From a virus, in the IMG/VR virus record IMGVR_UViG_3300006100_000036, positions 1-35,990 of that record: a stretch of 35,990 bases of DNA; one strand, 5' to 3'. Below, piece by piece: positions 1 through 35,990 of this stretch. The notes beneath the pieces are model-generated. The model was not told where the DNA came from. It searched no databases and was given only the letters and a program-made list of their open reading frames with translations. A program made the translations under genes and the position numbers. Numbering within the stretch: the first letter of the stretch is position 1; the number at the start of each line of letters is the position of its first letter.

Positions 1-38
1 AAGTCGAGCCGGATGTAGGTGTGTGTGCAGTCGGTCAT
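1..38 (-). CDS. Partial small protein, N-terminal end, runs off the left edge
   Basis: An ATG at 38 overlaps the stop of the preceding gene as ATGA, the arrangement used through this operon. Twelve codons are visible, beginning Met-Thr-Asp-Cys-Thr-His, before the window ends. The Cys-x-His pair could be the first half of a zinc-binding site. The right edge of the window (35947-35990) ends a reading frame with Cys-Pro-Thr-Cys-Gly, which would be a matching second half if the molecule is circular. The function is unknown. The start is supported by the stop/start coupling. Confidence 0.5.
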   Translation of the reverse strand, partial: MTDCTHTYIRLD

Positions 39-250
39 TCCACCATCCATCCTTCGGCGGTCAGTTCGTCGGCGTGGACGTATAGCCCGTAAACGGCATC
101 GACGAGGTGGACGTAGTGAGCGACGAGAGTCCCGTCGTCGAAAAGACCGAAGAACTCCTCGCCATCCGGTCCTTTGTGGTCGGCGACCCAGAGGCGACGG
201 ATCGTCGTACCGTCCGGGCTCCTCAGTCCTAGAAAGTCCCAAACCATCAT
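35..250 (-). CDS. Hypothetical protein, 71 aa
   Basis: This short acidic protein starts at 250, where ATG overlaps the stop of the YqaJ-type exonuclease gene (ATGA). It is rich in aromatic and acidic residues (for example EEFFGLFDDGT near residue 31) and has no signal peptide, membrane segment or cysteine motif. I do not recognise a family. The strict coupling to the exonuclease suggests cotranslation and a role in the early, DNA-metabolism part of the phage programme. That role is inference from position only. Confidence 0.6.
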   Translation of the reverse strand: MMVWDFLGLRSPDGTTIRRLWVADHKGPDGEEFFGLFDDGTLVAHYVHLVDAVYGLYVHADELTAEGWMVE

Positions 251-1278
251 TCTCCCTTCACTCGTAGGACACGGTATCCCTTGCGCGTCTTCGTGAACTG
301 CGCGGCGAGTTCCGGATGCGCCTCTTGGAAAGCCTTGGCGTCGAACGTCTCGGAGTCCTTCGTGGCGCGGTAGGTAAAGAGCGTCGTGTCGCCGTGAGTC
401 ATCGACTCGGCCTCACCGATGGCGACCTCCAGACGCGCTCGCAGTTCCTTCACTGTCGACTCCGCCTGCTTCGCAGTGTCGACGGCCTTGACGTATGCCT
501 CGAAGGTCTCGACGAGAAAGTCGTCGGCCTCGACGGTGACGCCTTCCTGATGCCTCGGATACATCTTCGCAATCGTCTCGTGAGTCGAGTCGAGTCCGTC
601 GGTGTCTGGCTCCGTCCCTGAGACGACGAGCGACCAGAACTCAGAGACGCGCCGGGTGCATTCGTACATCTCCTGCGCGCCATAGAGCCGGCCACGGACG
701 ACGAGTCCCTCTCCAGCGATCAGAGCCGCGAAGACAACCGAGTCGTGTCCGATGACGGTCGCGTAGTGGAGCCCTTGTAGTTCGTAGTTGCGAGGGATGA
801 AGTCGTCCCTCCACGCCGCGAAGTTGCTCCGGCCCACGATGCCATTCGTCTTAATCTCCAGTATTGACGAGATGCCGAACGGCTCCTCCGTCTCGGTGTA
901 GAGGTTGACGCGGCCCTCCTCAAAGCCGTGAGGGTTGGCGTCCGAGATGTCAACGATGAAGAAGTCGACGTTGGCGAGCATCATCGGATGGCTCTTGGAG
1001 CGGAGCATCACCGGCCACTTCACGACGACCGCGTCGTACTCCTTTGCGAACTTGGCCGCCACCGCGTCTTCGAGAAAGTGTCCCCACTCCATCGCGTCGT
1101 TCGTCCGGTCCTCCCGGGCAACGCGTCCAGACTTCTCCGCCCAGAGTGAGTAGCGCGAGGTCCAAGGAGACTCGTTGTAGATGCTCGCGAGGTCGCTCCC
1201 TCCGATGCCAGTGGAGCGGAGTTCGAGCCACTCCTCGTTAGTCATTTGGTCAGTCCTTGCAATCACTTCGTACTTCAT
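247..1278 (-). CDS. YqaJ-type phage recombination exonuclease (PD-(D/E)XK fold)
   Basis: The 343-aa protein carries the YqaJ/lambda-exonuclease signature. There is a GIGGSDLASI motif with SPW near residues 24-39, then EWGHFLEDAVAAKF (64-77). VDFF with Asp105 and LEIKT with Glu141 and Lys143 give the metal-binding D...ExK core, and YELQGLHYA follows at 165-173. Enzymes of this family resect double-stranded ends and partner with a single-strand annealing protein; the Erf-like protein at 5117-5707 is the likely partner. The C-terminal part (about 255-295) looks helical or coiled-coil. The start ATG at 1278 overlaps the upstream stop by 4 nt. The family is clear from the motifs, while end-processing activity is inferred. 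Confidence 0.88.
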   Translation of the reverse strand: MKYEVIARTDQMTNEEWLELRSTGIGGSDLASIYNESPWTSRYSLWAEKSGRVAREDRTNDAMEWGHFLEDAVAAKFAKEYDAVVVKWPVMLRSKSHPMMLANVDFFIVDISDANPHGFEEGRVNLYTETEEPFGISSILEIKTNGIVGRSNFAAWRDDFIPRNYELQGLHYATVIGHDSVVFAALIAGEGLVVRGRLYGAQEMYECTRRVSEFWSLVVSGTEPDTDGLDSTHETIAKMYPRHQEGVTVEADDFLVETFEAYVKAVDTAKQAESTVKELRARLEVAIGEAESMTHGDTTLFTYRATKDSETFDAKAFQEAHPELAAQFTKTRKGYRVLRVKGE

Positions 1279-1604
1279 CGGGTCTCCCTCGTTGTAAAGA
1301 TGCCGGACAGTTCCGGCTCTTGGTCCATCAGTAGGCGCGCGTAGTAGGCGCGGTAGTCGTTATTTAACTTGAAGCCAGTGACATCAGTCGTCCGTTCGTA
1401 CCACTGCCAGCGCATCTGCTCAAAGAGCATCGCGATCCCGATGCGGTTGTGACCGCGTCGACGGAGCAGTAGAGCGAGGCGTCGTAGTTCCTCGTAGACG
1501 CGCGGGTTGGCGTCGTGGAACGCGCGGAAGCGTTCCGGAAGCGTCGAGCCAGCGGGGACCGCCGGTTCGATGAACTCCCATCCAGCGAGGTCGAGCAGAC
1601 TCAT
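1275..1604 (-). CDS. Conserved phage hypothetical protein, 109 aa
   Basis: This helical, Arg-rich protein contains FHDANPRVYEELRRLA, LFEQMRWQW and NNDYRAYYARLL, followed by a terminal PELSGIF. I recognise this pattern from small proteins that recur in phage recombination/replication blocks, but I know no established function. The ATG at 1604 overlaps the preceding stop as TGATG; a GTG one codon upstream (1607) is an alternative. It lies directly upstream of the YqaJ exonuclease and overlaps it by 4 nt, so an accessory role in recombination is plausible but is only a contextual guess. Confidence 0.65.
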   Translation of the reverse strand: MSLLDLAGWEFIEPAVPAGSTLPERFRAFHDANPRVYEELRRLALLLRRRGHNRIGIAMLFEQMRWQWYERTTDVTGFKLNNDYRAYYARLLMDQEPELSGIFTTRETR

Positions 1605-2170
1605 CACTCACCGTCCCAGTCTGGATAGAGCAGTTCTCCGAAGACAACCTGCTGGAGTAGACGGTCGGCCTCGCGGTCAGTCCAGAGACCGACCTCCAGC
1701 GCGTCGAGTCGGTCAGGCCAGTCGCGGACGAGGTCAGCGAGCGCCGACGCCAGTGTCTCGACAGTGATGCCTTTAATTTTGACGACCTCGCCGGTCGGCT
1801 TCTCTCCCCATACGGTCGCTGAGTGACCGGGACCGGACCAGAGGACCGGCCTCACGTTGATCCGCTTCCAGTGGATGTAGGTCTCGAAGTCTTCGAGGAA
1901 CACTGCGTTCCATAGTTCGGCCGCGCCGACCTTTAGGACGACGTCGACAGTGATTTGACTCACGTCGACGTCGTCCTCCACCTCCTCTAACTCCAGACGA
2001 CGGAGAGTCTCCGAGGCGTCAACAAGTTGACTGAGTGCGCGGTCGATACGACCAGACTCAATCAGAGTCAGCGAGGGACGTGTGTTCAGTTCTTCGAGAA
2101 CCTGATGGTATGAGGCGCTCGCTTCGTGATAGGCGTCGACGGCGGCCAGTAGTTCTGCTTTCGTCGCCAT
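1604..2170 (-). CDS. Hypothetical protein, 188 aa
   Basis: The N-terminal 60 residues look alpha-helical (AELLAAVDAYHEASASYHQVLEE-like, split here only in description), and a mixed alpha/beta region follows that is rich in Trp, Val and Asp. No cysteine pairs, membrane segments or catalytic motifs are visible, and I do not recognise the family. The ATG at 2170 shares one base with the preceding stop (TAATG). The gene is the second one downstream of promoter P1 and is followed by the 109-aa protein and the exonuclease, so it belongs to the early operon. Confidence 0.6.
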   Translation of the reverse strand: MATKAELLAAVDAYHEASASYHQVLEELNTRPSLTLIESGRIDRALSQLVDASETLRRLELEEVEDDVDVSQITVDVVLKVGAAELWNAVFLEDFETYIHWKRINVRPVLWSGPGHSATVWGEKPTGEVVKIKGITVETLASALADLVRDWPDRLDALEVGLWTDREADRLLQQVVFGELLYPDWDGE

Positions 2171-2388
2171 TACGCCTCCTCCGTCACATAGGACTTTGCC
2201 TCGGCAAGCGTGTCGAAGTCGCAGACTGGTTCAGGTCCGCATCCGGACGAGTAGTCGGAGACGACGTAGTAGAACCGGCCGCCGACTTCCCAGCGTTCCC
2301 GGTGGATACCAAGACCGCTGTAGTTGCTCGGATACCACGCCAGTCGGTTCTCGGCGTTCGTGGTCTTGGTGAAAGTTACTGCGTTCAT
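2170..2388 (-). CDS. Small P1-headed protein, 72 aa, hypothetical
   Basis: This is the first gene of the P1 transcription unit. It starts at 2388, seven bases after a strong GGAGGA ribosome binding site. It begins Met-Asn-Ala-Val, as does the first gene behind P2; the first gene behind P3 begins Met-Asp-Ala-Val. The rest of the three proteins is not obviously similar, so the shared start probably belongs to the conserved leader. The body is aromatic-rich (WEVGGRFYYVVSDYSSG near residue 34), which suggests a small beta-sheet protein. The function is unknown. Confidence 0.65.
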   Translation of the reverse strand: MNAVTFTKTTNAENRLAWYPSNYSGLGIHRERWEVGGRFYYVVSDYSSGCGPEPVCDFDTLAEAKSYVTEEA

Positions 2389-2475
2389 CGGTACTTCCTC
2401 CTCGCCGAGTTACTGCGCTTCGCTCGACTCCTTCACAATACAGAGTGACCGCGACGCGGTCAACCTTTTCTAGTT
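2389..2475 (-). promoter_or_regulatory. Promoter P1 with palindromic operator and conserved leader (copy 1 of 3)
   Basis: On the minus strand a -35 box TTGACC (2458-2463) and a -10 box TATTGT (2435-2440) are separated by exactly 17 bases. A perfect 7-1-7 inverted repeat, GACCGCG-T-CGCGGTC, starts inside the -35 box and fills most of the spacer. The element GAGCGAAGCGCAGTA lies in the leader, followed by GGAGGA and the start codon. The same arrangement recurs at P2 and P3. Sigma-70-like function is inferred from consensus, and the palindrome is a candidate repressor or activator site. Confidence 0.85.
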
Positions 2476-2826
2476 CTTTATTTTTGCGGAGTCTCTCGTG
2501 AGGATTTTGAGGAGGTCGTCCCAGTCAGAGGGACGCCAGACATACACCTCGGCCGGCAGTAGTCGCATTTCGTCGAGGACTACGATCTGCGCTGGTGACA
2601 GTCGGCCCTTCTCTCGTTTGAGTTCCGCGAAGATGAGTCGGCTCCCTCTCCAGAGTGTGAGGTCGGGATACCCGGCGAGGGTCGCGCGTCGGGAGTCGGG
2701 GATGGCGTAGACCTTCCAGTGATTGATACGGGCCGCGTGTACGACCCGTTCTTGGAACTCCCGCTCCGACTCCAGAGACCGGAGGTCCTGAGCGGTGAGG
2801 AGACTAGGAGAAGTCTTCTTCGGCAT
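2470..2826 (-). CDS. VRR-NUC domain nuclease
   Basis: The 118-aa protein matches small phage VRR-NUC (PD-(D/E)XK) nucleases in length and motifs. These are SEREFQERVV (20-29), AIPDSRR (41-47), GYPDLTLWR with Asp55 (52-60), FAELKRE with Glu68 and Lys70 (66-72), and WRPSDWDDL near the C-terminus. Asp55, Glu68 and Lys70 form the expected metal-binding core. Family members include structure-specific or junction-processing nucleases, so a role in replication or recombination intermediates is likely. I chose the ATG at 2826 because the family domain begins there and the upstream extension is low-quality sequence. It overlaps the HNH gene by 23 nt. Confidence 0.85.
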   Translation of the reverse strand: MPKKTSPSLLTAQDLRSLESEREFQERVVHAARINHWKVYAIPDSRRATLAGYPDLTLWRGSRLIFAELKREKGRLSPAQIVVLDEMRLLPAEVYVWRPSDWDDLLKILTRDSAKIKN

Positions 2827-3187
2827 TTTGGAGGATCGGGTCGGTGCCGTAGAGCCACGCCTCACGAGCGCGCTCGGCGGCTCGCATCTCGGCTGGCCCG
2901 TCCCACGCGTGGACAACGTACCCATGTTCGAGAGCCCACTGAGGGTTCTCCGTGATCCAGCGGTGGCAACCACGACAGAGAGCGAGACAGTTGTCGTCGT
3001 CGAGGATGGAGCCTCCCCGGGCGCGAGTCTTAATCTCGTGGACGTCGGTCGCGTGATACGAGCAGAACGGCTCGATGGTCGCTTGGCATCGTGGCGAGCG
3101 GTCGAGGACTCGGAGCCGTAGAGACGCGCGGTCGTTTTTCATCCCGGCGCGCTTTTTCGAGACGGGGTTGATGCGGCTCCGCTTCAT
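2804..3187 (-). CDS. HNH endonuclease-like protein
   Basis: This is a 127-aa protein with a basic N-terminus (MKRSRINPVSKKRAG) and an HNH core: DVHEIKTRARGG, then DDDNCLALCRGCHRWI and a terminal helix. The cysteines before and within the core (CQATIEPFC and CRGCH) fit the zinc-stabilised HNH type. Proteins of this kind in phages are free-standing homing endonucleases, packaging-associated nicking enzymes or NinG-like recombination nucleases. The position next to VRR-NUC, far from the terminase, favours a replication/recombination role. The ATG at 3187 overlaps the preceding gene by 4 nt; a longer upstream frame is rejected as a shadow. Confidence 0.82.
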   Translation of the reverse strand: MKRSRINPVSKKRAGMKNDRASLRLRVLDRSPRCQATIEPFCSYHATDVHEIKTRARGGSILDDDNCLALCRGCHRWITENPQWALEHGYVVHAWDGPAEMRAAERAREAWLYGTDPILQNAEEDFS

Positions 3188-3561
3188 GGCAGGTCCGGTA
3201 CTTCGACGGCCGGCCACTTGTTCCGCTTCTCGAAGGTCTCGACGCTCCGCTCGACGCAGGTGCCGCAGAGGTGCGGGTGCGCGTTCCAGTACGACTCGTA
3301 GCGCCGCATCGACCAGACTCCACAACCCTCGCAGAAGCCCGGGAGGAGAGTCCGTACCTCGTCGTAGTGTTCCTCGATGGCGAAGCGGACACTCTCCGGA
3401 GGGATAGGCGAGACGTTGAGTTCATTGTCACTGCGCTTCCAAAAGACCGAGCAGTCGAACTCTTGGAGTGAGATCAGGACTCGGACGAGGGAGCAGAGGG
3501 GAGCGTCGGGAGAGTCTTGCTGACGGATGCCGAGGGAGTCCACGGAGACATCGTATGTCAC
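3184..3561 (-). CDS. Hypothetical protein with a CxxC...CxxC zinc motif, 125 aa
   Basis: The start is GTG at 3561, overlapping the initiator-like gene's stop as GTGA. The C-terminal half carries CEGC and CGTC about 20 residues apart, with several aromatics between them, consistent with a zinc ribbon. The N-terminal half has no recognisable motif. It is coupled at both ends (initiator-like gene upstream, HNH protein downstream), so it probably works with DNA, but I cannot name a family. Confidence 0.6.
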   Translation of the reverse strand: MTYDVSVDSLGIRQQDSPDAPLCSLVRVLISLQEFDCSVFWKRSDNELNVSPIPPESVRFAIEEHYDEVRTLLPGFCEGCGVWSMRRYESYWNAHPHLCGTCVERSVETFEKRNKWPAVEVPDLP

Positions 3562-4037
3562 TTGGCGGATGTCTGCCGGAGTGTCTGCCGGATGTTCTGG
3601 AGAGCGACGACGCGAGCATTTTCTGAACTGTCGTCGGTCGTTTGTTTAATATCAGGGTTCTTTATAGTTAGGGGGTCGTGGCTGTCCGCCCATTGTGTCG
3701 CAGATGTCCGCCCAAACGGACCAGATGTCCGCCCATCTTTCTCTTTGACCGGACGAGGTGTCCGCCCATAACCATCAGGAGGACCCGGGAAGTAGTAGAC
3801 GGTACACCTCCCTCGACCGGCTGGACGCTCCACTCGGATCACTCCCAAATCGACCAGTTCGCGCAGACACCTCCGGACGTGACGAACGGACAGTCCCGTC
3901 TTCTCGGAGAGAAACTCCTGCGACGGCCGCGCCTCATGGCCGTCGTCGTGCGCGTGGTCAGCAAGCGCGACCGCGACGTATTTAGTCGTCGGAGCGAGGT
4001 CGAGGCTCCAGACGTAGTTCTGAACGTAGATTGACAT
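3558..4037 (-). CDS. Winged-helix replication initiator-like protein
   Basis: The N-terminal 85 residues follow the helix-turn-helix pattern of phage and plasmid initiators (HTH_36/lambda O N-terminal type). They show TTKYVAVALADHAHDDG, then PSQEFLSEKTGLSVRHVRR and a LVDLGVIRVER wing. The C-terminal 75 residues are low-complexity, with repeated GRT and RQT units encoded by repeated DNA (see the repeats at 3683-3768 and 3570-3592). The start ATG at 4037 has GGAG upstream and sits 56 nt inside the WhiB gene. I infer that it binds the repeats in its own gene to open an origin. A transcriptional regulator is the main alternative. Confidence 0.7.
   Translation of the reverse strand: MSIYVQNYVWSLDLAPTTKYVAVALADHAHDDGHEARPSQEFLSEKTGLSVRHVRRCLRELVDLGVIRVERPAGRGRCTVYYFPGPPDGYGRTPRPVKEKDGRTSGPFGRTSATQWADSHDPLTIKNPDIKQTTDDSSENARVVALQNIRQTLRQTSAK
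3570..3592 (+). repeat. Tandem TGTCTGCCGGA repeat
   Basis: Two perfect copies of TGTCTGCCGGA (3570-3580 and 3582-3592) are spaced 12 bases apart at the 3' end of the initiator-like gene, and a partial third copy follows. They encode the RQT units at the protein C-terminus. They may simply reflect amino acid repetition, or may form part of the same origin region as the TGTCCGCCCA repeats upstream. Confidence 0.6.
3633..3768 (+). repeat. Iteron-like direct repeats plus AT-rich tract, candidate replication origin
   Basis: Four perfect copies of the decamer TGTCCGCCCA lie at 3683-3692, 3705-3714, 3726-3735 and 3759-3768, with start-to-start spacings of 22, 21 and 33 bases. These are close to two, two and three helical turns. 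Three copies are read as Gly-Arg-Thr, but the leftmost is in another frame (Trp-Ala-Asp-Ser), so DNA identity rather than protein sequence seems to be conserved. An unusually AT-rich stretch (3640-3672) adjoins the array. Iterons inside the initiator gene next to an AT-rich region are the known lambda-O arrangement. Origin function here is inference. Confidence 0.65.
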
Positions 4038-4317
4038 AGGTCTCCATCGGCGAGTCGCGTTGTCGTAGGTTGGCGCGCTCCAGAGTCATCCCAAGCGCCT
4101 CCCGGATAAGTCGGCGCTCCTTCGCGGTCGTACCGGCCCAGTAGCCGTAGTCCTCGTATTGGAGCGCGTATGTGTAGCATTCGAGGCCGACTGGACACCG
4201 CGAGCATAGTTCTATCGCTCGCGGTGGCAGAGGCGTCCGTCCGTCCTCGTGAGCGAAGTAGGTGTCCTTCGGCTCATCACGACAAGCGGCGCTCTTTGTC
4301 CAGTCGTCCGTCTTCAT
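3982..4317 (-). CDS. WhiB-family iron-sulfur transcriptional regulator
   Basis: The 111-aa protein has the four conserved cysteines Cys12, Cys38, Cys41 and Cys47 (as AACRD and CSRCPVGLEC), which ligate a [4Fe-4S] cluster. The GYWAG turn at 58-62 is followed by the basic segment KERRLIRE. WhiB-like proteins act with the host primary sigma factor and are restricted to Actinomycetota and their phages, so this gene is the best host indicator in the window. Phage WhiB proteins can repress or reprogramme host genes; the three sigma-70-like phage promoters are possible targets, though that is speculation. The start ATG overlaps the preceding stop by 4 nt. Confidence 0.92.
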   Translation of the reverse strand: MKTDDWTKSAACRDEPKDTYFAHEDGRTPLPPRAIELCSRCPVGLECYTYALQYEDYGYWAGTTAKERRLIREALGMTLERANLRQRDSPMETYVNLRSELRLEPRPRSDD

Positions 4318-4568
4318 CGAACCTTGCGACGAGCCGCTCGGTTAGGAGCCACCGGACGCTTCTGAGTGAGGTCCACGATCATCGCATACGCCTCAAAGAG
4401 AGCGAGTTGGAGCAGTTGCGGCTTCGTGAGGTCGCCGACCTGACAGTCGCCCTTTCCTCCGAAGATACGCTCCGCCTCGTCTGCGGTGATGACCGTCTCC
4501 TTGCCGACCTTCTCGACCATCTCGTCGAGGAGCGCGAGGGTAATGACTCCGTATGTAGAGGCGGCCAT
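4314..4568 (-). CDS. Hypothetical helical protein, 84 aa
   Basis: This mostly helical protein has a hydrophobic first third (TYGVITLALLDEMVEKVG) and a strongly basic tail (NRAARRKVR). No cysteines or catalytic motifs are visible. Its ATG at 4568 shares a base with the SSB stop (TAATG), and its own stop overlaps the WhiB start, so it is translationally locked between the two. I do not recognise a family. The basic tail would fit nucleic-acid binding. Confidence 0.6.
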   Translation of the reverse strand: MAASTYGVITLALLDEMVEKVGKETVITADEAERIFGGKGDCQVGDLTKPQLLQLALFEAYAMIVDLTQKRPVAPNRAARRKVR

Positions 4569-4981
4569 TAGAACGGCTCCTCGTGAGGGTGGTAGTCAGC
4601 GTTCGCTCCCTGACGGCCCGGGATGGAGTGCGCCGTCCGCTGGACAGTCGCGACGGCGAAGCGGAGGTCGGGTCCGATGGACTCCACCTTCAGTTCGATG
4701 ACTGATCGCTTCTCTCCTTCGGGAGTCTCCCACGACCGTTGCTCAAAGTTGCCAGCGACGACGACGCGGTCGCCCTTGCGGAGCGAGTCCGCGATGTTCT
4801 TGGCGATGTCTCCAATGGCGTCGCAGTCGAAATATGACGTCTTCTCCTTTGGGTTGCCCTGACGGTCCGTCCACTTCTCGTTCACGGCGACGCTGAACCG
4901 GACGGTCGCGCTCCCGTTCTGGAGGAACTTGAGTTCCGGGTCCCTCGTGAGGTTGCCGGTGATGTTCGTACTACTTTTCAT
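4568..4981 (-). CDS. ssb: Single-stranded DNA-binding protein
   Basis: The 137-aa protein is a typical bacterial-type SSB. The OB-fold segments are clear: NITGNLTRDPELKFL (6-20), VRFSVAVNEKW, SYFDCDAIGDIAKNIADSL and GDRVVVAGNFEQRSW. A short linker ends in the acidic, hydrophobic tip HEEPF, the protein-interaction tail equivalent of DDDIPF. It coats single strands during replication and recombination and would cooperate with the Erf-like protein and the exonuclease. The start ATG at 4981 overlaps the newly noticed ribbon-helix-helix gene by 11 nt. Confidence 0.93.
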   Translation of the reverse strand: MKSSTNITGNLTRDPELKFLQNGSATVRFSVAVNEKWTDRQGNPKEKTSYFDCDAIGDIAKNIADSLRKGDRVVVAGNFEQRSWETPEGEKRSVIELKVESIGPDLRFAVATVQRTAHSIPGRQGANADYHPHEEPF

Positions 4982-5117
4982 TTTTGCTCCTAGTCAACTC
5001 GTTAAGTATTGCTTGTCTTGTAAATGCTGATTGTGATAGTCCGCGAGCGCGGGATACGTCTCGCAGTTCGGCCGCGATCTCTGCCGGAAGAATGACCTCC
5101 ACGATTACGGCGTCCAC
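4971..5117 (-). CDS. Small ribbon-helix-helix (CopG/Arc-like) DNA-binding protein, 48 aa
   Basis: This short gene fills the apparent gap between Erf and SSB. It starts with GTG at 5117, sharing a base with the Erf stop (TAGTG), has GGGAG seven bases upstream, and ends inside ssb. The product has the ribbon-helix-helix layout: a beta strand VIVEVILP (residues 4-11), helix A AEIAAELRDVSRARG (12-26) and helix B SQSAFTRQAILNELTRSK (28-45). Such dimers bind short operator repeats. It is a candidate for binding the palindromes in P1-P3, which is inference. Its last 20 codons are more AT-rich than those of neighbouring genes. Confidence 0.78.
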   Translation of the reverse strand: MDAVIVEVILPAEIAAELRDVSRARGLSQSAFTRQAILNELTRSKNEK

Positions 5118-5707
5118 TACCGGACTCCCTCAAACCCGAGGAGGCTCTTGACGTCGTCGATTTGCGCGTCAGTCAGTTCCGCCAGCGAGCCGAGGTTCTC
5201 GATGCCAGTCGCGCGGACGACGATGGCCTTCCGCTCCGCAGAGTCCGAGGAGAAGTCGTTGAGGAGTCGTTTGAGGTCCGTCAGAGCCGGACGCTCCGTC
5301 GACTCGCGCTCGGCGACCACCGCTTGCTTGATGGCCTGAACCACCTTCGCCCCGTCAGTCTGCCGATTGCGCACCTCCTCGGTCGATGCGATGCCCTTGC
5401 GTGTGTCGACCGCGAGCGCGGCCACCATCGCTCGACCCCATGCGGCCGTCTCTGCGTTCTGTACCTCACTGTCCCGAGTGAACTGAGTCGGACCCGGTAC
5501 GGGCTCCCACGCCGTACCGATGCCGGGACGCTCGTCGTCCGGAGCGCGGTACGCGGCCGCCGTGTAGACGACCCACGACTTGCCACCGAACTCGATGAAC
5601 TTGAGGTCTAGTTGCTGGAGTGATCCGGTCGGGTACTTCTCTCGGAACTCGACGATGCGAGTCGCGACGTCGATGTAGTCCAGTGGACCCTTGTAGTTGT
5701 TTGCCAT
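5117..5707 (-). CDS. Erf-like single-strand annealing recombinase
   Basis: The 196-aa protein has the pattern of Erf-like phage annealing proteins from actinophages. This includes DVATRIVEFREKYP, VVYTAAAYRAPDDERPG, GTAWEPVPG, the core NAETAAWGRAMVAALAVD (108-125 or so) and GIASTEEVRNR. The C-terminal third is helical. These proteins anneal complementary single strands exposed by an exonuclease, here probably the YqaJ-type enzyme, with SSB nearby. I place the start at the ATG at 5707, eight bases after GGGAG, because the ATG at 5713 leaves no spacing. The remaining doubt is whether it belongs to Erf or to a neighbouring annealing family. Confidence 0.75.
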   Translation of the reverse strand: MANNYKGPLDYIDVATRIVEFREKYPTGSLQQLDLKFIEFGGKSWVVYTAAAYRAPDDERPGIGTAWEPVPGPTQFTRDSEVQNAETAAWGRAMVAALAVDTRKGIASTEEVRNRQTDGAKVVQAIKQAVVAERESTERPALTDLKRLLNDFSSDSAERKAIVVRATGIENLGSLAELTDAQIDDVKSLLGFEGVR

Positions 5708-5720
5708 TTTCATCTCTCCC

Positions 5721-5903
5721 TTAGTTAATTCCTAGTGCCTTGCACCATTTCTCCACGACAGTCCTCCCGACTGGCGTTCCCGTCGCTGAGATTTTCTCCG
5801 CGATCTTCCTATACGACTCGCCGTTCGCGCGGCTCATACGCAGAACTCGACGCAGGGACCTCCCCATTTCGATGTTCTTTAGTTCGTACAGGTGAGTATT
5901 CAT
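5721..5903 (-). CDS. Small helix-turn-helix protein, 60 aa
   Basis: The C-terminal two thirds read as a recombinase/resolvase-type helix-turn-helix. SYRKIAEKISATGTPV is followed by the recognition helix GRTVVEKWCKALG, and a basic segment (GRSLRRVLRMSRANG) precedes it. There is no catalytic domain, so it is likely a small DNA-binding regulator rather than an invertase. The ATG at 5903 overlaps the preceding stop by 4 nt (ATGA). Its place directly before the Erf-like gene suggests regulation of the early operon, although this is only contextual. Confidence 0.6.
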   Translation of the reverse strand: MNTHLYELKNIEMGRSLRRVLRMSRANGESYRKIAEKISATGTPVGRTVVEKWCKALGIN

Positions 5904-6199
5904 CGACTCATCCTCTCCGCCACGGCGACCAGCGCCGGGACAGTCTCCTCGACTCCGCTGAAAGTCTCCGACCAGATGCTCAGGTCTTTCAGCGCGTCCT
6001 CCTCAAACTCGTAGACGTCGGACCAGTCTGCGACGAGACCTCCATCACGGACCGCGGCGACGCCGAAGGCGTAGTCATCGGTGGCAGTACGACGAGCGAG
6101 GACGGCCGAGACGTGACTCTCACCGATGCGAGCCCGATACACCTTGACAGTCCGACCGGCCTCGCTCGTTATGTCCTTGACGACGTAGATCACCGCCAC
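5900..6199 (-). CDS. Hypothetical protein, 99 aa
   Basis: A mixed alpha/beta protein begins with a beta-rich segment (VIYVVKDITSEAG, TVKVYRARIGE) and ends in a helix (EETVPALVAVAERMSR). I do not recognise a family. I take the GTG at 6199 because GGGGAG lies seven bases upstream; a second GTG at 6193 overlapping the previous stop as GTGA is an alternative. It is part of the tightly coupled P2 operon. Confidence 0.55.
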   Translation of the reverse strand: MAVIYVVKDITSEAGRTVKVYRARIGESHVSAVLARRTATDDYAFGVAAVRDGGLVADWSDVYEFEEDALKDLSIWSETFSGVEETVPALVAVAERMSR

Positions 6200-6393
6200 G
6201 GTTCAACTCCCCGAACGGATGCCTCGAAGTCTTTGACGGCCTTCTGGACATCGTCGCCGATGGCCCGCATCTCGCGAGCGATACTTGCGATACGGTCGAC
6301 GTTCTCCTCCTCCGCCGCTATTTCCAGAAACCGACCCAGCGAGTCGAGTTCCTTCATCGCGTAGATCACCACGCGCTCTAGTTCTTCATTCAT
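6190..6393 (-). CDS. Hypothetical helical protein, 67 aa
   Basis: The protein is almost entirely alpha-helical and acidic, with heptad-like spacing (LGRFLEIAAEEENVDRIASI and IGDDVQKAVKDFEAS), suggesting a small coiled-coil or helical bundle. The ATG at 6393 follows AAAGGGAG and overlaps the previous stop by 4 nt. No family is recognised. Confidence 0.55.
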   Translation of the reverse strand: MNEELERVVIYAMKELDSLGRFLEIAAEEENVDRIASIAREMRAIGDDVQKAVKDFEASVRGVEPWR

Positions 6394-6743
6394 TTCGTGT
6401 CTCCCTTTGTGGTTGGTATTGCCTCGACGTCGTAGGCCGACGTCAGTCCTTCCGCGTGGCAGATGTCACAACGGACACCTTGAGACGCGGCGCGGCCGGT
6501 CACGACTCGGAGCGTCCATCCGTTCGCTCTCCACCACTTGAGACCCTCGCGGACCCGAGTCTTGGACTCGGATGCGGCATCGGTGTCGAGTAGGTCGAGA
6601 GTCGTGAGGTCCTCGCTCGTGATTGACTCGACGCAGGAGGCGCAAGCGCGGAGAGTTCTGGCGCGGTCGAAGTCGACCTCCGCTCGCGCGTCCTCCAGCG
6701 CGTCCAAGTAGTTGTCGTCGAGGTAGCGGTCGTAGCCCTTCAT
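6390..6743 (-). CDS. Hypothetical protein with two CxxC pairs, 117 aa
   Basis: The protein has an acidic N-terminus (MKGYDRYLDDNYLDALEDA). CASC sits at residues 34-37 and CDIC at 92-95, with a central helical segment containing KWWRANGWTLRVV. The two pairs could form one zinc site. The ATG at 6743 shares a base with the stop of the 41-aa membrane protein (TAATG), and a longer upstream frame is an out-of-frame shadow of other genes. The function is unknown. Confidence 0.6.
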   Translation of the reverse strand: MKGYDRYLDDNYLDALEDARAEVDFDRARTLRACASCVESITSEDLTTLDLLDTDAASESKTRVREGLKWWRANGWTLRVVTGRAASQGVRCDICHAEGLTSAYDVEAIPTTKGDTK

Positions 6744-6868
6744 TAGTTCTCCATCTCTTTCTTGATGTCCTCGACGAACTCCTTGACAAGCGAGCGGAGT
6801 TGCCATCCGACGACCGGTAGCAGTACGACGAGGAGTACGGTCGTTGCGATGCGCATTCCGAGTACCAT
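6743..6868 (-). CDS. Small single-pass membrane protein, 41 aa
   Basis: This short gene fills the apparent gap between its neighbours. The ATG at 6868 shares a base with the stop of the P2-headed gene (TGATG) and its stop overlaps the next ATG. The product has one hydrophobic segment (about residues 6-21, TTVLLVVLLPVVG) followed by a charged amphipathic helix (VKEFVEDIKKEMEN). That layout is common in phage membrane-acting small proteins. The function is unknown; superinfection exclusion or a membrane anchor are possibilities. Confidence 0.6.
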   Translation of the reverse strand: MVLGMRIATTVLLVVLLPVVGWQLRSLVKEFVEDIKKEMEN

Positions 6869-7146
6869 CACTCACCGACCTTCTCGACGGCGGCCAGGAC
6901 GAGTCGGACGATTTCGTTGACGTCGGTGACGCCTTCAAACTCGTCGCCGTCGCCGATTGCATTCGACCATCCGAAGCAGATGTTCGCGGTGCCGACGGCG
7001 ACCTCCATCTCGTCGGACGACCACGAGTCGCTCCAAATTGAGACATAGCCCGGGTACTCGTAGTTCACGACGTACTTCGTAGGTGCCGAGGACTTAATGG
7101 CCTCGTAGACCTCGTCGACGGTAGGGTAGTTAGTCACTGCGTTCAT
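6868..7146 (-). CDS. Small P2-headed protein, 92 aa, hypothetical
   Basis: This is the first gene behind promoter P2. The correct start is the ATG at 7146, seven bases after GGAGG; the longer frame runs back through the promoter itself. It begins Met-Asn-Ala-Val like the first gene of P1. The body contains TKYVVNYEYPGYVSIWSDSW and a C-terminal helix. No family is recognised, but its position as the first product of the replication unit suggests an early function. Confidence 0.65.
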   Translation of the reverse strand: MNAVTNYPTVDEVYEAIKSSAPTKYVVNYEYPGYVSIWSDSWSSDEMEVAVGTANICFGWSNAIGDGDEFEGVTDVNEIVRLVLAAVEKVGE

Positions 7147-7238
7147 CGGTAATTCCTCCTGCGAACCTACTGCGCTTCGGTCCGACGTAATCACATTACA
7201 GAGTGACCGCGACGCGGTCAACCTTTTCTAGAAAGAAA
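7147..7238 (-). promoter_or_regulatory. Promoter P2 with palindromic operator and conserved leader (copy 2 of 3)
   Basis: A -35 box TTGACC (7216-7221) and -10 box TAATGT (7193-7198) are exactly 17 bases apart on the minus strand. The perfect inverted repeat GACCGCG-T-CGCGGTC overlaps the -35 box and spacer. The leader contains CGAAGCGCAGTA, then GGAGG and the ATG. An AT-rich stretch with TCTAGAAAAGG lies just upstream and is shared with the other copies. It would drive the replication and recombination genes. Confidence 0.87.
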
Positions 7239-7266
7239 TTATTTAGACCCCATCCATCAGGAGAAA

Positions 7267-7308
7267 CACGAAGCCTCCGCACTTAGCGAGGAGTGCGGAG
7301 GCTTCGTG
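7267..7308 (-). terminator. Strong intrinsic terminator after the lysis genes
   Basis: A perfect 17-bp inverted repeat (7267-7283 with 7292-7308) encloses an 8-base loop. On the minus strand it is followed by TTTCT. It lies 36 bases downstream of the peptidase gene stop and just upstream of P2. It therefore separates the structural/lysis transcript from the replication transcript. Confidence 0.88.
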
Positions 7309-7343
7309 AGGGAGGTCGCGCCGATGATCGCGACAGACTCAGT

Positions 7344-7841
7344 CTACAACGTTGAGACGAGTGACTCGTATAGTTGCGCCGGAGTCACGGTGTAGATGTC
7401 TCCCCAGTCTGAGAGCCATCCTCCGTAGCGGAGAGCCTCAGCGACGAGCGCGGAGCAGACCCACGTCGACGGCCTTCGGAACGATGGAAACCAGTTCGGC
7501 GTCAGGATGTCGAAGAAGATGCTGACGATGCTCCCCCATCCATACCGACTGCCGACCTGCTCCTCGGCGAACTGGAGTATCCAGTCGGCCTGCGTTCCGA
7601 TCGGAGGAGAGAACAAAACGTACTCGCCGACTGACTCGATGCGCTTGTCATCGGTCACTCCGCGCGGTTCCGCTTGGATGACGTAGACGCCGGTCGTGTC
7701 GACTCGCGAAACGATGGCGACGTGGTTCCAGTGACTCGGCTTCTCGCCCCAGCGGATACGTTCGCCGAAGCGAATGGCGCGACCCATCGCTCCGTCGGAG
7801 TGTGCGAAGACGATGTCGCCGGGCTGAGGGACCTGAGTCAC
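7344..7841 (-). CDS. Permuted NlpC/P60 (YiiX-like) cysteine peptidase, putative endolysin
   Basis: The 165-aa protein shows the circularly permuted papain-like order, with histidine before cysteine. PGDIVFAHS is followed by SHWNHVAIV with His40, a glutamate near residue 58, and STWVCSALVAEAL with Cys129. Such enzymes cleave peptide or amide bonds in cell-wall peptides or lipids. The position directly after a holin-like gene supports a lysis role. I choose the GTG at 7841, which overlaps the holin stop as GTGA; the 21-residue upstream extension is Arg/Ser-rich and lies wholly inside the holin gene. It is the last gene before the terminator. Confidence 0.75.
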   Translation of the reverse strand: MTQVPQPGDIVFAHSDGAMGRAIRFGERIRWGEKPSHWNHVAIVSRVDTTGVYVIQAEPRGVTDDKRIESVGEYVLFSPPIGTQADWILQFAEEQVGSRYGWGSIVSIFFDILTPNWFPSFRRPSTWVCSALVAEALRYGGWLSDWGDIYTVTPAQLYESLVSTL

Positions 7842-8089
7842 TGAGCCGGAGTCTCGACCGGGACGGTTCCAGCGGCCTTGACTGGCAGAGCGCCGAGGAG
7901 CCATCCGAGGTTCGGGTACTTCTTCTCCAGCACCTTAACGCCGGTGTAGTAGGCCGTCGAGATGATTGGGAGGAGCGCGATGAGTTCCGCCTTCGGGACG
8001 TGGCTCGTCAGTCTGGTCGCGTAGGCGATCACGTCGGCGACCGCGATAGGGACGAACGTGCGGATGACGTTCTTGAGGTCGTTGTTCAT
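7838..8089 (-). CDS. Holin-like membrane protein, 83 aa
   Basis: The size, charged ends and hydrophobic segments (about residues 9-25, FVPIAVADVIAYATRL, and 34-50, AELIALLPIISTAYYTG) fit a small phage holin. A third weakly hydrophobic stretch (GWLLGALPV) is near the C-terminus. Holins permeabilise the cell membrane so that endolysin reaches the wall. It overlaps the peptidase gene by 4 nt and is itself coupled to the 48-aa gene upstream. The assignment rests on topology and neighbourhood rather than sequence family. Confidence 0.7.
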   Translation of the reverse strand: MNNDLKNVIRTFVPIAVADVIAYATRLTSHVPKAELIALLPIISTAYYTGVKVLEKKYPNLGWLLGALPVKAAGTVPVETPAQ

Positions 8090-8232
8090 TTTGTACCCTT
8101 CTTACTGCATCGGTGTCGGTCCGCTTCTAGAACCAGTTGCGGCAGACGATTGAACGGGAGAGCGTGTAGTTCTCCCGCCGCTAATAGTAGTTGCGCGTGA
8201 CATTTGTCGCATTGATAGAGGAGGGTAGCCAT
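8086..8232 (-). CDS. Small CxxC protein, 48 aa
   Basis: This short gene fills the gap between the phosphoesterase and the holin. It starts with ATG at 8232 after GGGG, and its stop overlaps the holin ATG as ATGA. The product has CDKCH at residues 8-12, His40 and Cys42, so a small zinc site (C-x2-C...H-x-C) is possible. The middle is Leu-rich but broken by charged residues, so it is not clearly a membrane protein. The function is unknown. Its coupling to the holin could tune lysis timing. Confidence 0.6.
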   Translation of the reverse strand: MATLLYQCDKCHAQLLLAAGELHALPFNRLPQLVLEADRHRCSKKGTK

Positions 8233-8244
8233 AGAGCCCCGATG

Positions 8245-9441
8245 CTACAGGATGCGGAGGTCGTCCCATCCTCGCGGGCCTACCTCAGCGCCGACCAGTA
8301 GGGAGAGCATCCCAGTCGGCGCGCTTGCTCCAGCGGTCGAGGTGTACCACTTAGAGCCGCCGTCCATCGCGGGGACTTGGATCACTGTCCGACCGGTCGA
8401 CTCCGAGACGACGAGGTGGTGGAGGTGTCCGGCGATGAGCAGTTGCGCATCCGAGACTCCAGTCCGTCCGAGGGCCTGGCTTTTCCACCACGTCTCCATT
8501 TTCGCTTGAGAGTTCGTTCCGGAGCGAAACTGGTGTCCGTGAGCGAACGCGACCGGGACGCCGTAGATGTCGAGTGTCATCGTGAGGTCGTCCTCGTTGA
8601 GAGCGTCGAGAGGAATGGCGAGGTTCCGGTATCGCTTCGGGTTGGCCGCGCAGATTTCAGAGACCGTCTCAAATGCCGCGTAGTCGCGGTTATCTTTCCA
8701 GTCCGTGTACGCCTTGCCGTTCCGTCTGTTCTCTCCGTGGTTCCCGGGTACGCCCATCGCGACGACGCGCGCACCAGCGTCGACGAAGGAGTCGATGGCG
8801 TAGAGGAGGAGTCGCCGAGCAATGGCATCCTGCTCCCGGTCCGAGAGGTCCGCTTGGAACGTTTGCATCGCGTAGAAACCGTCGCAAGACTCGACGAGGT
8901 CGCCAAGACCGATGAGGTAGACGGAGCCGATAGAGCGTCCCATCTTCCGTAGTTCGCGGTAGCGCGCGACTGCCTTGTCGACTGCGGCCGTGATGCGAGC
9001 GACGGTCGCCGGAGTACCGCCGCCTTCGCCCTTTCCTAACTGCCAGTCACTCGCCAGAACAAGGAGCGCGCTCGTGCCACTTGACTCATTTACTCGAACC
9101 GGCTTCCGGCTCATTATCTGTTGACTCAAACTGACGACGTCGGCGCGGTCGACCTGACCGGTCCGCGGCTGAATGACGCACTTGTAGTACTTCATCCGGA
9201 TCGTCTCGCCGTCGCGAGTCGTGTCCCATGCTCGTATCTGGAGGGAGCCATCGACGACCATCGTCCGAGTCGGGTCCAGTCCCCAGTCCGCTATCAGTTC
9301 CGACCAGACTGCCTCGTCCGGCTCGGCGTCCAGTTGCGCCGTAATCGTCCCGGTCTTGCCGTTCCACTGGAGGGAGGGCTCCCATCCGTTCGGATGCACC
9401 GGCTTCGAGGTGCGACGCTCGAACTCGCTGAGGTCAGTCAC
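8245..9441 (-). CDS. Mre11/SbcD-like calcineurin-type metallophosphoesterase
   Basis: The 398-aa protein carries all phosphoesterase motifs: ASDWQLGKG with Asp132, GLGDLVES with Asp181, GVPGNHGE with Asn234-His235, AFAHGHQF with His301 and His303, and IAGHLHHL with His339 and His341. Together these bind two metal ions. Phage members are usually annotated as Mre11-like double-strand end nucleases, though some may be other phosphodiesterases. About 125 residues precede the catalytic domain and are of unknown role. No Rad50/SbcC-like ATPase is present in the window. The start GTG at 9441 overlaps the small HTH gene by 8 nt. Its place between fibre and lysis genes, away from the replication block, is unusual. 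Confidence 0.85.
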   Translation of the reverse strand: MTDLSEFERRTSKPVHPNGWEPSLQWNGKTGTITAQLDAEPDEAVWSELIADWGLDPTRTMVVDGSLQIRAWDTTRDGETIRMKYYKCVIQPRTGQVDRADVVSLSQQIMSRKPVRVNESSGTSALLVLASDWQLGKGEGGGTPATVARITAAVDKAVARYRELRKMGRSIGSVYLIGLGDLVESCDGFYAMQTFQADLSDREQDAIARRLLLYAIDSFVDAGARVVAMGVPGNHGENRRNGKAYTDWKDNRDYAAFETVSEICAANPKRYRNLAIPLDALNEDDLTMTLDIYGVPVAFAHGHQFRSGTNSQAKMETWWKSQALGRTGVSDAQLLIAGHLHHLVVSESTGRTVIQVPAMDGGSKWYTSTAGASAPTGMLSLLVGAEVGPRGWDDLRIL

Positions 9442-9658
9442 AACAACACAACCCGAGACGGTGGCATCGCAGGGAGTCGTTGTTCATTTTGAGGCCGCGG
9501 CTCTTGAAGAAATTGGTGATGCTGACGTTCGTGATGTCGTCCGTCTTCATCGCCGCCTCGTATTTGGCGCGATCGTCGGGAGTGAACTCGTCCGCGCGCT
9601 GAGCGACAACGCATCGCTTACTCGGTCTCTTCCGGAACTCAGATAGGTCGACGGTCAT
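9434..9658 (-). CDS. Small HTH-like protein with terminal cysteines, 74 aa
   Basis: It starts at the ATG at 9658 after AAAGGGAG; a TTG further upstream is rejected. The protein resembles small HTH proteins often found immediately before Mre11-like genes in actinophages. It has CVVAQRADEFTPDDRAKYEAA, an ITNVSITNFFKSRG helix-turn-helix-like segment, and a CHRLGLCCCD end with a cysteine cluster. DNA binding is inferred. Overlap with the phosphoesterase gene suggests the two are produced together. Confidence 0.6.
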   Translation of the reverse strand: MTVDLSEFRKRPSKRCVVAQRADEFTPDDRAKYEAAMKTDDITNVSITNFFKSRGLKMNNDSLRCHRLGLCCCD

Positions 9659-9694
9659 CGGTCTCCCTTTCGACAACTTATTAACAGACTATCG

Positions 9695-10036
9695 TTAGCC
9701 GACGCTCGACGGGGAGACGGTGATGCTCCCCTCGACGACGACGGTCGTCGCGGTCGTGTCGAGTCCGCTCGATGGATGGCCGGCCCACTGCCACGTCCAG
9801 ACTCCGGCCTTGCCGGTCGTCGGAATGTTGGCGTAGAAAGTGCCGGTCGCAGTGTTGACGATGGTCGACGTCGGGTCGCCGCTCGGGTTTGTCCATGTGA
9901 AGGTGACGGGGTTCTGACCTTGCACCTCGTAGGTAAAGGTCACGACGTCCGGCGTGACTACCGTCCCATTGAACGACGTGAAGGGAGTCGTCGTGAGGAA
10001 GCGGATGGTAGTGCCTTCAATGACGACGTAGGACAT
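9695..10036 (-). CDS. Ig-like beta-sandwich structural protein, 113 aa
   Basis: The protein is beta-rich and Thr-rich, with the pattern of the Ig-like domains common on phage capsids and tails: VVTPDVVTFTYEVQG, VTFTWTNPSGD, TGTFYANIPTTGKAG and WTWQWAGHP. No enzyme motif is visible. It follows the fibre genes, so it may decorate the tail tip or fibres. It ends 36 bases upstream of the small HTH gene's start. Confidence 0.6.
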   Translation of the reverse strand: MSYVVIEGTTIRFLTTTPFTSFNGTVVTPDVVTFTYEVQGQNPVTFTWTNPSGDPTSTIVNTATGTFYANIPTTGKAGVWTWQWAGHPSSGLDTTATTVVVEGSITVSPSSVG

Positions 10037-10045
10037 ACTCTCAAA

Positions 10046-11041
10046 CTACAACAGAACGTGTCCGCTTAGCACTTCGACGTCGACCTCGACGGATGCGAGT
10101 CTGACTCCGTTCCTGACGGATGCCGTCTCGATGTCGCCGACCATAGTCGCAGTGATTGGGCCGCCTCGGAGGGTCGCAGTGATGGAGCCGCCGTCGACGA
10201 ATGCGGTGAGGAACCCTCCGCGGACGGACCCGGGATTTAGCGTCGTGTGAGTCGCAGTCGAGAGACCGACGAACGAGGCGACCAGTGATCCGGTTAACGA
10301 GTAGTACGACGTCCCTGCTCCGGACCCGACGAACGTCCCAGTTGCGGACCCGATCCCGAGTAGGGAGGAGGCCGCGCTATTGGACGCCGTCCCGGTAAGA
10401 GCGCCGGTCGCGACGACCGTACCGCTCGCAGTCCCTTCGAAGGCCCCTAGAAGGCTCCCTAAGGCTTGTAAACGCGCCGTCCCTGCGCCGGTAAAGGAAG
10501 AGACGAGCGAGCCCGTAGCGGGCAAATACGCGGAGCCGGTAGCCGTCGCCGTAAAGGTTCCGCTAAGGGAGCCCGCGTCGACGAGGTAGTCGGCCGACGT
10601 TCCGTTATACGAGCCCGAGAGTGAGCCCGTCGCAGTTAGGTCGACGTTGGCGTTAGTAGTACCCGAGTACGTTCCCGAAAGCGAACCGGTCGAGGAGATA
10701 CTCGCCGAGGCCGTCGCGGTAAACGTACCACTGAGGGAGCCATTAGCGGAGACCGCTCCACTACTCGACCCGGAGTAGGCGTAGGATCCGGATCCGGTTC
10801 CGACAAGGCTAGGTGTTGCCGTACCGGAGAACGTCCCAGAGAGGGAGCCGGTGGCCGGATAGATGACCGACCCAGTAGCCGTGCCGCTGTAGGTGCCAAT
10901 AGCCGAGCCAGTGCCGACGAGGTTAGGTGTCGAGGTTCCACTGAACGAGAAGGACGCCGAGCCAGTCGCGCTCAGTGTCGTGGTCGCCTGCGCCCACTTG
11001 ACCGAGCCCCACTGAGTTGCGCCCCAGCCGGAGGTCGCCAT
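10046..11041 (-). CDS. Repetitive Gly/Ser/Thr-rich tail fibre-like protein, 331 aa
   Basis: From about residue 25 to 255 the protein is built of roughly 13 repeats of 18-20 residues centred on TGSLSGTF(S/T)GTA. A short non-repetitive N-terminus carries GWGATQWGSVKW, and a distinct C-terminal 70 residues contain GGSITATLRGGPITATM. Regular short repeats of this kind form extended fibres or beta-solenoids. The Trp-rich N-terminus resembles the start of tail appendage proteins. It shares a base with the Gly-rich gene upstream (TAATG). Receptor contact is a likely but unproven role. Confidence 0.65.
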   Translation of the reverse strand: MATSGWGATQWGSVKWAQATTTLSATGSASFSFSGTSTPNLVGTGSAIGTYSGTATGSVIYPATGSLSGTFSGTATPSLVGTGSGSYAYSGSSSGAVSANGSLSGTFTATASASISSTGSLSGTYSGTTNANVDLTATGSLSGSYNGTSADYLVDAGSLSGTFTATATGSAYLPATGSLVSSFTGAGTARLQALGSLLGAFEGTASGTVVATGALTGTASNSAASSLLGIGSATGTFVGSGAGTSYYSLTGSLVASFVGLSTATHTTLNPGSVRGGFLTAFVDGGSITATLRGGPITATMVGDIETASVRNGVRLASVEVDVEVLSGHVLL

Positions 11042-11985
11042 TAGTTCACCAATTCGTTAGTGGTCGTGCTAACTCCGGTTGATGGGAATGTGCGCGTGCC
11101 TCCGGGCCAGACAATACGGACCGCACCGTTTGCTCCGTTGCCCGCTTGACCACCGCCGTTAGTTCCGCCAGAGCCACCACCACCAACCTTCACGGTAAGT
11201 GATTGTCCCGGAGTGACTGCGATGTTGTTTGCATAGGCCAGCGCACCGCCACCTCCACCTCCACGAGCCGAGCCATAGTTTCCACCGCCACCGCCACCGC
11301 CGTAGACCCCACCGATAGCCGAGATTCCGCCGTCGGCACCGTTATCGTTTCCTCCGTTAGTACCACCCGAGCCACCACCACCACCATTGGCCGTCGTGCT
11401 TCCAGTGAGACCACCGGCACCATTTGCTCCGGCACCATAAACGCCGGTTCCGCCACCGCCACCTGCACCGGAGAACGGCGCACCATTTCCGCCCGCACCA
11501 CCACCACCACCACCACCGGTTGAGGCTCCGCCGTTCTGAGCACCGAAGCCACCCGCACCGCCGGTCGCGGAGTACCCACCGGCACCACCACCACCACCGG
11601 TTCCATAAGTACCGGAGCCGCCACCGCCACCGCCACCCGCGAAACCTGCGGTCAGTTGCGTTCCGCTCGCGGTACCACCATTCACGTTGACGTTCGACGA
11701 GTTGCTACCACCTGCGCCGCCACCGCCTGAAAGCAAGATGGTCCCACTCTGAAGCGCGATAGTTGATGCGGTACCGGCCACGCCATTACCTGTACCACCG
11801 GATTCCGCACCACCACCACCCGCCCCGATACAGATGGCGGAGATGGAAGTCACACCAGCAGGGACAATGAACGTAAACGTCGTCACGTTCGTATAAAGGT
11901 GCGAGCCAATGTTTGACGCTTGAGTCGAGAACTCGCCAAAGGCTCGGGCCGACATTCCTCCTCGGGTAGCAAGCATTGGTGTCAT
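11041..11985 (-). CDS. Polyglycine-rich tail fibre/adhesin protein, 314 aa
   Basis: An N-terminal beta segment TFTFIVPAGVTSISAICIGA leads into about 220 residues made of GGGGG-type runs separated by short Ser/Thr/Asn/Ala stretches. A C-terminal VRIVWPGGTRTFPS strand closes the domain. Such glycine-rich tail proteins can pack as polyglycine-II helices, as in the T-even-type gp38 adhesins, with variable loops binding the receptor. The similarity here is in composition and arrangement only. The gene is coupled at both ends to other fibre genes (TAATG). Confidence 0.72.
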   Translation of the reverse strand: MTPMLATRGGMSARAFGEFSTQASNIGSHLYTNVTTFTFIVPAGVTSISAICIGAGGGGAESGGTGNGVAGTASTIALQSGTILLSGGGGAGGSNSSNVNVNGGTASGTQLTAGFAGGGGGGGSGTYGTGGGGGAGGYSATGGAGGFGAQNGGASTGGGGGGGAGGNGAPFSGAGGGGGTGVYGAGANGAGGLTGSTTANGGGGGSGGTNGGNDNGADGGISAIGGVYGGGGGGGNYGSARGGGGGGALAYANNIAVTPGQSLTVKVGGGGSGGTNGGGQAGNGANGAVRIVWPGGTRTFPSTGVSTTTNELVN

Positions 11986-13754
11986 TAGAACTTAGTTAGT
12001 CCGAGCAACAGGGTCCACGCCGACGAGCCGGTGCAGATGACGGTGATGGTGTACACGTCGAGCGTCGAAGCGTCAGCAGATGCCCACGCCGTACCGCTCT
12101 GGTAGTACGAAGTGATTGAGTTGGTCGTCTGCGCCTGAGTCGGCAGTGAAACGGCAGATGCGGTAGAACTCGCACCGACCGCGGTATTGGCGACGACGAA
12201 CTGACTGCTAGTTGCGGAGACGACAGTGAACGTTCCATTGAACGTACCGGTCGTCGCACCCGTGACCGTGACCTGCTGACCTGCGACGTAGGAGTTGCTC
12301 GCCGTGTATGTGACCTGCGTAGTGTTGCCGGCGATAGCGGTGATAGAGGCGGTCTGAGATGCCTGCGTCCCGTTGACCGTGATGTTGCTCGGCAGGTACG
12401 CGGTCGCTCCGTTGTTGACGAGAATGGCGACGGTGGCCGACTGGCCGGTTGTCGTCGGAGCGTTCGTGATGTTGAGAGCCCACGTCGCGGTCGGGTTGGC
12501 GGTGTAATAATAAACCGCGTCGGTGGCGATGGCGATGGAGGCGGCGACCGAACCGCTCAGAGCAGTTGCGCTAATACCCACCGACTCGTAGGGGCCGGTG
12601 ATGACAGGAGTCGTCAACGTCTTATTTGTCAGCGTTTGCGCGGCGGCGAGAGCGACGAGGGTATCCGGTGAGGTCGTGATCAGCGGTAGCGTTAGTGTCG
12701 TGGTGACTGCCTGACCCGTTGGTGCAATAACAGAAACGACGCCACCCGAGCCGGTCGCAAACGAGGCGTTGCCCGGATAGGTAGAACCGGCGGCATTCGT
12801 AATCGTCGGAGAAGTCATCGTCGGGACGGTGATAGATGGACCGAGGATTGATGGTTGGTAGTTGAGGACGACACTGCCCGTGCCGGTTGAGGTTGTTGTT
12901 CCTGTACCACCGCGAGCGGCCGGAAGCGTTCCGCCCATCTGACCGAGGTCGGTGGTGACGAAGCAATACCAGACGTTTGGACTAACTGCGCTCGGAGAGT
13001 AGGCGAAGGTGTACGCGGTGTTCGCAGGGACCGAAAAGGTTGCCACGCCGCCGACGTACTGCGTCCCGGAGATGCTGAGCGCGGTCGTGACCGGTGTAGT
13101 CGTCGGAGCCTGAATAGAGACCGGTACGGTCGCGAGGTTCTTTATCTGAAAGACGAGGCCGTTCTGCGTGACGGTAGGAAGCGTGATTGTTTGACCGGTT
13201 GTTGAGCCGGTGAAGATAACGAAGTCGCCAGCGGCGGCAGAATACGAAGCGGACTTTGTCACGAGGCTTGAGCCAATAGTAGGAACCCACGAGCCGACGG
13301 TTCCTGAAACTGTACAGACCCAGATTGTGCCAGTGAGGTCAACAATCCAGTCGCCCTTCGTGAACGTACCGGTGGCCGGTGGACCTTGCGACGTACCGCC
13401 GACGTACCTCGTAGCGGTCGTCGCACCACCGACTCCGGTGACGGTGAGGTAGGGCTGGCCCTCGATGAGACCGACGACGGAGGCGACTGAGGGGACGACG
13501 TTGATCGTCGAGCCGGATGCGAAAGCCAACGCAGTCTGGACGCCGTTATACGACTCGACTGCGCGCGTGATGGTGAGCGTCGTCCCCGAGAGAGCGGTCG
13601 CGAGAACTATCTCGTAGTTCGTGCCGTCAGAGATGAGGCAGTGGTATTGCGCGTTGGTAAAGCCAGTGGCCGACGTAAGCGAGACCGACGTGGCGGAGTT
13701 TGTAATTGAGGAGGCAAGTGTCGTGCCGACTCCGTTGACCGGTGACTCTGCCAT
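11985..13754 (-). CDS. Large Ser/Thr-rich tail fibre protein, 589 aa
   Basis: The N-terminus has the common phage fibre start: VNGVGTTLASSIT, then SLTSATGFTNAQYHCLI and ITRAVESYNGV. Beta-rich repeats follow, including GGTLPAARGGTGTTTST, a linker typical of trimeric fibres, and IG-like VTYTASNSYVAGQQVTVTG. There is no obvious chaperone or peptidase domain. It is likely a side or tip fibre acting in host attachment. The gene follows the 35-aa acidic protein by three bases. Confidence 0.72.
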   Translation of the reverse strand: MAESPVNGVGTTLASSITNSATSVSLTSATGFTNAQYHCLISDGTNYEIVLATALSGTTLTITRAVESYNGVQTALAFASGSTINVVPSVASVVGLIEGQPYLTVTGVGGATTATRYVGGTSQGPPATGTFTKGDWIVDLTGTIWVCTVSGTVGSWVPTIGSSLVTKSASYSAAAGDFVIFTGSTTGQTITLPTVTQNGLVFQIKNLATVPVSIQAPTTTPVTTALSISGTQYVGGVATFSVPANTAYTFAYSPSAVSPNVWYCFVTTDLGQMGGTLPAARGGTGTTTSTGTGSVVLNYQPSILGPSITVPTMTSPTITNAAGSTYPGNASFATGSGGVVSVIAPTGQAVTTTLTLPLITTSPDTLVALAAAQTLTNKTLTTPVITGPYESVGISATALSGSVAASIAIATDAVYYYTANPTATWALNITNAPTTTGQSATVAILVNNGATAYLPSNITVNGTQASQTASITAIAGNTTQVTYTASNSYVAGQQVTVTGATTGTFNGTFTVVSATSSQFVVANTAVGASSTASAVSLPTQAQTTNSITSYYQSGTAWASADASTLDVYTITVICTGSSAWTLLLGLTKF

Positions 13755-13757
13755 TAC

Positions 13758-13865
13758 TTACTCCTCGTCGATTAGTTCTTCTAATTCCGTTAGTGCGTCT
13801 GTAGTCGCTCCGATAGGGAGCGAGTAAGAGGCGTGGGCAACGCCGGCGAACTCTTGCTCGTTCAT
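13758..13865 (-). CDS. Tiny acidic protein, 35 aa
   Basis: A 35-codon frame exactly fills the space between two structural genes. Its ATG at 13865 shares a base with the preceding stop (TAATG), and its stop lies three bases before the fibre ATG. The C-terminal half is an acidic helix (ALTELEELIDEE). There is no clear Shine-Dalgarno sequence, so it would depend on reinitiation. The function is unknown, and it could instead be a spacer that happens to be open. Confidence 0.45.
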   Translation of the reverse strand: MNEQEFAGVAHASYSLPIGATTDALTELEELIDEE

Positions 13866-14236
13866 TACGAGACCGAGACCGAGACCGCGCCGGTCGCGAA
13901 GTTTACGGAGATGCCAGCGGGAAGAGAGCCGGTAAGACCGGTTGTCGTTCCGCCGCCGATATAGGTTCCGCCGGATACCGTCGACCAGATTCCGAAGTAC
14001 GGGATGCCGGACGCCTCGACCGGGAGGTTCGTAAACGTCTGCGAGTTAGTCGAGAGTTCCGTACCGGCGGTAGCCGACCCGAACGTAATCGCCTGACGAG
14101 CGTACGAGCCGCCGGATACTTCGCTCGCTCCGGTCTGACCCGGGGTCGCCGAGTGCAGGCTGAGGTAGTAGGTCGTCGAGGGAACGAAGACTGCGGCGAT
14201 TGCCGTGTTCTCGGATGCGACTGCGAGTAGTGCCAT
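13865..14236 (-). CDS. Phage structural protein with SLHSATPGQTG motif, 123 aa
   Basis: The protein shows a pattern I recognise from small virion proteins of many tailed phages: YLSLHSATPGQTGASEVSGG followed by YARQAITFGSA. A Gly/Thr-rich beta region completes it. The exact role in those phages is not settled; tail-tip or fibre-associated is usual from context. It begins the fibre gene block and lies 38 bases after the DUF1003 membrane protein gene. Confidence 0.65.
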   Translation of the reverse strand: MALLAVASENTAIAAVFVPSTTYYLSLHSATPGQTGASEVSGGSYARQAITFGSATAGTELSTNSQTFTNLPVEASGIPYFGIWSTVSGGTYIGGGTTTGLTGSLPAGISVNFATGAVSVSVS

Positions 14237-14274
14237 TGAAGTCTCCTAGAGCGTGGACTAAAGAGAGCGTACCA

Positions 14275-14664
14275 CTAGGCCGATTTACTGTCACCTTGAC
14301 GGAGTTCGGCGAGCATCTGTTTATGTTCGGCGAGCATCTGCTTCGTCGCCTCGCTGACTTCGAGGTGGTACTTCGCCAACTCGGAGGAGATGCGATCCGC
14401 GCGCTTTGCGGCGATGAGGAGGATGGCTCCCTGAAGACCGGCAAGGGTCGATAGGAGCAGGTTGAGCAGGATGAACGGATACGGGTCGAACGCCGAGCCG
14501 ACTCCGTTGTACGTCATCCATGCGCCCATGAAAACGACGAAGGTGAAGACGAACGGCCACGAGCCCATCCCGTGACGCATCGCGTCGGCCGCTCGTTCGC
14601 CGATAGTCCGGTCGTCTCCGGAGCGAACCCCGGGATGGAACTCCCAATGACTATTCCGAGTCAT
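14275..14664 (-). CDS. DUF1003-type membrane protein, 129 aa
   Basis: The DUF1003 pattern is clear. DRTIGERAADAM is followed by two membrane segments, FVFTFVVFMGAWMTYN (about 38-53) and FILLNLLLSTLAGLQGAILLIAA (about 64-86), separated by FDPYP, then KRADR and a coiled-coil tail. The tail contains a perfect heptad duplication KQMLAEH/KQMLAEL encoded by a 15-base repeat at 14305-14319 and 14326-14340. DUF1003 has no established function. Next to the NlpC/P60 peptidase and another membrane protein it could serve in lysis. It overlaps the previous gene by 4 nt. Confidence 0.78.
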   Translation of the reverse strand: MTRNSHWEFHPGVRSGDDRTIGERAADAMRHGMGSWPFVFTFVVFMGAWMTYNGVGSAFDPYPFILLNLLLSTLAGLQGAILLIAAKRADRISSELAKYHLEVSEATKQMLAEHKQMLAELRQGDSKSA

Positions 14665-14975
14665 AGACCTTCGTGCGCTCCGAGGTGCTTGTCGAGGTTG
14701 CTTTGGACGTGGTCGAGTTTCGACTCGATGCGGTTGACGACGTCGCGCATCGAGGAGCCACCGTTCGGCCGGTATTGCTTCTTAATCTCCTCAATTTCTG
14801 AGGCGAGGCGCTCGGACGCGAGGTCGGACGCTTTGGCCGCGATCCGATGATGAAGCAAGATGCGGAGTTGGTTGATGGTCTTGAGACCGCCCCATACGAT
14901 GCCGACGAGGAACCCGACTGAGACGACGAAGTTAATCCACCAGTTCGCCGCGCTGAGAGAGACCGCGAGCATCAT
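14661..14975 (-). CDS. Holin-like membrane-anchored coiled-coil protein, 104 aa
   Basis: One N-terminal membrane segment (about residues 10-30, WWINFVVSVGFLVGIVWGG) precedes a long charged helix with coiled-coil periodicity (SERLASEIEEIKKQY, NRIESKLDHVQSNLDKHL). This architecture resembles the actinophage DUF2746-like proteins found in lysis cassettes. It sits between the NlpC/P60 peptidase and the DUF1003 protein, overlapping each by 4 nt. A holin or antiholin role is inferred from context. Confidence 0.62.
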   Translation of the reverse strand: MMLAVSLSAANWWINFVVSVGFLVGIVWGGLKTINQLRILLHHRIAAKASDLASERLASEIEEIKKQYRPNGGSSMRDVVNRIESKLDHVQSNLDKHLGAHEGL

Positions 14976-15490
14976 TTCACCGGAGGCTTGCCGTTGGACG
15001 GATGAGCCGCCGAGACAGGGATGGCGCGGACCGGGCCGACTTGCTTCGTGACGTAGCGGAAGTACCGCTGAGGGAGTCGACCATCCTGCGAGACGTGAAC
15101 GAAGGACGGGTCGCCGTTCTGACCCATCGAGACAGTGAGGGGATTGGAGCCGGACTGGACGACGATCGCAGTATGAGCGCCAGTACCGGGTCCGTAGATC
15201 ACAATGTCGCCGGCTTGCACCTGAGCGAGAGGTATTTCAGTCCCGTGAGAAATCAGAGTCCCCGTGTATCCCTCGTGGTCGTAGTTCATACCGTTCGGGT
15301 CGGCGCATCCACTCAGGTTGTAGACGAGCGTCACGAAGGAGGAGCAGTCCAACGTAAGAGGGAAGACCAATGGCCACTGATTTATCGCTTTCATTCGGTC
15401 GGGACCCTCCGAGTAGAGCGCAGGGTGCGTAGTTTTGTTATTGGCGAGCCAGTTGGCCCACGTCACGACGAGGGGACGTCCGTCACTCAT
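14972..15490 (-). CDS. NlpC/P60 cell-wall endopeptidase, putative endolysin
   Basis: The 172-aa protein has the NlpC/P60 order: LTLDCSSFVTLVYNLSG with catalytic Cys49, AGDIVIYGPGTGAHTAIVV with His106, and TVSMGQNGDPSF, followed by a RYFRYV strand. Family members cleave peptide stems in peptidoglycan. There is no signal peptide, so export would rely on a holin; the two membrane proteins encoded just downstream are candidates. The ATG at 15490 follows AAGGAGAACT. A virion-associated peptidase acting at entry is the alternative, since the gene lies among tail genes. Confidence 0.82.
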   Translation of the reverse strand: MSDGRPLVVTWANWLANNKTTHPALYSEGPDRMKAINQWPLVFPLTLDCSSFVTLVYNLSGCADPNGMNYDHEGYTGTLISHGTEIPLAQVQAGDIVIYGPGTGAHTAIVVQSGSNPLTVSMGQNGDPSFVHVSQDGRLPQRYFRYVTKQVGPVRAIPVSAAHPSNGKPPVK

Positions 15491-15498
15491 AGTTCTCC

Positions 15499-16482
15499 TT
15501 AGATGATCATCACGACGGGGTTCGCGGTAGTCGTCGTATTTGATGGTACGAGCCCGGTACTAATCGGCGAGAATGAGGTTCCTAGAGCCACAGTAGACGA
15601 GACAGACATACTACTCAAACTGTAGGTAACTAGGTTCCGTCCTCCGGTTCCCGGATCCGCGATGATATAGGCCGTCTGGTCGTCCGGCGTTATCGCGAGA
15701 CTCCATACGCCTCCCGACGGCGAGTATGACCCAGCGATAGTAAACGTCCCGGCGAGAATTGACGAGGTTCTGAAAAACGTTGCGGAGTTACTAAACGTAC
15801 CGGGCCGACTCGCGAAACCAAAGTACGTCCCAAGCGGAGAAGGGAACGGAGTTCCGTACGCGCCGCTCGTAGAGCCGACGGTTGAGTGCGTCGAGAGGTT
15901 AGAGGCGTAGATGTTGCCGCCAACGGAGGGGTCGTAATTAACAAGAGTAGTCCCAGCGAGGTCGGAGACGGGGTTGAACGGACTTCCCATTCCCGTCCAC
16001 GAGTAGAGGACTCCGTACCCGGAGGCGTTAACTATTTCTCCGCGAGTCGAAGACTGCCCGTAGAGTTTCGAGTTATCCGGACTTACTCCGGCGATGGAGA
16101 ACGAAGCATGTTCTGTCCCGAGAGCGTAGGTCGAGGTGTTCATACTCCAGATGTAGTTAGTACCGTCGCTTAAGTAGAGGGTCGTCTCGTCCGGGCTCAG
16201 TACGCCTCGCGTATATGTGCTGGAACCGCTTAGCGTCGTCGTGTGAATAATTGTGTCCGTCGTCGTGTCGATAGTGACGACGTAGTTCGAGTACGGAGCC
16301 ACCGGCTGAGCGATGGCGACCCACGCCCTAGTCCGAGCGGCGTTCAGCGTTATTTGCGGATGGATGCTGTTAACGCCGGTAGGTAACGCAATAGTCCCTA
16401 CGATGGAGCCGCTCGAAACGTTAACTCGATTTATAACGCCGGTCGTCGAGTTCTTCGCTACCGCATAGAGGTCGTAGTTCAT
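15499..16482 (-). CDS. Beta-propeller-like tail protein, 327 aa
   Basis: The sequence resembles YVTN/WD-like beta-propellers. Repeated blocks of about 45 residues show NYVVTIDTTTDTIIHTTTL, GVLSPDETTLYLSDGTNYI, SIAGVSPDNSKLYG and SLAITPDDQTAYIIADPG, that is, a D-x-x-T-x-x-Y/A-Y blade pattern. About five to seven blades would fit the length. Propellers of this family bind ligands or proteins, often at cell surfaces. In this tail gene cluster it may be a receptor-binding or fibre-attachment protein. The ATG overlaps the previous stop by 4 nt. Confidence 0.65.
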   Translation of the reverse strand: MNYDLYAVAKNSTTGVINRVNVSSGSIVGTIALPTGVNSIHPQITLNAARTRAWVAIAQPVAPYSNYVVTIDTTTDTIIHTTTLSGSSTYTRGVLSPDETTLYLSDGTNYIWSMNTSTYALGTEHASFSIAGVSPDNSKLYGQSSTRGEIVNASGYGVLYSWTGMGSPFNPVSDLAGTTLVNYDPSVGGNIYASNLSTHSTVGSTSGAYGTPFPSPLGTYFGFASRPGTFSNSATFFRTSSILAGTFTIAGSYSPSGGVWSLAITPDDQTAYIIADPGTGGRNLVTYSLSSMSVSSTVALGTSFSPISTGLVPSNTTTTANPVVMII

Positions 16483-16907
16483 ACCGTGACGGAGAAGAAG
16501 AACGAGAGGCTAAGTCCGTCCGGAGTTCCGCTGACCGACGTGATCACGGGCTGGAAGTAGTCACCGTTTGAGACTGAAACCGATGCCGACGTTAGTGCGG
16601 CCGTCGTCGACACTGAGAGAGATGTGAGTCCGGAGACCGCGCTCCCGTTCTGGTCGATACTTACGGTACACGAACCGGAGCGAACCATCGCATAGACGCC
16701 GACGAGCGTAACGCTCTGGCCGACGGGAACCGGGAAGAAGAAGGGAGGTAGATAATTAGTCGCACCGGAGGCGACGGCGAGCGGGCCGGATACCGAGTAG
16801 GTGTAGGGGAGTTCGACCGAGGCGAGTCCCCAATACGACGAGTTCGTCCCGTCTCCCTGCGAAAGCAGGAAGTAATTGGTGGCGTTTGTGTTGGGGACGT
16901 CTGGCAT
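16479..16907 (-). CDS. Tail-associated beta-rich protein, 142 aa
   Basis: The ATG at 16907 shares a base with the stop of the large LamG-containing tail gene (TGATG); longer upstream frames are shadows. The protein contains NYFLLSQGDGTNSSYWG, then PPFFFPVPVGQSVTLVGVYA and Ser/Thr-rich strands typical of a jelly-roll or carbohydrate-binding-like sandwich. No cysteine or catalytic motif is visible. It probably belongs to the tail tip or fibre base. The family is not recognised with certainty. Confidence 0.6.
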   Translation of the reverse strand: MPDVPNTNATNYFLLSQGDGTNSSYWGLASVELPYTYSVSGPLAVASGATNYLPPFFFPVPVGQSVTLVGVYAMVRSGSCTVSIDQNGSAVSGLTSLSVSTTAALTSASVSVSNGDYFQPVITSVSGTPDGLSLSFFFSVTV

Positions 16908-19159
16908 CAGTTGGACCTCACGGGATAGGGGTCGAGAACGAACGTTGTGTGCCACTGACCCGGGTCCGCGCGGAAGTCGTGAGCGACGGACTCGACGACG
17001 TAGTTGCCGGAGACTGGCGTGTTTTGCGCCGGCATTGTTCGAGTGAACGAGATGACGTCGCCTATTTTGCAAGTAAAAAGAGCCGGGATATAAGAACCGT
17101 TGCCACTCTCGGCTCGCAGTTCGACCGATGCCACGCGCGGTACTGGAGGGCCGCGAAAGACGTGACCTAGAAAATTAGCGGTCGAGAGAGCGAGGCTAAG
17201 AGTTCCGTGAACCGTACTCGACTTCTCAAGAACAGACAGTCCGTATCGCGCCTCGTCTGAGGTGTTCTCGTAGACCTCGGACGTTCCAGACTGCGGCGTT
17301 ATTTTGACGAGCGTCCAGAGGTCGGCGTCGTCGTACACAACCTGCGTTGAGGGTCCGTAGTAGGGGACTCCGCTACCCACGTCATCCCACTCGTGATATC
17401 CGGTAGGCGTGTACGAGTTCGGACTCCATGATCCAGTCGACGTCGTGGCATTCCATGACCACGACCCGTAGAAGTTCTGGTTGTGAAACTGGAATGTACC
17501 GTCTGGCTTCTGGAAGAAAACTCCGATGTCGGTGTCCGTGATTTGGAGGATGAGGTCGAGAGCGGTCGACGTCGTCACCGGCGAGTCCCAATACCACGGT
17601 TCGACGTAGGTGTACCCGTTACCGCTCGCTCCGATGCTCCACGGAGTCGAGGACTCGTTTATATAGAAGACGTTTGTGTTCAGGTTTACCACGCCGTAAA
17701 TGATGGTACCGAAGCCCGCGAGGGTGAGTATCTCGGCGATACGGTCTCCGGATTTGACTTGATTGGACGACGTACCCGGGAGCGAGGAGAGCGTCGCCGG
17801 CGAGCCAATCTGGAGGAGCGTCCCGGCACACCAGCGGTTTAGGACGTCGTACTGACTGGCCGAGGTGTTGGTGATCACTACCTCGTCGAGTAGCGCGGCG
17901 AGCGAGCCGTTGTTGTTCTTGCGCCCGATGTTGAAACGACCGCCGACGTCTCCACTACTGGAGATGGAGGACATCGCGTTATAGGGAGAGGGGAAGGCGT
18001 AGAAGTGTCCGTCGGCGTAGAGGGAGACGTATCCGGACGGCCCGATGGCGAGGCCGACGTGGTGCCAGTAGCCGTCGTTTATCGGGAGCGTCTGACTCGA
18101 TGAGACGACGGTCGTCGCTCCGCTGAGGACAGTCAACTGGCCTGTCTTGCTGACTGCCAACTCAAAGTCGACTCCGGCTCCGGTGAAGGTGAGGATGTGC
18201 TGGCCGGCGATGTTCGACCCAAGGAGCCAGAAGTCAATCCCTCCGACGCTTGTCGTCGAGGAGTTGATAGAGAGCCATCCTCCGCCTACCGCCGTCCCGT
18301 TAGCGAGGTCGACGCTGTTGCTCGTGTCGTAGATAATCGCTCCGTAGTTCTGGAATGCGACGAGACCGCCGAGGGTCGCGTTGACGGAGCCGACTTGGTC
18401 GGAGATGAGAGTCCGATACGCGACACCGGTGCCGGTCGACGTACTGCCAGAGGTCACGGTCCCAGAGGTGAGAGTGATGGTGAAAGTCGTCGACGTCGCC
18501 GATGTCACTTGGACGTTGTTAAAGTTCAGCGCGCTAGACCCGTTCGGATTTGCGAGACCGGAGATAGTGACGTTCTCTCCAGCAGTAAAGGAGTTGACCG
18601 CCGTGTAGACGACAGTCGTCGTCGATGTCGCAGTGGCGAAGGTGACGGTCGCGCTCGGAGTCGAGTCGAGTCTGTACCAGTGTTGAGTCGTACCGATAGA
18701 GGGAGCGGCGTAGGTAGGCCAGAATTGCTCCGAGGCCATGTATCGGAGAGAGAGATACTTCAAATAGTCCGAGGCTGAGAGAGTGAGTTCGCTGTTCACT
18801 TGGTCGACGATGTGTTCCTGCATCGCGTCGATGAAACCAAAAAACACCGAGTAGATGTTTGAGCCATAGGTGGCGGTCACGGCGATCGGGAGACGTATGC
18901 CGATTGGATTGCTCTTGTTCCAGAAGTACCCGGTCCGGTTGTTGAGCGTCATCGTCATCGAGGCCGCCTCGACTCGGTCGAGAAAGTGTTGTTTCCCTGA
19001 CGTAGTTCGGAAGTCTTGGACGTACTGCGATACGTCAGTCCAGTAGTGCGCAGGGTCTCCGCTCGGGGAGTTGGGGAGGGGGTATTGGTTGGCTTGGACG
19101 AAATTAGTCGCACCGAACGCGATGTAGCAGGTGAGAGCCGGGAGAGCGGAGAGAGTCAC
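16907..19159 (-). CDS. Large minor tail protein with LamG-like lectin domain, 750 aa
   Basis: The first 150 residues look like a tail hub/distal tail domain (DVSQYVQDFRTTSG, MTLNNRTGYFWN, FGFIDAMQEHI). Residues of about 240-450 form a LamG/concanavalin-A-like domain: GGIDFWLLGSNIAG, DGYWHHVGLAIGPSGYVSLY, GRFNIGRKNNNGS and LLDEVVITNTSAS. The C-terminal 300 residues return to a tail-type sequence (SGDRIAEILTLAGFG, PQSGTSEVYENTSDEARYG). The lectin domain suggests glycan binding at the host surface. The start is GTG at 19159, overlapping the previous stop as GTGA. Confidence 0.75.
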   Translation of the reverse strand: MTLSALPALTCYIAFGATNFVQANQYPLPNSPSGDPAHYWTDVSQYVQDFRTTSGKQHFLDRVEAASMTMTLNNRTGYFWNKSNPIGIRLPIAVTATYGSNIYSVFFGFIDAMQEHIVDQVNSELTLSASDYLKYLSLRYMASEQFWPTYAAPSIGTTQHWYRLDSTPSATVTFATATSTTTVVYTAVNSFTAGENVTISGLANPNGSSALNFNNVQVTSATSTTFTITLTSGTVTSGSTSTGTGVAYRTLISDQVGSVNATLGGLVAFQNYGAIIYDTSNSVDLANGTAVGGGWLSINSSTTSVGGIDFWLLGSNIAGQHILTFTGAGVDFELAVSKTGQLTVLSGATTVVSSSQTLPINDGYWHHVGLAIGPSGYVSLYADGHFYAFPSPYNAMSSISSSGDVGGRFNIGRKNNNGSLAALLDEVVITNTSASQYDVLNRWCAGTLLQIGSPATLSSLPGTSSNQVKSGDRIAEILTLAGFGTIIYGVVNLNTNVFYINESSTPWSIGASGNGYTYVEPWYWDSPVTTSTALDLILQITDTDIGVFFQKPDGTFQFHNQNFYGSWSWNATTSTGSWSPNSYTPTGYHEWDDVGSGVPYYGPSTQVVYDDADLWTLVKITPQSGTSEVYENTSDEARYGLSVLEKSSTVHGTLSLALSTANFLGHVFRGPPVPRVASVELRAESGNGSYIPALFTCKIGDVISFTRTMPAQNTPVSGNYVVESVAHDFRADPGQWHTTFVLDPYPVRSN

Positions 19160-19377
19160 TGGAGTCGGTTCCTAGTCGTCTTTGGAGCAGGTTGCTTCTG
19201 CGCCCACTTGCCGAGATTGTTGCCGACCTTGCGAACGTCCTTCGATTGCTGGAGGCGCACCGCCTCAGATACGAGTCTGATGAACATAGGATCCGTCGAT
19301 AGTCTGCGAACAAGTACCGCGAGGTCTATCTCGACGTCGATATCTAGTTGATCTGGCTTTGCTATCTCGTAGGCCAT
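19156..19377 (-). CDS. Small helical protein next to the tape measure, 73 aa
   Basis: This protein has an acidic N-terminus, a central helix (LVRRLSTDPMFIRLVSEAVRLQQSK) and a basic, Lys/Pro-rich C-terminus. It is coupled to the tape measure gene (shared base) and to the large tail gene (4-nt overlap). A tail-tip assembly role is possible from position. No family is recognised. Confidence 0.6.
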   Translation of the reverse strand: MAYEIAKPDQLDIDVEIDLAVLVRRLSTDPMFIRLVSEAVRLQQSKDVRKVGNNLGKWAQKQPAPKTTRNRLQ

Positions 19378-20963
19378 CAGCCAAACCGCGCCTTCAGTGA
19401 GACCTTCGTAGCCGCCGACGTACCCGGAGCGTAGATGCCGTATTTGTTCTCTAGGTATCCAATGGTCTTCGCGCTCAGCGACATATCAGCGGCCGACGAG
19501 TTACTGATACCTGCCTTCGCGAGTAGTTGCTGAAGCCAAGGCGCATCGAACGCCGTCTGGTGGACGGTCGCCTTCCCCTTGAGCCAGTCGAGGACGTTGA
19601 TAGTCGCGAGAAACGCCATGATGCCTGCACCTATCACTAGTCCGATTTGACCGGCAAGAGCGCCGGACGCAGTGACTCCGAACAACTCCGCGATTTTGAC
19701 GCCGATGCTTGCGAGTTTTGCACCAGCGAGCCCGGCAAGGATACCTCCTGCAATCGTCGAGGCGATGCTACCGGCTCCGTCTTTGTTCTTGGACAGAGCC
19801 GAGGCTACAGATGCCGCCCATTTAGCGAGGGCCGCGCCCTTAGGTAGGAGGTACTCTCCGAGAGGGACAAGAGCGTTCTCCATCGTCGTCTTAAAGTTCT
19901 CAATAACTCCTCCCGGGGTCGAGAGCCACGTCTGGAACGCGCTCTGAGTCGCGCCGGGAGTGTTCATCTTCTCCATCAACTGATTCAGTTGTGGCAACTG
20001 AGAGATGAGGTTCGTAAATGCCGGGCCAGCGGAGGCGCCGAAGACCTGCGTCATAAACGACGTGAGGCCCTGAGCCTTCTGAGTCGCCGTCGCGTTCGTA
20101 GTCCACGCTTGGTTTAGTTGCGAGAGGACGGTAAGCATTCCGCCGGGCCGACGCGCCTCCTCCGAGAGTGTCTGCTGATTAACGCCTACGCTCTGGAGCA
20201 GTTTCGCAGTAGTGGAAAGGTGTCCGTTCGTCGAGAATATCGGACGGTCGAGACCAGCGAAACCCGACTTGAGCGCGATCTGCGCCTTCGTACCGTTGAG
20301 TCCCTGATTGGCAAAACCGGCAAGGAGTGTCGTGGCTGTCTTGAGGTCGATGTGGTACGCGGCAAACGCTGATAGAGCCTTACCGGAGAGCGCGTTCGTC
20401 AAAGCGTCAGCGGTCAGTCGCGAGTTCTTAATCGCGTTCGTAAAGATATCCATCGTCTCCGCAACCGACTTGGTCCCGGCGATGTGGTTCTGCTGGATGT
20501 TGATGGCGGCGTCCATCGTCGTCGCGAGGCTTGCGTTCTCCGCCTTCGCGAACTTGGCCGCGATAGTGACGGCCTGCTGAGACTGCGCGAGGTCCATCCC
20601 CGACTTTGTCGCCTTCAGGTAGGCGTCCGCGATCTCGCTGGACCCGGTGGCGGTCGCCGTCGACACTTGGAGGATTTGACCGCGGAGGGTCTTCATCTGC
20701 TCCTCGGTGAGATGCCCTTGCAACTGGAGTTTGTCCAGCGCCTCGCCGTACTTAAAGGCGAGAGCCGTCGCTCCGACTGCGACACCGGCGGCGCCCATCA
20801 GCGCCCAGTCGCCGACCATTTTGCCGAGGTGACTCATACGAGCGGAGACGGTGTCTCCCTTCGCCATGAGTTTGTCCATCTCTTTCTCGGACTCGTGGAC
20901 TCCGGCCTTTAGTTCCTTCGCACTCGCGAGGATTTCGATGATGATAGGAGGAACCCAATCCAT
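19377..20963 (-). CDS. Tape measure protein, 528 aa
   Basis: The protein has the features of a TP901-type tape measure. It has an N-terminal helical region, hydrophobic segments near 51-70 (ALMGAAGVAVGATALAF) and about 400-465 (ILAGLAGAKLASIGV, GLVIGAGIMAFLATINVL), and the central helical ATATGSSEIADAYLKATKSG and LADALSGKALSAFA-like region. At roughly 0.15 nm per residue it would set a tail of about 80 nm, which is short for a siphovirus. It lies between the tail assembly chaperone/HK97-gp10 region and the tail-tip genes, as is usual. No peptidase domain is seen within it. Confidence 0.85.
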   Translation of the reverse strand: MDWVPPIIIEILASAKELKAGVHESEKEMDKLMAKGDTVSARMSHLGKMVGDWALMGAAGVAVGATALAFKYGEALDKLQLQGHLTEEQMKTLRGQILQVSTATATGSSEIADAYLKATKSGMDLAQSQQAVTIAAKFAKAENASLATTMDAAINIQQNHIAGTKSVAETMDIFTNAIKNSRLTADALTNALSGKALSAFAAYHIDLKTATTLLAGFANQGLNGTKAQIALKSGFAGLDRPIFSTNGHLSTTAKLLQSVGVNQQTLSEEARRPGGMLTVLSQLNQAWTTNATATQKAQGLTSFMTQVFGASAGPAFTNLISQLPQLNQLMEKMNTPGATQSAFQTWLSTPGGVIENFKTTMENALVPLGEYLLPKGAALAKWAASVASALSKNKDGAGSIASTIAGGILAGLAGAKLASIGVKIAELFGVTASGALAGQIGLVIGAGIMAFLATINVLDWLKGKATVHQTAFDAPWLQQLLAKAGISNSSAADMSLSAKTIGYLENKYGIYAPGTSAATKVSLKARFG

Positions 20964-21403
20964 TAGCCCATCACCGCCTTCCGCACTTCGCTCTGATAGA
21001 GAGAGGTGATCTCATCGCGACTCTTTTCATAGGCCGGAGCCATGTAGGGGAACTTACGAGTAGGAGCATGACCGCGTCCTCGACCGCCTCCCTCGTATCC
21101 GAGTTCGACTCGCCTGCCGTAAATCAACGTCGGACCGACCTTCGCGGAGTATGTCGAGTTCCCCTCACTATTTGGTCCGTCGGAGTGGATTGAGTTGCGA
21201 AGGTTGCCGGTACGACGAGTCGGCTGAGGAGGCTGAGGAGGCTGAGACGAGTCTCCGCGAAACTCCTGCTTCGCTTTCTTTTCGATGATCTGCGCGGACT
21301 TGATAGCGACCCGGGCCATTGCTACGTCCATACGTTTTGCCACGGCGTCGAGGGCCGCCTCAACCTCGCGGACTCCCTTGACCTTTACGTAGAAACTAGG
21401 CAT
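20963..21403 (-). CDS. HK97 gp10-like tail/neck protein, 146 aa
   Basis: The family pattern is clear: an N-terminal VKGVREVEAALDAVAKRM helix, RTGNLRNSI, a SAKVGPTLIYGRRVELGY core and TRKFPYMAPAYEKSRDEI at the C-terminus. These proteins act in head-tail joining or tail completion. A Pro/Gln-rich repeat (QPPQPPQP) interrupts the middle. I use the ATG at 21403 with GAGG upstream rather than a TTG at 21421. Its first bases overlap the end of the frameshifted chaperone by 8 nt. Its place after the chaperones rather than before the tail tube is atypical. Confidence 0.8.
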   Translation of the reverse strand: MPSFYVKVKGVREVEAALDAVAKRMDVAMARVAIKSAQIIEKKAKQEFRGDSSQPPQPPQPTRRTGNLRNSIHSDGPNSEGNSTYSAKVGPTLIYGRRVELGYEGGGRGRGHAPTRKFPYMAPAYEKSRDEITSLYQSEVRKAVMG

Positions 21404-21985
21404 TCTCGACCTCAGACTCAATCTTCGATATAGCGAGGAGCCATTCCGTGACGAGCCGGGGTTGCTCTAGAAAGTCCTCGTGACTACCACCGTACAACTT
21501 CCGGAAGCGATGTTCACGCCAGAGGGACGCCATCTCGGAGTCGACCTCAGTGGTCTTCCCCTCCAGCGCCGCCTTTAGTTTGGCGAGGCGGCGGTAGGGA
21601 CTAAAGGGTCTATCGCCGGCTCGGTGTCTACTGACGTCTTACTGAACTCAGTGGAGCAAGCGAGGGAGAGCGCCTCAAACGTCGCCTTTGGCAAGTCGAG
21701 GACGGACTCCTTCGTCGGGAGGTCGCCGAGCGTCCACTGACGGACGAGGCCCACGATGAGTTCCGCTTGGTAGTCGTCGAGGTTGCGGAGGTCGTCTTCT
21801 GACAACTGCGCGTAGACACCCCACGTCCCCGGGTCGGTCTCGTCGAAGCCAAGAGCAGTCAGCGCAGAGGCCGACCCAGCGGCGCGCAGGAATGCTCGTG
21901 AGATAGAGCGAGACACGCGCTCGCTAATCTCGTCGCGGTTAGCGATGACGGCCGACTGACCATTGGGGAGTTCGACCAGTGGCAT
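21396..21985 (-). CDS. Tail assembly chaperone, -1 frameshift product (GT-type fusion)
   Basis: Ribosomes that slip back one base at CCCTTTA (21602-21608) leave the 136-aa frame after codon 128 and read 68 further codons to a TAG at 21396-21398, giving about 196 aa. The extension is a credible helical, charged domain (RRLAKLKAALEGKTTEVD, ASLWREHRFRKLYGG, EDFLEQPRLVTEWLLAI) and has no start codon of its own in a sensible place. It fills what would otherwise be a 170-base gap. The position between tail tube and tape measure is the canonical site of this frameshift in long-tailed phages. Confidence 0.85.
21575..21985 (-). CDS. Tail assembly chaperone, unshifted product (G-type), 136 aa
   Basis: This acidic helical protein (DEISERVSRSISRAFLRAAG, LSEDDLRNLDDYQAELIVGL, PKATFEALSLACSTEFSK) has a proline/alanine-rich end after the frameshift site. 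It lies immediately downstream of the tail tube gene (TAATG) and upstream of the tape measure, as expected for a tail chaperone that keeps the tape measure soluble during assembly. The unshifted form should be the major product. Confidence 0.82.
   Translation of the reverse strand: MPLVELPNGQSAVIANRDEISERVSRSISRAFLRAAGSASALTALGFDETDPGTWGVYAQLSEDDLRNLDDYQAELIVGLVRQWTLGDLPTKESVLDLPKATFEALSLACSTEFSKTSVDTEPAIDPLVPTAASPN
21602..21608 (-). promoter_or_regulatory. Programmed -1 ribosomal frameshift slippery site
   Basis: The heptamer C CCT TTA in the zero frame fits the X XXY YYZ rule (CCCTTTA), allowing both tRNAs to re-pair on CCC TTT after a one-base slip. It lies eight sense codons before the zero-frame stop. 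The -1 frame is open for 68 codons beyond it. I did not identify a stimulatory stem-loop with certainty. Confidence 0.82.
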
Positions 21986-23022
21986 TAGTACGCGCCGCTA
22001 TTCCCGTTGATGACTGTGGCCGAGATAGGAGCATACGCAGTCGAGGAGCCACCGTCCGTGGCGTTGGCGTTGGCGGTAAACGAAACCTCAACCTCCGTGT
22101 AGTCCTTTCCTCGAAGTCTTTTAACGTCGTGAAACTGCACCTTTGACATCGTGAAAGCAATCGAGTGCTGAGTGCCACCGCTGGAGTCGTTGGGGTCGGT
22201 GAGAGTGATCACCACGGGCTCGGGAGAGCGAGTCAGCGCGTAGGCCGATGAGCCGGTCGAGAAGGCGTCTGACGTCGAGGAGACGACGAGAGTGAATTTG
22301 CCCGTGACCTCCAGAGGCCCGGCAAACATAGCGAAGGCGCTTTGAGTGCCGAGGGTAAAGATAGGAGCGGTCTTGCGGTTAAACGTAAGTTCGCCGGATG
22401 CGACGCTCGTGTACGCGGTGCCGTTGATGCTCACCAAAGCGTCCCATGACGGGATGAGGTGTTCGCTGGAGATGCTGTAGGACGACGTCGCAAACTTGGT
22501 CGGCAGAGTCGAACCGGAGGCGTATGAGGTGTACGGCCACGTCATAAACTTCGCAGTCGCCTCGGCCGCTACCTCAGCACCAAACGAAAGCATGAGGCTA
22601 TCCGCGACGGAGTAGGTCGTCGTAAAGAAGTTCGCACCGTCGAAGTCGAGGATGGAGTACGTCGGCGGCTGAGAACCGGTCGCAGGGTTATTGAGAAGGG
22701 AGAACTGGTGAGTGTACGGACTAGAGCCGCTCACAGTGTCCGCACCGCCGAGAATGGACTGGATCAGAACCGGGAAGGTGTCAGCGTAAAGATACGACCT
22801 GAACTCGACGAGGTCGTGCCGGACGCCTTGTACGTGATCATAGATCGCAGTCGGAGAACCACGAAGTGCCTCGTCGCGAAGAAAGACCTGCGTCGGCGTA
22901 ATCTGCGGCGTCGAAACCGGGATGTAGTAGACGTTGCCGGTCGACGGGATAGTGCCAGAAGCGCCCGATGCTTCTTTGATGAGCCCGAGGTACGAGTTGG
23001 CTGTTAAGTATGCTTGGCCCAT
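21985..23022 (-). CDS. Major tail tube protein, 345 aa
   Basis: This Ser/Thr-rich beta protein starts GQAYLTANSYLGLIKEASGA. It contains YDHVQGVRHDLVEFRSYLYAD and then SFGAEVAAEATAKFM, features of tail-tube proteins of actinophage siphoviruses. It is long for a tube protein, and the C-terminal half (from about 200) may be an added surface domain. GGAGG precedes the ATG. Position between the tail terminator and chaperone genes supports the call. Confidence 0.78.
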   Translation of the reverse strand: MGQAYLTANSYLGLIKEASGASGTIPSTGNVYYIPVSTPQITPTQVFLRDEALRGSPTAIYDHVQGVRHDLVEFRSYLYADTFPVLIQSILGGADTVSGSSPYTHQFSLLNNPATGSQPPTYSILDFDGANFFTTTYSVADSLMLSFGAEVAAEATAKFMTWPYTSYASGSTLPTKFATSSYSISSEHLIPSWDALVSINGTAYTSVASGELTFNRKTAPIFTLGTQSAFAMFAGPLEVTGKFTLVVSSTSDAFSTGSSAYALTRSPEPVVITLTDPNDSSGGTQHSIAFTMSKVQFHDVKRLRGKDYTEVEVSFTANANATDGGSSTAYAPISATVINGNSGAY

Positions 23023-23032
23023 TCCGGCCTCC

Positions 23033-23269
23033 TTAGTTGCTAGTGGTAGGCGTAGGGTCTACCGGCGGCGTTGCTGGCGTCTCCGGCGCGATTGGAGCGG
23101 TCTGAGTGACTTCTGGCGATGGTGTAGCGGTCGCATTGGACCAGCGTCCGTCGTCCGGCATCGAGTCGAGGTCGTAGGTCTGACCGGGCTCGGCGATGAG
23201 CATGGAGCCGCCGACAATAATCGACGGGTACGCGCGCTCTTGACTGTCGAGGTAAATGAACTGAGTCAT
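23033..23269 (-). CDS. Small structural protein with Pro/Thr-rich tail, 78 aa
   Basis: The ATG at 23269 follows AGGAGA; the longer frame is rejected. The first 50 residues form a likely beta domain (QFIYLDSQERAYPSIIVGG, GQTYDLDSMPDDGRW). The remainder is a disordered run of Pro, Thr and Ala. It sits between the tail terminator and tail tube genes. The fold could be a small neck or tail accessory protein, though no family is recognised. Confidence 0.58.
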   Translation of the reverse strand: MTQFIYLDSQERAYPSIIVGGSMLIAEPGQTYDLDSMPDDGRWSNATATPSPEVTQTAPIAPETPATPPVDPTPTTSN

Positions 23270-23276
23270 CGCTCTC

Positions 23277-23789
23277 CTATGTGGTAAGAATCTCGACGAC
23301 CGAGACCCGCACCGACGAGAATACCTGAGTCGCACTTGCCGCGCCATTTAGCGAGCGAGGGTAGTAGGACGTGATGTCGATGTCCGACGAGCCCGGGAAC
23401 ATCCCCTCGCCCCACTGGAAGACGACGCCGGGAGCGCCGGCGTTGCGGTCCGCGCGGATCGCGGTCACGAGGGAGTCGAGGAACGCTTCGTTATCGGCAC
23501 CGACGTCTTCCGTCTTCCGTTTGGTCGACTGGAAGAAGCAGTCGAGGACGAACTCATACTCGACGGCCTTCTTGCCGGAGTGAGGGCCGCCGAGAGCGAT
23601 GCGACGCTCCGACTCTTTGGAAATAAAGGTGTAGACGATGGCGCCCTCTTGAGTACCCGGGTCCTCGCCCGCGTAGAACTCCATCTCGGGAGTGAACTTC
23701 GCCGGGAAGGGTTTGACGGTCGAGAGTGAGGTGACTCCGGCGTTCTGGAGGTAGGAGACGATCGCGGCTCGGACGGTAGCGCGAGACAC
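23277..23789 (-). CDS. Tail terminator / neck protein, 170 aa
   Basis: The length, order and pattern fit a tail terminator of the lambda gpU/HK97 gp10-neighbour type. An N-terminal helix (RATVRAAIVSYLQNAGV) is followed by alternating strands (AIVYTFISKESERRIAL, VEYEFVLDCFFQ), a helix (NEAFLDSLVTAIRAD) and a C-terminal strand (VFSSVRVSVVEIL). The start is GTG at 23789, sharing a base with the connector stop. It caps the tail tube and meets the head connector. Sequence-family identity was not checked. Confidence 0.65.
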   Translation of the reverse strand: MSRATVRAAIVSYLQNAGVTSLSTVKPFPAKFTPEMEFYAGEDPGTQEGAIVYTFISKESERRIALGGPHSGKKAVEYEFVLDCFFQSTKRKTEDVGADNEAFLDSLVTAIRADRNAGAPGVVFQWGEGMFPGSSDIDITSYYPRSLNGAASATQVFSSVRVSVVEILTT

Positions 23790-24703
23790 TAGGAACGGCC
23801 CCAGACGACGCGGAACGGTTGGAGAAGGTCGTAGGCCATTACGAAGTCCTCCATAGAGTTCTGCGCCTTCGGCGTCGTCGCGACGGGTTCGCCGATCTCC
23901 CCGATAACGATGCCGCCTTGACCGCGTTGCTTGACGAGTCCGACAACAAAGTGGATGACGGCCTGCTTCACGTCTGCCGGGATAGCGGAGACGTTGACGC
24001 CGGTGCCGTGAGCGAACTGAATCGGGGATGAGAGGGTCACGGTCTCAGCGGATACGGCCGCGACGTTGACGTACTCATCGTTCACGCCGTCCCAGATAAA
24101 GACGTTCTGCCCGGGGATGAGTCCAGTCGTATCGCCGAGGTCGAGGGTCGTCGCGCCGGCCGCAGTCGAGGACTCCGTGAAGGAGTTGGCGTAGCCGTTG
24201 ATGTACGACCACTCGCAGAAGAGTTGCGTATCGGGAGCCCAGTTACCGCCGGCGATAGTCAGCGGGCCGACTTGGAGACCGACGGACGAGGAGTAGGTGA
24301 CGATGAACTCCTCGCGCTCGATGGAGCAGGTATCGTCCGAGATTGTGATGTCCCACAGTCCGGTCCCGGGTCCGTAGCCCGCCTTGAAGTCCGTGACCTG
24401 AATGATTGGAGTGAAGTACGGGTTGACGACAATCTGCCCGTAGCGGTTCGGCCGGTAGCGACCGTTCTCCGTATTTACCGTCGCGTTGAGTGTCCCGTAC
24501 TGGCCCATTGTGTAGCGGTCGGCCATCGCGGAGGCGCGGACAATGAGTTCGTAAAGCGCGCGGTTCTGGACGGCGGCGCTCCCGTTCTCGATGAGGTTCG
24601 TGAAGTCGATAGCGGCGGCCGACGCTGAGAAGAGGACCTCATTGACCGAGACGTAGGGCTCGATACGTCCGCTCTGTTGCGTCCAAGATGCTGTTGCGAC
24701 CAT
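23789..24703 (-). CDS. Head-tail connector protein, 304 aa
   Basis: A helical N-terminal half contains NRALYELIVRASAMADRYTMG, and VKQAVIHFVVGLVKQRG with a C-terminal helix completes the gp6-like connector pattern. Between them lie beta-rich segments (VVNPYFTPIIQVTDF, EEFIVTYSSSVG) and an insert at about 185-240 (TTLDLGDTTGLIPGQNVFIW) that looks like a small decoration domain. GGAGG precedes the ATG at 24703. It is the first gene after the small zinc-ribbon gene and hairpin. Confidence 0.7.
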   Translation of the reverse strand: MVATASWTQQSGRIEPYVSVNEVLFSASAAAIDFTNLIENGSAAVQNRALYELIVRASAMADRYTMGQYGTLNATVNTENGRYRPNRYGQIVVNPYFTPIIQVTDFKAGYGPGTGLWDITISDDTCSIEREEFIVTYSSSVGLQVGPLTIAGGNWAPDTQLFCEWSYINGYANSFTESSTAAGATTLDLGDTTGLIPGQNVFIWDGVNDEYVNVAAVSAETVTLSSPIQFAHGTGVNVSAIPADVKQAVIHFVVGLVKQRGQGGIVIGEIGEPVATTPKAQNSMEDFVMAYDLLQPFRVVWGRS

Positions 24704-24709
24704 AGGGAA

Positions 24710-24748
24710 CCTCCGACCCGTCTCCGTCCATCGTACACGGGTCGGAGG
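24710..24748 (-). terminator. Hairpin between the zinc-ribbon gene and the connector gene
   Basis: A perfect 12-bp inverted repeat (24710-24721 with 24737-24748) encloses a 15-base loop. It lacks a T-run on the minus strand and ends seven bases before the connector ATG, with the GGAGG ribosome binding site inside the 3' arm of the stem. It could attenuate transcription or control translation of the connector by hiding the ribosome binding site. Confidence 0.65.
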
Positions 24749-24757
24749 CTCTACGTC

Positions 24758-24877
24758 CTAGCGGGCCTTCTTTGCTTCGAGGCGCTTGGTGATGCAAGCG
24801 AGGCAGTAGTCGCCGGCGGTACTCCGGAGAGCGCCGCATCCGCGACACTTGTGGCGGCGGTGTCCTTTGGCGGCCAT
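24758..24877 (-). CDS. Tiny zinc-ribbon protein, 39 aa
   Basis: The ATG at 24877 has GAGGAGG seven bases upstream and shares a base with the preceding stop. The 39 residues are highly basic (KGHRRHKCRGCG at the start, KRLEAKKAR at the end) with CRGC and CLAC eleven residues apart, a complete four-cysteine zinc ribbon. It may bind nucleic acid or stabilise a structural protein. Its place between P3 and the head connector is unusual for a regulator. Confidence 0.7.
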   Translation of the reverse strand: MAAKGHRRHKCRGCGALRSTAGDYCLACITKRLEAKKAR

Positions 24878-25065
24878 TACGCGACCTCCTCGTTCTGTCC
24901 CATCGACATCACCTCGGCGGCGTTGATCGCGAGCGACCGAGTCTTCCAGTATCCAATCCAGATGCCGAACTGGTAGAGACCGAACTGGCCGCGACCCTCG
25001 CGAGCGATGCGCCACTCGTTGTTCCGGGATACCCACTGTCCGCTTGAGAGGTAGGAGAACTCCAT
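24877..25065 (-). CDS. Hypothetical protein, 62 aa
   Basis: The start is the ATG at 25065, overlapping the preceding stop by one base; the longer frame is a shadow. The protein is aromatic-rich (QFGLYQFGIWIGYWKTRSLA) and ends in an acidic stretch. The Tyr/Trp/Gly pattern suggests a small beta structure rather than a membrane segment. No family is recognised. Confidence 0.55.
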   Translation of the reverse strand: MEFSYLSSGQWVSRNNEWRIAREGRGQFGLYQFGIWIGYWKTRSLAINAAEVMSMGQNEEVA

Positions 25066-25364
25066 TATGCACCTACCGTTTCGACTGCGAGGACCTGCGT
25101 AGGAACTGCGTCGAAGAAGATGCCACGGCGCATACCCGGAACCTGACGCTTGCCCGATGCGATAAGGCGGCCTTCGGACTCGGCTGACTGAAGGGAGCCT
25201 CGGCAACCGTACTCGGTGCCTCGGCTGAAGTGAGTGATAAGGATTGCCTCGGCGCGCTCGGCGCGCTTGCCGCCCAACGTCTCGACGACCTGACCGTCAA
25301 CGATGATGTAGATAACGGTCTTGTCGCCGTTCTGAGCCTTCACTGCCTTGACTACTGCGTCCAT
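25065..25364 (-). CDS. Small P3-headed protein, 99 aa, hypothetical
   Basis: This is the first gene behind promoter P3. The true start is the ATG at 25364 after GGAGG; the longer frame runs through the promoter. It begins Met-Asp-Ala-Val. The body contains TVIYIIVDGQVVETLGG, then ERAEAILITHFSRGTEYGCRG, suggesting a small alpha/beta fold. The function is unknown. It is the third small protein expressed first from this shared promoter type. Confidence 0.65.
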   Translation of the reverse strand: MDAVVKAVKAQNGDKTVIYIIVDGQVVETLGGKRAERAEAILITHFSRGTEYGCRGSLQSAESEGRLIASGKRQVPGMRRGIFFDAVPTQVLAVETVGA

Positions 25365-25453
25365 CTCGGGACCTCCTGCCGGACCTACTGCGCTTCGCTC
25401 CGACGGATTTAGATTACATACTGCCCGCGACGCGGTCAACCTTTTCTATAAAG
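25365..25453 (-). promoter_or_regulatory. Promoter P3 with operator-like repeat and conserved leader (copy 3 of 3)
   Basis: A -35 box TTGACC (25434-25439) and -10 box TAATCT (25411-25416) are exactly 17 bases apart on the minus strand. The inverted repeat carries one mismatch compared with P1 and P2 (GACCGCG-T-CGCGGGC), and the last bases of the spacer differ. The leader element GAGCGAAGCGCAGTAGG and GGAGG are conserved. It would drive the connector and tail genes. The altered half-site might give weaker regulation. Confidence 0.85.
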
Positions 25454-25459
25454 AAATTT

Positions 25460-25708
25460 CTACTCCGGAGTCAACTCGGTCGAGCCGCACTTCCCGCACC
25501 GATCGCGGAAGACGGAGACGAAGCCGCACTCGCACCGGAAGCCGCGTGCCGTAGTGAATGTCGTCCCGGCGACTGCGAAGTCGCCACTCTTGACGAGAGC
25601 GCGAGCCGCCGTCCCTTCGACGTGAAACGTCCCGTCCTTCTGTCGGTTGATGACCTTGCCGCCGAGGTCGAGTTGCTTGAGGCCGCGGTCACTTCCTACT
25701 AGTTTCAT
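25460..25708 (-). CDS. Small head-associated protein with zinc ribbon, 82 aa
   Basis: A beta-rich N-terminus (LDLGGKVINRQKDGTFHVEG) is followed by CECG and CGKC about twelve residues apart near the C-terminus, a likely four-cysteine zinc site. Small proteins of this sort immediately downstream of the capsid gene are common in actinophages and may be decoration or head-completion proteins. GAGGAGG precedes the ATG at 25708. It is the last gene before P3. Confidence 0.65.
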   Translation of the reverse strand: MKLVGSDRGLKQLDLGGKVINRQKDGTFHVEGTAARALVKSGDFAVAGTTFTTARGFRCECGFVSVFRDRCGKCGSTELTPE

Positions 25709-25726
25709 ATTCCTCCTCTAACGCCA

Positions 25727-25769
25727 GAGGCGGTGCGCCGGCCCGGGGGGAGGGTCAGCGCACCGCCTC
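25727..25769 (-). terminator. Hairpin after the major capsid gene
   Basis: A 12-bp perfect inverted repeat (25727-25738 with 25758-25769) with a 19-base GC-rich loop lies 22 bases after the capsid stop. There is no T-run on the minus strand, so it may be a weak terminator, an RNA-stabilising 3' end or a processing site that leaves abundant capsid mRNA. The small zinc-ribbon gene begins 19 bases further on with its own ribosome binding site. Confidence 0.65.
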
Positions 25770-25790
25770 GGTGCATCTCAGACTAGCGGA

Positions 25791-27431
25791 CTAGGCGAGG
25801 ATGTTGGTGATGGCGCCAGACCAAGCCGGAGCGCGGAACGCGAGCGTACCGTACTGGTAGGTTGAAATGTCCCATGACAACTGAATCTGTGGCCATTCGA
25901 GGACAATCATGTCCTGAACGTTGACGACCTGAACGGTCTCCGAGACACCTGAGTCCGGGAAGGGGAGCGTCTTGGAGTGGACCAAGGCGACGCCGGCCGG
26001 CATGTACGGGTGAGCCACGATGTCGACCATCTTGCCAGTCGACTCGTTCTGGATTGCCGTCACGACTGAGCCGATGGCCACGCCGTCGCCGCCCAACTGG
26101 TAGTTGAGGCGGTAGCCGGTAGGAGTGCCTTCCTGCTGGATGCTCGACGCGAGCGACTTGCGGACTGCGGCGCTCGTGAGGATCATGTCAGGGTCAGCGA
26201 TGACCGAGGTGTAGAGGTTGTAGAACACCGTCTGGAAGTCGTTACCGGGAACGCTCTGGGAGAGCGCGCCGTTGAGAGCGAGAACCGAACCGGCCTGAGT
26301 CGAGTCGGTCAACGTCTGGACGTATCCGTCGTACCCGAGAGCGTTGAACGAACCGTTGTCAGCCGACAACGAGGGCAGAGCCGCGACGGTCGTGAACTGA
26401 GTCGGAGTCGTGCCGTTGGTCAGAACGGTCGTTCCCTTGTAGTAGGTGCCGGAGTAGTTGACGTAGATGTTCGTCGCGATGGCGTTCGAGTCGACCGTAC
26501 CGGTAATGGCGAGGCTAATACCCGAAGACGTGGTCGTCGTCGGAGTACCCGAGCAGGTGATGGCCTGCGACTCACCAGCCGCCGAGGAGAACGTGACGTA
26601 GACGGCGGTAGCGGTGCCAGCAGGGAGACCAGTGGCCGACGTAGCGGCGTTGCTCGCGGCGATGCTGATGCCCGTGATAGGCAACTTCGTCGCGACGCCG
26701 TTCAGCATATTCCGCTCTTCGCCGAGCATGTGAGCCCAGATTGCCGAAGTGTGGCTCAACTGACGGAGGTCGGTGTATCCCTGACCGGCGAAGGAAGCGG
26801 TGAGGTCGACCTGGTCCGATACGCCTTGGTTGACGTGGCTCAAGACGATCTTGTCGGCCGCGTAGGAAATCTTCGCGGGACGGTTCAGCGATACACCGCC
26901 GAAGGTCGCGCTGGTTCCCGTAGGCGAGAAGAACGTGTTGAGGTTCGGGACGCCGCCGGTGTTCGAGTTCGAGACGCCGAGGATACGACGGAACTCGTAA
27001 GCCTGACCGATGCCACCGATACGCGACGTCGAGTTGCGCAGGATGAACGAGCGAGGAACGAGCAGTGAAAGCGCCGGGTCGAGGTCGTAAGGAACGAGAC
27101 CGGTGACGCCGCTGTTGCTGTTGTTGAGCGGGTTGGTTAGGGTCCATTCGGAGCCGGCCTTAGCGACGTCCTGAACGCGGTCGAGAGCGGTCGAGATGTC
27201 GGCGATCTGGTCAGCCGACATACCCTTCGTCACGAGGTCGCGGACTTCGCCGATACGGTCAGCGACCGAGGTGTTCTTGACAACGGTCTGGCCGTTGAAC
27301 GAGAAGGCGCCGGACTGAGCGCGCTTGTGGCAGAGGGACATCGCCGACTTGAAGGCCTCAAATCGGTCGAGACGCTGTTCGGCGGGGAGACCACCGAACA
27401 GTTCGTCAATGGCGGGAGCGGTAAAAGCCAT
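25791..27431 (-). CDS. HK97-fold major capsid protein, 546 aa
   Basis: An N-terminal helical scaffold-like region (residues 1-100, including RIGEVRDLVTKGMSADQIAD) precedes capsid-type motifs: LVPRSFILRNSTSRIGGIG, KISYAADKIVLSHVNQG, and DPDMILTSAAVRKSLASS with GVALVHSKTLPF in the C-terminal half. Residues of about 265-350 are a Thr/Ser/Gly-rich insert resembling an Ig-like domain that would project from the capsid surface. The N-terminal region is probably removed by the protease encoded next upstream. Length exceeds the HK97 protein because of this insert. Confidence 0.85.
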   Translation of the reverse strand: MAFTAPAIDELFGGLPAEQRLDRFEAFKSAMSLCHKRAQSGAFSFNGQTVVKNTSVADRIGEVRDLVTKGMSADQIADISTALDRVQDVAKAGSEWTLTNPLNNSNSGVTGLVPYDLDPALSLLVPRSFILRNSTSRIGGIGQAYEFRRILGVSNSNTGGVPNLNTFFSPTGTSATFGGVSLNRPAKISYAADKIVLSHVNQGVSDQVDLTASFAGQGYTDLRQLSHTSAIWAHMLGEERNMLNGVATKLPITGISIAASNAATSATGLPAGTATAVYVTFSSAAGESQAITCSGTPTTTTSSGISLAITGTVDSNAIATNIYVNYSGTYYKGTTVLTNGTTPTQFTTVAALPSLSADNGSFNALGYDGYVQTLTDSTQAGSVLALNGALSQSVPGNDFQTVFYNLYTSVIADPDMILTSAAVRKSLASSIQQEGTPTGYRLNYQLGGDGVAIGSVVTAIQNESTGKMVDIVAHPYMPAGVALVHSKTLPFPDSGVSETVQVVNVQDMIVLEWPQIQLSWDISTYQYGTLAFRAPAWSGAITNILA

Positions 27432-27453
27432 GAGAGTTTCCTTTTGTTTGGAG

Positions 27454-29103
27454 TTAGTTGCGGAGTAGGGCCGTCGCGTCGGTCTCTAAAGCGAGAGCCT
27501 TCGCGAGGTAGCCGGACTTCATTGCGGGGTCGAATACTTCATCCGCGAGTCGGCGGAACCGGCCTGCTTCTGACTGGAGACGCTCGGCGTCAGCGGCCTT
27601 CGCCACTTGACCGTTCGTCGCGCGGAGGACTGGTCCTCCGGGTGTTGCCATCTCCCGCACTTCGTCCAGCGCGGCCTTTAGGAGTGCAATCTCCTCTTTT
27701 GCCTTGCTGACCTCCGCCTTGGTGGTGATGGCCTCCTCAAGGCCGAGAGCCTTGACGATTTCGAGACGCAACTCATCCTTGACCTCGTTGGTCGCGTCGA
27801 GCGCGGTCGCGCTCTTGATGAGGTCGGCGCTAACGCCGAGTCCGATGTACGACATCGCGTCTCCTAGTTCTGGTTCGTCGGAGTCCATGAATGGACTGTC
27901 CGTCTGGTTTTCTGACGCTTCGCCGTCCCACCAGCAGAGGAACAAGTCCAGAGCGCAGAGCAGTTGACTAACGTCGGCGACCTCATTCTCCTCGCCTCTT
28001 GCCATCTCGTCAAGTTCTGCCTTGATGAGGTTGATGAGTGACTGACGGACGGAGTTGAGATCGTCGGCGTTGTGAGTCATCTCTCCGGCCTTAGCGACGT
28101 CGACGTCGGCGCCCTTCCAGTTGTCGGGGAGCAGGTCCTCGCGACCGAGCGCGGCGGCGCGGGTTTTGATGTGAGCCTTCGTCGCGGCCTTGTCCTTGGC
28201 GCGTCCGAACGACTGGATGGCGTTCTTGAGGTCGGCGACCGTCTTGATAGGGTAGGCTCCGCCTTCCATGGCCTGACCCTTCCCCTCCATCGTCGCGCGC
28301 TCCTTCTCGGAGTAGTCCTTCTTAGCGACGTCGGCCTCAACTGCCTTTGGACCGAGGTCGAGGTGAGCGCGCTCGTTCTCGTGATTGACTCGGATAGGCC
28401 AGTCGTCCGGGTGCTTGCCGGAGCCCTCGCAGACTGCGCAGGTCTCGTTCGTGTCAGCGACGGACCCGGTCCCCTCGCAAGCCGGGCAAACCTTCGTCGC
28501 CGGATACGCGGAGTCGGCGTCCTTCGGGTCGGCCTGCGCGTCGTGGTAGACGACCTCTTGGTTGATGTTCGCGATGTCGGCGTGGCTTTGCTGAGTGTCG
28601 GGGATGAGCGGCTCTAGGTCGATGCCCTTCGCAATCTCCAGTTCGCCTCCGTAGACCTTCGCAATCTCGACGAGAGCCGTCGGGTTGGCCGGTCGGTCAA
28701 CAAGTGACACTTCGACAATCTGGCCGCCAACAATGCGACCGTTGGGAGCGTCGTCGCTCTTGATGATGCGCGCGCCCTTGATGCCGATGGAGTATCCCTT
28801 GAGGACGCCCTTCTCGACCTTCTTCTTCGTGTTGTCGTCGACGACCTCAGACTTGAGCATCCAGTCGTTGCCGTTGGCCGACAGTTCGAGACCGATGCCA
28901 GCCGCGACGGACTGATGCATCTCCCGGACGTTGGCGCCGGTGGCCATCCACTGAGGCATCGCGGTCTTGAGCCAGTCAGCGTCGCAGATTTGGCGGTCGA
29001 GGTCGAGGTCGGGACCGGTGGCTTTACCGTAGACGAACATCGAGCCATCGGGTCCGCTCTTGTAGGTCAGGTCGCCAAAGCCGACGTGAGTGATTTCGTC
29101 CAT
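27454..29103 (-). CDS. Capsid maturation protease with inserted zinc and accessory domains, 549 aa
   Basis: The N-terminal 150 residues match XkdF-type prohead protease-like proteins: GKATGPDLDLDRQI, NVREMHQSVAAGIGLEL, KGVLKGYSIGIKG and EVSLVDRPANPTAL. A zinc module with CPACEGTG and CAVCEGSG (DnaJ-like) follows at about 205-230. Next comes a basic domain with YSEKERATMEGKGQAM, GAYPIKTVADLKNAI and KAHIKTRAAALG. The last 200 residues are helical and could be a scaffold. The ATG at 29103 follows GGAGGAG. It lies between portal and capsid as expected. The zinc module is an uncommon addition. Confidence 0.8.
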   Translation of the reverse strand: MDEITHVGFGDLTYKSGPDGSMFVYGKATGPDLDLDRQICDADWLKTAMPQWMATGANVREMHQSVAAGIGLELSANGNDWMLKSEVVDDNTKKKVEKGVLKGYSIGIKGARIIKSDDAPNGRIVGGQIVEVSLVDRPANPTALVEIAKVYGGELEIAKGIDLEPLIPDTQQSHADIANINQEVVYHDAQADPKDADSAYPATKVCPACEGTGSVADTNETCAVCEGSGKHPDDWPIRVNHENERAHLDLGPKAVEADVAKKDYSEKERATMEGKGQAMEGGAYPIKTVADLKNAIQSFGRAKDKAATKAHIKTRAAALGREDLLPDNWKGADVDVAKAGEMTHNADDLNSVRQSLINLIKAELDEMARGEENEVADVSQLLCALDLFLCWWDGEASENQTDSPFMDSDEPELGDAMSYIGLGVSADLIKSATALDATNEVKDELRLEIVKALGLEEAITTKAEVSKAKEEIALLKAALDEVREMATPGGPVLRATNGQVAKAADAERLQSEAGRFRRLADEVFDPAMKSGYLAKALALETDATALLRN

Positions 29104-29126
29104 TGAGAGTTCTCCTCCGTGATTGT

Positions 29127-32100
29127 CTACGAGACTACCGCCGCGACGGTGCAACGGCAATTAGGGTGATCCGGTGGCACCGGGTCGGAGAGGTCGTGAG
29201 CGCCCTCCAGAGCCGCGCACTCGGGACAAGCGGTGTCGTAGGCAATCCACTCAAACTGTTTAGTTCCAGCGGCCGCGTACTGGTCGACGCTCGCGAGGTT
29301 GTAGGCGCGGTTCGTCTCAGTGATGGCGATGGTCATGGAGCGGACCGGGTCCGCGATGATGGCATTGACACTGGCCGCGATGGTGCGCGCGGGGAAGCCC
29401 TGAGAGACACCGGAGGCGATGGAGTTGCCGATACGGTCGACCGACGTCTTGCCTATACCGTCGAGCGTTATGTCCAGCGAGTCGAGGTTGGCTCGGAGCA
29501 TCCCGTCCGCGAGGTTGGTGGCGGCCATCGGATGACCGGGAGTCCATGAGGACCAGTCGACAGTCTTGACCGCGGCGCGCGCCAGTCCGTATGAGAGTTT
29601 CGCTCCGGCTCCCATCTCCTTCACCGCGTTGACCGTCCCGACGTATCCGGCGTCCATCGACATCTCGGCGATGACGGAGGCGAGTGGCTTGTTGTTGTAG
29701 GTGATAAAGCGAGCGACGATAGAGGCTATGTCGTCTCCAGCCGCCTTCTCGCCGATGACTTTCTCGACTGCGGCGATGGCCTCGTCGATGCCGGAGAACG
29801 ACTCCGCGAGCGCCTTCGTGATCCGAGGAGCGTAGTGGTTCTCTATCGCTCGCTTTTGAGTGATGCCGGGGAGGTCGTCCGCGCTCCGCTTAGTAATCGA
29901 AGCGCCGGATACTTTTGGGGTATCACCAGACGAGACCGTCTTCTCCTCGTGTCCAGCGATGCCCTTGACCCATGAGTAGCCAGCGTCACCGCCCCACGCG
30001 TCCCATGCGACTCGACCCGGAGACGGATACCCGTCCTCACCAGCGGAGAAACCAGTCGCATCCTTGTCGACGGCGTGGCGGTCAAAGTACGCCTTCATAC
30101 GACGGACGGTCGCCATCGAGACACCGGCTCCGCGAGCGAGGTCCGACGCGCGCTTACGACCGACGTCGGTGAAACCCGAGCCGGCCCTGCCGTCAGCGAT
30201 CCAGTCGAGAGCGCGCTGAGCCGCGGCCTGAACTCCCTTCGGTGGCGTGTACGTCTCTCCCTTGACCGTGGCTTGAACGTCCTGATTGAAGCACCAAGCG
30301 TCCTCCTCGTTGATGGTCGTGAACTGGAAGTCCCGATAGACCGCGCCCTTGCGGAGTCGCGTCGAGACGTACTTGCCGAACGCTCGGAGTTCGTCGGCCA
30401 CGATGGACTTCTGCGCTACCGGAGGTGTCGACGCCCCGCCTTGAGACTCGACGACCTGCCCTTTGCTTTCTTTGCCTTGTGAGCCTTCTTCGGTGACGTT
30501 GGAACTGTCACTACCGGGCCGACTAACCACTTCATTCTCTTGTCCCTTCATCCCGATCGTCTCGCCGGTGGAGTCCTGCTCTAGTAGTCCGTTCAGGAAC
30601 TGGATTGTCTGACCGGCGACGATGAACGGTTCGTCCGCTTCCGGGATGTCGTAAAGCGGCATGTTGAGTTCACCGCGAACGTCGTTGATTGTCATCTGAC
30701 CGGACTGGAGTGACACTTGGAACGCCTGCGCGCGTCCGATCATGGTCGCGACGTTTGAGTCGTCGTCGTCGAACGAGAACGTGATGTTCTTGTCCGCGCC
30801 AAGGAACCGGCGGCTGAGGGTGTTGATGGTCTCGATGAGGAACGACTCCAGAGGCTTCTGCGAGGTCGTGAGAGCCGCTTGAGCCTGCCCGTCGTGTTCG
30901 CCCTTGCCACCGAGCCCGGAGCGCGGGACTATACCCATCGCGGCCGGAGCGACGCCGAAGACCGTACAGATACGGAGGATGATGTATTCGTCGTACTCGT
31001 TCTTATACCGCTCGTCGATGGTCGGAGCGAAGACGGGCTTGAAGCCGCGAGGGAGAACCTTCATCCGGTGGCGCTCGGCCGTCGACCCGACCAGTCGGTC
31101 GTTGAAGACGCGCTCGAAGGCGGCGAGGTGCGTCGGGTCCATCTCGTCGGAGTCGGTCTCAAAGAACGCCATCGGAGTTGCGCCGTCGCGGTACTCGGCC
31201 TTCATCCACTGTTGGCGGTCGAGGTAGAGGGTAGCCGCAGGGACGCACTCCTCGACTGCGGAGTACCCGTAAGGAGACCACGTTCGGCGATTGCGGACGA
31301 AGTAGGCCAGTTGGTCGCGTAGGTACTCGTCACTCTTACCCGGGGCCGTGAAGAACTCGCCGTCGCTGTTTGGCGTGTATTGGAACTCTCCGCGCGGGAA
31401 GCCCCAGAGGACCTGCTGAAAGGCTGGCGAAGGAGGTTCAGGAATGGCGCCTCGGTTGTCGAGTAGGACTTTTATTGTCGGCGCGTCGACAATCTCGAAG
31501 CCGAGGACCTTCCGTCCGAGGTTGTAGCGAGGGTAGACCGGCGTCCCATCGAATACGAAGTGAGTCCAGAGGAACTCCGTCATCCACTCAGTAAAGGAGC
31601 GGCCTAACTGCGGGTACGGGTTCTCCCAGAACTTCCGGAGGTCGTCGATGGCTTCGGAGTAGCGATCGCGCGCGATGCGAGCGGCCTTCGCGTGCGAGCA
31701 GTTCTGCTCCGCCATGATGGAGGCGATAGTGGCGTCCTCGATTTGGAACGACCATTCCATCTTCGTAATCTCCGCAATCTTGATTTCGATGGCGCGGTGG
31801 ATGATGTCAATCTGGTCGGCCATCGAGCGGAGGACGGTCCACGGAGTCGACCGCTGGTTGAGGTCGAGGTTCCACGCGACCGGATACTCCCAGATACGAG
31901 GGAGAGCGCGACCGGAGTCGTCGTAGACGGGGTCGAGTGGAGCCGGGAGGAAAGGAGCCGAGGGACCGAGTTGCGCACCGAACGACGTCGCCGGCCGTGG
32001 CAGAGGGTTCGCTTGCATCCCGGGAGTCTGGAGGAGTCCCTGACCACCGCTCGCCGTCATCTGAGAAGGCATCGCGGCTGACGCCGTCGCGTATCCAGAG

Positions 32101-32204
32101 CCGCCGTATGGCGTCGACGACATCGCGTTCGTCGCCTTTGACAACCCCTCGACGATCCGCTCTACAAGCGCGTCGTCCTTCTTCTTGCGGCTGAATAGTG
32201 CCAT
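29127..32204 (-). CDS. Portal protein fused to MuF-like domain, 1025 aa
   Basis: Residues 1-540 are a portal protein: STPWTVLRSMADQIDIIHRA, MEWSFQIED, RRTWSPYGYSAVEECVPAA, and LRICTVFGVAPAAMGI. A Gln/Ser/Gly linker (about 545-600) leads to a separate domain at 653-745 with ALDWIADGRAGSGFTDVGRK and RVAWDAWGGDAGYSW, seen in various phage head proteins but of unknown role. The last 130 residues are MuF-like, ending in the cysteine pattern CPEC...PDHPNCRC. Portal and MuF proteins are usually separate genes, so this fusion would place MuF copies at the portal vertex. Confidence 0.87.
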   Translation of the reverse strand: MALFSRKKKDDALVERIVEGLSKATNAMSSTPYGGSGYATASAAMPSQMTASGGQGLLQTPGMQANPLPRPATSFGAQLGPSAPFLPAPLDPVYDDSGRALPRIWEYPVAWNLDLNQRSTPWTVLRSMADQIDIIHRAIEIKIAEITKMEWSFQIEDATIASIMAEQNCSHAKAARIARDRYSEAIDDLRKFWENPYPQLGRSFTEWMTEFLWTHFVFDGTPVYPRYNLGRKVLGFEIVDAPTIKVLLDNRGAIPEPPSPAFQQVLWGFPRGEFQYTPNSDGEFFTAPGKSDEYLRDQLAYFVRNRRTWSPYGYSAVEECVPAATLYLDRQQWMKAEYRDGATPMAFFETDSDEMDPTHLAAFERVFNDRLVGSTAERHRMKVLPRGFKPVFAPTIDERYKNEYDEYIILRICTVFGVAPAAMGIVPRSGLGGKGEHDGQAQAALTTSQKPLESFLIETINTLSRRFLGADKNITFSFDDDDSNVATMIGRAQAFQVSLQSGQMTINDVRGELNMPLYDIPEADEPFIVAGQTIQFLNGLLEQDSTGETIGMKGQENEVVSRPGSDSSNVTEEGSQGKESKGQVVESQGGASTPPVAQKSIVADELRAFGKYVSTRLRKGAVYRDFQFTTINEEDAWCFNQDVQATVKGETYTPPKGVQAAAQRALDWIADGRAGSGFTDVGRKRASDLARGAGVSMATVRRMKAYFDRHAVDKDATGFSAGEDGYPSPGRVAWDAWGGDAGYSWVKGIAGHEEKTVSSGDTPKVSGASITKRSADDLPGITQKRAIENHYAPRITKALAESFSGIDEAIAAVEKVIGEKAAGDDIASIVARFITYNNKPLASVIAEMSMDAGYVGTVNAVKEMGAGAKLSYGLARAAVKTVDWSSWTPGHPMAATNLADGMLRANLDSLDITLDGIGKTSVDRIGNSIASGVSQGFPARTIAASVNAIIADPVRSMTIAITETNRAYNLASVDQYAAAGTKQFEWIAYDTACPECAALEGAHDLSDPVPPDHPNCRCTVAAVVS

Positions 32205-32225
32205 CGCGCTCCTAGTGGTCTCGGC

Positions 32226-33590
32226 TCATTGTAGTTCTCGTCCACAACCTGAGCAACGAGTAGCGTCGGCCGCGTTCGGTAGGTCGCACCCGGGACACCT
32301 CGGAGCGATGGATGCGAAGAACCGGTCGGCACTCCCCTCGGCTCCGATGTTGAGCGAGGTGATGCCGTGGACGAGCGCGTCGAGTCGGTCGGGAGAGAAG
32401 TCGGACTCACCGGCGACCCACGTCGTCATCTGAGTCTCCAGTTCGGGGAAGATGCCGTGATGACTGACGCGACCCTGCTCATACAACGCCGAGATTGGCT
32501 CAGCGCGGAGAACCTTCCCGCGACGCGCGACGACTCCGCGGTATGGGACGGTCGGTCGTATCTGCTTGATGATGGTCTCGATCATGTCGCCGCCCATGTT
32601 GGTCTCTCCCACGATGCGCGACGCTTGGAACTCGTCGAATGCTTCGATGGCGCGTCGAGCCCATCCTGCCGGGGAGAGTCGACAAGTCCTATCGGCGAGG
32701 ACGTAGGCCCGTCCGTCGATGCCACGGCCGACGACCACAATCCCAGTCTCGTCACTGTTCTCGTTTGACGTAGCCGCGGGGTCGATGGCGACTACGACCC
32801 GTACCATGTCCGGTACGTCTTTCACTCGACACTCCTCGACCATCCGCAGGGACCAGAGGCTCCCGGGTACGTCGTCGAGGACCTCCGCATACAGTTCCTG
32901 TCGGCCGAGGCGCGTCCCCTCGTATCGGTTCCGCAGTTGCGCCAGAGCCGCCGGTGCGAGGTTTGCCTCGTTGTCGAACGTCGACCCTCGCACTACGCGG
33001 ACGGAGCCGTCGTCTCGACCTATGAGGTCCTTGATGATGCGCGTCGGCCGCGGCGTCGTCGTGATGATCGTCTGAGGATTAGTCCCGAGTCGGAGAGTGA
33101 ACTGGAGTTGGTCATACGTCTCGGGATACCGCCAAGCGGCCAGTTCGTCGCACCAACTCCCGTGGAACTGCGGACCGCGCAGTCGGTCGGGTTCGTCGGC
33201 CGAGAACAGTTTGATGAGTGAGCCGTTGGTGAGTCGCATCTCTCCCATCGACCGGTTGTAGTGCTTGAGAGCGCCGTAGCGGTCGAGGACGACCTTGAGT
33301 CCAGACTCTCCCTCCGCGCAGGTGTCACGGACGTCTCCGAAGGTCGCGGCGACGACGGCCCAGCGCGTCCCCGGGTGCTTGATGGCCTGCCACGCGACCC
33401 ACTCGGCGGCGGTGCGCGTCTTACCGGCGCCACGACCGGCGAGGTAGAGCCAGACGCTCCAGTCGTCAGTCGGTGTAGGTAATTGCTCCGGTCTCGCCTT
33501 CTGGTCCTCCCAGAACACTCGGCTCGCCGCTATCTGCTTCAAGGAGGAGTCGGAGTCGTTGGACCTCTCCCTCGATGGTTCCTGCGTCAT
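32226..33590 (-). CDS. terL: Terminase large subunit with C-terminal zinc ribbon
   Basis: The ATPase has Walker A AGRGAGKT (51-58) and a Walker B with GSWCDE ending in Asp148-Glu149. The nuclease has VVVAIDPAAT with Asp270, and SPDRLDALVHGI with Asp401 and Asp404. Together these package and cut DNA at the portal. Residues 432-450 add a four-cysteine zinc ribbon (CPGC...CSGC) that most large terminases lack. The ATG at 33590 has GGAGG nine bases upstream but lies 125 nt inside the small-subunit gene. It encodes 454 aa, within the usual range. Confidence 0.92.
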   Translation of the reverse strand: MTQEPSRERSNDSDSSLKQIAASRVFWEDQKARPEQLPTPTDDWSVWLYLAGRGAGKTRTAAEWVAWQAIKHPGTRWAVVAATFGDVRDTCAEGESGLKVVLDRYGALKHYNRSMGEMRLTNGSLIKLFSADEPDRLRGPQFHGSWCDELAAWRYPETYDQLQFTLRLGTNPQTIITTTPRPTRIIKDLIGRDDGSVRVVRGSTFDNEANLAPAALAQLRNRYEGTRLGRQELYAEVLDDVPGSLWSLRMVEECRVKDVPDMVRVVVAIDPAATSNENSDETGIVVVGRGIDGRAYVLADRTCRLSPAGWARRAIEAFDEFQASRIVGETNMGGDMIETIIKQIRPTVPYRGVVARRGKVLRAEPISALYEQGRVSHHGIFPELETQMTTWVAGESDFSPDRLDALVHGITSLNIGAEGSADRFFASIAPRCPGCDLPNAADATRCSGCGRELQ

Positions 33591-33945
33591 AGACGACCGC
33601 CTCCATTTGGACCCTTGCGGGTGCGTATAGTCCGAGGTAGCGCGCTCGATGCTCCATTATCCGAAGCACTCGGTCAGTCGCCGGCCCGTCTCCAGCGATC
33701 GCCTTTGACCAGTGAGCGAGTTGGAGCCGGTCGAGCCGGTCGAGTTCTGCGGCTCGCACCTCCTCGCTCCCTGCTTCCATGAGCGTCCGCTTCAGCGCGC
33801 GCTGATACGCGGCGGCCGCTCCGGACGGGTGCGCGTATCCCAACTGGCGCGCAATCGCGTCGTAGGTCGCACCGCCACGGCGCAACTCCAGCGCGGCTCG
33901 CTCCTTGTCGACGACCTCGGGGTCCGGGTGATTTACACTGGCCAT
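33466..33945 (-). CDS. terS: Terminase small subunit
   Basis: The 159-aa protein has an N-terminal helix-turn-helix (LRRGGATYDAIARQLGYA) for DNA recognition, a helical oligomerisation region (AAYQRALKRTLMEAGSEEVR, RLDRLQLAHWSKAI), and the RIMEHRARYLGLYAP motif typical of actinophage and related small terminases. The C-terminal 40 residues are encoded in the region shared with terL. It would recognise the packaging site, which may lie nearby. The ATG at 33945 is preceded by the non-coding stretch with the tRNA-like element. Confidence 0.85.
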   Translation of the reverse strand: MASVNHPDPEVVDKERAALELRRGGATYDAIARQLGYAHPSGAAAAYQRALKRTLMEAGSEEVRAAELDRLDRLQLAHWSKAIAGDGPATDRVLRIMEHRARYLGLYAPARVQMEAVVYDAGTIEGEVQRLRLLLEADSGEPSVLGGPEGETGAITYTD

Positions 33946-33964
33946 ACTTACAGAGTAGAGGGAG

Positions 33965-34039
33965 TGGAGCGTTGGGGTCGGAATCGCACCGCCTCGGCCG
34001 CTCGGATGAGCGGAATGCTTCTCATTACATCACCAACGC
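33965..34039 (-). tRNA. tRNA-like element (possible degenerate tRNA) upstream of terS
   Basis: On the minus strand the 75 bases fold as a cloverleaf. There is a perfect 7-bp acceptor (GCGTTGG/CCAACGC) followed by T and an encoded CCA, and a 4-bp D stem (ATGT/GCAT) with an 8-base loop. The anticodon stem is 5 bp (CCGCT/AGCGG), and the T stem is 5 bp with one bulged A around a TGCGATT loop. The anticodon loop has only six bases (CATCCG) and no uridine at the position after the stem, so the anticodon cannot be assigned. It may be a decayed or non-canonical tRNA, an attachment-site remnant, or a structural RNA. Confidence 0.6.
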
Positions 34040-34048
34040 AGGACAAGT

Positions 34049-34756
34049 CTACCGTTTCTCGCCGCGGTACATAGACGCACCGGCCTCGGCAATCGCGGAG
34101 TAGGGGAGGACGGGGATGGTGAGCCGCTCGCGGACGGACGGGTCGAGTAGGTAGATGTACCGCAGTTGGAAGCCCGGGAGCGCCTCGGCTCCGATGCTCT
34201 TGAGGAAGACGCCGGAGGACTCCGAGCCGGTCTTGCCGTAGCGCGCCTTTACGCTCCCTCCCTTCGCGTTCGGACTAAAGCCGGGCTCTAGGACAATCTT
34301 GGCGATCACCTCTCCGTCGGGCATCCGGTACATCGACGAGTTCTTCTTGATTTGAGTCAGCAGGAAACCGGCCGCGCGGTAGATGGTCCCGTCCCCGCAT
34401 TGAGTCGCGTCGGCGTATGAAACGACCCATTTGACCTGAGGCGCGTGTTTCTTGAGCAGTCGCATCGAGACGGCGATGGCGCGGCTCTCCGCGTTCTTTG
34501 GTAGCGCGTCCGAGAACGCGAGACGGTTCAGTTCCAGAAACTCATTCCATCCGGCTCCCTCGACGAACCGCTGAGTCTTGGACTTGTCAATGGACGGGCC
34601 GAACTGGAGGACTCCCTCAAGATGGCCCTCCCAGAAGACTCCGAGGTGGAGTTGGCTCCTCGGGTCGACCTTGCCGGAGTAGTGGTGCTTCCGTACAAAC
34701 GCGCGCGCGTCCGACGCCGCGATCGGTTTGACGATGAGATCCTTAACCGAGGCCAC
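34049..34756 (-). CDS. Mom-like DNA adenine modification enzyme (GNAT fold)
   Basis: The 235-aa protein closely follows Mom-like proteins in length and motifs. These are VRKHHYSG (21-28), LHLGVFWEGHLEGVLQFG (37-53), ELNRLAF (75-81), PKNAESRAIA (86-95) and SYADATQCGDGTIYRAAGF (113-131). In phage Mu, Mom makes N6-carbamoylmethyladenine in phage DNA and blocks restriction. Family members are iron-dependent acyltransferase-like enzymes. The start is GTG at 34756, with AGGA upstream and 14 nt of overlap with the ParB-like gene. Modification of this phage's own DNA is inferred, not shown. Confidence 0.82.
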   Translation of the reverse strand: MASVKDLIVKPIAASDARAFVRKHHYSGKVDPRSQLHLGVFWEGHLEGVLQFGPSIDKSKTQRFVEGAGWNEFLELNRLAFSDALPKNAESRAIAVSMRLLKKHAPQVKWVVSYADATQCGDGTIYRAAGFLLTQIKKNSSMYRMPDGEVIAKIVLEPGFSPNAKGGSVKARYGKTGSESSGVFLKSIGAEALPGFQLRYIYLLDPSVRERLTIPVLPYSAIAEAGASMYRGEKR

Positions 34757-35357
34757 GGATGAAGTCCTGAGCGATGAAGGCGAGCGCGTTGCCGTTCGAG
34801 TTCTTGTTGCCGGTGTCGAGGTCGAAGCCGTTGAGGTGCTTGCATCGAGCGAGCGCCTCCTTGACCGTCTCAGACTGGTCGAGAGTCATCGTGAACGTCA
34901 TCTGCGTTATGTCGCTCCGGTCTCCATCCGGGAGCGCGCCGAAGGCATCCTCCTCGGACAGTACGGTCGTCAGCAGTTCGTCGAGGTCGTCTCCGTCGTA
35001 TCCAGTCCCTTTGAGGTGACTCTCCGTCGAGGCGAGGTCGCGCAGTAGGTCGGCGAGCGCGTGGTCGTTGTAGGTCGCGAGGTCGTTCGCTCGATTGTCG
35101 ACGAGCAGGATGCGGAGAGCGCGATCATCGTCGACGTCGAGTTCTGTCGTCTCGATGCGCGTCCATCCGAGCGCCTTAGCCGCTTTCCAAGTGTGGTTAC
35201 CGGCGAGTATGTATCCCGTCGACTTCTGGACGACTATCGGTCGATACTGACCATGAGCCCGGAGACTCTCCGAGATGGCGCCGACGTCGCCTTGCCGGAC
35301 GTTCTGCGGGTGAGGTTTGACGTCGTCAATCGGCGTGTTGGAAATCGTGAGGGACAT
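34743..35357 (-). CDS. ParB-like nuclease-fold protein, 204 aa
   Basis: The ParB/sulfiredoxin fold is evident: VKPHPQNVR (13-21), SLRAHGQYRPIVV (31-43), GYILAGNHTWKAAKALGW (48-65) and ILLVDNRAND (83-92). The GNHT variant in place of GERR is usual in phage ParB-like proteins next to modification or terminase genes. The C-terminal 90 residues, with TMTLDQSETVKEALARC, look like an added helical domain. These proteins have CTPase, nicking or DNA-binding roles in different systems. Here it overlaps the Mom-like gene and may target or regulate DNA modification. GGAGG precedes the ATG at 35357. Confidence 0.8.
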   Translation of the reverse strand: MSLTISNTPIDDVKPHPQNVRQGDVGAISESLRAHGQYRPIVVQKSTGYILAGNHTWKAAKALGWTRIETTELDVDDDRALRILLVDNRANDLATYNDHALADLLRDLASTESHLKGTGYDGDDLDELLTTVLSEEDAFGALPDGDRSDITQMTFTMTLDQSETVKEALARCKHLNGFDLDTGNKNSNGNALAFIAQDFIRGLG

Positions 35358-35386
35358 CGGTCCTCCTAGTAGACGATGACCTCATC

Positions 35387-35629
35387 CTAACGCGAGGCCA
35401 AGCGACGCTTGATAATGCGCTCGGGTAGGACGTGGCGGAAGGCGGCGCGGTTTGCCGACCCTCCGAAGACGCAGACGGACTCGACCTCGTCGCCGTGGAC
35501 CCGGGCAGAGATGAAGACATACGAGCCGCGTAGGTCTTTGACCTTCACCGGGTGTCCCCTCTCCATCCCGAGAAACGTCTCGACAGTCTCGACGAGGATG
35601 GCCGGAGCGTATGGTCGGCGAGGTTTCAC
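35387..35629 (-). CDS. Hypothetical basic protein, 80 aa
   Basis: The likely start is GTG at 35629, overlapping the cysteine-rich gene's stop as GTGA; the longer open frame upstream is a low-complexity shadow. The protein is basic at both ends (KPRRPY and IIKRRLASR), with a central beta-rich region (VKVKDLRGSYVFISARV, VESVCVFGG). A small nucleic-acid-binding or barrel fold is possible. No family is recognised. Confidence 0.55.
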   Translation of the reverse strand: MKPRRPYAPAILVETVETFLGMERGHPVKVKDLRGSYVFISARVHGDEVESVCVFGGSANRAAFRHVLPERIIKRRLASR

Positions 35630-35790
35630 GTCACGACCGCCAAATGCTCGCAGTCGGGGACGTAAGGATGGCACCGGCGGCTCTTGGTCGCAGAGTGGAC
35701 GAGTGGTAGGTGAGGCCACAACGTCGGAGGACGATGCACCGGCTCGGAGCAGATGTCGCAAGTCAGAGGTCGCGACCCTTTACAAACCAC
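35626..35790 (-). CDS. Small Cys/His-rich protein, about 54 aa
   Basis: This frame contains CDIC (residues 11-14), several histidines and CHPYVPDC near the C-terminus, a plausible zinc-binding domain. It ends at 35626, where its stop overlaps the next GTG (GTGA). The start is uncertain: I give GTG at 35790, inside the 31-aa membrane gene, without a clear ribosome binding site. Small zinc proteins such as Mu Com control mom translation; it is only speculation that this one acts on the nearby Mom-like gene. Confidence 0.5.
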   Translation of the reverse strand: MVCKGSRPLTCDICSEPVHRPPTLWPHLPLVHSATKSRRCHPYVPDCEHLAVVT

Positions 35791-35858
35791 CAGACGATCG
35801 CGGCCGTCGTGAGGACGACCAGTTCTCCGAGCATCAGTTTTAGACAGGTGTTTCTCAT
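35763..35858 (-). CDS. Tiny membrane protein, 31 aa
   Basis: The ATG at 35858 has a strong AAGGAG five bases upstream. The 31 residues contain one hydrophobic segment (ELVVLTTAAIVWWFV, about 12-26) between a short polar N-terminus and a basic end (KGRDL). It is a plausible single-pass membrane peptide. The function is unknown. Small membrane peptides in phage early regions can act in superinfection exclusion or host inhibition. Confidence 0.6.
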   Translation of the reverse strand: MRNTCLKLMLGELVVLTTAAIVWWFVKGRDL

Positions 35859-35912
35859 AGTTTCTCCTTCGCAGAAATGGACTAGTTAAGTTCGCACTTT
35901 TGGCAACTCATA

Positions 35913-35949
35913 GTATTTGCCGGTCAGACGGTGTCGTATCTGCCGGTCA
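35913..35949 (+). repeat. Two near-perfect 14-base direct repeats
   Basis: GTATTTGCCGGTCA (35913-35926) and GTATCTGCCGGTCA (35936-35949) differ by one base and start 23 bases apart. On the minus strand the region holds only very short frames (8-9 codons, one reading MSCQKCELN), so it is probably non-coding. The spacing of about two helical turns would suit a dimer-binding operator. I see no clear promoter beside it. Confidence 0.5.
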
Positions 35950-35990
35950 TAGTTTCTCTCCGCAGGTAGGACAGTAGTTCACGTCTCGGA
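35947..35990 (-). CDS. Partial zinc-ribbon protein, C-terminal end, enters from the right edge
   Basis: The frame entering from the window edge reads Arg-Asp-Val-Asn-Tyr-Cys-Pro-Thr-Cys-Gly-Glu-Lys-Leu and stops at 35947-35949. CPTCG is a typical zinc knuckle. A GTG codon within it could give an 11-residue peptide, but it is more convincing as the end of a longer gene, possibly the one starting at position 38 if the ends are joined. Confidence 0.5.
   Translation of the reverse strand, partial: RDVNYCPTCGEKL

Follow-up and report, generated by a model that had tools for sequence, protein, structure and literature searches.

Replication origins that lie within the coding sequence of their own initiator are already known. 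In phage lambda and the Stx phages, iterons inside the initiator gene are followed by an AT-rich tract (PMC7466680), and the SPP1 origin oriL, in gene 38, likewise consists of direct repeats and an AT-rich element for unwinding that lie within the gene of the initiator (PMC6316719). The rep gene of plasmid pSK41 carries four Rep boxes in its central part, where they encode a linker between the winged helix and the C-terminal domain of Rep, and the Rep protein of the chimeric plasmid pPR9 has a pfam13730 N-terminal domain and is encoded by a rep region that supports replication (PMC5703833). For the RepL/oriL system of P1, an origin has been postulated in the initiator gene, and synonymous changes in an AT-rich tract there are reported to inhibit replication (PMC9948254). 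Here, we describe a locus in a linear viral sequence record, 35,990 bases long (the whole stretch analyzed, referred to as the window), which also carries terminase, portal, and tail genes. Judging from its sequence and anatomy, an iteron array in this locus is very probably a phage replication origin located inside the coding sequence of its own initiator, lambda-like in arrangement and with a winged-helix, iteron, and AT-tract mechanism.

The window contains four exact copies of the decamer TGTCCGCCCA on the plus strand between 3683 and 3768 (Table 1), with start-to-start spacings of 22, 21, and 33 bp, just as the original prediction had claimed. Read on the minus strand, that of the gene, the decamer is TGGGCGGACA and begins at gene nucleotides 270, 303, 324, and 346 (spacings of 33, 21, and 22). 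No further exact copy of TGTCCGCCCA exists in the contig, and a single copy with one mismatch lies at 1134. None of 200 order-2 Markov genomes contained any 10-mer four times within 120 bp, and when the initiator gene was resampled 4,000 times with synonymous codons, some 10-mer occurred three times in 4 resamplings and four times in none. Iterons 1 to 3 read x-GGG-CGG-ACA, encoding Gly-Arg-Thr, while the copy at gene nucleotide 346 is indeed shifted by one base, as had been noted, and reads TGG-GCG-GAC (Trp-Ala-Asp). The rare codons GGG and ACA are present in each Gly-Arg-Thr copy, and the probability of choosing GGG-CGG-ACA for this tripeptide under the codon use of this phage is 0.002 per copy. 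The decamer is the conserved core of the iteron. Copies 1 and 2 can be read as CGGAC-N5-GTCCG, and the symmetry across all window copies has a p value of 0.075; dyad symmetry reached p < 0.05 in 9 of 36 genes, which does not support it as a general property of these iterons. We found no second array of the iteron type in the contig, where the other clustered 9-mers are CCACCA-type repeats at ~11.2 to 11.8 kb. Two tandem 12-mers, TGTCTGCCGGAG and TGTCTGCCGGAT, at 3570-3593 near the 3' end of the initiator gene, resemble the iteron (TGTCCGCC), a likeness that may be due to chance.

Next to the last iteron, the proposed AT-rich tract is present: the 45 bp at 3626-3670 are 64% A+T in a contig of ~40% A+T and rank in the top 0.13% of its 45-bp windows. 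The span of 3633-3768 first singled out takes in the array and most of this element, and the adjoining AT-rich stretch starts at ~3626. Within the tract, the motif CCCTAACTATAAAGAACC matches the motif of the relatives at 17 of 18 positions, compared with 14 for the best of 100 shuffles. On the minus strand, iteron 4 of the window is closely followed on its 3' side by a degenerate form of the AACC element described below, TAACTATAAAGAACCCTGATATTAAAC, with a single AACC.

Table 1. Features of the initiator locus in the 35,990-nt window
Feature	Position	Strand	Basis or remark
Downstream gene; 125-aa product with a small alpha/beta domain and a four-cysteine ribbon	3184..3561	-	Model
Initiator gene, 159 aa, HTH_36 winged helix ("replication initiation O-like")	3558..4037	-	Pfam, PHROG, AlphaFold2
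C-terminal helix, residues 137-158	3564..3629	-	Modelled, pLDDT ~82-90
AT-rich tract, proposed unwinding element	3626..3673	-	A+T content of window and homologs
Origin-encoded protein linker, residues 90-135	3633..3770	-	Low model confidence, pLDDT 51-61
Conserved motif CCCTAACTATAAAGAACC	3656..3673	-	p = first base, 3673; two AAC(C) elements with one-turn spacing
Iteron 4 TGGGCGGACA	3683..3692	-	Slot p-19; reading frame unlike iterons 1-3
Iteron 3 TGGGCGGACA	3705..3714	-	Slot p-41
Iteron 2 TGGGCGGACA	3726..3735	-	Slot p-62
Iteron 1 TGGGCGGACA	3759..3768	-	Slot p-95
HTH_36 DNA-binding domain, residues 14-65	3843..3998	-	Pfam, AlphaFold2; predicted iteron binder
WhiB-like gene	3982-4317	-	Its end overlaps the initiator gene start

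The gene that houses the array encodes a 159-aa protein whose N terminus matches the Pfam family HTH_36 (PF13730) with an E value of 3e-10 (40.2 bits against a cut-off of 25), and all 26 of 26 aligned homologs match the same family. Together with matches to PHROG families 1032, 270, 391, and 678, all of them replication initiation families (E values of 2e-13 to 6e-11), this agrees with the earlier description of a winged-helix, initiator-like gene. Neither the window protein nor the 26 homologs gave a Pfam match to Phage_rep_O (PF04492) or to RepA_N; by sequence, the protein classes as an HTH_36 phage initiator and belongs neither to the lambda O Pfam family nor to RepA_N. In the AlphaFold2 model, residues 1-85 form a winged helix with pLDDT values mostly above 90, and the low-confidence linker that separates it from the C-terminal helix coincides exactly with the origin-encoding stretch. 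As a flexible linker, this segment would have residues that are free to follow the needs of the DNA. The C-terminal helix is a candidate contact for host replication proteins. No solved structure matched the 159-aa protein by sequence, and a fold search with the model (Foldseek) gave hits to generic winged helices only, LexA and CRP among them; top rank went to 4pql (E value of 2.7e-3), which we take to be a pSK41-type RepA domain, and many generic winged helices score alike.

The similarity of the model to LexA and CRP, along with the frequent use of winged-helix proteins as repressors, could also mean that the array is an operator through which the protein regulates its own and downstream transcription and not replication. 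We consider this unlikely. Sets of three to six sites two turns apart, always with a conserved AT-rich element on the same side, are what origins typically show and are uncommon in operators, and the best protein-family matches are replication initiators. Autoregulation by an origin-bound initiator would be compatible with these observations.

In a set of 56 non-redundant homologous genes, we counted exact repeats with a length of 8 nt or more and compared them with those in 200 synonymous shuffles. Repeats at a distance of 22 bp were observed 43 times against 2.1 expected (maximum of 5 in 200 shuffles), an excess of about 20-fold, and those at 21 bp were observed 43 times against 9.9 expected. 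Further peaks at ~10 to 11, 32 to 35, 42 to 44, and 54 to 55 bp complete a distribution as expected for sites that would lie on one face of the helix. Because a distance of 22 changes the reading frame, the 22-bp repeats cannot stem from an in-frame protein repeat. When genes of cultivated phages were included, a frame-changing 22-bp repeat was present in 36 of 65 genes (null mean of 2.6, maximum of 8), and in-gene repeats ~22 bp apart occur in the cultivated or named phages Abidatro, Polka, LESphi3, phi2, and EBPR podovirus 2.

Directly 3' of the iterons, in an AT-rich stretch, the homologous genes carry AACC units spaced by one helical turn. Between AACC words, distances of 10, 11, and 12 bp were observed 29, 19, and 17 times, compared with 4.6, 3.6, and 4.6 expected. 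The consensus unit is (G/T)AACC(A/G)TCA, repeated once per 10 to 12 bp and found in all three frames; at least two chained units are present in 47 of 66 genes, and AACC units were also present in those checked among the five named phages. Among phages with different iterons, the array of units hardly varies. In the 25 genes with a clear AT-rich motif, its frames are spread 9/8/8 across all three, and in 24 of 25 homologs the A+T content at the motif exceeds that of the gene itself (Wilcoxon p = 2e-7). A literature search on the AACC unit returned nothing relevant.

An exact search with the AT motif of the window reached three contigs only, all from close relatives, and a degenerate unit pattern was therefore used instead. 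This motif-first scan of viral contigs, meant as an independent check, relied on three AACC units alone and yielded 80 loci among the matches listed. The AACC element lay inside an open reading frame that scored with a hidden Markov model of the HTH domain, always on the same strand, at 56 of the 80 loci among the matches listed. Repeats of at least 8 nt spaced 20 to 23 bp apart were found in the 150 bp upstream of the element at 58 of 74 loci and in the 150 bp downstream at 4 of 78, against 2.8% of random windows from the same loci, again among the matches listed. The upstream repeats, among the matches listed, fell into 16 sequence clusters by loose single linkage (38 loci in the largest); in this search, which kept the AACC element fixed, the iterons thus proved diverse. 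When the 80 loci among the matches listed were read by eye, ~14 proved to be low-complexity GAACCG/TAACCG repeats or otherwise unrelated, and ~8 more were initiator genes cut by contig ends.

The genomic surroundings point to an actinobacterial host, because a WhiB-like gene is present in the contig. The early-gene block of the initiator also encodes an SSB, a RecE-like exonuclease with a YqaJ domain, and HNH and VRR-NUC proteins. Of 11 records searched, 10, among them the window, contain the downstream gene for a 125-aa protein, which is the direct neighbor of the initiator gene at the loci inspected; its product has invariant cysteines at C77, C80, C99, and C102, matches no Pfam or PHROG family, and might act as a partner in replication or as a helicase adaptor. 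A search for a DnaB-type helicase in the contig and in ten relatives, all of them contigs that may be incomplete, found none. The cumulative GC skew, a check suggested along with the original prediction, has no turn at the array site and dips at ~11 to 12 kb, and it neither supports nor opposes an origin there. Elsewhere in the contig, the first part of a 1,025-aa open reading frame (29127-32204, minus strand) matches a portal protein and the last part a minor head or head morphogenesis protein, an apparent portal-head protein fusion, and a 186-aa open reading frame (7344-7904, minus strand) has the PHROG label enoyl-CoA hydratase/carnitine racemase-like, a name that looks doubtful. A Mom-like DNA modification gene (34049-34756, minus strand) overlaps a ParB-like gene (34743-35357, minus strand). 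The presence of the latter, and the fact that direct repeats can serve such roles, would allow the array to function in packaging or partition, for example as a site for the ParB-like protein, but we regard this as very improbable: the array occurs nowhere in the contig outside the initiator gene, is found with HTH genes across unrelated contigs among the matches listed in the motif-first scan, and lies ~30 kb from the ParB-like gene on a linear contig.

A tblastn search of the phage collection with the 159-aa window protein gave no match at 1e-5, and the same search with the protein of a relative (L002) as the query gave 108 records. We compared the arrays of close relatives from IMG/VR, anchoring the slots on the conserved AT-rich motif (position p). 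Slots p-62, p-41, and p-19 are kept in 12 members of the window family, and p-95 is also kept in several. The iterons of each phage change in concert: over ten bases, copies from one phage differ by a mean Hamming distance of 1.28 and those that occupy the same slot in different phages by 4.85, and none of 5,000 permutations was as low. In the six-member window clade alone, the corresponding values are 0.67 and 1.78 (0 of 5,000), while the three-member L014 clade, which is too small for this comparison, gave 574 of 5,000. L014 and L093 have the iteron AGACCGGACA at the identical spacing of 33, 21, and 22, L011 has TGGGCGGTCA, L013 has AGGAGGACA, and in the close relative L086 the iterons are eroded. 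As a separate observation, the AT-proximal iteron in L014 (positions 445-465), L059, and others is followed by an inverted half-site (e.g., GGGTGACA-cagcta-TGTCACCC), which is weak in the window and could mark the boundary of a complex.

The reading frames of the slots are 2,2,2,0 in the window-type phages and 0,0,0,1 in the other subclade; array and motif lie in different frames in the two subclades, which have no common peptide there. At the level of sequence comparison, this confirms that DNA and not protein is conserved, with array and motif holding their DNA register while the peptide changes completely. Relatives with altered amino acids and frame retain a repeated DNA word at the same spacing, as the proposed selection on the DNA sequence itself would have it. 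The pattern named beforehand as contrary evidence, Gly-Arg-Thr repeats kept with the decamer broken by synonymous changes, was looked for in the relatives and did not occur; we saw the reverse. That the decamers are a mere DNA shadow of a functional Gly-Arg-Thr protein repeat, as the three of four copies giving this tripeptide in one frame might suggest, is scarcely credible in view of the frame-shifted fourth copy, the differing array frames and absence of a common peptide between subclades, the strong enrichment of frame-changing 22-bp repeats, and the rare GGG and ACA codons in every Gly-Arg-Thr copy.

We favor an in-gene origin, and from its anatomy and from precedent we infer that replication starts at the array. 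The family, the geometry, and the same precedents suggest that the winged helix of the 159-aa protein would bind the four iterons. Since these lie about two (or three) helical turns apart, the protomers would sit on nearly one face of the DNA, which would be wrapped. The wrapped complex would then open the AT-rich tract beside the last iteron, where the AACC-type elements are about one turn apart, and the exposed strand would receive the replicative helicase, probably that of the host; for unwinding and helicase loading, lambda, SPP1, and pSK41 serve as the models. Because no DnaB-type helicase was found, loading would rely on a putative host contact, and it may be helped by the C-terminal helix of the initiator and perhaps by the downstream four-cysteine protein.

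The recognition helix carries the residues SVRH with TGGGCGGACA, SDRH with AGACCGGACA, and TERH with AGGAGGACA. In a partial Mantel test, recognition helix and iteron were correlated with an r of 0.31 (0 of 2,000 permutations), compared with 0.29 for the rest of the domain and with shared descent uncontrolled. It is suggestive only that the recognition helix may vary in step with the iteron sequence, a trend that the test separates neither from variation in the remainder of the domain nor from common ancestry. A tentative possibility, which we hold as somewhat doubtful, is that HTH_36 phage origins are bipartite, with phage-specific iterons that track the recognition helix and an AACC array that is nearly constant across phages with widely different hosts and has a conserved reader. 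Candidate readers would be a replication factor of the host, the machinery that loads the helicase, or a surface for single-stranded DNA that the initiators have in common. If so, the constant part would serve as a shared docking code, and the variable part would encode incompatibility or identity. A limited search of open full-text papers did not find a family-wide bipartite origin, combining concertedly evolving iterons with a near-constant one-turn AACC array, in HTH_36 phage initiators. The origins of many uncultivated phages could be located from sequence alone by looking in HTH genes for two-turn repeats that have a one-turn AACC array on their 3' side, and the apparent joint change of binding sites and DNA-binding helices offers a natural experiment from which a recognition code could be read. 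The findings also raise the question of why one part of these origins stays the same in phages whose hosts are distant from one another and the other part changes freely.

Among the described systems, the lambda O/ori arrangement had been proposed as the match, and this holds for the layout but not for the initiator, which is of the HTH_36 family and has no Phage_rep_O match. In lambda O, the annotated iterons are in the gene, 20, 24, and 23 bp apart and in three frames, and those of the window are likewise in the gene; the lambda AT-rich tract (45 bp, 76% A+T) is on the same side of the iterons as in the window. In contrast, the lambda iterons are imperfect inverted repeats of ~18 to 19 bp, whereas the window has a direct decamer core without significant symmetry. 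Lambda O lacks the AACC array that most of the homologous genes compared have (degenerate in the window), the window initiator is about half as long as lambda O, and the next gene, for the four-cysteine protein, shows no relationship to P as far as tested. SPP1 gp38/oriL and the window both have repeats and an AT-rich element within the initiator gene, but SPP1 encodes a loader (gp39) and a helicase (gp40) of its own and has another origin that lies outside the gene, while neither a helicase nor a second array was found in the window. For P1 oriL, the abstract and outline of the report describe an AT-rich tract and no iterons (PMC9948254), whereas the window has iterons. The layout of pSK41 Rep, with a winged helix, an origin-encoded linker, and a C-terminal part, is shared with the model of the window protein, and pPR9 Rep has the Pfam domain pfam13730 in common with it; these are plasmids, however, and have a C-terminal domain of ~120 residues that binds DnaG, compared with the one C-terminal helix in the window. 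The domain of the window protein is that of the HTH_36 "O-like" phage proteins (PHROG 391, 678, 1032, and 270; Arthrobacter and Pseudomonas phages), most of which are longer (~200 to 330 aa) and have other iteron sequences. With repeats two turns apart in an initiator gene, apparent selection on the DNA, and an adjoining AT-rich tract, the window shares the sequence features of the class of in-gene origins.
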